From Rhizophagus irregularis (Eukaryota > Glomeromycota > Glomeromycetes > Glomerales > Glomeraceae), in NCBI RefSeq assembly GCF_026210795.1, contig NC_089434.1, positions 5,022,001-5,086,000 on the forward strand: a stretch of 64,000 bases of DNA, written 5' to 3'. The stretch's first letter is position 1, and the number at the start of each line of letters is the position of its first letter. Shown one piece after another: positions 1 through 64,000 of this stretch. The notes under the pieces are model-generated. The model saw only the letters and a program-made list of their open reading frames with translations. It had not been told where the DNA came from and did no database searches. Made by a program: the position numbers and the translations under genes.

Positions 1-840
1 CGTCATAACAAGAAGTTGATGAACCATTATTTGATGAAGTGAACATTCCCTTTCATTTTCCATTATCAATATAGTATTGTTTAAATGACTTAAATCTCCT
101 CCTTCGGAAGAAGTTCTTGAAGTTTCAGTAGCGTGACTTGTTATATCTGATTCGATCTCTCGTAATATTTCTGCCAATAAATTCCATTTCTGAAGTTTGT
201 ATACCCTGAGGTAATTTTGATGTCGGATATGTCGGATAGGAATTTTTTTAGAGTATTATCTGTAGGATTTGTAGTTGATGTACGAACGAATACACGTCTT
301 TTCGCACCTAAATAAAGTAAACCCCGATAAATTTGTATAAACAGTCAAACGTAAACTTTGTAAAAAATATATCTATGAATATAATTACACTAAAAATCGT
401 ATTTCCAGCATCCAAAGATAACCAAGGAGATTATTGTTGTTGTGATAAAGCAGAAATGGGAGTTTGACTTGTAATAATGGTTTCTAAAAAACTATTAAAT
501 GATACGCAATCATAACTAACCAAGTAACTATAATATTAAAAGTTGATCCAGTTAAACTCAAAAAAAAAAGAACTCCAAAAAAGAAATTAACGAAAAAACT
601 TAATCAAATACATACTTTCTTAGAGTAGTTAAATCATTAACTATCAACTTAGTTTTTGAGCTGACACGATACCAGACAGGTTCTAATTGTTGTTTTATTA
701 ATATATCGAATGATCTAAAAATGAATTTTCTACTGATAAATCATCAACGTTGAATAAATCACAAGCTTTCGGTTAAAATAAAAATACTGGAAATTTTATA
801 ACTGGTTACCCAATTTCCATTCCTTTTTTTGTTTCACTTA
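1..840. other. AT-rich spacer, possible minus-strand coding relic
   Basis: No gene is recognised here. On the minus strand about 50 codons stay open from about 310 down to about 150, with ordinary amino-acid composition, which could be an exon end or relic running in from the left. It matches no family I know. The rest is A/T-rich with homopolymer runs. The similarity to the inverted Helitron copy begins only at about 841. Confidence 0.3.
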
Positions 841-2408
841 AAGATGGTCGATTTGCTCGTCATCGACGATGGCGCTACTTTGCCCTAAATTCATTAATGA
901 AACGCAGAGCATCATCAGAAGGTCGACAAATTTAGAGGAAGGGCAACTCACAGTGGACGATACTAGATTTAATGCAAAACGATACTCACATAGCAAAGTA
1001 TTACGGTATGATGAAGGATTGCGTGATACTATTCAATATTGGATGCGTCGTAGAGCTGAATTAGACAAGGTCTCAGAGAATGATTTTCTTTACATTTAGC
1101 GCAGATATGCATTGGCAAGACTTACATAATCTAATGCATAATGAGAAAATTCTGTAAACACAGAAACAGTCCAGGAAGCTGCCAGGCGCCGACGTAAAGA
1201 TCTCATAAATAATCTCCATATTGCTGCATGGTTCTTTGAAAAGCGATTTAAAGTTTTTTTGTTTGAGAAAGTGTTAATGTTAATTCCTAAATAGGGATTA
1301 GTTGACTGGTGGTATCGATTTGAGTGGCAATTCATGTTCATAGCATTGCCAAGCGAAAAGAAGCACCAGAAATCGATTGGGAAAACATGAAAAATAATGA
1401 TCTTTAGTTACAACAATCAATCCCGACCTGAATGCACCTCCTTCTGATCACCACCCATGCCAAAAGCACTCTGAAGACTTTAATGATAATAATGGTTACC
1501 TTACTTATCTAGAACTAACAACTGCCAGAAATGATCCACTTACAAATACAGGGATGGATGGCAAATGTTGATTTGATACCCATCTTTACCAAGCAGTATG
1601 TTTCGAAGTATGCTAGCGAAGCAGAACCACGGTACTTAGGGTCCTTAGCCTTCTCAGAAGTGTTGGACAAAGCTCTTCGTAATGATAACCCAATGATCCA
1701 GCTGTTAAAGCATTCCAAAAGTTGCTTATTCACACAGTCGGAGAACGTGATTTTTCGGCGCAAGAACTTGTCATCATCTTCAATTACCGCTCTATCATAG
1801 TAGCCGAAATTTTGTTAGTCTAAAACTTAACGAAGAGGCGAATCAACAGCTTCGTGATAGTAATGAAAATGTTCCAAATAATGAGAACAATGGAATTATG
1901 TAAACAGATGCCTTACCTCTACAAAGATATTGTAATAGACCTGCCGAACTTGAGGAACTTTCATTGTTCAAATTGGATCAGCAATATAAAAACATTGTAC
2001 GTATTTAGCCGCGTCCATCTCCCATTCGAAATGGTTCGTTATAGAGACCTTCTTAGCCTCACAGAGAATCACACTCTTTCATGGATTGATTTATATAACC
2101 AACATCTTGTAGAAATCAATGACGACCCTGATGATTTAATTGGACCTGCTGTGGATGATATTCAAGAAGTTGATGGTAACGATTCTAATGAAGAAGACGA
2201 CGACACACCACAGGAAGCGTATGAACTTCGAACTGACTGGATGTTACTGGCTGAAATGATGCCAAATAGACAGACGCGTAGCCTAGATGACTTTAGTGCC
2301 CGTGATATTGATAGAATCACGACCGGGTTAACGAAAGTTTGCTACGATATCATGAAATTGAAGAGGCAGAAAGCTTTATCCAGCAGGCAATTGGTAACAA
2401 CTAAGTAA
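841..2408 (+). pseudogene. Helitron N-terminal/Rep region, broken (copy 1)
   Basis: This is the front half of a Helitron replication initiator-helicase, the protein that nicks DNA and moves the element by rolling circle. The Helitron-like N-terminal segment begins at about 841 (GRFARHRRWRYFALNSLM in a shifted frame). It continues to the HUH region near 1320-1350, where HVH is still readable, and to the tyrosine region YVSKYASKAEPR at about 1590-1625. An acidic linker (DDPDDLIGP, NEEDDDTP) and a TDWM segment follow up to 2408. The reading frame is broken by many stops and frameshifts, so it is a relic. The inverted copy at 54150-55760 preserves some motifs better, which supports the assignment. 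The start is truncated relative to that copy. Confidence 0.85.
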
Positions 2409-3570
2409 CTATAGTTGGAAATAATTCAGCTAGTATCGACTTTAGAACTCTAAGTGGGAAACAAAGGTTAATACGTGAAAGAGTAGAATCCATAGCACCT
2501 TTAAGAATTATTATCATGGGTACTGCTGGAACCGGCAAATCTTACCTTATTTATGCTATTCAGAGCACTATTCATTCGTCACTTTCTGTTCCAATATGCG
2601 GGGCAAACATTGAGAATCTTTGAAGAACTCCAAAGAAAACCAAAATATATAGAATATTTTATAATCGATGAAATGAGTATGGTAGGACGTCGTTTTCTTG
2701 CTATAATTGATTTACTAAGGCTGTGGTAAACATTTCCGGATCACTACAATATTCCCTTTGGTAGCCGATCCATAATTCTTGTTGGTGACTTTGGGCAGCT
2801 TTCCGGCATGTGATGTTCCCGGACTCTCTAGATCATATGGTCGTAGTGCCTATAGTCAACTTCAAGAAATTTATAAACTTGAGGCTATGCAAAGACAACA
2901 GGTAACTCGGATAAACAACAACAATTCAGAAATCTCTCATCACTTACGTGATGGAAGGTCTACACGATCCGACTGGGAATTATTTAATGACGTGAATTCC
3001 AGAAAATATTCCTGAATCAGAGAGAAAAACTTCAGATGCCATCAATGTTCTAACAACATGGGAAGAAGAGGATAAAATAAATTTGAATAAACTTCGATTA
3101 TTAAACCAACCCGTTGCTAAGATTCATGCGGTACATACGGGTGGATCTGAAGCTTCTAAGGTCTGCAGAATGCTGCTGGTCTTATAAATGGGGTAATAGG
3201 GACAATAACAGATATTTTATATAAAGAGAAGCCCGAGTACACCTCTTTACCTGAGTTTAATTTGACAGTATAACGGTCCAACTCTTAGGAATATAGAAGG
3301 GTCTATTGTTCTATAAGACGTATGTGGGAAGATAAAACCGGAAGTTGCTCTCGCTTGCAATTTCCACTTTCTCTTGCGTGGGCCATCACAGCTCATAAAT
3401 TGCAAGGTCTGACTGCAGTAATAGACCTTGGGAACAAGGAATTTGTGGCTGGCTTGTCATTTGTAACAATTTTCCGTGTTCGTTCTCTAGATGATATTCT
3501 TTTCAAACACTTTAGTTTAAACAGACTTGAGCGTAAAAAGGTTGAAAGAGCGGTTAACGAAAGAAACTAG
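2409..3570 (+). pseudogene. Helitron PIF1-type helicase domain, broken (copy 1)
   Basis: This is the superfamily 1 (PIF1/RecD-like) helicase half of the Helitron protein. Walker A GTAGTGKS lies at 2519-2542, and Walker B FIIDEMSMV at 2658-2684. The Q/PP motif after VGDFGQL is frameshifted by about 2 bp compared with the inverted copy. The C-terminal helicase motif SLAWAITAHKLQGLT is at about 3370-3414, followed by the end of the gene at 3568-3570. A 9-bp deletion after KLQGLT removes LSK, which the second copy retains. About 200 bp between the Walker motifs are missing. It is non-functional as read. The second copy (52993-54150, minus) is the best comparison. Confidence 0.9.
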
Positions 3571-3739
3571 ATTAAGTGGAATACAACGATTTAAATTTTT
3601 CTCGTTTTTTTAATAACCAAATTTTTATTTTTGGCTTTTTCGTTGAAAAAAGATTATCAGAATATCTGTGTTACCTGTGTTACAAAAAAAAAGGCTTTTT
3701 CTTATGGATAATACAAATAATTAAAGGTGATTCAAACGT

Positions 3740-4580
3740 TTTATAGCAGATTATAGCAGATTTATTCTTTATTCATATTTTTTTTTTGTTAATATTTGCT
3801 TCTTCTAAAGATCTTATACAAGTTCGACAAAATTCATATCAAGCATAGTAATTTAAACTCTGATAATATCATAATGGGTATAAATTTATTTCGAAAAAAA
3901 AAGAGTTTAAAATAAAAAAATATACAAGCAAAATTAAAAAAAAAAACATTTTCATCTTTAGAAAAAAAAATCGAGGAGGAAGATGAAGAAAATCAGAGGG
4001 AAAGAAATCAGAAAATACAATTAAAAGAAGATATAATGCGTGTCATCACTGTCAAATAGGCTATCTAAACGTAAAAGAAGCTCATCTTATGAGATGGCGA
4101 AGATGAAATCTCAACGTAAAAAGAGTTCACCCAAATCGACACTGAAACATCTCTGCTTACAAATCTTAATAAAAGAAAGGAATGGTTTCTATAATAATAA
4201 AATAATAAAAAATAAATACACCAAGATTCGTACTTACAAATCTTGGCCGTTTGGGTAAGTTGAGATTTAATATTTGCAACTCATAAGATGAGATTCTTTT
4301 ACGCCTAGATAGCCTATTTGATGCCTAACAAAAGAAAAAGAAGTCATTGTTCTTTTAGTAAATAATCTTTTATCAAATTACCATGAGATGACATTTTAAA
4401 AGAAGTCATTGATAGTAAATAATTTTACCTTGAAGGACCGTAAGATTTTATAGGCGCGCGTTCCGCCCGCCAACATTAAATCTTTTTTTAATTGTGCCTT
4501 CCGGTTTCTTTCTCTCTGATTTTCTCCCGCTTCCTCTTCCCGATTTTTTTTTTTCAAGAGGACGCGGTGAACATGGTATC
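3740..4580. mobile_element. Fold-back (long inverted repeat) element, copy 1
   Basis: Two arms are inverted copies of each other. The left arm (about 3960-4150) contains AATAGGCTATCTAAACGTAA and CTCATCTTATGAGAT. The right arm (about 4215-4570) contains the reverse complement around CGCCTAGATAGCCTATTTGA, and further out a copy of the stretch that reads ATCGAGGAGGAAGATGAAGA on the left. The 72-aa open frame at 4040-4258 lies inside and is best seen as a shadow. The same structure recurs in inverted orientation at about 50930-51870, downstream of the second Helitron copy, and a diverged single arm is at about 29355-29450. It may be a non-autonomous element or a palindromic 3' tail of the Helitron. 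No target duplication was identified. Confidence 0.6.
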
Positions 4581-5180
4581 TTCACAATAATATAATTCAA
4601 CCGTCCATAGAACATAAAATATTAGGTACACATAATAAGTATATTAAAAGAAACTTGAGAAAAAAAGATTTAACACAATTTTCTTATTATCATCTGCATT
4701 TTTTTTTAATTTGCAGTAGTGAATTTTTATTTGATTATTGTATAATTATAAGTTTAATTTTGCCTTCTTGGCCAATTTCAATTAAGGCATTCGTTATCTT
4801 CTCATATCTAAAGAGATATAAGTCTTATAAATAATATAATAAGTAAAATTATTTATGTTGTCGAAACTATTAGAAGTATTTAGGTACAGTTACTGTGAAT
4901 GATATTAGTCTTTCATTACCAGAAGAACTTGCGGCAAAATTAAAATTGCAATCGATATAAAAAATTTGAACAGTACACACGACTAACCTAGAATTTTCAG
5001 ACATGTGATTAAAGTTTTATTTTTTATTATCGAAAAAGAAAAGAAAAATTGATATGACTCATATGAGAAAAATGAAAATACTAAATTCAATAAATAGAAT
5101 GTATAAAGTTCTAATATCATTTATTCTAATAAATCTAATAAAACTAATAAAATATATAGGTTAATGAAAAATAGAAGTTA
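4581..5180. other. AT-rich spacer with a possible short terminal exon
   Basis: Mostly A/T-rich and without a gene. A short coding-looking stretch at about 4888-4959 (VNDISLSLPEELAAKLKLQS followed by a stop) sits just after TATTTAG, a plausible splice acceptor, and could be the end of a lost gene. It is too short to assign. Confidence 0.2.
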
Positions 5181-5184
5181 CTAT

Positions 5185-5450
5185 TTGCTCGATCGGATTC
5201 AAATCAGGTGATTGAACTGGCCATTCAATGCCATTTTCTTCACATTTTATAAAGGATAAGGTATTACAAAAATGTAATTGTGCACAGAAGATCATTCCAG
5301 GAACAATTAATTATTGCCTTAGGGTCATTATCTTGTTGACATTTAAATCAATCTTTTCTAAAATGTAGTTTGCTATAAAAGAAGTTAAATAACTTTTGTT
5401 ATAAGTCTTTGATGTTCAACAATGAATTACTGTAGATAAATGATTCTTTT
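5185..5450 (-). pseudogene. Tc1/mariner transposase relic (catalytic core end)
   Basis: On the minus strand the block WPVQSPDLNPIEQ (about 5186-5225) is the hallmark of Tc1/mariner transposases and holds the third catalytic acidic residue. About 45 codons earlier, QQDNDPK (5318-5338) holds the second catalytic D. The intervening sequence is in other frames, so the gene is broken. No upstream DNA-binding part and no terminal inverted repeats were recognised. This is an old DNA transposon fragment. Confidence 0.8.
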
Positions 5451-5639
5451 TTATATGATATTCATCTTTTTTTATTTTCGAACCGCTCTTTGAGATAATT
5501 TTTGTGTTTCTTGACATTTCTTTTCCATTTCCATCTCGATCTTTAAAATAAAGTTCGACGATAATAAGCACAATAAGGAATCATATCTTCAATGGAAATA
5601 GAATTCATCCCATATGATACGGATATATCAAACCGTATC

Positions 5640-6350
5640 ATTTGTAATTACAAATAACGAATGCCGCCATTTGTAATTACCGTTGTTGTGATAGAATCAA
5701 TCATCAACAACAGTTCTATCAAATGATATCATATCGAATGCCTTCATTTGTAATTACCGTTGTTGTAAGAGTACAACAACAATACCCTCATTTATAACCG
5801 TTGTTGTGAGTGTACAACGGTCAAGTGGTATATAATCAATCATCAACAACAGTTCTATCAAATGATGAGAGTCAGAATGTGCCCTCATTTGTAATTACCG
5901 TTGTTATGAGAGTACAACAACGATTCCATCATTTACAACCATTGTTGACTTTTTGTGAAGTACAACAACGATTCCATCATTTACAACCATTGTTGACTTG
6001 TTGTGAAGTACAACAACGATTCCATCATTTACAACCATTGTTGACTTGTTGTGAAAGTACAACAACGATTCCATCATTTACAACCATTGTTGACTTGTTG
6101 TGAAAGCACAACAACGATTCCATCATTTACAACCGTTGTTGTGAGAGTACAGGACTTAAATGAAGTTCTTCATCATCTAGTTTTAATCTTTCAAACAATG
6201 ATTTTAATTCATCGTCTTCTAATATCCACATTGTTGATGAAAAGTCCTGTGGTTTCAACCAATGGAAATCGTATCGAATACCATCATTTGTAATTACTGT
6301 AAACATTATGTGATATATAATGTACATCATCACATGATATTCCATGTATA
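5640..6350. repeat. Minisatellite, 48-49 bp units, in a palindrome-rich block
   Basis: From 5912 to 6150 the unit GTACAACAACGATTCCATCA (first 20 bases of 48-49) repeats about five times, with starts at 5912, 5960, 6008, 6057 and 6106. Each unit is itself partly palindromic (CAACAACG ... CATTGTTG). Diverged versions flank the array from about 5640 and to about 6350 (CATTTGTAATTACCGTTGTT). The open frames across it (5810-6345, both strands) are by-products of the repeat and not genes. Confidence 0.85.
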
Positions 6351-8110
6351 CCCGCCAATTAGTGTGGCAGAAGCTTAAAATCCGACAAAAAGGATGTGTG
6401 ATAAAATAATAGCTAAAATTTAATTAAAAAAAAAAATTAGCATGGAACGGTCTAACTGAAAGTGATTGTTGTTCATAACAGGATTAATAAATATATACCC
6501 TATATCAAAAAGTAAGTGTATATTTGTATATTACAATTTTATTTTTAATCCTGTAATCATAAAAAAATACGTTAGTTGAAATCAAAATTGGTTATAATCA
6601 ACATAACTTTATCTATTTTCTTACCAGGAAAAACTTGTAAAAAAAAGTATTTGGAAAGATTAAAAAATGTGTGTAATGTGTATTAATTTAAATAAGTTGA
6701 TAGAAAAATATAGTATAGATTTTTAGTATATGTTCAGATTCTTGTAATGGCTGGTATGAAAACCAACCTGTTTATATAACAAATAAATTGACCGTAATGA
6801 TAAAATGATAAGCCATTTTTAGAATTTCTTTTGTGAAAGGGGCTTGTCGTAAATGGGCTTGTGTGAAGTTTTTATTTGCTAAATATGGAAATAGGAATAG
6901 GAATTCCGGTATTAACGACTGCAGGACTTTACATTGACAAATAAAAAAAAAATGTACATGAAAATCAAAACCGGTGTCTATCTTTTTTATTTTAAAAAAG
7001 AATTCCTTTAAAATTTTAAGTAAATTTACTAGAACGAGTTATGGTCACATGTAAAATCTATACTCGTCTTTAAACTTGATTGAATTCAATTCTTTAAAAT
7101 TTAGAAAGTATTTATTAAATCCTACCATGCCCCAAAACGTCATATTTTTGGGAACAATAACAATTTTTGTAGTCACATGACTATGATTAGTGCAGTTGGT
7201 ATCATATATCACAGCTTATCAGCTATAGGCATTTATTGAATAGCTATATTTATTCTTTTACTATCGTGTCACTAAACATGCTAGAATTTTTTGTCTACCG
7301 ACGAATATATTGCTATTATTTTTATTTATGTATGATGTTATGAACAAAAATTATAATTTTAAATATTTATTTTTTGTATGACGACAAATACACGATAATA
7401 TTATTTTTAGATTGATAGCTATAATACTTATGATGGAATATTAGAACGGGTCAACGGGATTTTAAGCCTTTTTTTTGTATAAATTAGAAGTAATCCTTTT
7501 TATTATCAGAGGAATCGAAGAAATGCTTGTGAAGTTTTGATTGTGTTGATAAAAAGCCAAATTTTTTTTTGGTAGAACAACGGTATTAAATAATAATCCC
7601 CCAAGAAGCTCCAAAAACGTATAAATTAATTTTCGTTTAAATTACACTTTATCTACCTACTTATCTTGGAAACAATCACAATAATAAAAGGAAGTTAGTC
7701 CAACAACCGGTAGTACATTGACATCAGCTAAAATAAACCGGATAAAATTAACGTTTGCGATCCTATTGGCTGACGATCACGTAAGCACGTGAGTGGACCC
7801 GTGACCACAAATTTCATTGCTTCGTCAATGAGTTTCCTGCGAATTGCCCAATTCCTTGGATTGTCCCAACTGGCCAAAATCCGGACCTTCTTACTTCCAA
7901 TTTAATATCTGTTGAAGCGTTCTCTTAACCCTGCTTATAATATGGTACAAAATTTTTAAGTTATAGATCCTATTTGTTCATCTTGAGATCTTAAACTTAC
8001 TATCTGGAAATTTGTAAAGTATCGGCAGGTCCGCTTTTATCGGACGTGTTTTTTTGTGGCAGAATCATTGGAGTATGAATTTGAAAAAGCCTTATTTAAA
8101 GATATTCTAA
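6351..8110. other. AT-rich spacer without recognised gene
   Basis: I find no supported gene. At 7760-7860 there is a less A/T-rich patch with ATTGGCTGACGATCACGT (an inverted CCAAT box next to a CACGTG-like core). It could be promoter sequence of the broken gene relic that follows, but no start codon can be tied to it. Confidence 0.3.
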
Positions 8111-8119
8111 ATTACGCGA

Positions 8120-9160
8120 AAATTTAAATGTCTTTCGAACGAATTAAAGATACAACAGGCAGCCTGAACCAGCAAATCGGATCCGTATGTAGAGAGACGA
8201 AATTCTAAAGCAAAGGTGACTCGGGAGTCGGGACGAAACTTCGATGGCAACTAGTGGTTCTAAATTCTGGTTCTGAGGCAATCGGCTTCATGAATTTTTC
8301 TTCGAATGGATTTTCTGGTATAGCTACCGATTCTAATCCATTCTCGATATAGGGACACTTATGACTCGTCTGATATAATAGTAGATCAACCTGAATCAAG
8401 TGGAATTTGTGATTTATATGTGGACTTGAAAAAGCTCGATCTCGTCAAACGCCTCAGAAATTTGTAATCAAAATCTCGAAGATTTGGAAAGGCGGATTAA
8501 CAAATGAGATAAATTTAAGAGCAAGGAACGGATGGCTACATTGTCAATTGCTAGTTTTCCCGGAATTAGGAAGACATCGTTTGTGATGATAAAGCTTCAA
8601 GTATAAATGAGAGAATAAGGAACACATATCTTAATGGATAAAATCGATAGTATACCTGCTTGTGATAAGAGTGTCGTTTAATTAATTAAATTGGTCAGTA
8701 CCAATCGTTTTCTGCAATGACATCGATCCAAAACTCAAGCGTTAGGGTCCAATTGCCTATGAAGTGAAGTTCAACAAAACTTCGATCAGATCAAGAATTA
8801 TGAAAATCATATAAGGGAGGATTTAAAAGGATGTGAATGAAGCCGTAAGAGAAGTCAATCCGATATTTGTCAAGTTTTGAACTTTTTACCCATATCAACC
8901 ATGGTAGTATAAACTTTGATGTCCTAGAAAAACTTGCATTTCCAGCATCTTTTGTAAAAGCTGCTGATGCAGCGTCTTACGGTGATATAGTTGATAATGA
9001 ATCCTTGAGAATGGATTTCGCCTGCTGGTTATACAGTAATAAGTATTCACGTCAATGGGAAGGAATCCAATGCCGCACGATAACTTAAATTTCAAAGCGG
9101 AGTTCAAGAAGTCATAATCCTATTAAGCTATTATTAGCCTTTGATTGACCAAAAATCTGA
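8120..9160 (+). pseudogene. Degraded gene relic, unrecognised
   Basis: Base composition rises to more balanced GC, and coding-looking segments appear in changing frames. Examples are VDQPESSGICDLYVDLKKLD at about 8380-8440 and NFDVLEKLAFPASFVKAADA at about 8903-8965. The longest open frame is 8867-9088. Stops and frame changes separate them, so this is a broken gene or exons of one. I do not recognise the family. Because a kinesin-like relic follows at 10150-11175 on the same strand, it could be the upstream part of the same locus, but nothing in the sequence proves that. Confidence 0.4.
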
Positions 9161-10147
9161 AGACGTGAATGATACCATTTAACAATCGAATCAATGACAA
9201 AACGAATTCGTAATGGGATGTCATATATTAGATTATAAATAAAAGAAACAAAAAAATTACTTATTGATTACACATAAATTATGGATCTATACACGGCAAC
9301 CAAAGACCAATTCTGGAATTCAAAGACGAAAATCTTGCAAAGGATCGCCTCTTTAGTAGGTCGAGAAGGTAACTGAGGAAAAATTGCGGCGGGTATAGTG
9401 TAGTGGAAGTGAGGAAGATGACCGCAATTTCATTTAGATTTTTTCAATTAAAAAGACAATTTTTTTCCTTTTTACACCAATAAACTTTTACTATATTCCA
9501 ATAATTGATGATGAATTATTGACAATTAGTTCAACCGTTGGGACAAACAACTGGAATGACAAATGAATATTCGAGTTTAACAAAAAAAAAAAGGATTCAA
9601 ATTGGAAGAATAGGAATGTCAAATGGACAACATAACGATCAACTTTGTCACATAATAAGACAATACTCTTCGTGAATAGTCAAAATGATGAAATTAGCTG
9701 TCTAACGGTACTGGCTTAAATTCCTGTTGAGTGTTGACTCTTTACTTCACGCGATATATATGAACGGGCAGCGATTTCGGTACAGAAGAATAACATTGAA
9801 CTATTGGACGACTTACTCCCTCTATTATTAAATGAGATTGACAGGCAGAATAAGCTGATATGTTTGAGTGCTTATGGGTATTATTGCATTTATCGGTATA
9901 CAGTATGTCAATATTGTAGTAGATATTCTTGTATATACTCATCTGTTGGAATGTCTTTCTCCGTGTATCTTGATTCTTGAAAATCCATTGAAGGATTACA
10001 CGGACACACTTATTTGGGAGGAATTTTGTGAGCAACAAGGATCATTTTCTACCTCAGTTATAGTTTTAGTGTATATGCATTTTTCCTGCTCTCTTTTTGA
10101 TCCTACTACCAATTCTAATATTAGCAGAAAATTACAGTGTACATAAA
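9161..10147. other. Spacer with a tRNA-like 5' fragment
   Basis: No gene is supported; the open frames at 9742-10146 lack recognisable features. At about 9388-9406 the string GCGGGTATAGTGTAGTGG resembles the acceptor/D-arm start (A box) of a eukaryotic tRNA-Gly. No anticodon arm or T arm follows, so it is at most a fragment or the head of a tRNA-derived SINE. Confidence 0.3.
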
Positions 10148-11175
10148 AATTGGCCGAGATTCATCACAAAACTGCTGAATGCAAAGAACATAACGGAGCA
10201 ATAAAGGTCAAATTCTTAGAATTATATGATGAATTAACACAAGTCAAACACGACCACGAGAATATTGAACGAAAGAAATAATTTATTGTATTTAAAAAAT
10301 TTTCCATAAGATCTATTATATATATAATCCAGCAGTCCTATACCTGAAAAGCTTTAAAATGCCTAATGAATAGCCCAACGTAATAAATAGAGAAAACATT
10401 AGAATTCAGATAAGATGAACCCCAATTAAATATGAGAAAATCATGATAACTTGAATGTGGAAGAAACTATTCGAAAGGATTGTACAGTCGGCTCTTAGAT
10501 CTTAATGCGGAAGATATTATTAATGCTACAAAATACTCATCGTCTTCGCGGTCTTCGCAGCCTTCATTTCAGAAATCAAACGGGGACTAAAACAATTCGT
10601 AAAGCATGCAATAGCTTTACAATGCTTTCCCCCGACTTCAAAAGGGCCTACCCGAAGTAAGTGATGATGTCCGCACTCGTTTTCATCAAACGCTCTATTA
10701 CAAGGATCTGTATTTTAAACTTTCCATAGCGATAGATTGACTTAACATTCAAGTTTAATTCATTATATTCAAGAATTCTTGACTGAACATCAAATGTGAT
10801 AAAAAGAAAGAGATCAAATCGAACCGACTAACTTTGGGAGTATTTTGATGAAAGCGTACTTTTCAAGTTTCCACCGAGAGATTAGGACTTTGGCAAGCGC
10901 GAGTCAAGACGTCAACATACGAATGTGATCATATTCGATGAAAGTTTGGATCAAAAAGAAATTTATGCAATCAGCTATCGGTTGATACAATGTTTATATA
11001 TTTTGCATACGGACAAACGAGGTTCGGAAAAGCTTACGTGATGTGAACAGTCCAGAGAAGAAAGGAATCATTCTCAGGCCATTGATGAAGTTTTTGCAAA
11101 AACTTAGAGGTTCACGTTCAATATATTGAAATTTATAACGAGATAACTAATTCAAAACTTATAGATTAAGACATG
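10148..11175 (+). pseudogene. Kinesin motor-domain relic (kinesin-14-like)
   Basis: Kinesins are microtubule motors. At 11002-11043 the sequence reads FAYGQTRFGKAYVM, a decayed form of the kinesin P-loop FAYGQTGSGKTYTM. It is preceded by FDESLDQKEIYAISYRLIQC, which fits the segment before the P-loop. Downstream, GII-RAIDEVF in mixed frames (about 11066-11100) and VHVQYIEIYNE (about 11112-11141) match the conserved motor order. A Lys/Glu-rich coiled-coil-like stretch (LELYDELTQVKHDHENIERK, about 10220-10280) lies upstream, as expected for a C-terminal-motor kinesin-14. Key P-loop residues are altered and the frame is broken repeatedly, so it is a pseudogene. The subfamily is tentative. Confidence 0.6.
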
Positions 11176-11770
11176 ACATTTAAAGATCACGAAACATCAT
11201 ACAGGGACCACAAGAAATTATATAAGAGCAAGGATTTATACAAAACTGTACAATGAAACCATCGCACGACAATCATGGAGAATATGTAAATAATTTTTAT
11301 TCGCTTTATTCCATTAGAAATATATATAGATTTATTTTTATTTTTATTACATATAAAAGTTAACCCAAGTTACTAGCAAACTTATTAAAAAACCTTATCT
11401 TTAATAAACTATTTTATAGACTTTCTTTTCTTTTTTTTAGTTATTTTGAATATCTCTAAATTTAAAATTTTTCATTACCATTCAGTTATTAGCAATATGC
11501 ATTAATTGAGCTTGATCTAACTGAAATTTTGATATACTACAAGTTTTAATCCTTTTAACTTCCTATTTCTATTAAGTCAAGAATTATATTAATTTGAATT
11601 AAAATTAATAAAATTAATGAATTCTTTTCTCCATTTCGAAAAAAAATCATTTAAAAAAAAGAAAAAAGAGTAAAATGGATTTAATTGTTAAAAATCATAA
11701 ATTATACAAACACGTTATCATAAAACTGAATAGTGAATAAATATTGATTTGATGTATTACTCATTAAACC
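11176..11770. other. AT-rich spacer
   Basis: I see no gene or structured repeat here beyond A/T-rich low-complexity sequence. Confidence 0.5.
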
Positions 11771-12175
11771 AAAATACTCAAAATATCTTTCTTCACTACC
11801 GTCATCACATTCAATTACAGCTTCTATTGCTCCTGATATAATGATAACTTGAATTCTCCCATCCTACATGTACTTGCTATACTTGCTCTTAGTGGTCGAC
11901 GCTGTGATTACATCCGGAGTAGATTTCTTGATTCTCCCCTAACGAACTCTTCCAATAATTCCACTTAAAAGCTTTTATTTGGTTACTCCTTTTATTTTGC
12001 ACATAATAAGCCCTAATATGATCTAAAATTTTATCATAAATATTTTTAAAAGTTCTAGTCCTGAAATAGACTTTATGTTCGACCACCAAGTACAAACATC
12101 CATCGACCCATCACCAGCCGCCAAAATTCAATTTCGTCATCAAATATTATGTTCAACCCTTTAAATCATGATCTA
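11771..12175 (-). pseudogene. Minus-strand gene relic, unrecognised
   Basis: On the minus strand a 68-codon open frame (12095-11889) begins YLVVEHKVYFRTRTFKNIYD and is coding-like. It is flanked by IIFDDEIEFWRLV (about 12155-12115) in another frame and by ISGAIEAVIECDDGSEERYF (about 11840-11780). The pieces are in different frames with stops between, so the gene is broken or has undetected introns. I do not recognise the family. Confidence 0.35.
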
Positions 12176-12712
12176 GTTCCCTCTTGTACTCCGTGTAAAT
12201 TTACGAGCAGCGATTCCAACTATTTTTGTCTTCATTTCTAATTGTCATTCTCTTCTGGATGTTATGAAACTATAATTGAAAAAACAACGTCCGGTGTCCA
12301 AATGTCATTTCTCACGAAGTCGAACTATATTAGTTTTCACTCGTTCAATTTCTAAAAAAGAAAATTAACCATCTTTTCACGGGATTTATTTAATAGAAGT
12401 TTAATGAGCCCCTGATGTTGACTGATTTCCAATCGCGTATTACGTATCTTGTTGCACATGACATTAAAATAAGTATTTAACTACTTCCTCTACTTCCCTT
12501 GTATTTCTTGTATTTCCTTTCAAGTTACTTGCTCGTTGCTTTTCTCGTTTGGATTCACTTACCAGGTATAATTTATTATAATTTATAAGCGGTTAACATA
12601 AAAAGATTTATTCTAGTTAGTTAAGTTTAGGTCAGCTATTTAAACGAAATCAAACTTTTTTATCCATTCAGTTTTTTAAATCAAACCCCCGAAAAGAAGT
12701 TTGTCAACAAAA

Positions 12713-12973
12713 ATGCCTTCAACTCCTTCTCAGTGTCGACGCGCAATATTTAAAAAGCTCGTTAAATTACGCCAAGCTAACAGGAATACTGACTACTCAG
12801 TGCGTGTTTTTTTTATAAACTGCCGATTTTTTTTCTTTTAGGCAAACTTATCGATTTGTTAAGATTTACCGTCATTGCAAGTTATTTCTTCAAACATTGG
12901 CACAAGAAGCTAATAATGGAGCAGAAACCGACAATACAAATGTAGTTGAAGAAAAACACGCTCTGGAGGTTAG
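12713..12973 (+). CDS. Possible small two-exon gene, unrecognised
   Basis: An ATG at 12713 opens a basic, coding-like exon (PSTPSQCRRAIFKKLVKLRQ ...) of about 29 codons. A possible 42-bp intron follows (donor GTGCGT at 12800, acceptor TTTTCTTTTAG ending 12841). Downstream, in a different frame, is another convincing coding stretch (QTYRFVKIYRHCKLFLQTLA, then an acidic tail) to about 12970, where GTTAGT could be a further donor. With the simple GT-AG splice the frame does not carry through. A GC donor at 12802 would restore it, or the gene is broken. Upstream (12480-12700) is pyrimidine-rich, fungal-promoter-like DNA. No family assigned. Confidence 0.3.
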
Positions 12974-14124
12974 TCAAAATTGTGAACCAAACATCTCAAC
13001 TTCAATTATTTTACTCTAATATAATGATTTTATCTAAATAGAAAGTTTTACATGATTTCCAAGGAAATGCTAGGAAAGAAAATTATTTTCTATTTTGAAA
13101 TCATAACTAAGAATTTATTAATTCATCAGCGTGAAGTTTTTTTTTCCCAATAATAATTGTTTTTTCTCATGTCGTCCTATAATTTCCCTTTAACCATTTT
13201 TGTGAATAGTTAAATATTCTCTTCAAAGTAACAAGATCACTTACAATAATACAGTTTTGTATCATTCTTTTTGATAAATGAATTATTTTCGATTAAAACC
13301 TATGAAAATATTCAATTATACTTCGTTTTCGATAACATTCATAGCATTCTCCTAATCAACATTTCGTTGTGAAACAAATTTTATTTATTTATTTTTTTAT
13401 TTTTTCTTATTTAATTTTGCTCAATCTTTGTGAATCAAAAGTGAATCAAAACATTGTTTCTTCTGGAATAGATCATGTAGTGCAGTGAAAGAATGAGCAT
13501 TAAACAAACGATCACTGTCATTTACAAAGCTTTGAATACATTATGCAGGTGAAAGTTTAATCACACAATTGAATCATCAAGATTTTCATTTCGTTACGTT
13601 GAATCAGGATTTGATAAAATAAATAAATAAATAAATCAATAAACCATATATTATAAAATAAACACAAACAATAAAACCTGTATATATGAATTTTATATTA
13701 TGAATTTTATATACTGAGCCTTATTAATTCTATTAATTCTATCAACTTTATTAATTTTATTAAATTAAATTAAACTGAATTATAATTCAAAGACCTTTAA
13801 GTTGAAATTACTGAATCCCATCAGGTGATTTAATTTAATTTAGTTTAATTTGAATTTAACAATACTACTTTCATTTATTTTCTAATAATTACCTCTTCTA
13901 TTTATTATAATAATTTTTTTTAAATAAAAATAAAGGTTTAGTTTTATTTTTTTTATTTTTTATCTTTATTTTGTTTTTATAATTATTATTTTTATGGTTT
14001 TTTTTTATTTTTTTTATATAAAATTGATAATCCTTTTTAAAAGTTTTTTTTTAAAATTCTACTTTAATATTTAACCTATTAGTAAATTTTATATAATTAT
14101 ATGATATAATTTTGCCCAAATTTT
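12974..14124. other. AT-rich spacer with an A/T palindrome
   Basis: No gene seen. Around 13765-13855, AAATTAAATTAAACTGAATT is mirrored by an inverted AATTTAATTTAGTTTAATTT, forming an imperfect hairpin. The remainder is A/T-rich with long T runs. Confidence 0.4.
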
Positions 14125-14345
14125 CAAAATAAACGTCGTCTGTATCACGTGGCGTTACTCAAATCCAAAAAAGGAAATTGTGTTTCCCCGTAAAAAATGT
14201 GACTAAATTGGGTTATCCCATGTTACACAAAATTCAAAAAAAGGAAATTTTACGTCGATTTCATAATTCCGCCCGGAATTATCTCATTTTCTGTAAAATA
14301 CATTTTGTAACGCGTTTGCTTATCTATTATGTTACACGATATACA
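14125..14345. mobile_element. MITE-like fragment related to the element at 18325-18685
   Basis: The order of short motifs here (GTTACTCAAATCCAAAAAAG, TGTTTCCCCGTAAAAA, GTTACACAAAATTC, then AAAGGAAATTTTA) matches the reverse complement of about 18350-18480. It is a second, inverted member of the same small repeat family. It codes for nothing; the 65-aa frame across it is a shadow. Ends and target duplication could not be defined. Confidence 0.55.
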
Positions 14346-14639
14346 ATTGTAATTTGTTTAATTGTTTACCAATGATCTTTTTTTTTAGACACGTATTTTT
14401 CTTTTATTTTTTCTCAATTTTTTTTTGAAATGTCGTTAATGCTACTCTTTACTTTGTTTTTTGTTGTTTATTTACTACTTTTTTGAAATGATATTACTGA
14501 CACTTTCTTTTCTTTTTCTTTACTTTTTTTATGAACTATTATTTCATTATTATTACTAGTTTTTTTTCCTTTTCTTCCTTTTCTTGATGCTTTGCTTTAT
14601 TTTTGTGGTCTCCTTTCATGCTATTTTGTTTTTTCATGG

Positions 14640-15400
14640 GGTATTTGTTTCATTTTCGTAGTGTATTTTGGTGTATTTAACTTATTTTTGTGGTGTATTT
14701 ATCTCTGTATTTGCTTATTTTTGTGGTGTATTTGTGTTCTATTTAACTCATTTTCGTGATGTATTTGTTATGTATTTAACTTATTTTTGTGGTGTATTTA
14801 TCTCATTTTTATGGTGTATTTGTGGTATATTTATCTCTGTATTTACTTATTTTTGTGGTGTATTTGTGGCCTATTTGACTTATTTTATGGTGTATTTGTG
14901 GTACTTTTGTGGTGTATTTATCTCTGTATTTGCTTATTTTTGTGGTGTATTTGTGTTCTATTTAACTTATTTTCGTGGTGTATTTGTCTTATTTTTGTGG
15001 TCTACTTAACTCATTTCGTGGTGTATTTGTGTTCTATTTAACTCATTTTCGTGATGTATTTTTGTGGTGTATTCGTAACTCATTTCGTGGTGTATTTGTG
15101 GTCTATTTAACTCATTTTATGGTGTAGTTGTGGTGTATTTGTGGTGTATTTGTGGTACTTTTGTGGTGTATTTGTGGTTACTTTTGTGGTGTATTTGTGG
15201 TACTTTTTGTGGTGTATTTGTGGTACTTTTGTGGTACTTTTTGTGGTGTATTTGTGGTATTTTTGTGGTATTTTTGTGGTATATTGTATTTGTGGTATTT
15301 TTGTGATGTATTTATCTCTGTATTTGCTTATTTGTGGTGTATTTGTGGTCTATTTGACTCATTTTTGTGATGTATTTGTGGTACTTATTTATCCACTTTT
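14640..15400. repeat. GT/T-rich minisatellite (GTGGTGTATTT units)
   Basis: About 760 bp are built from variants of TTTTTGTGGTGTATTTGTGG. Interspersed longer units contain ATTTATCTCTGTATTTGCTT or CTATTTAACTCATTTTCGTG. The strand is almost free of A-rich and C-rich runs (strong T+G skew). Several overlapping open frames (for example 14668-15009) encode Tyr/Phe/Cys/Val-rich repeats, but this follows from the repeat itself and I do not call genes. Confidence 0.9.
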
Positions 15401-16096
15401 GTATTATATATATTTAAAAATTAATAAAATTTTTATTTTTGAATTTTTCTAACTATTATTGGGATGGTTATCACTAGTGCTTCGATCTGAATGGGATTTT
15501 AATGGATCAATCCGAGTTGGATATTAGTTTGGCCAAAATTAATAAAATTTGTAGAAGAATAATTTTTTTAAATCTGACAAAAATTATAGTTTGACAAAAA
15601 TAATAGAAAAATGTTGTGATGTTAATTAACAGATCAATCAATCCGGATTGATGCATTAGTTATCACTGGTGACTGAAATTATAATGATTGATTAGCATTA
15701 AAAAAATATAGTGCCAGTTAAAAATAACAAATCCTTTTACTAACAGATTAAATACTCAAGATAGGATAAATAATATTATATTTAAAGAAGAATAATTTAC
15801 TAGATTCACAGAAAAATTAAATTGTAGTACTTAATAATATTTTATTTGAATTGGATTCAATAAATCTAAAAACTTATTAAATGAAAATCTTATTTTATTA
15901 AAATACCATAATAAAATGTATATATTAACTAATTAGCAACAACTGGTAATATAGTTGGACTTATAAAAAGACAAAAATATTATTAACAATATTATAATAG
16001 ACCTAGTAACAACATAACTAATTTTATTTTAAATCAATTCTGAAAGAAAAAGGGAATAGTTAATATAAAAAAAAAATCAAACTAATAGATATAGTC
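15401..16096. other. AT-rich spacer with repeated GTTATCACT(A/G)GTG motif
   Basis: No gene. GGTTATCACTAGTG at about 15466 and AGTTATCACTGGTGA at about 15659 bracket about 200 bp containing GATCAATCCGAGTTGGAT and ATCAATCAATCCGGATTGAT. This may be a decayed inverted-repeat element sharing the ATCACCAGTGGTGAT core seen in the MITE at 36423-37132. Confidence 0.35.
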
Positions 16097-16228
16097 GGGG
16101 TCTTCACAAAAAACGTGATTGAGATTGAGATTGAAATTTAGTATAGAATTTCAATCTTACTAACATATTAAAATTGAAAATTCTATATGAAATCACAATC
16201 TCAATCTCAATCACGTTTTTTGTGAAGA
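16097..16228. mobile_element. 132-bp palindromic MITE
   Basis: The ends are inverted copies. The left end starts GGGGTCTTCACAAAAAACGT and the right end is its reverse complement. The arms extend through GATTGAGATTGAGATTG to about 40 bp with few or no mismatches, and the middle is also partly self-complementary. No clear target duplication was found at the flanks (TATAGTC on the left, AGTATT on the right). This is a non-autonomous DNA-transposon-like repeat of uncertain superfamily. Confidence 0.7.
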
Positions 16229-17200
16229 CCCCAGTATTATTTATTTTATTTTACTTTTATTTTTATTTGTATTTTAATGATTGCATCTTACTGGATGGAT
16301 ATTTATAATAATTTGTTTGTATAATATATAAACTTAATATTAATTAAGCATATATAAATCATTAAAAAAAAAAATAATAAATAATTATTGAAAATTTTTG
16401 GTAATATAATTTTATATTACTAATAATTAAAAATACTTATTTATTTAATATAATAAACTTATAAGTTTTTGCATAATAAGGCCATTCCAAATTAATAATT
16501 AGTTTAACGTTCTTTCCAGCCAAAAATTTTGAGGGGAGAGGAGGAGATAGTTTAAACAAACATGAAAATTAAACATATTAAAAATTTTGGAAATTTTTGG
16601 TAAAATCAGAAATTCTCAGTACTATTAAATTTTAGTAAAGGAAGGGTGTTTTAAGCATATTTAAACATATTAAACATATATATTTAAATCACTCTTAAAT
16701 TTTTTAAAAATAGAGGGTAGAGGAAGACGTTAAACTAAAGATTAAATTGGAACGGCCTAATAGTAGATAATAATATTATATTAATATTGTAAATGTATTT
16801 TTTTATTTTTATTAATACAATTAAACTTCTATAATTGAAACTATAATCATACATTGCTGGCTGACTTCAAGAATTTAGAAATGAAATAAAATTTATCAAG
16901 AAAAGCTTTATAAAAAAGCAACATCTTCTGATTAAATTATTATTGATAAAGTTTTACCATTATTATATATTAAATGTCAAGTTATTCTTTTAAATATAAA
17001 TGAAACAGGGCTTTTTTACTGGTATGTTTTTATATTTTGTTTAATATTATATTAGCAATAATTAAATAAGGAATACTTTTTTTATAAATTAAAACTATAT
17101 CAAATACTAACTACAAAATATATTTCTGAATGAAAAAAAATAAATAATGTCTCCCAATTATTTATATATAAATGCTAATGAGTTGCATAAGCTGAGTTCT
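16229..17200. other. AT-rich spacer
   Basis: No gene recognised. Only A/T-rich sequence with short direct repeats is visible. Confidence 0.5.
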
Positions 17201-17361
17201 CCCAGTAAATAGTTTTTGTATAAATTTGTACTAAATGGGCTCATCCATATATAATTGGCTCTAGATTGGCTTAAATTTGGATTATTTTTTGCATAAATTT
17301 GAGCTAATTTCGAGCCAATGAGCCCGTTTGGTATAAATTTATACAAAAACTATTTACTGGG
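17201..17361. mobile_element. 161-bp MITE with about 43-bp terminal inverted repeats
   Basis: The left end CCCAGTAAATAGTTTTTGTA matches the reverse complement of the right end ...ACTATTTACTGGG. The arms remain similar through ATAAATTT(G/A)TAC(T/C)AAA and GGGCTCAT. Both flanks show TCT next to the ends, a possible 3-bp target duplication, which would fit the PIF/Harbinger type. The small minus-strand frame over it is not a gene. Confidence 0.7.
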
Positions 17362-17820
17362 TCTTTAATAATTGAAAAATTTGCAAGTCTGTTTTAAAAA
17401 TATTAATTTTAATAATTTGCCAATAATATATCAAAATAATAATAAGACTTGAATGACTATTATTTTTTTTCAAGAGTAGCTTAAAAAATTTGATTATCAA
17501 GTAACTTAAAAGCATAAAGATCAATATTATCATAAATGTTTATCAAAGTATTTATTAAATATTTATAAACAATACTTATTGAATATAAGATGTATTGAAA
17601 AAGTATTTATAAATATTAATAAATAATAAAATATTGCAGTATTTAAGAATTTAAATATTTATTTTTTTATTACTTAATAGATGCAAATTTTTCATACTTA
17701 TTAAATACTCTATTTTAAACTTCATGGTGATATTTTGCTACCATCAAAATATTAATAAAACATAAATAAATTTATTGATAAAAAACAGAAATTTTAATGT
17801 ATTAAATAATGTAGTAATTA
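17362..17820. other. AT-rich spacer
   Basis: No gene or clear repeat was seen. It ends where the terminal repeat of the large DDE element begins. Confidence 0.5.
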
Positions 17821-18324
17821 GGCCGGACAAATTAAATTTTATGTTTCTCATTTTTCAAATCAAATGACTTGACCCGGAAGGCCGGTTTTTTTTTATAATT
17901 TATAGTTTTTTTTATGCAATTTTATTGGTCCAAAACATATTATTAATAATTTTTTGTCAATAAAAATGGGCGTACAAAATACTTATAAAAGATATCAGAT
18001 GTTCTATGATCCTTCCATTTTAATACATAGATGAACGTGGTATTAACGGTCCAAAAATATATAAAAAACCGCAGTTTTCACAGGTTCCGCAGGACCCTGA
18101 AGAATACATATACAACTCAGATCCAGATCCAAAATTTTAATATAACTTTATACACCTAATTTTATTAGAAGCTTTATACAAAATCATCACATAAGTTCAA
18201 ATTTTATTATAAATTATACAATTATAAATCTGAGTTTATATAAAAAAAAAATTTTTAAAGAAAAATTTCAAATAAATTTTATTGAAAATTTTAATAAATA
18301 TTATTAAAAGACTATTTCTATTTG

Positions 18325-18685
18325 TACACTACGTGTGTGAACACGGGTCACATGATTATTATCATTTTCGGTGATCTGCATAAAAAATTTCCTATTTTGG
18401 AAATTTGTGTAACGAATTTTCATTTTTACGGAGAAACAAAATTGCCTTTTTTGGGTTGTGTAACGTTACTCTAATATCCAAAATTGGAAATTATGGTAAT
18501 TTTTGGCTGGAATTATAAAATTTGGCTGAAATTAGTAGACGTGACATATAATATGTGACAAATAAGGGTTTTCCTACTGAAAAAATTCTAAGTCCCTAGA
18601 ATAAATAGTAAAAATGGAAAACTATAGGGGTGTGACATGGGTGACAAATTATTGTCACGTGATCCGTGTTTCGTACACTAGTGTA
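18325..18685. mobile_element. 361-bp MITE-like element
   Basis: The ends are imperfect inverted repeats. The left reads TACACTACGTGTGTGAACAC then GGGTCACATGA. The right, reversed, reads TACACTAGTGTACGAAACAC then GGATCACGTGA. The interior shares several ordered motifs with 14125-14345 in opposite orientation. No certain target duplication was seen. Confidence 0.55.
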
Positions 18686-18885
18686 TATTAAGAAATTATC
18701 TTATTAAAAATTCTAACAAATACTTAAAAATTTTTTTTAAAAAAAATTATTAAAAAATAACTTAAATAAAATTTTTAAACAAAATTGCATGTTAAAATTT
18801 TAAATACCTTATAGATATTGATGCCCAATATGTATAATATAGTAAGTTTTATGCAAAAATTTGGGTGTATATTACAAAATAAAAG

Positions 18886-19207
18886 AAAATACATTTTGTT
18901 ATATATCTCACCACCCAGTGATCGTAAAAAGATGAAACACAGCTCGTTGGATTCGTCTTGACAAGACGAATCGAATGGTAGTAGTTTCGTGTTTCTAGGT
19001 GTGATAGATGTTGAGCTATACCACACATCGGCACTTTGTATTTTCGTCTACTGTGCATTTTTACATTTTATCACATAACTCGGCATCTATCGCGCCTAGA
19101 AATATGAAACTACCACCATTCGACTCGTTGTATTGAGGCGAATCTAATAAGCTGTGTTTCATTTCTCTATGATCACTAGATGCCGAGATATGTAATAAAA
19201 TGTATTT
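18886..19207. repeat. Hairpin element with about 130-bp arms
   Basis: The left arm begins AAAATACATTTTGTTATATA then CTCACCACCCAGTGAT. The right arm, read in reverse, begins AAAATACATTTTATTACATA then CTCGGCATCTAGTGAT. Both continue with ATGAAACACAGCT, TCGAATGGT(A/G)GTAGTTTC and TTTCTAGG. The inside of the hAT-like insertion at 52236-52500 has the same plan, so this is a recurring hairpin module. Confidence 0.7.
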
Positions 19208-20621
19208 TTTTTTTAATTTTGTAAATGAATTTTAAAAAAATTTCTTCATTTTTATTAAAAAAATGTCTTAAAACGAACCTTTAAAAACTTCTTAAACAAA
19301 AAACAATTTCTATTAAAAAATATTTCAAGTGTTTTTTAAAACAAATAAAAAAACTCTTTTTTAAAAAATATCTTAAAAATTTCTTAAACAAAAAATAAAA
19401 AAAAACTAAAAAATTTTAAACGTATATAAAAAAAATTCTAATATCCGTTATACAAAATGAAAATCTTACTTATTGTAAAAATCATTATTGTTATACAAAT
19501 AAAAATCTGACTTTTTGCGTAACTGCTATTTGGTTATACAATTTCAAACATATGACTTATTAAGAAATTACATAGTAAGTTTATACAAAATTGGATCCCA
19601 GTATTATATGTATTCTTCGGGGTCCTGGTTCCGCAGATTCTGCAGTTTTTTTTTAAAAATGGGCGTAATCAACATTTCTATAAAAAAAGGTCAAAAACAA
19701 ATATATGGATGAATGATCCATCTATTTAGTGTTACGGATAAACGTACAATTGAACAATTCTACAATGATTTACCTTTAGGCATTTTATTTGAAGAAAATC
19801 GAGAGTTGGAAGTTAAAGTTTTTTTGGGAGACAATATTCGTGATATCTCTAATGGAGTAGCTTTAAATTGTCCAATTGCTGATACTACCAAGAGTTTTGG
19901 TGAATGTATTGAACTCCGGTTGCAAGATATACCTACTATACAACCGTCAGCTGGAAAAAATGCTTTTAATATTTTATTACAAGAATCAAGTCAGCTTTAT
20001 TTACCAAATATGAAGGAGAATGGTAATGAAAAAGAGTGTATGAAATTTAATTTTGTTAATTATTTTCAAGAAAATAATGCAGGATGGGTTGGAAAGGATA
20101 CTGCTGAAAGTCTTGGACGTGAATTCATTAAACATATAATGGAAGCAATTTGGTATATTGATATGTGTGGTGTTAAAAAATTTAAAGATCGAGGATATAG
20201 CATTCCTACATCACTGAGTATTTTTTTTGAATATGCTAATCCAGCATACAAAAAAAAAAGACCTGATTTTAAAAAAAAAGTATTAAATGGGCATATAAGT
20301 AATTTAATAACTTATAAAGAAGCAAAATGGTTTAACAAATCCTCATTTAATTGGTTTAAAAAAACATTTATTGAGTTTTTAGATTCTTTAATATCATACG
20401 TATTGTATTTAGATAATCAGGCAAGGGTTATGAACGAAAATCATGCTTTGGATAAGCCAGTCCGCTCTATTGCAGGTTTATGAACAACTACAATTTATAA
20501 TGCTAATAAATTTCGCTCAGGGAGATATTATAAAAAAATATGAACCATTGGTTGATGTTTTACAAAAATTGGAAGATTGGGTTCCATTAGATATATTATC
20601 ATATTGTTTAGACAATCCTAC

Positions 20622-20691
20622 GTAAGTAATTGATTTACTAAATAGTTAATAGAAATTTTCAATAAAAATTAATATACAATTAATTTTGTAG
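20622..20691 (+). other. Intron in the DDE-like gene
   Basis: Donor CCTAC|GTAAGT and acceptor TTTTGTAG|C join LDNPT to KRYVYLNGFEKAF in one frame. It is 70 bp long and A/T-rich, typical of this genome. A conserved functional intron shows that the gene was once expressed as a spliced eukaryotic gene. Confidence 0.6.
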
Positions 20692-22308
20692 CAAACGATA
20701 TGTTTATCTTAATGGTTTTGAAAAAGCATTTCCTTTTAAAGTTGGTCATTATTCTTTCAATTTTGGCAATAATTCATTCAATGTTACTTGGGTATGGAAA
20801 GTTAATATATGTGTATCGAGAATCAGAAAGAATGAATGAATCACAAAAGCTTACTTCCGGTCTTGAAGAATTGGTACCACAATATCTTTCCAGGAAACAA
20901 AAATATGCATTTATTAATTCTGCTGAAACCCTTCTTGGCGCAAATACAGTAAAAAAATCAATCCTTCGAAATATCTACAAGACACTTACACAGGATAGTA
21001 CTGCAGCTAATTGTGAAAATGAAGCAGAGATTGATGCACGTGTAGTAAAAGCATTACATTTGGGTGATTCAAACATTATAATTGATTTACGTGAATTAAA
21101 CCTTGGTCGACCAGAAAAATATAATGTTTTTTGGGAATATTGTCAAAAATTTTTAGATGGTGCAGTAAAAAACTCAGTGGATTCTCTATTAGCTGTTGAT
21201 AAATGACGTCATGATACAATTGTTCATTTAGCAAAAGCAATTTCAGTTAAAGTTTTACGTATTCAAGTAGCTGCAATTTGTCCAGATGATACACCAATAC
21301 CTCATGAACAATGGATTCGTCTTCAATTCTGGCCAAAAAACCCCAAAATAATACAAGCCTCCAATATACAGGCCGCTTACAAGTAAAATTTATGGTGCAA
21401 ATTCGCCAACTACAAATTGAGCATGAAGATGCTCATTATGCATCTGCATTATTTAGATATCTTAAAGAACTGGCTGTTATACTTTCAGGCTTTAGCTGGT
21501 TGGTATTTCTTGATGATAAACATCGTTGTAAAGTTGGAGAGCCAGGATTTCCTGTGGCTGCAGTGGATAGAGGCAGATCTGTCTTGGTTTCTCAAGAGGA
21601 AAGTTTTGTGAAGCAGATCATGATTTTACGAAAACTGGTCTTATTCCTAGTGTTACAATGTTATGTGATATTCCATCTGATATGAAAGGTTCATTTTATC
21701 GTGGGCAAGTTAATATTGGGTTAAAAGATCCTATTTTTGAATCAAGTACACCTATGCGTCATGCTGCAGAATTATATGATATTCTTATAAATTCACAACA
21801 AGGACATCACTACTTGTTAGTTTATACAGATGGTGGTAGTGACCATCAATTAAGATTTCTTCAAGTTCAACTTTCATGGATATGTCTATTTTTAGCTTTA
21901 GATTTAGACTATTTTGTAGCAGTTAGAACTCCTCCTGGACATTCCTGAAAGAATCCTGTAGAAAGAATTATGTCCATTTTGAATCTGGGTTTACAATCAG
22001 TAGGATTGATGCGTCAAGAAATGGGACAGGAATTTGAACATTTAATTGAAGGATGTAATACTATGGAAGCAATACGTGAAGCTGCAATAAAGGAACCAAG
22101 ATTAAAGAAAGAGTTGAAGCAAAGCCTACAACCCACAATTGGTTTAGTTAATACAATTTTTTAACGGCAATTACTAAAAGATGAGCCATTTAAAACATTT
22201 GATGCTGCAACGGAACAGGAAATTGACAATTTGTGGGAATCAATTTTACAATTGGATCCTGATTTAAATAAAGATACTACTAGACAATTTAAGCATGTTA
22301 AAAATATG

Positions 22309-22380
22309 GTAAATATTTAATTTATTGACATATTAAAAATTTATAAACATAATTACTAATTTTATTCTTATATTTTACAG
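22309..22380 (+). other. Second intron in the DDE-like gene
   Basis: Donor ATG|GTAAAT and acceptor TATTTTACAG|TCA keep the frame between FKHVKNM and SKFNEFYDHCC. It is 72 bp long. Downstream, Cys-containing motifs (CGNEFCEIC) begin the zinc-binding-like region. Confidence 0.6.
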
Positions 22381-23429
22381 TCAAAATTTAATGAATTTTA
22401 CGATCATTGTTGCTGAAAACGCCACTATTTCTTTGAAATAAAAAAGTGTGGTAATGAGTTTTGCGAAATTTGTCAGCCACTTTCTGGGGATAAACAAATG
22501 TTTGAAAAATTAGCCAATTTTCCTGATCCAGTGCCCGGTAATAAAAATCACTACATGTCATTTAAAGAAATATATGGAAAGGAAACTAATGAAAAGCACC
22601 GACCATCACTCAAAAGCAAATCTAATAATAATACCACTAATTCTAATGATTTACAATTAAAACCAACACAACAATATGTTCGTAATGTGGGTCAATGTGT
22701 TTTGTGTATTAAATGCAATAGACCAAGAGTTTTATATTCTAAATGTAAAGTCAAACAGGAGATGATTCGAAAGTTGCATTCATTTTTAGAGACTGTTGAT
22801 TATAGTTGTGGTGCTACTTTTGTGGATCTTACGGATTTATCTTTTGCTATAAACTCAAAAGCAAGAGAAAATTTGAATACAAATAGGGAAGGTACAAGCA
22901 ATACGGAACAAAATCAAGAAAACGAAATGGTTAGAGATTTGTTTAAAGATATTTTTGTAAATGCAAAGTTGAGTTGTCAACAGGAAATGGAAAGAACTTA
23001 TTACTCTACCAAATGTTTCATGGCAGTATGCTTTAATTGTGGCATTGCTGACATTGAAATTCCAAGTAGCAATGATACCTATCCATACTGTAATGAATGT
23101 GAGATAGGTCCCGGATTTAAGCGAAAACGTGAAAAAGGTTTAAAGTTTGGCGGTGAAGAACATTAAAAGAAAAAAGCCAAAAAAGCTTAGCCAAACGGTA
23201 TATCTATGTCACAAAATTAAGATTAATGCAAATTTATATATAGTAATTACAGTGCAATTTTTGTAATTGATATTTTGCGTATTTGATATTAATATAATAT
23301 AAATATTAACCTGCTTCATAAAATTTTATTAGTATATTGATCACGTGATAAAAATAATAAAATTTTCGAGTTTTCAGATTTGAATCACACGGCCGGTGAT
23401 GAGAAACATGTAATTTTATTTGTCTCGCC

Positions 23430-23965
23430 AATATTACTATTTAAATATTGAGCAATCTGTTAATTATTTAAGCATTATTTATTAAATATCTTGTTTATTA
23501 GATCAAATAATTTCATTAATGATTATTTTGTTGTTCAACATTTTGTTAGCAAATTTTATATTTATAAAAAAATTTTTCTGTTATTTATTTTGTAAATATA
23601 TTTTTAATATAAATATTAAGAAATTATTAGTTTAAGAAAATATTTTTTTTATAAATTTACCATTTACATTTATAAATGGCTTATGTTTTATATCTAATTA
23701 CATTATATTTTTTAAAACATAAATAAATTTATAAAATACTTGTTAGATTTACCAAATTACTAAAAATGGTAATAATTTTAAAATACTACTAAAATATATT
23801 TTAATACATCAAAATATTTTTATTATACTTTTATTATTATTTTGTAATTATATTGTATTTAAATCTATAAAAATAACTTAAAATAATATCACAATAATTT
23901 TTTAATGCTTTTATTTCAAAAATATCTTTAAATATATTTTGATATATTTTAAAATGATAATTATA
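23430..23965. other. AT-rich spacer between two transposons
   Basis: No gene; A/T-rich sequence between the right end of the DDE-like element and the left end of the MULE. Confidence 0.5.
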
Positions 23966-24123
23966 TTTTAACGCGCGTGCGTTATAACGCTAGTACCACA
24001 ATTTCATGTGATCTGATATCATAATTATATCATTTAAAATCATCAGTGATGTAATCATATTTATCAATAGTTTCTTCCAAACACCCCATTTGTTTTCAAA
24101 TCAAACTAATACACACTAATAAA

Positions 24124-26668
24124 ATGTCTGATGAAAATATTGAATTTTCTGAAGAAAATTTGTTACCCTATCCTTCCAATGAAGTTACGAATTCTGATCT
24201 GTTTAGTGGCAAGATTTTTTCATCCTGGGAAGAGTGCGACTCATTTTTTGATGGTTGGTCTAAAAAAAATGGATTCCATATAAAGAAAAATCGTGTATTA
24301 CGTGAAGAAGGCAATATCTGACGTCGAACATATTTATGTGTTCATGGTGGTTCATATGAGTCAAAATCCAAAAAAGATACTTCCACGAAAAAAACCAAAT
24401 GTCCATTTTTAGTCAATGTTTCATGTTCTAAAACCAAAAACCCGAGTTCAAATGTTGTTGTTAATAAGCTTATAAATGAACACAATCATTCTTTAAGTGT
24501 AGAAATGATAACTTTCGAAGAACAAAAGAAATTTACAACTGAAATGATGGAAGACATCAAGTTTCTAACATCTCATTGTAAATTTGGTGCGACAGCTCAA
24601 AGAAAATTCTTGGAAGGAAAGTATCCTTCACAACCAATATATTCTAAAGATTTATACGCAGCTATTCAGAAATTTCGTCCAACTTCTAAATCACTATTAA
24701 ATGATGCTGCTTTGATGTCCAATTGGTTGGACCATCAAAAAGAATGTGATTCACGCTGGGTGATTGTTAGAGGATGGGATGATGATAATACGCTTACCAG
24801 GTTATTATAGATGACCCCTGAACAAGTTGATAATTGGATACAATTTTCGGACTGTGTATTAAATGATGTTACACATAAGACAAACCGCTACGGTATGGCG
24901 TTATCATTATTTGTAGGATTCAATTGTCATCGAAATAATATTCTTCTTGCTCAAGCCCTACTTTCTGATGAAAGTATGGAATCACACCTTTGGGTTTTTC
25001 ATGAAATATTAAAGGCAACAGGAAGGCAACCGTCAGTAATAATGACTGATGCCGACCCTGCAGTTGATTCTGCAATTCGACAAGTTTTTTCACAAACCTA
25101 TCCAATTCATTGTGCATTTCATATGACGCAAAATATTAATAAAAACCTGAGAAAAATTCTTGGAGACTCTTATCCAAAGTTTTTAGATGCATTTTATATA
25201 TGCAGAAATAGCCTTGCAAATGAAACATTTGAAAAACGGTTTGAGAATCTTTTTCAGGATTTTCCCGATGCTAAGCCATATTTGAAAACGCTATATCAAA
25301 CTAAAACTTATTGGGCTCATTGTTTCACAAGTTTTAAGTTTACAGCTGGCATGATTGCAACTTCCCGGGTAGAAGCTGTTAATGCTTGTTTGAAACGATT
25401 ATTGTATAATTCAAACATTTCTTTATGTGATTTAATGACAGAAATACATAGACTTTTAGATATGCAAGATAAAAAAGAGCAATATAACTTCTGGAAACTT
25501 GCTATTCCTTGTATAAGAAACCAAGAAAAGTCTAACTTTCTTTTTAGAAAATTAGATAATTATTTGGAAAAATTTCTTACTCCTATAATGCTTCAAAGAC
25601 AGCGTGATGAAATAAACCAATCAGTTTATTATACTGCTACAAAATTACCTGATAACGATATAGAAACTATTATTGAAGTAAGTTTTTGCTTTAGTTAGGG
25701 TTAGGATTAGGGTGGGTTATTAGGGTTAGGATTAGGGTGAGGTATTAGGGTTAGGATTAGGGTGAGGTATTAGGGTGAGATTAGGGTGAGATTAGGATGA
25801 GATTAGAGTTAGGGTTAGGGTTAGGGTTAGGGAATAGGCTTAGAAAAAACTTTTTATACTAATTTATTTGTTTTAAAAACAGAGTTCCGACGATTGTAAC
25901 ATTGAAATTCGTGATGCATCAGAAGCAGAAGTTCAGCAAATAACATTAAAACAGATTATTGCTTTGGTGGATTTAATTAACATCACTGAAATATGGTCTA
26001 TAATTGTTAACAACACTACAGCCATAAAACATTACATTGTCTTATTGAAGAATAATTCTCATATTTGTTCATGTCTTTCTACTATTCAGCAAGGTGTTGT
26101 TTGTAGGCATTATTTTCAAGTAATGCTTACAACGAGTAATGCTAAATTTCATATTCGCCTTATTCCTTCTCGCTGGTATTATAAAGATCTAGATGGAAGT
26201 AATGAACCTTTTTTTACTGCAGATAAATTTTGCAAAGAAAATGATGGAATTATACAAGAATCACCTGTTCATATTGATTATCTATGTGCATATGGTCAAG
26301 ATAAAGATTTTCTTGAAGAAGGTCTTAATACATATCAGCAAAGGTTGGTTTATGGAGAATTACATGGAATGTACAAGAAAGCTCTTCATAAAGCACTTCA
26401 AAACAAGTCGAGTTCACAACAACTTATTGACCTATTGAAAGAATTTACAGAAGAAACTGATGAACCATCTGAAGATGAAAACTTTAGTGATAAAGAAAAT
26501 CAGGAGCATGTGCTTCACAATCCCAAGAAAAGACGTGGAAAAGGTCGACCATTAGGTACTAAACGGTTCAAATCATCACAAGAAACTAAAAATAAAGAAA
26601 AACATCAAAGACGTTGCAAAAAATGTGGAAATGTTGGGCATTATCAAAAAAATTGTAATAATGTTTAA
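24124..26668 (+). pseudogene. MULE transposase (FAR1-like, MULE, SWIM, zinc knuckle), two in-frame stops
   Basis: ATG 24124 starts a FAR1/WRKY-GCM1-type DNA-binding region (F-SWEECDSFFDGWSKKNGF, then CVHGG, CPF and EHNHS). The MULE catalytic domain shows NDVTHKTNRYGM (first D), IMTDADPAVDSAI (second D, followed by HCAFHMTQNI) and TSRVEAVNACLKR (E). After an intron at 25678-25882 come a SWIM zinc finger (HICSCLSTIQQGVVCRHYFQ, CxC..CxH) and a CCHC knuckle near the stop (CKKCGNVGHYQKNC). Only two lesions are seen: TGA at 24319 and TAG at 24808, both in otherwise open frame, each one transition from a sense codon. It is probably recently inactivated. The coding exons are 24124-25677 and 25883-26668. 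Confidence 0.85.
25678..25882 (+). repeat. Intron filled with telomere-like TTAGGG repeats
   Basis: Donor GAA|GTAAGT and acceptor AAAAACAG|AGT join IETIIE to SSDDCNIEIRD in frame. Between about 25694 and 25842 the intron is a run of TTAGGG, TTAGGATTAGGG and GTGAGATTAGGG variants, ending in four perfect tandem GTTAGG units. The repeat reads as the G-rich strand on +. The splice sites appear unaffected. Confidence 0.85.
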
Positions 26669-26819
26669 TATCTAGTTTTTATTGAACTATGTAAGCATTA
26701 ATTACATTTATATTATCACTTGTTAATATTAATAAAATTCATTATCGGCGTCATGTGAATTTGTACAAAAAATCATGTGATATATTACCTGCGCTGTAAC
26801 GCCATTGCGTCAAATTATA

Positions 26820-27371
26820 AAATTCTTTTAAAATAATTGTATAATTGTTTTAAAAGCCATTATATCTAGGTCTATAAAAATATTTCAAAAAATTGGCAAT
26901 TTTAGTAAAGTAACTGAATTATTTTATAAGTTTTATACACCCTCTATTAATAGTAAAATTTCATATAATAGGAAAGTATAGCCAAACCTCTGAAAGTTGT
27001 GATACTGATCCATAATATAAAGTAATATATTTTTTTTTTTTTGTATATTTTATACTAGAGATAGGAGGATTTAGTAATATATCTAACAATCCAAATTATA
27101 ATTCTGGTCAAATTTTTTTAATTCTGGCTAAATTTATATTACCAGCCTAAATTTTATTAAAATCAAAAATTTAGGTTTAATATAGGTAATACTGCATTTA
27201 CATAATTATATCTAGTTCTTAAAAATACTTTATAAACTTTAAAATTAAAATTTTGCTTTATTTAGTTCAATTTGAACAAAGAAAGTTTATTACGTTCCTG
27301 ATTATAATTTTTGTAATTTTTAAATGTATTTCGAATTTACTTATGATCATCGTTTCTCAAATAAAAATGTT
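26820..27371. other. AT-rich spacer
   Basis: No gene. Motifs AATTCTGGTCAAATT and AATTCTGGCTAAATT at about 27098-27135 resemble parts of the MITE at 36423-37132, so a decayed repeat may lie here. The plus-strand open frame at 27253-27633 is the shadow of the minus-strand TPX2-like exon. Confidence 0.4.
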
Positions 27372-28290
27372 TTATATATCGTACCTCCTCTTCTTTTTCG
27401 TATCTTTTCTTCTTGCTCGCTCACGTAAGTTTCTCTGTTCATCGTATATCTTACGTTTTTCAATACGTGCATCAATATGGAGATTGAATTTAACAACTTT
27501 TGTTAAAGGTTTAGCCTTAAATTTGAAAGGTTCAGTTTTCTTGACGCGCCCAGAATTGATATCACTTGAATCAACCGGGTTTGATTGTACCTTATCATTA
27601 TTAATTTCATTTCCCTTGTTCTACTTCCTATAGAAATTATTATAAATATTTAACATATAAAATGGAGAAGAACTCTTTATTTAATTAAGTTTACCTGGTT
27701 CTTTCAGCCCTTAATTTAGTGCGCAAGAATGGAGACTTCGTTTTTGTAGGAAGATTAACATAATTCGACGTAGACTATAAAATTTAAATTTTTTAGCTTA
27801 ATTTAATTATAACTATCAGAAATGACATGTTCACTTACTCTCATTGTCGCAAGCTTTGATTTGAATCTGTCTGGAGTTTTTCCAATGAAATAATGGCGAG
27901 TTTTGCGCAACAAAACTCTTCTTCATATGAAATCTTTTGATAGGTTGCCGTTTCTTAAAACATAAATAACAAAGGTATTGACTATTTGAATAAGGATGAT
28001 TAGGTATTATACGAATATTCATACCTGAATTCCTTGAGATTTACGACCAAGATGATTTTTTACTTGCTTAGCAGTATTAGTAGGTTGCGGAACTTGCGGA
28101 ACTTGTTGCAAAATCTATGGAATTTAGGAAACGTGTAGTTAACAAAGTTAATAACAAGACCATATTAATGCTTCGAAAAAAAATCCGCTCAATGTACCAA
28201 GAAAGGTGTCTCCCTCACCAAAAGTTATGTCGTTATTAAAGTCCCTATAATGTGGAGCAAGAAATGAAAATGTACCATGCTGTTCAACCG
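27372..28290 (-). pseudogene. TPX2-like spindle protein, multi-exon relic
   Basis: TPX2 family proteins activate Aurora A and nucleate spindle microtubules. Read on minus, a first piece (FLAPHYRDFNNDITFGEGDT, about 28270-28205) resembles a TPX2 N-terminus. Exon-like pieces with good splice sites follow. One is ILQQVPQVPQ... to about 28025 with GTATGA donor. The next is KRQPIKRFHMKKSFVAQNSP... to about 27842 with GTAAGT donor. The next is NLPTKTKSPFLRTKLRAERT at about 27760-27695 with GTAAAC donor. The last (about 27627-27372) reads EPFKFKAKPLTKVVKFNLHI then EKRKIYDEQRNLRERARRK, the TPX2 C-terminal pattern. A TAG early in the last exon and a frame mismatch at 27842 indicate decay. Confidence 0.6.
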
Positions 28291-28449
28291 TTTGTCAAAT
28301 CCATCAAAACGTGTAATGATTCTACGATAAATGTAAGCAGATTCGTCTACAGGATTAACGATTGTCGATTGTCATTTCAGAACCAGATATTTGTCATCGT
28401 CGAGGCGAGGCCTGCCTAAGTTACCTTTCTAGAATTTTGGAAATTAAGA

Positions 28450-28890
28450 ATATGCTTATAGTAAAACATTTCTTCTTTACTGTAAACGGATTCGATTTAC
28501 AGATCCAGACTGTAAGGCAAATTGCGTGAAATTGGTGTGATTTAATCCTTGTTAAGATTTCTTTTAGCAATTCTTCTCCATTAGGAAATATAGGACCCCA
28601 AATCCTGTTGTAAATATATTGAGTTGCGTCTTTAATTATTAAATCAAAGATCTAAAGAAGGAGTGTTTTCAAATTCAACTCCAGGTGATTTTGCCAAGCT
28701 CCTTTATGAAATTTCAGGCAATATAAGTCTTTTGGGATGGGATCTATTTGTTCTACAAACCATTTTATAAAATCAATAAAAATTGAATTGAAAAGTAAGT
28801 GCCCAGTAATTATAATGCGTACCAGTAAAACGGTAAAACTGTTATCATTTCCATGATCAATATTCATGAAATTCGTTCAACTGCTAAAGA
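28450..28890 (-). pseudogene. Minus-strand coding relic, unrecognised
   Basis: A 71-codon minus frame (28867-28652: DHGNDNSFTVLLVRIIITGH ...) is followed by TQYIYNRIWGPIFPNGEELL and KEILTRIKSHQFHAI (about 28620-28520) in another frame. The amino-acid usage looks genuine. It lies just upstream of the TPX2-like relic on the same strand but resembles no TPX2 region I know. It may be a separate gene. Upstream (28910-29000) is a GC-richer patch with GATCACGTGA and a CCAAT-like GCCAATGA, possibly the old promoter. Confidence 0.35.
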
Positions 28891-30258
28891 TCACTGTAAC
28901 TTTATCACTATAAATAACCGGTTGGCTTATGATCACGTGAACGAACATGACTCCAATTTCCGACGCGTGTATGGCCAATGAAATCAACGCAAAAGTATCA
29001 AGTTAGCATCGCGTAGTGGGTCAAGAACGATACATTGCAGCTTCAACAGCAATTGTTATAATCTACGTTTTTTCTTCTTTGAATTCTCATTCTTCTTGAT
29101 TCTCTCTATTTATTGCTCAAGGAATTTATTTCCCTAATATGATTATAACCTTTATCATCAACAACACTATCTATTATCTAATAATTATAACTTTACTAAT
29201 GTTCAAGCTGAAATTCCGGAGAAATCTTTTGGAAAAGTATAATCGCGCACAATACTTGTGATTCGTCTATACTATGTGAGGAACTCTAGATTAGGTGAAA
29301 GCAGAGCCTACCCCAGTAGACAGTAGTTAAAGAAATTTCGTTATTATTAACTGTGTTGGGTTTGGGTGACGTTGAGATTTAATCTTTGCAATTTCACGTG
29401 ATGAACTCCGTTCTTGTCTTTTACTCTTAGAGTGTAGTCTATATAATATACTATATTATAAAGAACGTGAAAAGTGATGGATAAGAGAATCATTTGAAAA
29501 AGTTTGTTCAAGATTTTTACATAAAAAAGTTATCGTTATTTTATTGTCTAATTTAATCACATAATTAATCAATTATTAATCAATCGCATTTTAATAAATT
29601 CCTGTGTTCTAATTAACCGCGTTTCAGTCTCAGTCTTTGTTTCATTCTTACCATTAACTTTCCTTCCCAACAAAAAATAACCCTTACTTTTTAGGTAGTT
29701 CACGATGAAAAGATAAGGATAAATTAATTGATCACGTCTTCTACATCATAACCATAAATACCTTTCCTGCTTCTACTATTATTTACCGTCATCACCATCA
29801 TCACCTACTCTATTTTCATCATTGTTTTCACTTTGGAACATTAACATCTTTGATTATTAATTGTGTGAAAAATTAACAAATTTATCTATCCATACAAGTT
29901 CAATTACAAAATAACAGTTATCTTTTGGAATTTTTTGGCATTTGTGTATAAATTTGCAATTAAAATAAATTTAACGCAAAAATTTAAAAAAAAGATATAG
30001 AAGTGTTTATTACATATCCACCGAAGTCCACACATCCATGTGAGCTTCTACGTGTTTTAATTCTTCAATTGTTGAATGACTCATTAATTTCGATTTAGTA
30101 GACCATTCTTAAATATTGCTGTAGTCAAACAGTTATCTTCCATTACTTTAATATCAAATTATATTATTAGGCTGTAGCGTATAGTATCTCGTGTGACAAT
30201 AAAATTGATTGATCGTCATTTTTGTTCACATCATATCTGATCAAATTTTAATTACTTA
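28891..30258. other. Spacer with one arm of the fold-back family
   Basis: No gene recognised. At about 29355-29450 the string GACGTTGAGATTTAATCTTT and the CTTTTACTCTTAGA region resemble one arm of the fold-back element at 3740-4580. The rest is A/T-rich. Confidence 0.4.
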
Positions 30259-30531
30259 ATGCATGGTTTAGTGCCGTTATCTTGGAAGACATTCTTAATT
30301 TTACCGATATCAAACCACAAAACTTTAATTATAATATTAATAATACACGTCCTATTGCGCTTCTTGATTGTATCAGAAAAGCGATCGCCAACTTGGTATA
30401 GGCTTAGTTCAATTATTTCAGATAACAATGCCTTAAAAGGACTTAATTTCTGTGGATTAAAAGTCGAAAGTACTATCAATTCTTACCAGTATCATAAAAG
30501 ACTCCAGAGAAATAAAAAGAATTATGGATAG
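30259..30531 (+). pseudogene. LINE reverse-transcriptase fragment
   Basis: LINE reverse transcriptases copy element RNA at the target. The reading starts with PLSWKTFLILPIS, shifts frame to IKPQNFNYNINNTRPIALLD (the RPIALL block is typical) and CIRKAIAN. It then returns to RLSSIISDNNALKGLNFCGL and STINSYQYHKR, matching the finger/palm region before the catalytic YADD box, which is absent. At least two frameshifts are present. A separate LINE C-terminal relic lies downstream (31640-32870) and may be part of the same insertion, interrupted by methyltransferase fragments. Confidence 0.75.
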
Positions 30532-30710
30532 CGGCGTAAGATAAAAAAAAGTAATAAGGTCCTTGGCTACAATGGGATACCAGACAAGGTTTAGTGTTCA
30601 ACAGGCTGGACATCATGGAGTCCCTCAGAGTCGTAGACGATTATTTATATGGGGAGCAAAACGCGGGTCATACCTTCCAGATTTTCCTCAACCATCTACT
30701 TGTTTTAGAA

Positions 30711-30792
30711 CCCTATAAAAATTTTTTGGCAAATTGATCAAAACTAGAAAAATGATCATTTATCGGAATTTTCTCGGAAAATTTTTATAGGG
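30711..30792. mobile_element. 82-bp MITE in the DNMT1-like fragment
   Basis: It begins CCCTATAAAAATTTT and ends AAAATTTTTATAGGG, with inner GATCA and TGATCATTT. It interrupts the methyltransferase reading exactly between STCF and QGSINV. Related copies lie at 30991-31183 (expanded) and 39467-39575. Confidence 0.65.
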
Positions 30793-30990
30793 AAACAAGG
30801 TTCAATAAATGTATTACTACCAGATGGCACATCATTTACATATAACCATTGGAGAAAGCTTATGATTTTGGTAATAAGATCCTTGACTAGGTTTAGTGTT
30901 CAACCTCATGGTCGTAGACGATTATTTATATGGGAGCAAAACGCGGGTCATACCTTCCAGATTTTTCTCAACCATCTACTTGTTATCGAG

Positions 30991-31183
30991 CCCCTATAAA
31001 AATTTTTGGAAAATTGATCAATTTTCCTAAAACAGTTTCGATCCGACGAAGGATGTAAAACTGAATTGTTTTGCGGTACTGTTAAAGTTTCGCTAGAGAA
31101 GTTAACAACGCCTATAATGAAACTAGAAAAATGATCATTTATCGGAATTTTTCTCAGAAAATTTTTTAATATATATATATAGG
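30991..31183. mobile_element. Expanded copy of the CCCTATAAAAATTTT MITE
   Basis: It has the same ends and the same inner GATCA and TGATCATTTATCGGAATTTT as the 82-bp copy, at the equivalent site in the second methyltransferase copy. It holds about 110 bp extra in the middle. Its right end has decayed into a TA run (TAATATATATATATAGGG). Confidence 0.55.
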
Positions 31184-31639
31184 GAAACAAGGTTCAATAA
31201 ATGTATTACTACTAGATGGTACATCATTTACATATAACTATTGGAGGAAGCTTGTTTTCGAAACAAGGTTCAATCAATGTTTACTACCAGATGGCACATC
31301 ATTCACATATAACCATTGAGAAAAGCATAGGATAAAAGGATTGTCCTTAGCACTTCGATAGAATTGACGTTCCTCCGCGATGTCCGAACTTGCTTTTATC
31401 AAACACTCTTCCGAAGAGTGGAAGAAGACACAAAATTTGAAACTCAAATTCGAGAAGATCCAAGATGTCTTCTATTGAATTATTCATCTTTTTATGTATA
31501 GAAAAATGAGTGTCCTCACTTATTATGGAACAAGTCCACAGTTTGTAGTCAACGATGAAATAGATCAGGGCGACACTCGATCACATGCCTACTCATCAAG
31601 AGTTAAAGTCATGTGGCAACTGACACTTGTATTTGGATA

Positions 31640-32870
31640 GATAGATAGAGAGACAATCCTCAACCTAAACAGGAGCTATTAACAGTACGAAACAAGTTGG
31701 ACATAGATTCACAATTAATTTTAATACAGATGGTTAATTGGCGTATAAAGAAATAGCATCACAAATGGGCGACATAGATTTAGAAACATAAATATCAATG
31801 GGCGCGGCTTTCATTGTTCAAGAAACTAATTAATCAGTTAACGCAAGTTTATCTTTATGGGCAACGTAGACTAGACCAGGATTAGTGGTTATATTTTTGG
31901 CATTATTAGCAGCTCCGTGCTCTTCACTACAGATAGTCAAGCGGCTATTCATGCGATCAATAACATTCAACAACTTTCCTCCCGTAAGTGGTTAAAAAGA
32001 AATAATTTTCTAATTCTCCTTAAAATATTATTGATCTTGTATAGAACTTAGATTAGTTAAAATTAAAGGACATAGTTGCATATAATTAAATGAGACAATT
32101 GATAGATCGACGAAGGAGGCAGGCAATTTGGATAAATTTTATCATAGTCATCCTAATATTCGTTATTCGTTATTTTCCTTATTGAGAAATTTGTTAAACG
32201 GACTTCCAAAACACGAAATGCAGCAGAACACTCATCGTTAAAGTTAACAGTGTACACATGAACTAACTGGAAACGATCTCGAATGGGATATTACCCGAAG
32301 CATCTTCAAACAATTCAGAGCTTCAAATGTGATTCAATGGCTAAACACAAAATTTTCATATTTGTTACTAAACTATCTTACAACCTCCTTCCTACTGCAT
32401 ATATGTTAAAAAGAAGGAAAGACGCGCTTTACGAAGATCTAACGTGTCCATCATGCAACTCAGCCACAGTTGAAACGACGGCAATTGCCTGATTTATAGT
32501 AATCAAAATCATGAAAACTGATGATGCTATAACACTAGTGTCTCGATTAATAAGTCCAAATGATTTCTCGAAAAATTCGAACCTTTTTTCAAACAAGACA
32601 CTAAAACGAGACTTCCGCGATCATATCAAAGCTGACGATGAGTAAAATCAGGATATCAAGATCTAAGGCGCTAGCGTATTTGACGCACTTCTAGTCACAC
32701 TTATTAAATTATTTAAAGAACTCGTATGGATTATGAGATGCAAAAATATGATCAATGGGGAGAAAGGATACAACATCGTGGTGCACGATAAAAGGGCCTC
32801 CTCATCACAATCTCCGAATATACATACGACCGAATCGAGCATGGAGACGAAATTCGAGATGTTATATTCT
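31640..32870 (+). pseudogene. LINE RNase H and C-terminal region, broken
   Basis: In shifting frames the stretch reads INFNTDG (first RNase H acidic residue), SMGAAFIVQETN, then STRPELVVIFLALLAAP, FTTDSQAAIHAINNIQQLSS (conserved TDSQAA) and KIKGHS. This is the order of the RNase H domain in jockey/I-like LINEs. From 32283 to 32492 LSYNLLPTAYMLKRRKDALY and TCPSCNS match the terminal zinc-binding part. LFKELVWIMRCKNMINGE near 32715 fits the end. No poly-A tail was defined. Stops and frameshifts make it a relic. Confidence 0.7.
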
Positions 32871-34300
32871 TGACGTGCATATAATATATTACATAGAGAT
32901 GAGTCAAGAAGGTAATTTTACTGTTTTAACATTACACATTTTAGGCCGTGGCCCATAATATGAAAAAATATACATATATTATTGTCAATTTAATAAAATT
33001 TTTTTATATTGCTCAATTAAGTTTATAAAAAGAAAAAGAAGGTTGAGTACGATGAGTCGGCGATTCTATAACATTGTGTTATAGTGTTATTTTAGTAGTA
33101 AGATTTTTTTTTATTATATCATCAAATCAATTCATTAATTCATTATTTTTATTTTAATTTTAATTAAATTAAATTAATATTCCTTTTTTTTTGATTACAG
33201 GTAATCTTTAAAAAGAGATTATGTTATCGGTCATAGCGGTGATCCTATAACTCTAAATTTTAGTAAGAATTTTAAGGTTGGCAAAGATATTGTTATGGAG
33301 GAACTGGTTCGATTTTTAAATGAAAGAAGTAGCATGACCAACAATTGCAAAACGGGTAATTGTTACTGAATTATTAATATAATATTTTTGATTATAAAAT
33401 ATTCTTTGGTCGGCTTTAACAGACGTATAGAAAACCTTTATTAGATGACTAAAACTGATGCCAATCAGGCCAATCAGACCAATCAGACCAATCAGAAGAA
33501 AAGAGCAGTATATAAAGATTCTTACGCAAAAAAAAACTGATGGTCAATTAGGTCAATCAGGTCAATCAGGCCCGAAAGAACTGATTAGCTAAAACGTCAG
33601 GTCCAAATAGGAGGTCTGGGCTAATGAAGCTACCTTTTTTCGGTCGAAATTGGGTGCGGGCGAGTAGTGATCATTGGATAAAATAAGGGTGATGCGCCTG
33701 TCGGCCCTATTATTAGTGAGGTTAGTCCAGTACAAAACCAACAAGTAAATTAAAAAAGTTGATGGGAAGAAGGATAAGATTGAAGAAGCTGATGATAATG
33801 GCGAGATTCAATGTTTATTTTGGTAAGTTTATATTTTACTTGTACATATATTATTAAAAAAAAGATAATAAACGTCTTTTAGGATCGATAGATTTTGGGT
33901 CGGATCTTTTTGTATTTCTTCAGGTTGTAGGAAGGAATTTCTAGATTTTTGGGTATGTCATAAGCTATCTCACTCTTCCCCGATGATTTCGAATTACATT
34001 TTTAAACAATCTTTTTTTTTTCTTCGTATAGGATATATTTATTTGCATGATGCATAATGGACATTGTACACCAATTTGGATTGAAGACAGAATCTTCAAC
34101 ATCATCTTTGAAAGAATTACAGTAAATTTTGCCATTAGATTCATACATATTACACGATTAGATTAAAGTGATGATGTTATTTTCTCGTATGGAAAGACCG
34201 AAATATTTTATTGTTATACATTATATATATTAATTGATTAATTTTATTCGTTATTATTTATAATATTATAATATGGCATAATACTTTAGGTTTTGTTGAA
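32871..34300. other. Spacer with short CCAATCAG repeats
   Basis: No gene recognised. At about 33458-33500 GCCAATCAG(A/G) is repeated four times, and at about 33543-33575 GGTCAATCAG repeats follow. A short coding-like stretch at 33190-33350 (FSKNFKVGKDIVMEELVRFL) is of unknown origin. Confidence 0.35.
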
Positions 34301-34304
34301 AGAA

Positions 34305-34850
34305 AAGAATTAGTATTAGCAAAAATTGGAAACATTGCCAGAGAAGGAAAAATCAAAAAATCAAAAAGATGAATGGCGAAAAAAATTGATCAGGCTTTTA
34401 ATATAGAAATGTGGCCGCACTAATCGCAACTTACAGTTCCCAACCATCTATATTTTTTACATAACTATAATTATGCAACCATTCAGAAAACAGTTGAGAC
34501 GTCAACTTTATTTTAGCAGCTGAATGTTTATCTCAAACGCAATTTTAAAAGAGAAAGCTGTTTTTTGCATATGGGTTAGAATTGTCTGAAAATACTTTTT
34601 TTTAAATGGCTGACTTATATATTTTTTTAAAAAAATGGCCTTCAACATCATAAACTTCATGGAAAATCAGCAAGTACTTCATTAGAAACTTTATATCAAG
34701 AAAGAAAATAACTTTGGCGCATCGTAAATCAATATAATCCTAATGATATCTATAATGCAGACAAGACAGAACTATTTTTTCGTATGTCTTCTAATAAAAC
34801 TCTTATATAAAGACCCATTAGTGAAATTAAAAAGGGTTATTAGTTTTGAT
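34305..34850 (+). pseudogene. pogo/Tigger-type transposase fragment
   Basis: The readable part is NGLQHHKLHGKSASTSLETL (about 34640-34700), then NPNDIYNADKTELFFRMSSN (about 34739-34798) and KTLI. It is clearly related to YNADETGLFFRM of the complete pogo copy at 48699-50534. The DE of the first catalytic box is changed to DK, and the second and third catalytic blocks are missing. Upstream (34305-34630) traces of the helix-turn-helix part remain in mixed frames. Confidence 0.75.
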
Positions 34851-36413
34851 TTTTGATTTTGGGTTATTTCTTTTTACTTTCAGAGGAAGTTTTTAATATT
34901 TATTAATATTTTTTTTTATTGATAATATTAAAGATAAAAATTTTTTTTGCCTTTTTATTAGAAAATCAGAAAATTTGAAATTTTTTTTCATTCTATTTAT
35001 TTTAATTTTTTTTCTTTATTGATAAAACATTTTTACTGAAGTTTTTATATTTTTTTATCAATAAATAATAAACTTTTTTATCTTTTATTTTTTTTTATTG
35101 ATAAATATGAAAAAGAAATAAATGATAAAGCTTAAATATTATTTTTTGAGAAAAATCCCTGACACTTTTTTTTATAAATATCTTACCTAATAACCATTAA
35201 TGTTTTTTAAAAAAATTTTTATATCACAATTATCACATTCTTTTTTTATTGATAAATATTTTTTTTTTAATAAATAAATTAGTGAAAAAAAAAATTTTTT
35301 TTTTATTTAATTTTAAATTCCAGCATAAATTGTTTTTTTTTTATTGCAGTATATTTGCAGTTTTATTAAAGTAAAAAAAAACAAATTAAAAGAATCTATA
35401 TACAAGATAAAGTTCTAATAATAGCTACTTTAATATAATTAAATTACAAATCACTCATCATATATATAGTACTTACGTGTGTACTAGCAAAGTAATTGTT
35501 TGACTTCACAGGTAGACTTCAATTAGAAATAGGTCATCTTAGCCATAAGGCTCTATTTTCAATATCAGGTAATTACAGGACCCACTACGCTGCATATTTA
35601 TCATTATTATTGTTATATTAATATTATTATTATTTGTAACTTTCTGTTTTCTGGACTTTCAAGAAACTGATATACCAGTTACAACTATATTAAACAAGTG
35701 ATCTTTACATCTTTGTAAACTGTTTTTGAATTTTGCAAGCTTGTATTCTTGATATATAGCTGAGATTATTCAATTTTAATCATGTTATATATCTATATTC
35801 TCTTTAGGTGTTCTTGAGATCTTAAGTTTATCTATTAGCTTAATATTTAAAGATATTTTGAGTTCAATCATCATGTTATAATGTGACTTCCAAACATGAT
35901 TTCTAAAAGCTATGTAAAAATATTTAATAATTTTTTGTGGTAAATTAAAAGCAATTTTTGTGATGTGAGCTTTCTGAATTTTTTTATAATAGTATAAGAA
36001 ATCAATTCTCATAGCAATTCCATCTTATTTCTTTGTTTAAGTTTTAGAAAGGTGAATTATTTTTTTTTTTTTTATTATAAATTAATAAAACTTTTAAGAT
36101 TATTATGATTTTTATTTTTATTTTTTAATATATTTAAATTTACATTTAATAATTAAAAAAATTAAATCATACATACCAGCAGTAAAATATTCAAAATCAT
36201 TCAAAATTTAAAAAATCTTACCAGATTTTTCAAAAACCTTTCAAAAAATCCAGCAAAATTTGAATAGATTTTATGCATTACATATAATATAATAGGATAA
36301 ATATCTTTATTTATTTTATCATAATTTTGCTAATCATTTTACCAATTATTAATTATTTATTCAATTTTATCTAATCAATTTTTTTGCAAAATTTACTTAA
36401 TAATCTATACTAA
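34851..36413. other. T/A-rich low-complexity spacer
   Basis: From about 34850 to 35390 the + strand is dominated by T runs with repeated TTTATTGATAAA(T) motifs. The remainder is A/T-rich. I see no gene; the minus open frame at 35785-36012 lacks recognisable features. Confidence 0.5.
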
Positions 36414-36422
36414 AATTTTAAT

Positions 36423-37132
36423 GGGTATTGCTAAATATCACCAGTGGTGATCATTTTCAAAAATTTTTGACTGAAATATTATTCTAATTATAATATAAAT
36501 ATTATTACTATATGTAAATTTATAGGTAAAACAAGTTTGCCTTAAATTATAAAGGCTGTTGTTTAGATAGTTTTTGAGAAAAATAGGAAAGTTTGATTTT
36601 ATAAGCAAAATACAATTTTTTGTTTTAAAAAAGATTTTTTTAGTCAAATTTTCAAAATTTTAGTGTGATTAGTATCTACTCAGGTTTGTTTTACACATTT
36701 ATTATTTAAATTGAAATTTTTGAAAAAAAATTTACAAAGGACCCCGGATATCTAATATAAAGGTCATAATGGACTTTTGGCCAAAAACACCCCTTTTTGC
36801 TGAAACTCAAAAAATCGTTTTTTGTAAATATCTCAGCATTCAGTAATTCAATTTTAATGAACTTTTTTTTATTTTGTAGCCCTCATTTAGCTCTACAATT
36901 TAAAAAAATGTTCATCAAAATTGGACCACTGGATGCCGAGATATTTACAAAAAACGATTTTTTGAGCCCCTGAAAAATGGGCCAATCTGCCGAAAGTGTG
37001 ACTTATGACCTGTTTTGGAGATATCCGGGGTCCTATTTACAATGTGTTTTTTAATTCTAGCCAAAATTATAATTTTCGGCCAGAATTAAGTGATATGGTA
37101 ACGATCACCACTGGTAATATTTAGCAATACCC
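36423..37132. mobile_element. 710-bp Mutator-type MITE with 9-bp target duplication
   Basis: The ends are inverted repeats of about 30 bp. The left reads GGGTATTGCTAAATATCACC then AGTGGTGATC; the right, reversed, is the same with one change (TATTACC). They are flanked by the direct repeat AATTTTAAT at 36414-36422 and 37133-37141. A 9-bp duplication is typical of Mutator-like elements. A second element (36738-37034) is nested inside. There are no coding frames of note. Confidence 0.8.
36738..37034. mobile_element. 297-bp nested hairpin element with 8-bp target duplication
   Basis: It starts AGGACCCCGGATATCT and ends AGATATCCGGGGTCCT, a perfect 16-bp inverted repeat. The direct repeat ATTTACAA flanks it at 36730-36737 and 37035-37042. 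Eight-bp duplications are usual for hAT elements. The interior is a second hairpin (AAAAAATCGTTTTTTGTAAA ... TTTACAAAAAACGATTTTTT) with ATATCTC(A/G)GCAT motifs shared with other hairpin repeats in the window. Confidence 0.85.
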
Positions 37133-37141
37133 AATTTTAAT

Positions 37142-38119
37142 TATACTAAAATTATAATATGATATTAATTTTTACTTAAATTGAAATATTATTAAGTAAC
37201 TTTACTAATGGCAATTTTTTATAATTTAATAAAAATAAGTATTAATCAAAAATAAAATAAAGGATTTTTATCTATTATATTATTTATATATTATTATAGT
37301 TTAACTTAGAAAAACTAGAGGATTAGCAAATTGATGTCTTGATAAAATATTAAAATAGCCAAAATTATGTAAAAGTCTTATTAAAAGTTAATGAAATTCT
37401 AAAGAAAAGTGAAATCTGATAAAATTTATTATAAATGTTGAAATTGTTAAAACTTTGCTAAAAGTCTAAAATTATAATAAAATTATAGTAAAATCTTAAA
37501 GAAATTAATTGTAAGATTTTGGAAAGGTTTAAATAAATTTAAATAAGCAACCTTATTAGTTTAACTATATATTGTATTTAAACTCTTTATTTTCTGAAAA
37601 TTCAGATATTTCATTATTTTTTAATGGTTTAGATAATCTTTTATTCAAAGTAGTAATATTTGTTACTGCTTCTATAACTTTATTAAAAAAATTTTTATGT
37701 ATTCTTTATTATTAAACTTTAATCTTTACTGAAAGTTGTTATATTTTTTAATATTAAAAATAATAAAAGATAAAAAAAACTTGAAATTTACCAGGGTTAG
37801 CAAGTTTTAAAATTTAAATAAAAATTAATAAAATATAGCATATTTTTTTTAAAGAAAAGTTTAACAAAAAGTTTTTATAATGAATATAATAAATATAAAG
37901 TTTAAATAATATATAAGTAAATGAATCTTTAGAATCTTTATTTGAATTAGATTTTAATATGCTTATAAATTCAAAAAAATTAGTTTAACAAAATATTTCA
38001 GAGAAAGAAAACAATTGGAAGAATTTAATTACTAAAGTACCAAATAATGAAAATTAATTCTATGTGTAATTAACATATTAGATAGTAAAATTCAGCATTA
38101 CAACTATAAAAAAAATTGA
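37142..38119. other. AT-rich spacer
   Basis: No gene or clear repeat recognised; A/T-rich throughout. Confidence 0.5.
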
Positions 38120-38880
38120 AATGGCTTTAGTAAATGATTGGAACTTAGCAAATTGATGATAAAGAAGTTAAAGCAAAAAATTTTTCAATTGAAGATTTAA
38201 ATGTTTATTATTCCCTTTTTTTATATAATCAAAATCAATTGCATTTATCAAATTTAAAACAAATTAAAGATTATGGAAAGTATTATTCATAGACATAGAT
38301 GTTTATTTTGTAATAAAAATAAATTTTTTTTTTAATTATGATTCTAATTGTAAAAAACACCCATATACAGTTATAGGTAAAAATATTCAGGTATCTTGTA
38401 TAAGGCAAATGAAATGTGGTTCCTTGCAAACAACCATTCTTTTGTAATTCCAACAAATTTGAGTAAACATGCATGATATATATGAATTGTTATAAAGAAA
38501 AGAGTGGGCATATTTATCAACATGTTGGATAAGATATAAAAAAAGAAGGCATTAGAAGTAATTGGATATTGGATTCTTAATATTGCTAATTCTGATAATT
38601 TAGCATTTCAAAAAAAAAGTTTTAGCACATTTAGCTCCTATTTTATGTATTATTAATACTCAAGAAAAATCTGGTACTACATCATCAACACTACTATCAG
38701 TACAAAATATAAAAAATGAAGTATCTTCTTTATTTAATAATTCTATTTTAGTAAAATTTAATTACAATTTGATAAAAATTAAAAATTAATCCTAAGAATC
38801 TATCATCAAAACATTTTTTGAATTTGGAGAAGCATTAGCACATACAATAATACTCGCAAAAAATGAATTAAAAATTTAAG
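38120..38880 (+). pseudogene. Degraded coding stretch, unrecognised
   Basis: Coding-like pieces appear in changing frames: IEDLNVYYSLFLYNQNQLHL (about 38189-38245), GIRSNWILNIANSDNLAF (about 38550-38605) and LAHLAPILCIINTQEKSGTT (about 38624-38683). I do not recognise the family. It is cut off by, or runs into, the PIF1 fragment at 38886. Confidence 0.3.
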
Positions 38881-38885
38881 ATCAA

Positions 38886-39165
38886 TTGGGTTGGGAACAG
38901 GCTATAGTCGTGCTTGCGCCAACAGGAGTCGTAGCATTCAACATCAACGGGGGAACGATACATTCAAAGTTATCAATACCAATAATTAATGACGCAAAAC
39001 GTCAGGACGAACGGTTAAAGCAACTACAGAATAGTTTAAAAGAAGTGAGATATGTAATAATCGATGAGATAAGTATGGTGGTCACTGAATGCTTACTTCA
39101 ATTGACATGCGGCTTCGGCAAGCTTTTTCAGAGTATAAATATCCAGCAAATTTTGTGACAATGGC
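38886..39165 (+). pseudogene. Truncated PIF1-type helicase fragment
   Basis: The segment reads AIVVLAPTGVVAFNINGGTI then HSKLSIPI (motif Ia region) and VRYVIIDEISMV (Walker B, about 39049-39080). After a frameshift near 39085 it continues LTSIDMRLRQAFSEYKYP. Walker A upstream and the rest of the helicase downstream are absent. It belongs to the PIF1 group of stand-alone or Helitron helicases common in such genomes, and differs from the two Helitron copies. It abuts the EED-like pseudogene, which reads on the other strand. Confidence 0.85.
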
Positions 39166-39184
39166 CACCATTAAACCTATAGAA

Positions 39185-40010
39185 TTATCGGAAGCCGCTG
39201 ATTTTACATCAGACTTCCAAAGCAGTATCCTTGCGTCACGAGCACTAAGAGATCGCCGTACCATCTTACACAATCCACAAATTTGCCTGTTGAAAATATA
39301 GGATAATGCACCGTTACTTTGATCCGATGAACAACAAGAGAAGATGAAATAAATTTTTCCTACTTGATTCCCCGTTGCAAGCATTCGATAGTCACACAAC
39401 ATTCTAAGTCGAAGGAACCAAAGATCACAATGCATGAATTCAAATTCACAAGCTTGATTGTTGCTACCTTATAAAAAATTTTCTGGAAAAAAACTTCAAT
39501 GAATGATCATTTTTCTAGTTTTTACTCCATAAAAACTCAGACATGTGATCAATTTTCTAAAAAATTTTTATAGGGCTAGAAAGTTAAATCCAAAGAAATC
39601 CATCAATTTACTAGAAAATTTAAAAAGTTATATCACTTAATCTTACCTTACTAGCAGCTGATTCACCTACAACTAGTACCGTTGTGAGGTTAGAATTATC
39701 AGAAGCCGCTGATTTTACATCAGGCTTCCAAAGCAGAATCCTTGGGTTATGAGCACATCTTGTCAGTAAGAGATCGCCGTATCATCTTATACAATCCACA
39801 AAGTTGCTGTGTACTTCGCCTGTTGACAATATAGGATAGTGCACCGCCACTGCGTGCCATCCAACGAACAACAAGAAAAGACGACGAAGGTTTTGGAATT
39901 GAAGAATATTGCATACTTCATTACTGGAGTACACAACGAACAGACTTTTATCGTATGATCCATTCCGGAAGATGCCAAGAAGTCTCCGAATAGATTGTAC
40001 ATCCTAAAGA
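39185..40010 (-). pseudogene. EED/ESC-type Polycomb WD40 protein, partly duplicated pseudogene
   Basis: EED (ESC) is the WD-repeat subunit of PRC2 that binds trimethylated histone H3. On minus, from about 40000, GDFLASSGMDHTIKV matches the SCGMDHSLK region. HYPILSTGEVHSNFVDCIR-stop-YGDLLLT and RILLWKPD follow (like VDCVRW-GDLI-...-CWKP). Then comes TTVLVVGE, an apparent intron (39646-39468), and CDLWFLRLRMLCDYRMLATG then NQVGKIY (like ALGNQVGKLY). A second partial copy of the VDCVRWYGDLL segment (about 39340-39190), here with the Trp intact, is fused behind it. TGA at 39782-39784 replaces that Trp in the first copy. There are several frameshifts. The identification rests on my memory of the EED pattern. 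Confidence 0.7.
39467..39575. mobile_element. MITE (CCCTATAAAAATTTT family) in the EED-like intron
   Basis: It starts CCTTATAAAAAATTTT and ends AAAATTTTTATAGGG, with inner AATGATCATTTTTCTAG and TGTGATCAATTTT. It is the third member of the family seen at 30711 and 30991. It lies in the apparent intron and overlaps its acceptor edge. Confidence 0.6.
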
Positions 40011-40186
40011 ATTAAATTATAATAAGCATACATCTAAAAAGAAGTGTTTTTCAATGATAAAGAAACATTACAATGCTCAACAGCGGCTCAGATGGTCGCA
40101 AGCATAGTCCTGAAATTCCACAAACGTATAGAGAGATAGAGAGATAGAGATCTTATTTGCCAAAAAAGTAGAGATGGGTCTCTGGG

Positions 40187-40300
40187 GCAAATGTATCGTT
40201 CTTATACGATCAGGTGCTATGTTCTTATACGACGTATATGTCACATAATATAGGTCGTATAAGATAGTATGTCGTACACGTATAAGAACGATACATTTGC
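40187..40300. mobile_element. 114-bp MITE, perfect 22-bp TIR, 9-bp target duplication
   Basis: It starts GCAAATGTATCGTTCTTATA and ends with the exact reverse complement (22 bp in all). The flanking direct repeat GTCTCTGGG occurs at 40178-40186 and 40301-40309. The middle also contains ACGTATA and TCGTATAAG repeats. Perfect ends and duplication mean a recent insertion. The 9-bp size fits Mutator-type mobilisation. Confidence 0.9.
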
Positions 40301-40310
40301 GTCTCTGGGT

Positions 40311-41278
40311 GGAACTTCATCTCATGTATCTCCTATATATATTAAAATTTTAAATCTTTTAAATTTAATTATAAAAATTCATTATAATGTCAATCAACTT
40401 ATACCCCGTTCCCTTTAAGGGTAAAATTTAACGAAATATTTAGTCATACAGCAGTTTATCTTTAATTAAATCAATTCGTAATATAAATAAATTATTATAC
40501 CTTTATGAAAAGCCCAACCAACGTATTTATAATTTTAATAACGGCAGCGAATCCTGCCACGGTGAGTAACGGTGTAACAAAAAAAATACACAAGTAAATT
40601 TAAACAATTTACATTCTCGCCAACACATTATTGTGTAATGATTAAAGCTACCGGCTTATAGAACAATATAGAAAATAAAAAAACTATATAACATAGAAAG
40701 CTAATAAGGTTACTAAGGGACGTTACAATTTTTTTATTAAAATGATATACTTACATAACGACCTCCGACAACGGCAAATTCTGCATTATCTGTATCATAA
40801 TTGTTGATACAGGCACTATAAAAGCGGGTGGTTTGTTTTGCGGGTACTTTAGTGAATTACAGTATACACGTTTAAATAGTGTGAATAAATAATAAAAAAT
40901 ATTTGATGTGACATGCTTGAGTGTATGCAGTCAGTTGTTTCTTGAAGAATACGTTTGGTAGCAATTAGAAAAATTGAAAAAAGTTACAGCACAAGAATCA
41001 ATGAGATAATCACGGTGAGAAAATCGCAAATGAGAAATGAGAAATGAAAATCTATATCATAAAATCATGTTTCACAAGATTTATTATATCATTTTTACAA
41101 TGTAATTTGTTATTGAATATGGGAAACTATGCTTGTATCATTAGAATTGTGTATTGCCAGCATTATAAAATACTTTTGGACAATAAGATTGTTATTGTTA
41201 TATTATAAATTTTATTAATATTTTTCTTTACAATTAATCTTATGATATAAAATCTTATGATAAAAAAATTAAGCAAGC
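40311..41278. other. AT-rich spacer downstream of the HMG-box gene
   Basis: No gene recognised. AATAAAA/AATAAAT-like strings near 41190-41290 on the minus strand could serve the 3' end of the HMG-box gene. The plus-strand frame at 41257-41829 is the shadow of that gene. Confidence 0.45.
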
Positions 41279-42106
41279 TTAATAAAAATAAAAGTCATAA
41301 TCAATTGGTAACTGCGGTTGTTCATGTTGTTCACTTGACTGCAGCTGAAATTCATCAACTGGTATATATGATTGCAGGAATTCTTCTTGTTGTGGTTGCA
41401 GTTGGAGAGGATATAATAGTAGATGAGGTTGCGATTGCTGTTGCGGTTGTTGCAGCTGTTGCGGTTGTTGCAGCTGTTGCGGTTGTGATAGCGGTTGCGG
41501 TTGTGGTTGGTCATATAGCTCATAAAATTCATTTGCCTCATATGGCTGAAATTGTAATTGTGGTTGCGTTGAGGATAGTTGTGGTTGGTAAGGTTGGTAA
41601 TATTCATAGGTTTCATAGGTTTGTGGTTGCGTTGAGGATGGTTGTGGTTGGTAAGGTTGGTAATATTCATAGGTTTCATGTAATTGTGGCTGCGTTGAGG
41701 ATGGTTGTGGTTGGTAAGGTTGGTAATATTCATATGTTTGCGTTGTTTGTGGTTGCGTTTGATATGATCGGGGTGAGGATAGTTGTGGTTGGTAATATTC
41801 ATAATATGGCATTTGCGATCTCAATTTAAACCGACGATTTCCTTCGATCGCTAGAATTTTAAAAAATTCTTTTATTTCGTTAGGCTCATTATGCCACATT
41901 CTAACTAATAATATTTTATAATTAATAGCATATGGTCCATCTAATCTAAGTTGTATCATTTTATTACGACGATATAAAGTGTATGGGTTGTTATTATAAA
42001 TATTTTGAAAAAGATCATCAAGGTCGATATTTAAGTCGCAAGGTGGGTTTTCCATAAAATTCAGGAATTTTTGATAATCCGTTAACTTTATTTCCTTTGC
42101 CTTCAT
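41279..42106 (-). CDS. HMG-box (MATA-HMG-like) protein with Gln/Tyr/Pro-rich repeats
   Basis: A 275-aa single-exon frame is intact from ATG 42106 to its stop. Residues about 38-104 form a divergent HMG box: NNNPYTLYRRNKMIQLRLDG, then the MWHNEPNEIKEFFKILA helix with Trp71 and Pro/Tyr at the end. This is closest to the MATA-HMG type that is strongly expanded in arbuscular mycorrhizal fungi (from memory). Such proteins bind DNA in the nucleus, and some act as mating-type regulators. The C-terminus is a low-complexity tail with about four imperfect copies of YEYYQPYQPQPSSTQPQ, then poly Gln-Pro. Upstream on minus are TATATATAAATACGG and a CCAATAATTG reversal around 42215-42245, plus a long A-tract. 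It is the best candidate for a living host gene. A mating role is not shown. Confidence 0.75.
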   Translation of the reverse strand: MKAKEIKLTDYQKFLNFMENPPCDLNIDLDDLFQNIYNNNPYTLYRRNKMIQLRLDGPYAINYKILLVRMWHNEPNEIKEFFKILAIEGNRRFKLRSQMPYYEYYQPQLSSPRSYQTQPQTTQTYEYYQPYQPQPSSTQPQLHETYEYYQPYQPQPSSTQPQTYETYEYYQPYQPQLSSTQPQLQFQPYEANEFYELYDQPQPQPLSQPQQLQQPQQLQQPQQQSQPHLLLYPLQLQPQQEEFLQSYIPVDEFQLQSSEQHEQPQLPIDYDFYFY

Positions 42107-44130
42107 GATTTTTTTTTAAAAAAAAAAAAAAAATTTGAAAAAAAAACGAAAAAAAAGGAGGGAAAAAAAAGACTTTTTTTAAAAAAAAAAATTCGAAAAA
42201 AATTTGCTTTTTCCAATAATTGTTTTGATACCGTATTTATATATAATTATCACTAATCGTTTACGAGGTATGGGAGAGTACGGGAACTAGATGGACCGAA
42301 TATATTAGAAAATTAAATTACACATCATTGATTGTTTAGATTTTAACGGTAATCTTAATCTTTTTTACCATCTCCTCCCCGATTATGACAAAATAAATTA
42401 TATAAAAATATAAATATATAAACAATGAACATTTATTTATCTTTATCAATAATATAAATTATACAGTAAAGAGATACGATAGTTTTTTTTTATCATCGTT
42501 TGATCAATTGATCAAAACAAATGCGCTATCTAATAAATATGGACGTATCAAAGAAAAAAAAATAAATAAATTTTTTTCTAATAACATATTTATAACTTTA
42601 AAAAGAAATATATATATTATTGTGAAACAATATATGCATATATTCAAATTATTATTAATCCTTTTATTAGGAGTAATTTGAATAAAATGTATTTTATTAA
42701 TTAAATCATAATAAATCACCTTTTTTTTATCTTGAAAATTCCGAAATCCGCTGCAATAAATCGTGTTGAAATTTTCGATCAATAAAAAATAATTTTCTTT
42801 TTACAAAAATACGAAATTTTTAAGTATTACAAGAAGGTCAACTGATGCATTGAATGATTTTGAAATATGATAAATAACAATGCGCTTACTCATGTATTAA
42901 AAAAGGCATTTTCCGGAATCCGGATTTCGGTAAAACGAAAATGGAATAAAAATAAAAAATTATTTTTCTTTTTTCATAAACTAAATTATTAATATACGGG
43001 GGTGATTTGAAACAATGATTGATAACAAATGCGTTTAATTGATTCAACTTGTACTTTTCGGATTCCGGAGAAAAAAGAACCAGTCATTTCTTACAAAATT
43101 TGATAATTTGAGTGCTACTGCATTTAAAATTTACTTATAATGTGCATAATCAATAAACTTATATTTATTAAATTAAAAGTAGTCCCTGATCCAAAACAAT
43201 AACATCCTTTCTTTTAAATTATACAATCATGTAAATTTTTTCCAAAAAGGGAACGCGTCGAGTCCAAATTTATTCAGCTACCATCAATCAACCAATCACG
43301 TATTGCTGATTATGCACTGCGCAAATATAATGAAAGCGTTGTGTCTTGATTTGTAAATCATTAAAAATCCGTTCTTATGATCGTTTTTTATGCATTCTCC
43401 TATTTTCGAATTATAGATTCACCAAATTCGTTTGATTCATTAGCCTCAATCCTTCAATCAGAATATTGAATAAATATACAAGTTTATACAAATTCTATTT
43501 TGCGACAAATATTACTGCAGATAATTGTGATAAATTATTTAAAAGAATATAAAATTTATAAACTTTGATTACACGTATAATAAATATAACTTTAGGAATA
43601 ATGGACACGTACGTACATATCAAAGACAAAGAAAATTTTTCTTTTTTTAGATTGATTTGGCCCCCCTTTTCTCTCATTCGATTTAGAATTCGGAATGTAA
43701 GTTCCGATAATCAAAAAAAAAAAAAGAGAGAGAACAAAAGAACAAAAGAAAAAAAAAAGTCTATGATTACGCCAAAAAAATTTTTTTATTAATAAATAGG
43801 TGGGTTTTTTTATGAAATCTTTTTTTAAAAAAAAATAAAGGATCAAATATTTTATTAAAAAAAAAACACCACTAACAACATTAACTATTAATAACGATAT
43901 ATATTACCTTTATTTATCAATTATTAGAAAACATGTTTTGGTTTTTTTCTTATAAGTTGATGCAATTATTGTTAATTTCGATGAAGAAATTATGACACCG
44001 GTCTGACTTGTTTTGAAAAAGATTCCGGAACACAGCAAAAATGGTGGTAGCTTTTGGATAAATGATCGGTAATTTTAATTTAATAAATAAAGTCGGAAAA
44101 AAAAGGCAATTTGACTTTAATATTCTTTTT
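42107..44130. other. AT-rich spacer
   Basis: I find no supported gene. Open frames at 42504-42782 and 43495-43846 are A/T-driven, hydrophobic or Lys-rich, without recognisable motifs. Poly-purine runs occur at 42110-42190 and 43720-43790. Confidence 0.5.
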
Positions 44131-46195
44131 AATTTAGCTGTAGGAATGTTCTCGATCCACGTCGTAAGTAAACTACATCTTTTAGTATATATTTAAAAAG
44201 AGAAAGGAAAATAAATATGTTTCTCCATTTTCACTAATGTGTCACGAACAGTTAAGTCTACGAGAGAGATTTTATCGAGGAAGAGAATTCGGAAAATGAC
44301 ACGGCGATCGTAAGCTTAAATACCTTACTGGCATAAAGTGCAAAAAATACCAGTAAGAAATCACCGGGATCGCCAAGAAACCTGAATTTGTTCCAACCTT
44401 TAACCGATCTAATAAAGGGCAGTGGGGTGGGTAGGTGGGCTTACAGTACGTGAACATTGTTGTACTGTATATCACTGTCCTATTGATATATTATTATTCG
44501 ATTTTTTTTTTATACTTTTCGTTTTCGCATTTTTTTTTCGTAAAAATCTTGTTTTTTTTTTCGTAAATTCCCTTTTTTTATATGTGTTCGGTTCTTTCTA
44601 TTATGGCTTTTTTATACTTATATATGTTCGGTCCTTTCTATAATCTATGGTAGCTTTTTTTTTCTAAATTATTTTCGGTGACGAATTACGTAACTTTTCT
44701 TTTTTATCTATATTGCAAACTTATTCCCCCCCTCTCTAGTTTTTTTTGTTTAGACGAATTGTTCCATTTTTTTTTATTGTTTTTTTTTCCAATATTTTTC
44801 ATTTTTTTTATTTTTCATTTTATACATTTTACTAGGAAAATAAAATTATCGTAGTGCTTAAAAAATTGTTTATTTGGTATAAAAAAGCATTTTAAAATGT
44901 TTATTATTCATATTCAATATACTTCTAACAGATAATGTGTGGTATAAAGGCTGAAAGGTGTGATGGTTATTGTCGCATATACATGATCGTAGAAAAGGCT
45001 CATTGCATTTTGATTATAAAAACAACACTGCTTTTGATTTAAAAAGAAAATAACAAAAATTATAGTATTTTATTTGTAAGGCAAGTTTTGCCATCATACT
45101 CTTTGCAATTTCTACTAGTTAATTAATGAAATCAATTTTTGAAACGGAATGCATTTGTAACGAAGTACTAAAAAAAATTTTAATAGTCAAATTAAAAATA
45201 AAAAATTAATAATAGAAACATATCACGAAATTAAATTACTCAAAGATCAGCTCTAATATTTTAGGTAATCCATTTAGTATACCCAGATGATTGAACTTAC
45301 GATAATTCATCATTTATAATTATTATTAATCAAATGACAATATATTGACTTTTTCGTTAAAGGTTTAAAACTTTTATCATATGTTTATGATGTTTCATGT
45401 CCTTTGTTCAAAGGCTTTCATTTTAGTAATTCGTTAATTCGTGGAATAACCAAAAGGATCGCTGATCAATATAAATATTTGGTGGGAAATTTTCACCCTA
45501 CTCAGGATCTGCAAAGGATCCCAAATATGGTTTAGTAAGATAATAATTATCAGCCACGTAATTTTTTGTTTTAAAATTTTTTTTTTATTGTATGTAATAT
45601 ATATATATATATATATTTATTTATTTTTATAATTAATTGATTATATTCATTAATATGCCCTTGAATAAATTTTACGATAATTCATTCATTCATTATACAG
45701 TATACTTTAAAATATTTTACTTTTTTTACGTTAATTATTTCCGTATCTTCGTATCCATCCGTATCATTCAAACAATAATTATGTATGAAATTAAACACAC
45801 GATTATCTTTCTTTGAAAGGAACATAGAGGGTGTTATTATTTCGATTAATTTAGATTACAGGCTAAATGATTTCATATTTGTTTTTCTTAGTTGTTTCAT
45901 CTCATGATTTACACAAAGATGTTGAAATGGCACGATATTTCTTTATTTATAATATTTATAATTTATTTCCGTCTGCGATTTTCCGCGATTACGCGTTGTT
46001 CTTCTTTTTAATTAAGTTTTTTTTTGATTTGTATTATGTATCCTTATTCGTTTCATTTGCTGCGCAAGGTTTAAAATTAAATATAAAAGCAACCATAAAA
46101 CAGTCCTGGTCAAAAAATAAGAATATGAAAAGATATTCTAAAAAAACTTAAGATTTTAATTATGATTTTATTTCATTAACAAAAAAAAAAAAATT
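44131..46195. other. Spacer, no recognised gene
   Basis: A more balanced-composition patch at about 44220-44460 (GAATTCGGAAAATGACACGG ...) could be a short relic, but no frame is convincing. 44500-44860 is T-rich. The frame at 45867-46151 has no family match. Confidence 0.4.
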
Positions 46196-46201
46196 ATTCC
46201 C

Positions 46202-46355
46202 CCCAAAACCATCAAAACCATCAAAACCGTCCTCCTAAACCATCCTCAAAACCGCCATCCTAACCATCCTAACCATCCTAACCGTCCTTACCGGCCTCAA
46301 AACCATCCTAATTGTCCTCAAAACCGCCATCAAAACCGCCATCAAAACCGTCCCC
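46202..46355. repeat. Short tandem repeat (AACCATCCT units)
   Basis: About 150 bp consist of AAAACCATC, CTAACCATC and CAAAACCGCCAT variants in tandem. The minus frame crossing it (46235-46438: VRMVRMVRMAV) is a repeat by-product. Confidence 0.8.
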
Positions 46356-48292
46356 CGAAAAAAAAAAAGAAAAAAAAAATTATGGTTAGTTAAGATGAAA
46401 TTAATTAAAAATGAATTTATCAAAATTACAATTCTCAACTAATTTTTAAAATCTTTTTGCAATCTATTGTATACGAAGTATCTGCATCATTCTTTTCCGT
46501 TTCCGTTTCACTTTTCCCATAAATAAGTTTATTAATTAAACAAAAAAAAATTATTTCACTTTTTTATATGTAAAATAAACTATCAATCAATCAATAAATA
46601 TTAATATGATTTTATTATAAAATGTGATGAATGTGACGTTCTTATCCATTGCTGTGACATTATCGTAATTACGAAATTAAATATCTGCTGCGCCATCTTA
46701 TAAAACTATTAGCTTATGTTTGTTGTCCAAAAATTAAACCGATAATTATCCTACACGAAAATTTTAAATATAATTTCATCATGATATACTCAAAAACTAA
46801 CATTCCTTATTCACGTTAAAACCTGAAAATACAAACCTAATCTAATCGTCGAATTTCCTTTGAAATTTTGTAGCAACAATATCTGATTCCTAAATTCATT
46901 TACCCATGCGAAAGTCGTTGTACTGCATCATTTATTGTCAGAGTTATTGTACAAAAAACTGAATTCAGGAACAATGAATAAACATATAAAAAATTTAATT
47001 GATTAGGAACATGATTATTTATCTTATTTTATATAACAGGGTATGCTCCTCTTTCTAAATTTTCGTTTCATTTTTTTTATTTGTATGAAACCTAGATAAT
47101 TAATTATTAGGCATAAAAATTAGTTTAATTTTGATCTATTTTTAGTAAATATTTACTGTATATTATCAATCTTTTCAAAAAGAAAAGGTCTATTGTTCCA
47201 TTTTGAAACATTAATTTTTCATCCCGTAAATATTCTATTTCGACTCAGGGATCAACTCTGAAGAATCAATTCAGGTTTTTTGCAGTCTGAATAACCGATA
47301 GGTTGAAAATATGGACGCATCGCTTATTACGGTACACAGCATCCCTATTTTCCTTTAAAAATTAAAATGGCTTGATTGTTCTCAATAGATTTCTCAATTG
47401 TTTCCTTTATTCTTTAATCTATATTGTAATACAAAGAGATTGTGAAATAAAATTGGGGAGAAAAATTATTTCACAACTAAGAATTCTTGACCTTGTTAAA
47501 GGCTTTTCTGCTTCTGAGAAAACAAAAAGCCGACCATATGATAATGTCAATGCGTGAATATCAACAAGAAATAAAAAAAAGGCTGAAAATTCTTTGAAAA
47601 GATTTAAATTATGCTGCTTATGGACTTTTCGTGACCGGGTAATTTATTTTCCCGGATATCCGGATGATTAAATATCCGAATTTTGACAGGAATCCGGAAT
47701 TCCTGATAAATTTAAATCCACCATTATAGTAGTAATTACGATATCCGGGATTACATAATTACTAATTTATGATTTAAATCTATTGAATTTTTTATTAATA
47801 TTATTTTTATGTTTAGTATAGTACTATACTTCGTTTTTTTTAAGTCATCTTTTGAGTGAAAGTGGAGAAGGTTAAAAAAAGTTGCATACGCGTCATGCGC
47901 GTCACGTCTAATGAATTTTACTAATTCATGACTTCGCGCAATTTGTTATTACATATTTACATGTATTACAAAGTATTATAGTATTACACGTGGGTTAAAG
48001 TCAGTTACGTATTAAGTCAGTTACATGCTTTCCTTTTACAGTTACAAACCAAAACAATCTAAAATTCTTCACAAACAAAACACGATAATTCCAACAAAAT
48101 ACGAAACACGATCCTAATTCAGAACACGATCCTAATGCAATGTTGAATATAAATAGAGGTCTTGGTCTAAACAGTTGTCTAAACAGTGGTTAAACTTAAA
48201 AACTTTTTCGAAAAAATTTTTTTTCACCAAAATTACCCGCACAATATACATTTTTATCATAACTACCCGCACAACCCACATTCTTTTAGAAC
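46356..48292. other. Spacer with a decayed palindromic element
   Basis: No gene. At about 47633-47770, CCCGGATATCCGG on the left and GATATCCGGGATTACATAAT on the right give a weak inverted-repeat structure (ACCGGGTAATT ... AATTACTAATTT), probably an old MITE. The 61-aa frame at 47372-47557 has no recognised domain. Confidence 0.35.
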
Positions 48293-48698
48293 TACAGTCG
48301 TCCCCCTCTATAGTCACCCCCTATATAAGAACACCCCCTATTTAGTCATATCATTGTCAAGTCCCGTTTTTTTAAATATTAAAATGCCCCTTTTGTAGTC
48401 ACAAATCGATTATAGTCACTATCACACTAATAGTTAGTCCCGATATAATAATTAACATATGAAAATTTCCCCTTATATAGTCATATCACGTGATTAACAA
48501 TGTATTCGGAAAATATATCGCGCGTTTTGTGCATAAAATGAATTTTCCTTTTAAGTTGATAATCACCACATGTTTCGAACTTTTTCTTTACAATTTTTAT
48601 TTGAAAATGTTTTATTTTTCGATTTCAAACTTTTTTCATTACATAAATTCATCCTTTTACAAAAACTATCTTTTTCACTTTTTTTTATATCTAATATA

Positions 48699-50534
48699 AT
48701 GCCACCTATACGTTTACAAAAAGCAAGGAGAATTCGTTCTGCCATTAGTAATGAAATAAAAAAAGAAATATGTGAATATATAATGGCAAATAGTAATGTG
48801 AAACAGGAAGAAGTTGCACTTTACTTTAATACAAAATATAATGAATTAAACATTGATAGATCAACTGTATCAAAAATATGGCAAAATCGTGAAAAGTGGA
48901 TGGCAGTTCTTTCAACTTCACAGACTGCATGTACATTTCGTCATCGCTCAGTTCAGTATCCAGAACTTGATAAGGCCTTGCAAATTTGGACAGCACAAGC
49001 AGTGACCGCTGGACTTCCTTTAACTGATATGATTTTACAACAAAAAGGAATAGAACTTGCACAAATGTTAAATATTGGAGAAAATCAAATAAAATTTACT
49101 AATGGTTGGGTGTACAGATTCAAAAAACGGAATGGACTTCAAAGAGTTAAGTTTTCAGGTGAGGCTAATAGTGCCCCTATAGAAACTCTTCCAGAAGAAC
49201 GTGTACGTCTTCGTGCACTTTTAGCTAAGTATGACAAGGAAGATATTTATAATGCAGATGAAACTGGGCTTTTTTTCCGAATGGAGCCAAACCAAACATT
49301 GAGTACTGGTGCAGTTGCGGGGCGTAAAATGGTAATTTTTATTGTAATAATTTTTCGTTAAAATAACTCTTTAAATGTTTTTTATTTTTCTGTAATCACT
49401 TTTTGACAAAATAATTATTTTCTGTAGGACAAAAGCCGAGTTTCTGTTTTATTTTGTGCTAATGCTACAGGATCTCATAAAATTCGTCCTTTGGTAATTG
49501 GAAAATCATTAAATCCCCGATGTTTTAAAAATCTCAACAAGTCAACTCTTCCAGTCATTTATCGAGCCAATTCAAAAGCATGGATGAGATCTGATATTTT
49601 CATTGAATGGCTTAAACACCTTGACTATTACTTTCGCACAATGGATAGAAGAGTTTTACTTCTTATTGATAATGCAGGATCCCACTTTAATCCAAAAAGA
49701 TTTAAAAAAAATGATGATATGGATGATGAAGAAATTTCAGAATCTGATGACGAACAAGAATCTAAAAAACAAAAGAAAAAAGAAAAACCTGCTGTTGATC
49801 TTACTAATATTGAGCTTGTTTATCTTCCACCAAATACAACCGCTCATCTCCAACCTATGGATGCAGGTATTATCCATAGTTTTAAAGCTAAATATAAACA
49901 AGAATTTTGTAGACATTTAATTCGGCAGTTTGATTCTGGAGTTGATCATGTTAAGTAAGTTTAAAAAATTAACATTATTTTTCTATTAATGTTATTAATT
50001 TATTATTTTATTTAGAAATAAGTTAAACATTAAGGAGGCAATTGATTATATTGCTGAATCATGGAATAATGTCACTCCAACAACAATTCAAAATTGTTGG
50101 ATCAAAACAGGTATACTTCCATCTTGTGATGATGATAATACGGATGAAGAAGATTTAGATGATGATGAACTTGAAAATCTTCTTATTAATTTGCCGGAAG
50201 AAACTGCTGATGTATTGGAATATTTTCAGTTGCTTGATCGTGAAATTCCAACTGAAGAGCACCTTACTGAAGAGCAAATTATTGATATGGTGCGAAATGA
50301 AGAAAATCAAGTAGAAGAAAGTGAAGATGATGACGAAAATGAAGAAATTCCTCTGATATCAGTGAAAAAAGCAATTAATGGGTTGGAAACTTTTGTTAAT
50401 TATTTTGAACAACAAGAAGATTCGAGTTTAATATTGGTGATTTGCGTATTTTTAGAAAATACTTACGAGTAATTAGAGTTAGAGAGATCAATGCAAAAAA
50501 GCAAAGTACACTTGATGGTTTTTTTGATAGGTAA
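48699..50534 (+). CDS. pogo-type DDE transposase, three exons, frameshift near the end
   Basis: The start ATG (48699) opens an HTH_psq-like region (EIKKEICEYIMANSNVKQEE) and a CENP-B-type HTH (LDKALQIWTAQAVTAGLPLT ... TNGWVYRFKKRNGLQRVKF). The catalytic triad is in YNADETGLFF, LLLIDNAGSHF and TTAHLQPMDAGII (D, D, D). An acidic/Lys stretch lies between the last two. Introns are 49332-49427 (ATG|GTAATT ... TGTAG|GAC) and 49955-50015 (AA|GTAAGT ... TTTAG|A). As read, exon 3 ends at 50472 (538 aa in all). The next frame continues a typical tail to 50534, so one base was lost near 50420. The lost tail ends QSTLDGFFDR, a PCNA-binding (PIP) type motif. The core looks intact. Confidence 0.9.
49332..49427 (+). 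other. Intron 1 of the pogo transposase
   Basis: The 96-bp A/T-rich GT-AG intron joins GRKM to DKSRVSVLFCANATG, the usual contiguous sequence of DDE_1 transposases. Confidence 0.85.
49955..50015 (+). other. Intron 2 of the pogo transposase
   Basis: The 61-bp GT-AG intron joins VDHVK to NKLNIKEAIDYIAESWNNVT in frame. The W and N-V-T block is typical of the family. Confidence 0.85.
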
Positions 50535-50929
50535 ATAACATTAATATAATTTTTAATAATTGCGAGATGTAATACTTTTATTAGTTATAATAGTTATAAT
50601 AGTTATAATAGCGTAAAATAATAAAATCGGATTTGATATACATATTAGAAGGCAACGTGCTTTATTTTTATCATGTTATATAATTATATTTAATTTTAAA
50701 ATAAAGATTATTATATAAAAATAACAAATAAAAAAAAAATTTATAGTCACGCTAATACAAAAATTTTATATATATGTGACTATATTGTAAAAGTCTCATA
50801 TAAGCACACCTCTCTATAGTCACAGCATTGTGTGGTCCCAAGAGGTGTGACTATAGAGGGGGACGACTGTATACAAATTAAATAAAAGAATCATTTTGCT
50901 CAAGATTTTCTTGAGCAAGTCGTGAACGT

Positions 50930-51870
50930 TTTAATGCGCGCCATTTCAAGGTAAAAATTATTTATTATCAATGACTTCTTTTTCTTTGTTTCATGGTAAT
51001 TTGATAAAAAGCTATTTACTAAAAGATCAATGACTTCTTTTTCTTTTGTTAGAATTGCTCGGGTCTACAAAAAAAAATATCGGCGCTCCTCTCGCGTTCA
51101 CCGCGTCCTCTTGAAAAAAAAAAATCGAGAGAGGAAGCGGGAGAAAATCAGAGAGAAAGAAACCGGAAGGCACAATTAAAAAAAGATTAATGTTGGTGGG
51201 TGGAACGCGCGCCTATAAAAATCTTACGGTCCTTCAAGGTAATTTATGATAAAATGTCGTCTTTCATGGTAATTTGATAAAAAATTATTTACTAAAAGAA
51301 CTTTCTTTTGTTAGGCGTCAAATAGGCTATCTAGGCGTAAAAGAATCTCATCTTATGAGATTGCAAATATTAAATCTCAACTTACCCAAACGACCAAGAT
51401 TTGTAAGTACGAATCTTGGTTTATTTATTTTTGTTATTTTATTATTATAGAACGGTTTACTAACCATTCCTTTCTTTTTATTAAGATTTGTAAGCAGAGA
51501 TGTTTCAGTGTTGGTTTGGGTGAACTCTTTTTACGTTGAGATTTCATCTTCGCCATCTCATAAGATGAGCTTCTTTTACGTTTAGATAGCCTATTTGACG
51601 CATTATATCTTCTTTTAATTGTATTTTCTGTTTTCTTTCCCTCTGATTTTCTTCATCTTCCTCCTCGATTTTTTTTTCTAAAGATGAAAATGATTTTTTT
51701 TTTTAATTTTGCTTGTATTTTTTTTTATTTTAAACTCTTTTTTTTTTCGAAATAAATTTATACCCATTATGATATTATAAGAGTTTAAATTACTATACTT
51801 GACATGAATTTTGTCGAACCTGTATAAGATCTTTAGAAGAAGCAAATATTAATAAAAAAAATATGAATTC
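50930..51870. mobile_element. Fold-back element, copy 2 (inverted relative to copy 1)
   Basis: It matches 3740-4580 in reverse orientation, including GTTCACCGCGTCCTCTTGAA, the AGGCTATCTAGGCGTAAAAG arm and the inverse arm with TTTTACGTTTAGATAGCCTA. It is longer than copy 1 because the outer part (TTTCATGGTAATTTGATAAA) is duplicated. It has no coding capacity that I can support. Confidence 0.6.
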
Positions 51871-51924
51871 AGAATTTTAAAGAATAAATCTGCTATAAAA
51901 CGTTTGCCTTTAATCATTTGTATT

Positions 51925-52844
51925 TAAGGATGGTCATCGGTCCTACCGGTCCTACTCGGTCCTGGACCGGTCGGTCCCGGGACTTGTAGGACCGGACCGC
52001 GGTCTTGCATTATTTTGTGGCGCAGTAGGACCGGTCCCGAGGACCGACCAGTCCTCATATCGGTCTTCATATAATAAATGATTTTTATATTGAATAAATC
52101 TATTAATCTGATGAAGGTCTTTATAAAATAATATAAAGACCGACCAATTATAAACCAATAAACAATGACAATCACTTCTCCCCACTTGTAGAGTTGCCTG
52201 TCAAAACGCTAACTCCAAAAAAGCGTTTAAGCGGAATGTCTCGTCATCCAGTGATCATAAAACGATGAAACCACTACCATTCGAATCGTCTCAACGAGAC
52301 GCGTCGAATGGTGGCTAAAACATATTTCCAGGATCGATAGATAGCCGGCAATTATTGAATTTGTTATCAAATAGTTTTGCCGATGTAATTTTTTTTTCTA
52401 TCGATTATAAAATAATGATTTTGATACCATTCGACGCTTCTCATTGAGACGATTCGAATGGTGGTAGTTTCATATTTTTATATTCACTGGATGGCGAGAT
52501 ATCACGATTATTATCACCAATACAATAATAGTAAGTGCATGACGCATGTGATGATCATTTGTAAAAAAAAAATTTGTATATTTAAAAACATCCCGATTAG
52601 TGTTCATATTTATAAGACAAGGCTATTCCTAATAAAGTTAAGGAAAAAAATTTTTTTATTTGTAAAAAAAAAAGAAAAAAGACTGATCGGTCTTAAAAAG
52701 ACTGCGGTCCTTAAAAGACCGACGGTCTTATTATATGTGATACAGGACCGAAAGACCGCGGTCCTACACTAAGACGGACCGGTCCGTCTTTTTATGGTGT
52801 AGGACCGTAGGACCGCGGTCTTTTAGGACCGATGACCATCTTTA
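51925..52844. mobile_element. 920-bp hAT-like non-autonomous element, 8-bp target duplication
   Basis: It starts TAAGGATGGTCATCGGTCCT and ends with the inverse (TAAAGATGGTCATCGGTCCT when reversed), about 21 bp with one mismatch. TTTGTATT flanks it at 51917-51924 and 52845-52852. The corresponding place in copy 1 of the Helitron block (3710-3717, reversed) has a single TTTGTATT, which is the empty site. Near both ends GGTCC, GGACCG and GACCGCGGTC repeat many times. The middle (52236-52500) is a hairpin of the ATCCAGTGAT/TCGAATGGTGG type. It contains no transposase. Confidence 0.9.
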
Positions 52845-52989
52845 TTTGTATTATAAGAAAAAGTTGATCCACTAATAACGTTTTATTTGTAACACAGATA
52901 CTCTGATAATCTTTTTTCAACGAAAAAGCCAAAATAAAAATTTTGGTTATTAAAAAAACGAGAAAAATTTCAATCGTTGTATTCCACTT

Positions 52990-54150
52990 AATCTAGTTTC
53001 TTCCGTTAATCGCTCTTTCAACCTTTTTACGCTCAAGTCTGTTTAAACTAAAGTGTTTGAAAAGAATATCATCAAGAGAACGAACGCGGAAAATTGTTAC
53101 AAATGACAAGCCAGCCACAAATTCCTTCTTCCCAAGGTCTATTACTGCTTTTGATAAAGTCAGACCTTGCAATTTATGAGCTGTGATGGCCCACGCAAGA
53201 GAAAGTGGAAATTGCAAGCGAGAGCAACTTCCGATTTTATCTTCCCACATACGTCTTATAGAACAATAGACCCTTCTATATTCCTAAGAGTTGGACCGTT
53301 ATACTGTCAAATGAAACTCAGGTAAAGAGGTATACTCGGGCTTCTCTTTATATAAAATATCTGTTATTGTCCCTATTACCCCATTTATAAGACCAGCAGC
53401 ATTCTGCAGACCTTAGAAGCTTCAGATCCACCCGTATGTACCGCATGAATCTTAGCAACGGGTTGGTTTAATAATCGAAGTTTATTTAAATTTATTTTAT
53501 CCACTTCTCCCCATGTTGTAGAACATTGATGGCATCTGAAGTTTTTCTCTCTGATTCAGGATTATTTTCTGGAATTCATTAATAATTCCCAGTCGGATCG
53601 TGTAGACCTTCCATCACGTAAGTGATATCTGAATTGTTGTTGTTTATCCGAGTTACCTGTTGTCTTTGCATAGCCTCAATTTTACAAATTTCTTGAAGTT
53701 GACTATAGGCACTACGACCATATGATCTAGAGAGTCCGGGAACATCACATGCCGGAGGAAGCTGCCCATAGTCACCAACAAGAATTATGGATCGGCTACC
53801 AAAGGGAATATTGTAGTGATCCGGAAATGTTTGCCACAGTCGTAAATCAATTATAGCAAGAAAACGACGTCCTACCATACTCATTTCATCGATTATAAAA
53901 TATTCTATATATTTTAGTTTTCTTTGGAGTTTCTTCAAAGATTCTCAATGTTTACCCCGCATATTGGAACAGAAAGTGACGAATGAATAGTGCTCCGGAT
54001 AGCATTAATAAGGTAAGATTTGCCGGTTCCAGCAGTACCCATGATAATAATTCTTAAAGGTGCCATGGATTCTACTCTTTCACGTATTAACCTTTGTTTC
54101 CCACTTAGAGTTCTAAGGTCGATACTAGCTGAATTATTTCCAACTTGAGT
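52990..54150 (-). pseudogene. Helitron PIF1-type helicase domain (copy 2)
   Basis: This is the minus-strand counterpart of 2409-3570. Walker A GTAGTGKS lies at about 54040-54017. Frame 53938-53579 carries YFIIDEMSMVGRR (Walker B) and SIILVGDYGQLPPACDVPGL, intact here and shifted in copy 1. Frame 53250-52993 carries SLAWAITAHKLQGLTLSKAV then the C-terminal end RSLDDILFKHFSLNRL. Segments between are missing or out of frame, so this copy is also dead, though less decayed. Confidence 0.9.
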
Positions 54151-55760
54151 TACTTAGTTGTTACCAATTGCCTGCTGGATAAAGCTTTCTGCCTCTTCAA
54201 TTTCATGATATCGTAGCAAACTTTCGTTAACCCAGTCGTGATTCTATCAATATCGCTGGCACTAAAGTCATCTAGGCTACGCGTCTGTCTATTTGGCATC
54301 ATTTCAGTCAGTAACATCCAGTCAGTTCGAAGTTCATACGCTTCCTGTGGTGTGTCGTCGTCTTCTTCATCAGAATCGTTACCATCAACTTCTTGAATAT
54401 CATCCACAGCAGGTCCAATTAAGTCATCAGGGTCATCATTGATTTCTACAAGATGTTGGTTGTATAAATCAATCCATGAAAGGGTGTGATTCTCTGTGAG
54501 GCTAAGAAGGTCTCTATAACGAACCATTTCGAAGTGGGAGAGTCTATTACAATATCTTTGTAGAGGTGAGGCATCTGTTATATAATTCCATTGTTCTCAT
54601 TATTTGGATTATTTTCATTACTATCACGAAGCTGTTGATTCACCTCTTTGTTAAGTTTTAGACTAACAAAATTTCGGCTACTATGATAGAGCGGTAATTG
54701 AAGATGATGACAAGTTTCTTGCGCCGAAAATCACGTTCTCCGACTGTACTGTGTGAATGAGCAACTTTTGGAATGCTTTAACAGCTGGATCATTGGGTTA
54801 TCATTACGAAGAGCTTTCTGAGAAGGTTAAGGACCCTAAGAACCGTGGTTCCGCTTCACTAGCATACTTCGAAACATACTGCTTGGTAAAGATGGGTATC
54901 AAATCAACATTTGCCCTCCATTCCTGTATTTATAAGTGGATCATTTCTGGCAGTTGTTAGTTCTAGGTAATTAAGGTAACCATTATTATCATTAAAGTCT
55001 TCAGAGTGCTTTTGGCATGGAGGTGCATTCAGGTCGGGATTGATTGTTGTAACTAAAGAATCTTATTTTATCATTATTTTTCATGTTTTCCCAATCGATT
55101 TCTGGCGCTTCTTTTCGCTTGGCAATGCCATGAACATGAACACTACCATGATGTTGCCACTCAAATCAATACCATACCACCAGTCAACTAATCCCCATTT
55201 AGGAATTAACACTTTCTCAAGGGATTATTATTTATGAGATCTTTACGTCGGCGGTCTTGCCCATGCATATCTGCGCTAAATGTAAAGAAATCATTCTCTG
55301 AGACCTTATCTAATTCAGCTCTACGGCTCTACGACGCATCCAATATTGAATAGTACTACGCAATCTTTCATCATACCGTAATACTTTGCTATGTGAGTAT
55401 CGTTTTGCATTAAATCTAGTATCGTCTACTGTGAGTTGCCCTTCCTCTAAATTTTGTCGAACAAATACGCGACCTTACCTTCTGATGATGCTCTGCGTCT
55501 CATTAATGAATTTAGGGCAAAGTAACGCCACCGTCGATGTCGAGCAAATCGGCCATCTTTATAGACTAAAAGATGTTTAAAGTATTCCGACGGTTTTATT
55601 TCTTTATCCGGGTTCATTAAGGTCCACGACCCTCCAAGGATAAAATGTAGGAGATGCTCTTGCTATATATCTAGGGGTATGAAACTCATCAACCGGAGAA
55701 ACTTTGTTATGCTTCTGAAGATGGATCCAAATTTTTGGATTTTCTTATTCGTCAGGAAAA
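54151..55760 (-). pseudogene. Helitron N-terminal/Rep region (copy 2)
   Basis: On minus, from about 55760, SPVDEFHTPRYIARASPTFY (Helitron N-terminal domain) is followed by frame-shifted YKDGRFARHRRWRYFA-type sequence. The HUH motif region FEWQHHGSVHVHGIAKR follows (HVH at 55138-55130). Then come the KYAS tyrosine-region relic, FSAQELVII-type sequence, and the acidic linker NDDPDDLIGP ... TDWMLLTEMMPNRQTRS (54527-54150). The HUH motif is intact here, unlike copy 1. Stops and frameshifts remain. The plus-strand frames at 54757-55580 are shadows. Confidence 0.85.
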
Positions 55761-56045
55761 GTAATGCGAACTCTTCATTGGCTGAAGGCAAACAATAAAA
55801 TTCTATCGTGATATCGATATTGATGATGAAATATTACAAACTTTACCTGAAAGTGGTTCGATTGCGGAAAAACTTCCACAATTCACGAAGAAGAACCGGA
55901 CGATGAAGATGAGAACGAAAATGATGAAAACTTTTTCAACTCACAAACATTACCCACCAGACTTAATGAAGACAGGGTAATTAATGAAATTCTCAATTGA
56001 GCGCAACATGATCATGAGAGAATTGACTGGCCGAATGACGCCGAA
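55741..56045 (+). pseudogene. Helitron N-terminal fragment in opposite orientation
   Basis: Plus-strand pieces read MRTLHWLKANNK, FYRDIDIDDEILQTLPESGS then an acidic run (EEEPDDEDENENDENFF) and a short RLNEDRVINEIL. This is the part that normally precedes the PVDEF segment in the Helitron protein, but that segment lies on the minus strand next to it. The block was therefore inverted near 55740. Frameshifts are present. Confidence 0.65.
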
Positions 56046-56840
56046 CAATAAGTAAATCCAACGATCATGGATCATGTAGAAGTCGTGCCGCGAACTCTTG
56101 CACATCTTGTGGAAAATTAATAATATTTCCACGATTTGCATACTGTCCTTCCTCCAGGAAGGGTGTATACCGGAGTACTTCCCGATCAGTATAAGAAATT
56201 TTATTTTTAGAAAAATGTTCTGATATTTAAGGAAAATTTGATCTGTATTCATAAAGTGTTTTGATTTTTATACCAATTAATAAATCAGATAGCAAAAGGT
56301 GTTCTTATAATATGATGTGTATTTGTAAAGTATTAAATATACTCTTTGTATTTCTCATTTGCCCAAAATAATTTTAATCAAAAAACAAATAAAAAAAAGT
56401 ATTTATAAAATATAAATAAAAAATACATTTCTATTAAATGTAAATTATCAAAGTTTAATCAATTATAATTTAAAATGTAGATGAGAATAACTATTATTAA
56501 AAATTAAAAGAAATATTAAAAGTAAATTATTGAAGAATTACAATACAATTAAGTATAATATAATAAAAAAATTACATAAAAAAGAATTTAAGAATTGAAT
56601 AAGTTGGCAAATCCATATATGAATTACACTTCACCAATAGTTTAATAAAAAAGAAAAGGGGGATATAGTAAGTGTTTTTTCTAAAATATTTGTTAATGTA
56701 AAATATAATAATTAATAAAGATTGCCAGAGATCTATATGATCCATATATATATGTGTATATGATGAATATTCTTTAAAATAATTGGTTTATATAAAATAT
56801 AATATTTTAATAAAGATGTATGAATTGCTTATATGGTGGG
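56046..56840. other. AT-rich spacer
   Basis: No gene recognised. The minus frame at 55950-56252 overlaps the Helitron fragment and has no motif. Confidence 0.45.
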
Positions 56841-58110
56841 TATTCTCTCTAAATAAATTTGACTTTTATAAATTTATGAGTTTTAAAGCCATGAGAGTTA
56901 CTCTTGATTTAACATTAAAAAGAATAAAGAACTTGAATTATATTGAAAATTATATTATAATATTCTATCTATTTAAGTTGATAATTAAGCATCTTCATCT
57001 GCCTGTACAATTCTTTTCACATTTCTTGCCTACTTTCTCTCCAATGTTATTCTTGACTTAAAATAAAAAATATAAATATGAATAAAATACAATTAATTTA
57101 ATTCATTTCATAATAAAGAATATCCAATTTTAAAAAGATCATTTTTTTTCACATTTTTTACCTACTCACCTATTTTCTCTTCAATATTATTCTTGACTTA
57201 AATAAAAAATATAAATATAAATAAAATACAATTAATTTAACTCATTTCATAATAAAGAATATCCAGTTTTAAAAAAATCATTTTTTTTTCACATTTTTTA
57301 TCTACTCACCTACTTTCTCTCCAATGTTATTCTTGACTTAAAATAAAAAATATAAATATAAATAAAATACAATTAATTTAACTTATTTCATAATAAAGAA
57401 TATCCAGTTTTAAAAAAATCATTTTTTTTTCACATTTTTTATCTACTCACCTACTTTCTCTCCAATGTTATTCTTGACTTAAAATAAAAAATATAAATAT
57501 AAATAAAATACAATTAATTTAACTTATTTCATAATAAAGAATTTTCAGTTTAAAAAGGTCATCTTTTTTATATTTTTCACCTATTATATTTTTCCTTTCA
57601 TTTGACTATTCAACTAATAGATAATATAAGAATAAATATATAAAATCTATTTTTAATAATAATAAAACAAATATTACTTATGTAATATCCATTATATCTT
57701 TTTTAAAAAAATGCTAATTGCTAAATTTCATTTATATCATTATATTTTAATAAAGATATGTGAATTACTTGTATGATAATATTCTTTTAAATTTTAGAGT
57801 CATAAAAGTTACTCTTGATTTAACATTAGAAAGAATAAAGATCTTGAATTATATTGAAAATCATAATATTCTATCTATTTAAGTGTAATTAGCTGATAAT
57901 TAAGTATCTTCATCTGCTTATACAATTCTTTTTACATTTCTCATCTACTTTCTCTTTAATGTTATTCTTGACTTAAAATAAAAAATATAAATATAAATAA
58001 AATAATTCATTTTATAATAAAGAATTTCCAGTTTTAAAAAGGACATCTTTTTCACATTTTTCACCTATTATGTTTTTTCTTCATTTGACTATTCAATCCA
58101 TTTCAGATAA
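56840..58110. repeat. Tandem repeat, 140-bp unit with a larger duplication
   Basis: TCTTGACTTAAAATAAAAAA recurs at 57051, 57191 (slightly changed), 57331 and 57472, giving a 140-141 bp period over about 57010-57590. The preceding segment (about 56890-57040, GTTACTCTTGATTTAACATT ... CTTCATCTGCCTGTACAATT) is itself repeated at about 57800-57960, followed by one more unit at 57966. So the array contains a larger duplicated block of about 910 bp. It is A/T-rich and non-coding. Confidence 0.85.
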
Positions 58111-59345
58111 TAATATTATAATAATAGAAAGGTATGAAATAAAATAATATATCATATAAATCCTAATATATGTTAAGAATACCAGAATGATATTAAATAC
58201 TGGTATTTTGAAATTTTTCTAATAAATAAAAATAATGGCCATAAAAAAACTATAAAAGAGCCTGTTTTTTAAATAAAATTCTTCTTTAATAAATATATAT
58301 ACTGTATCTGGTAAAATGACTATATAAATTATTTTTATCATATAATTGAATTCATGCAATAATTGCAGTATACATTATTTTCATTTTCCATGTATTTTGT
58401 TGAAAATATTAGATGATATTTTTTTAGTAGTGTCTATATGTCTATTATTGTAGTGTCTTTATGTCTATTATTGTAGTGTCTATATGTTTATTATTATTTT
58501 ATTATTTTAATCTAATATATTATTTTCCACATATTTTATTCAAAATTCAGTATTATTTGATCAGATTCTACTTTTTTATATAAATGAATCTATCAGTTAT
58601 TAAGTGACATTTTTTTTTAATAATGTCTATTATTATTTTAATATAATATATTATTTTAATTTAATATATATATATAAAGTATGCAATTGAAAATAATTGC
58701 CAATTTGCATAAGATTCTATTTTCTAAATAAATAAATCTATCCGCCGTAGTGGCTTTTTTCTTTATAGTACCTATCATTATTATATAAATGAATCCATCA
58801 GTTATTAGATATCATTTTTTTTTAATAATACCTATTATTATTTTAATAATATATTATTTAATTTAATATATATATAAAGTATGCAGTTGAAAATATTTGC
58901 CAATTTGCATAAGATTCCATTTTTAATATAAACAAATCTGTCTGCTGTAGTGGCTCTTTTCTTAATAATGTCTATCATCATTATATAAATGAATCTATCA
59001 GTTATTAAATGACATTTTTTTTTAATAATGCCTATTCTTATTTTAATATAACATATTATTTTAATCTAATTATATATAAAGTGTGCATTGCCAATTTGCA
59101 TAAAATCTACTTTTCATATAAATAAATCTGTCTGCTATGATGGCTTTTTTCTTGATAATGCTTATCATTATTTTAATCTAGTAATATATTATTTTAATCT
59201 ATAAAATATATAGTTGAAAATATTATAAAAATTTAGTATTATTTGATTGATCTGCATAAGAGTTTACTTTACCATATAGATAAGTCTATCAGTTATTTTT
59301 TCTAATAGTGTTTATTATTTTTTTAATCCAATATATCTAATATAT
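58111..59345. repeat. Tandem repeat, about 200-bp unit
   Basis: The module with ATCAGTTATTA, ACATTTTTTTTTAATAATG, AATTGCCAATTTGCATAAGA and TGTAGTGGCTTTTTTCT repeats with CAGTTAT at 58594, 58799, 58999 and (diverged) 59290. Shorter TGTCTATTATTGTAGTGTCT repeats precede it at 58430-58490. Confidence 0.8.
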
Positions 59346-61390
59346 AAAGTGCATCTAAAATTAGTAGGTTGTATATATAATGTACTTTATGTGTACAAGA
59401 ATTTTTTGAATTTATAATACTAGTTATTTGATCCAGTTATTGGGAAATATCCTTTAACCTAATTGTTAGGAAATGGCCTTTAACCAGTTAAATCAAGCTA
59501 TGGTATTGTTAAGTGTTGGAATAATAATGGCTAATAAATTGCTAAAATGGTTGATAACTGTAGTTAAATTAGAGGTTATGAAGTTTGTGCTATTTGAGAG
59601 GTTCATGAATTTGTTATAAGGTTTGAGATTTGAGAGGTTGAAAAGTTTGAAAGATTTTGAGAGGTTTGTGAGATTTTAGAGTTATATAAAATTATTATGA
59701 TTGTTATGATTGTGAGATATTTGATATTTGTAAGTTTTGTTAATGATTGTGAAAATTTTTGAAGGTTGTGAGTTTGTAAAGTTTTGTCATAAAGACTGAA
59801 AATCCCATTTTGTTTTGAAAGAATTTAAGGAAGAAATGAAGATGGAAAAAATTTAATACTTATAAATACTAAGGTACAGACAGTTATAGTAACACTAAAC
59901 CAAAATTATCACTTCAATTGTCCAATTTTATGTTTTCTTTCAAAAAAAAAAAAAAAAATGATTTTTTTTTCTTTTTTTCGCAGCAGTGTAAACAAACAAA
60001 CAAATAAATCAGTAAAATAAACAAACAATTTTTGCGCATTGTTTATTTTTTTTATCAGCCCAATCAATTAATATCATCTAAATCGAGATGACATTAATGA
60101 TTTACAGTATATAATAAAGGAAAAAGGTCAATTAATGATGTATGTTAAGCCCAAAATACATTAAAAGCCTTTAATCGATAACCAAAAAAAAAAACAAAAA
60201 TTTGAGGCAAAAATTCAAGAATCTAGGCTGAATATTTTTTTTTTAATTTAATTATAATTGTAATAAATATTTATTTAATTAAAAAATCAAAAATCAAAAT
60301 CAAAAAAAGCAAAAAAAAAAGCAGGCACAGTAATAAGGCTTTTTCAATAATAAAATAATAATATTTACGGATTCAATAATATTTACGGATAACTTTAACT
60401 TTTGAAAGGCTGAAAAGCACCAATCAATTCATGTAATTTTACTAGTGATATTAACGGTCCGACTTGAAGCCAAAGTCAAGGACCGGTAAAAAGTCAAGCT
60501 GAACCGATCGATATCGGAATTTTTTTGTGTACCTCGATGATCAGATTAAATAAATAATTTCCCAAAAGACAAGATTTTCTTTTGTAATGTTTTTTTTTTA
60601 AACCAAGTTTTTTACATTCTCTATACATTCTATATACTCGGTTTCATTTTTATAAACATTCCGTATAAATTGATTTCTTATTCAGTAAGTAGTTTAGAAA
60701 TTGTAAAGTGGAGCTTTCAAAATAAATAATTATTGGAACTATGCTCTCGGAAACTATTTTATATACATATATTTTTCTTTAAGAAATAATCATTATACTA
60801 GATCACTAACCATTTTTTCTTTTATTTTTTAGGACGCACCTATAAAAAAAAAATTACGTTTTATCATAAAAAAAAAATAATCTCATTAATTAAGCTCATT
60901 CATGATTTTTTCATGTTTAATATCACGATCATAATTTTTTTTACAAGATAATGCCTGTTTTTTTAATTAATAGGAATAATAGACATAACGAATTTTGAAA
61001 CTTGGAACTCAAACCTGTATGTAAAACAAAACATTTGCATTATTACGTAAAATTTGGTTGAAATTGCCAAATCCCGCACATCCTAATAAAGATAAAGAGT
61101 ACAATTTTGATATTTCGATATAAATCATAAAAAAGTGCCAATAAAAAATTCACTCGTTACTCGTTAACGAGCATCAGCGTAATTAATTTTTATTATAAAA
61201 TAAATGAATACACTATAAAATAAATGAATACACGAAATGAAATGAAAAATAATGTGAATTAATAATAATATATAAAATACAGATCAAAAATAAAAGAAAT
61301 AAAAAAAAAGTAAAACTAAGAAATCAAATAAAAAACAATTTAAAGGGATATTTGATAACAAAAAAAAATTATATAAAAAAGATTAACTAT
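59346..61390. other. Spacer with a C-poor GT/GA-rich patch
   Basis: No gene. From about 59580 to 59790 the + strand has almost no C, with GAGGTT, TTTGAGAG and GATTGTGA repeats. The remainder is A/T-rich, with AAACAAACAAA microsatellite near 59990-60030. Confidence 0.5.
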
Positions 61391-61860
61391 TTTTTTCGTC
61401 TTCCGGGCCAGTCCAACTTGAGCCCGGCATGGTATACATTTATAAATTCATCCATTTTTTTCGTCTTTCGGGCGAATTATCAATCAGCTGGCATGACAAA
61501 TATTAATGAATTCATCCATTTTTTTCGTCTTCCGGGCCAGTCCAATTTGAATTATCAATCAGCCCGGAATTTATAAACTCATCTAATGGACATGAATTAT
61601 CAATCAGCCCGGAATTTATAAACTCATCTAATGGACATGAATTATCAATCAGCTGGCATGATAAATATTAATGAATTCATCCATTTTTTTCGTCTTTCGG
61701 GCCAGTCCCAATTTGAATTATCAATCAGCCCGGAATTTATAAACTCATCTAACGGATGATTTATAAACTCATCTAACGGATGATTTATAAACTCATCTAA
61801 TGGATGATTTATAAACTCATCTAATGGATGATTTATATGGATGATTCATATGACACTATA
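61391..61860. repeat. Compound minisatellite
   Basis: A TTTTTTCGTCTTCCGGGCCA module is interleaved with GAATTATCAATCAGCCCGGA and ATTTATAAACTCATCTAATG modules, in three to four rounds. It ends in four perfect-length 24-bp units (AAACTCATCTAACGGATGAT plus TTAT) at 61741, 61765, 61789 and 61813. The 74-aa frame crossing it is a by-product. Confidence 0.85.
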
Positions 61861-61979
61861 ATGTAAATAGGCCATATATATATACCTATATGTTATAACT
61901 ATTTTCATCATGTGGACGACTCTAACAGTCAAGAGAATTCATGATGTATATAAATAATGAAATAATAATCTATTAGAAT

Positions 61980-62365
61980 TAAATTTGTAATTCCATTAAA
62001 TCTTTTCTTCTTGATAATTTCATATTTACAATTTTTAACCGTCGAATTCGTCGGAATTCATGAATTTTGTGTCTTTTTTCATCAAAATTAATCTCTTTTT
62101 CTTGATAATCTATATTTACAATTTGCAATCCATCGAATTCGTCGGAATTCATACAAAATCCCAAATTTGGTTAAGGTAAACTTCGGGTTCAAAGCCTTGA
62201 GATGTGTAAGATTCTTGTGTTGTGTTCATAATCCTCGTTGTGATTCATATAAATGTTGCTCAAGTCGCGAGTTTTACTGAATCGTAGACATCACTAATGA
62301 TTCGCGATTGTGATTTTCATCATAAATGTTGCTCAAGTCACGAGTTTTACAGAATCACGAGTTAA
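61980..62365. repeat. Two short direct-repeat pairs
   Basis: Around 62005-62065 and 62100-62155, TATTTACAATTTTTAACCGT/TTTGCAATCCA then CGAATTCGTCGGAATTCAT are repeated in direct orientation. Around 62245-62275 and 62320-62350, AAATGTTGCTCAAGTCGCGA then GTTTTAC are repeated. No coding function is supported; the minus frame at 61979-62164 is a by-product. Confidence 0.7.
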
Positions 62366-64000
62366 TCCAATTTTAGAATTTGAACTATTGAGCCATAAAT
62401 TAGCCATAGTGTAAACGAACCGTTGCTATGTAAATACCGAATCAGCCAACCTGACGCATTATCATTTATGTTATAAACATCTATGTTACCCTTGTTATGT
62501 TATTACCCTTGTTATGTTATTTATCTTAGGTAGAGTTTCTTGGTAGTAGAAAGAATAAGATTAAGCTGCCTATCCATTTGTGATGATCCATAGTAAATTC
62601 GGCGGTGCCATCATTTTGACATTTTTAGTTTTAAAATAAAATATATAATTTTTTTCAATTTCAAATAAAAAGAATTTGGGATACTTATTAATATTAACGT
62701 TTTAAAAGTACTTTTCTTTTGTGTTTTAAAACGATGATCTAGTGTAAAATGATCTCAGACATAAAATAATTTGAGAATCACAGTTAAAAAGTAGTCATAT
62801 TTAAAAAAGCAGTCGGGTTTAAGAAATAGTCCTATTTGAGAATATTTGAAGAATAGGCAAGCTTGAATAATAAGAAAATTTGAAGAATAGGCATGTTTGA
62901 AAAATAGCTATGATTAAAAAATAGCCGTCATGTTTGAAAAAATAGTCATAATTAAAAAAGTAGTAGTCAGATTTTTTGTCGCGTAATTTAAAAGAAATTT
63001 ATTAAGCGTGAATATGGCTGTATCAGGCTGTAAAGAAGTTATGCTTTTATCCGTATTTGGTGTCTGGAACCTTTAATATTTCTACATTTAGTAATTTTTG
63101 ATAACAATTTTGTTAATCATAATTGACGAGTTATTAATCTAGTTTGAATGATAAAATCAGTAATTATCAATCTACTGATCATCCAAGTAATGAAAAGTAA
63201 TGAGTTAAGCCAGTTAAGCCGCAAAAAAAACAGCAAATCGTAATTGTAAATCGATCGACAACTAGGCTTGTATACTGAATACGTTATTGTGGTAATTAAT
63301 CGGGGGGAAGATTTTAGAGGTTGTACAATACCATTTGTTTGCTTCGAAAAATGAAAGAAACCTATTAAGATAATTAATTTGTATCTTACTTAATGATTTT
63401 TAAGCAATTATTTTTTTTTTTTTACGAAAAAATTCAGTTCCCCTGAATTTCACAAATATAAAGTTGACAACGAAATCATTGAAACCAAAAAAAGAGTTAT
63501 TGAATAACCAATCATTCAAATCAACAGTATCAATTATTATAATTATTTCACCGATTTACAAATTTATTTACAATTTATTTACAACTTAATAAACCTGTAA
63601 TTTAGCCGGAGTATCGTATAACCCGAAACTATAATAATTAAGGAAAACTTAAACTTTAAATATTCACATATAATAAAAATAATTGTTTTCCGTATTTTAC
63701 CATTTTTTTTTAAAATTACAAAAATTTGTTTGTATTTTTTGTAACGAAGTACTAAAAAAATAAATAAATAAATAAATAAATTTTTTTAACAATCAGAGAA
63801 AAAATAAAAACAAAAATAACTATTTTTTTTTTAAATTTTAATTAAAATCTATTTCTAATTTTATTAAATCTATTTCTAATTTATTAAAACTATTTCTATT
63901 TTATTAAACCTATTTTTAAATTTAATAAAAAATAATATTTATAATAAAACTATATTTTTTCATATATTTTTTTGATTATTTTAATTTCTTTGTAGAAAAA
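62366..64000. other. AT-rich spacer
   Basis: No gene. At about 62780-62975 short degenerate AAAAATAGTCAT/GAATAGGCA repeats follow one another. Near 63755-63790 an AAAT microsatellite occurs. Confidence 0.5.

What the first reader, a model, noticed from the sequence alone, without database searches (positions are those of the whole stretch)
17821..23429. Transposon with an unnamed DDE-like transposase and Cys-rich tail
Seen: a gene with two introns, many lesions, and motifs LDDKHRCKVGEPGFP, YTDGGSDH and NPVERIMS in the order and spacing of a D-D-E catalytic core (about 43 residues between the second D and E), then CxxC-rich sequence. The whole lies between 26/31-bp inverted ends. Known: NPIE/NPVE after D is typical of Tc1-like enzymes, but the rest fits no family I can name. 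Inference: a separate lineage of eukaryotic cut-and-paste transposon, perhaps also present in invertebrates.
Basis: partly seen in the sequence, partly recalled or inferred. Interest (0 to 1): 0.85.

Follow-up and report, generated by a model that had tools for sequence, protein, structure and literature searches.

The report
Decayed Zator/ISAzo13-type fungal DNA transposon
The stretch is a broken copy of a cut-and-paste jumping gene whose enzyme is related to a bacterial insertion-sequence family (ISAzo13, the group tied to the transposon type called Zator); the same genome holds many relatives, some nearly identical to each other, and many short copies with the same kind of ends.

Summary
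In detail: D-D-E motifs with 43 residues between the second D and E, two introns, many lesions, a Cys-rich tail and 26/31-bp inverted ends. A copy about 97% identical on another contig ends at the same place in unrelated flanks, so the ends are real. It is a transposon: 14 of 19 relatives examined carry exact 3-bp target duplications (mostly TAA/TTA), 18 of 20 fetched short copies do too, and uninterrupted target sites exist elsewhere. It is not wholly nameless. Profile comparison links its catalytic domain to bacterial ISAzo13 transposases (score 58.1; maximum 24.8 in 100 shuffles); a distant sister lineage in the same genome matches the ISAzo13 model directly (E 2.8e-9). ISAzo13 relatedness and 3-bp duplications are how Zator is described in print. 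A cyanobacterial ISAzo13 protein folds like the Mos1 catalytic domain. The window copy is dead; relatives 99% alike indicate recent movement. New here: two deeply split lineages in a genome that fits Rhizophagus irregularis, with long extra N-terminal and Cys-rich C-terminal parts. No Zator sequence was at hand, so whether they lie inside or beside Zator stays open.

The parts
17821..17851 (+). left terminal inverted repeat (GGCCGG...)
   Evidence: I6, 84%; match of the C26 copy starts at 17817
23399..23429 (-). right terminal inverted repeat (ends ...CTCGCC)
   Evidence: match of the C26 copy ends at 23429
19713..23166 (+). degenerate transposase gene in reading pieces; exact start codon not established
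   Evidence: pieces match relatives in order
20622..20691 (+). intron 1 (GT...AG, 70 bp)
   Evidence: sequence; open frames of L022 and L023 run through the corresponding place
22309..22380 (+). intron 2 (GT...AG, 72 bp)
   Evidence: sequence; L023 and L027 read through without it
21512..21514 (+). codon of catalytic D1 (DxK motif of ISAzo13)
21829..21831 (+). codon of catalytic D2 (TDGG)
21961..21963 (+). codon of catalytic E (NPVER)
22381..23166 (+). Cys-rich C-terminal tail; sub-threshold CW-type zinc-finger similarity in two relatives (L025, L027)
18092..19627 (.). nested 1,536-bp insertion with its own inverted ends, flanked by direct repeats GTTCCGCA; absent from the C26 copy
   Evidence: (I3)
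17818..17820 (.). left flank TTA, where relatives have the target duplication; right flank 23430-23432 is AAT, so no duplication here

Best explanation
A dead copy of a cut-and-paste DNA transposon of the ISAzo13/TP36-Zator group. Relatives with long open frames encode a large transposase: an N-terminal part of unknown fold, a DDE domain expected to be RNase H-like (D1 in DDKHR, D2 in TDGGPDH, 43 residues, E in NPVER) and a Cys-rich tail. It most likely binds the GGC-starting inverted ends, cuts the element out with its three acidic residues and metal ions, and joins it to a 3-bp staggered cut at TWA, which repair turns into TAA/TTA duplications. This enzyme or a close relative moves short copies in trans. 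Shown by sequence: ends, duplications, empty sites, near-identical copies at different places, short copies with the same ends. Inferred: catalysis, end binding, movement in trans, the role of tail and N-terminal part as DNA-binding or assembly domains.
For: Own-genome search: 117 matches at E<=1e-3, some of them two pieces of one copy. Of 19 relatives examined for ends, 14 have exact 3-bp duplications: 13 (all TAA or TTA; nine of the window's subgroup, four of the distant lineage) and the C26 copy (TTT). Pairs about 99% identical (L025/L026, L032/L033, L019/L020, L023/L027) whose match stops within a few bases of the element ends, apart from a short separate match in the flanks of L019/L020. 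Empty sites: joined flanks of L033 uninterrupted at 40 of 40 scored places; 8 of 8 fetched ones have a single TTA at both the L033 and the L028 target; joined flanks of L030 uninterrupted at 40 of 40 scored places. End pattern of one subgroup: 92+85 hits, 0 with the reversed pattern; 18 of 20 fetched short copies have exact TAA/TTA duplications against 0-3 of 20 at 12 other offsets, and the one compared (L121) is 92-94% identical at its ends to coding copy L023. Family link: observed 58.1 and 72.6 against shuffle maxima 24.8 and 26.1. Fold of the ISAzo13 relative: RNase H order with D205, D291, E334; best solved match Mos1 catalytic domain, Z 11.8, 2.8 A over 161 residues.
Against: No Pfam or NCBIfam ISAzo13 model reaches its curated cut-off for any member. 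Of 7 members of the window's subgroup whose NCBIfam hits were shown singly, 2 match the ISAzo13 model, weakly (L019 E 0.017; L025 E 0.08), and 5 do not. The distant-lineage member L032 does not match it either. The window copy has no target duplication; of the other relatives examined, L021 and L027 have one mismatch, C28 and L031 need an end difference to be allowed, L034 showed no ends in the stretch fetched. TWA duplications and G-rich ends also occur in PIF/Harbinger (recalled). The fold was predicted for a bacterial relative only, and its whole-chain Foldseek overlap with Mos1 is loose (TM 0.29).
Confidence: 0.9

Rival explanations
1. It belongs to PIF/Harbinger (IS5-like), which also makes 3-bp TWA duplications and has G-rich ends (recalled).
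For: Duplications TAA/TTA and ends starting GGC or GGG.
Against: No Harbinger or IS5 model is among the 22 Pfam families matched at E<=1 by the 17 members scanned, while 4 of 17 match PF07592; D2/E motifs align with ISAzo13. No direct profile-profile comparison with Harbinger was made.
Confidence: 0.04
2. It is a Tc1/mariner-type (IS630) element, as NPVE and the TA next to the ends of this copy suggest.
For: NPVE motif; outer TAGTAAT/ATTACTA in the window flanks; ISAzo13 fold closest to Mos1.
Against: The window's outer inverted letters are absent from the C26 copy; duplications are 3 bp TWA, with single TTA or TAA in empty sites; no Tc1 or IS630 model among the hits.
Confidence: 0.03
3. A host gene family with chance inverted repeats, or a domesticated transposase.
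For: Long open frames in some members (up to 756 aa).
Against: Copies lie with their ends in different flanks, with duplications and empty sites; short copies share the ends.
Confidence: 0.01

Closest known systems
ISAzo13 family (bacterial insertion sequences; PF07592, NF033519)
   Same: Motif order DxK...DHDF...D(G/N)G...PP..S..N.(V/I)E; 42 residues between D2 and E in the cyanobacterial set and 43 in the fungal ones; 3-bp duplications according to PMC10045372 (passage)
   Different: Fungal proteins have long N-terminal and Cys-rich C-terminal additions, introns in some copies, and lie on their own side of a branch (support 100/98)
Zator superfamily (eukaryotes)
   Same: Described as related to ISAzo13/TP36 (PMC10045372, PMC5718144, PMC7386202, passages), with 3-bp duplications (PMC10045372)
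   Different: No Zator sequence was available, so sequence membership is untested; Zator is listed under animals only in Table 3 of PMC4438587 (2015, passage)
Tc1/mariner (Mos1)
   Same: RNase H fold of the ISAzo13 relative is closest to the Mos1 catalytic domain; NPVE-like motif
   Different: TA duplication, different motif set, no profile match
PIF/Harbinger
   Same: 3-bp TWA target, G-rich ends (recalled)
   Different: no model matched

Membership tests
ISAzo13-like DDE transposases | Sequence similarity over the catalytic domain with D, D, E aligned | tested here: met
   hhalign A2 vs A4 58.1 and A3 vs A4 72.6, shuffle maxima 24.8 and 26.1; NF033519 E 2.8e-9 for L030, 4.4e-6 for L031
ISAzo13-like DDE transposases | Score above the curated cut-off of PF07592 or NF033519 | tested here: not met
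   best 22.5 bits against 26.9 (PF07592) and 36.5 against 200 (NF033519); own genome: no match over the cut-off. It is related to the bacterial family, not a member as curated
ISAzo13-like DDE transposases | RNase H-like fold | tested here: inconclusive
   seen by prediction for cyanobacterial ISAzo13 L060; the fungal protein itself was not folded
Zator | 3-bp target site duplication | tested here: met
   14 of 19 relatives examined, 18 of 20 short copies, empty sites; the window copy itself has none
Zator | Transposase related to bacterial ISAzo13/TP36 (PF07592) | tested here: met
Zator | Clusters with named Zator transposases in a tree | not testable with these tools
   no Zator sequences held; the founding paper is not held. 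A 2024 survey of R. irregularis that used a Zator profile names no Zator among its new finds in the text seen (PMC11075540)
PIF/Harbinger | Similarity to Harbinger or IS5 transposase models | tested here: not met
   no such model among hits at E<=1 for 17 members
Tc1/mariner | TA target duplication | tested here: not met
   3-bp TWA duplications, single TTA or TAA in empty sites

The most novel reading that the evidence does not exclude
The two lineages in this genome are not Zator but one or two further eukaryotic superfamilies derived from ISAzo13-type insertion sequences, marked by TWA targeting and an added Cys-rich tail, perhaps with a shared motif (HYFFEIKKC..C..C.P.R). Their mutual distance in the tree is as large as that between the two bacterial ISAzo13 groups, and a survey that ran a Zator profile on this species names no Zator among its new finds.
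Probability: 0.3. Interest if true: 0.6.

Novelty: new variant of a known kind. Interest (0 to 1): 0.4.

Why it matters
About two thirds of the transposable elements of Rhizophagus irregularis are described as unclassified (PMC11075540, abstract, before that paper's own curation). This family, with 117 protein matches and a set of short copies that still carry clean duplications, may sit among them (inference). It would tie ISAzo13-derived transposons, listed under animals only in one 2015 survey, to a fungal genome, and names a likely driver for a class of short mobile repeats. Whether other fungi were already known to hold Zator I could not check: a 2017 fungal survey that made a Zator profile was not held.

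Tried and rejected
Tc1-like reading of the flanking TA and the outer TAGTAAT/ATTACTA: rejected, since the C26 copy lacks these letters and relatives duplicate TWA. Pfam and NCBIfam scans of six of the window's own broken pieces: no DDE hit; ISAzo13 appeared only when relatives were scanned. PDB sequence profile search: three ribosomal L19 chance hits. Viral contigs: 24 and 32 stretches matched a pattern, none encoded a relative. Plasmid tblastn: no match for L025; one weak Calothrix transposase (E 0.5) for L030, which then led to ISAzo13 sequences. Tails of the two fungal lineages compared: 23 aligned residues, hhalign probability 6%, score 25.9 against a maximum of 22.6 in 100 shuffles: suggestive only. 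The tail of the window matched SGS (E 0.0008, below cut-off) and that of L027 and L025 zf-CW (E 0.00057 and 0.0038, below cut-off): not taken as identification. Literature: no paper listed or opened was seen to report Zator or ISAzo13-like transposons in R. irregularis; the listings were capped (for example 20 of 138) and the library is open-licence only; the founding Zator paper and the 2017 fungal survey were not held. So absence in print is not shown.

The fold of the fungal protein was not predicted: the rule of structure prediction names the window and loci of certain searches, the window's core is split over frames, and loci of the genome search are not among those named, so I did not submit them.
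Full report
What is there. The window is contig 6, 5022001-5086000, of a genome of 146,748,485 bases in 32 contigs. At 17821-23429 lies a degenerate gene on the + strand between inverted ends of 31 nt, 26 matching. The reading pieces, from 19713 to 23166, match relatives in order: N-terminal part, middle, D1, D2, E, Cys-rich tail. The gene is broken by about four frame changes and at least four stops. A nested 1,536-bp insertion (18092-19627) accounts for much of the length: without it the element is about 4.1 kb, inside the 3.7-5.9 kb range of its mapped relatives.

Are the ends real? A copy on contig 26, 96-98% identical over its matched pieces, runs from 17817 to 23429 and lies in different flanks. 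From the coordinates of its pieces that copy is itself interrupted by about 4.4 and 1.3 kb, which is why its right end lies some 7 kb from its core. A third, more diverged copy on contig 28 has similar ends.

Is it mobile? The protein search gave 117 matches in the genome, some of them two pieces of one copy. Of 15 coding copies of the window's subgroup examined (window, C26, C28, L019-L028, L034, L035), 10 have an exact 3-bp duplication: five TAA (L019, L020, L022, L025, L028), four TTA (L023, L024, L026, L035), one TTT (C26). C28 has TTA on both sides only if its outermost end base is counted as changed. L021 (TAT/TAA) and L027 (TAA/CAA) have one mismatch, L034 showed no ends in the fetched stretch, and the window copy has none (TTA/AAT). 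Of 5 copies of a distant lineage, 4 are exact (L029 TTA, L030 TAA, L032 TAA, L033 TTA), and L031 shows TTA on both sides if a one-base length difference at the tip is allowed. The table holds only the 13 copies with clear ends. Pairs of copies about 99% identical stop matching within a few bases of the element ends; L019/L020 share one further short match in their flanks. The joined flanks of L033 are found uninterrupted at 40 of 40 scored places (88 candidates); 8 of 8 fetched ones have a single TTA there, and also a single TTA at the site where L028 inserted in another copy of the same host repeat. The joined flanks of L030 are found at 40 of 40 scored places (408 candidates); of four fetched loci L056, L058 and L059 show the single TAA with unchanged neighbours, L057 shows variants, and L058 also has a second copy with TAG. 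So insertion duplicates three bases, TWA preferred.

Short copies. An end pattern of one subgroup occurs 92 times forward and 85 times reverse with at most two mismatches, and not at all when read backwards. Among the places listed (the list is cut) I counted by eye 31 inverted pairs under 500 bp apart, most spanning about 307 bp. I fetched 20 of these 31: 18 have exact duplications (10 TAA, 8 TTA), the other two one mismatch; at 12 other offsets 0-3 of 20 match. One of them, L121, is 92% identical over 121 bp and 94% over 100 bp to the two ends of coding copy L023. They look like non-autonomous copies moved in trans by a transposase of this family; that step is inferred. The window's own subgroup is small: its end pattern with up to three mismatches gives 25 places, against 1 for the reversed pattern, and most of the 25 are three-mismatch hits that I did not follow.

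What family? Six pieces of the window itself match no DDE model. An alignment of 17 open frames from the genome shows D267-D268, D373 and E417 with 43 residues between the last two, and a shared DHDF block. Of the 17, 4 match PF07592 (DDE_Tnp_ISAZ013; best E 6.6e-5) and 6 match NF033519 (ISAzo13 transposase; best E 2.8e-9), at E<=1; none of the scores shown reaches the curated cut-off. The strongest are of the distant lineage (L030, L031), though its L032 does not match; of 7 members of the window's subgroup shown singly, L019 (E 0.017) and L025 (E 0.08) match weakly and 5 do not. Searching the own genome with NF033519 gives 5 places, best E 5.1e-6, none over the cut-off. I therefore collected bacterial ISAzo13 proteins, partly annotated as such, from plasmid records and 61 loci from genomes, 19 of which were aligned. 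Profile-profile comparison gives score 58.1 for the window's subgroup and 72.6 for the distant lineage, against maxima of 24.8 and 26.1 in 100 column shuffles and about 15 for reversed alignments. The three acidic residues and the DHDF and NPVE blocks align. The two fungal lineages match each other with hhalign probability 99.6, E 1.2e-23. A tree of 31 catalytic domains puts both fungal lineages on one side of a branch with support 100/98; the distance between them is about as large as that between the two bacterial groups. For this tree I gave 10 of 12 near and 4 of 5 far rows of A1, 5 of 8 rows of A4 and 12 of 19 of A6, leaving out near-duplicates and some others.

Fold. A cyanobacterial ISAzo13 protein (L060, alignment of 19, mean pLDDT 76.6, pTM 0.56) has the RNase H order of strands and helices with D205 and D291 at strand ends and E334 in the following helix. 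Its best solved matches are Mos1 mariner transposases: Foldseek E 5.9e-6 over the whole chain with a low TM-score (0.29), and VIA-align Z 11.8, rmsd 2.8 over 161 residues for the Mos1 catalytic domain; Metnase and retroviral integrases follow. The fungal protein was not folded, so its fold is inferred through the profile link.

Zator. Published text describes Zator as the eukaryotic counterpart of ISAzo13 or TP36 (PMC10045372, PMC5718144, PMC7386202) and both as making 3-bp duplications (PMC10045372); I read passages only. Both described features are met here. But no Zator sequence was held, so sequence membership is untested. A 2015 survey lists Zator under animals only (PMC4438587, passages); bivalves hold it (PMC10294476, passages). 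One genome paper used a Zator profile from a 2017 fungal survey and found no multiple well-supported hits in Marasmius (PMC8290104, passage); what that survey found in other fungi I could not see. A 2024 curation of R. [quoted passage not shown] its figures and supplements were not seen. The family may have been missed, placed elsewhere, or may score below a Zator profile because it is a separate lineage.

What is new. Relative to ISAzo13, the fungal proteins of the window's subgroup carry an N-terminal part of some 300 residues and a tail of about 250 residues rich in CxxC, with sub-threshold CW-type zinc-finger similarity in two relatives. A short motif of the tail is perhaps shared with the distant lineage. 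Some members look recent: L032 and L033 are 3,090-bp elements, 99.3% identical, each with a single open frame of 756 codons and about 27-bp perfect ends. The window copy is a fossil of this family.

Verdict. I call it a new variant of a known kind: an ISAzo13/Zator-type transposon lineage with many copies and signs of recent movement in this fungal genome. Interest 0.4; if it proves to be a superfamily apart from Zator, 0.6.

Noticed in passing
window 18092-19627: Nested 1,536-bp insertion with inverted ends (CAGGACCC.GAAGAATACATAT) and internal palindromes, flanked by direct repeats GTTCCGCA. At this site the C26 copy has GTTCCGCA-A-GTTCCGCA, which could be an excision footprint of the same element.
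   Followed up: partly
L028 (G000:C31:1858500-1865500): The host repeat into which L028 inserted carries TTA-AATG-TTA where 8 of 8 fetched copies have a single TTA, at the very site that L033 occupies in another copy: a possible excision footprint of this transposon family.
   Followed up: partly
window 24811-26668: MULE transposase gene piece (PF10551 E 1e-20, 24811-25698) and, further on, a frame with a sub-threshold zinc knuckle (25964-26668); a telomere-like tandem repeat (TTAGGGTGAGGA units, 25694-25832) lies between them.
   Followed up: no
window 48570-49361: Frame with a Tc5-type transposase DNA-binding domain (HTH_Tnp_Tc5 E 7.8e-15).
   Followed up: no
L029-L033: Sister lineage: elements of about 2.9-3.5 kb with ends starting GGGG or GGGA (L031: GGC/GGG) of about 26-27 bp; L030, L032, L033 have one long open frame; L029 has sub-threshold C2H2 and AT-hook similarity near its C-terminus.
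   Followed up: partly
window 41279-42106 (-): Open frame of 275 aa rich in Pro, Gln and Tyr repeats, no Pfam match at E<=0.05.
   Followed up: no
L060-L113: In 36 of the 43 bacterial ISAzo13 loci where a frame with the catalytic motifs was found, that frame is under 300 codons, in line with the split transposase CDS pairs of Calothrix and Fischerella plasmids; some are cut by locus ends.
   Followed up: no
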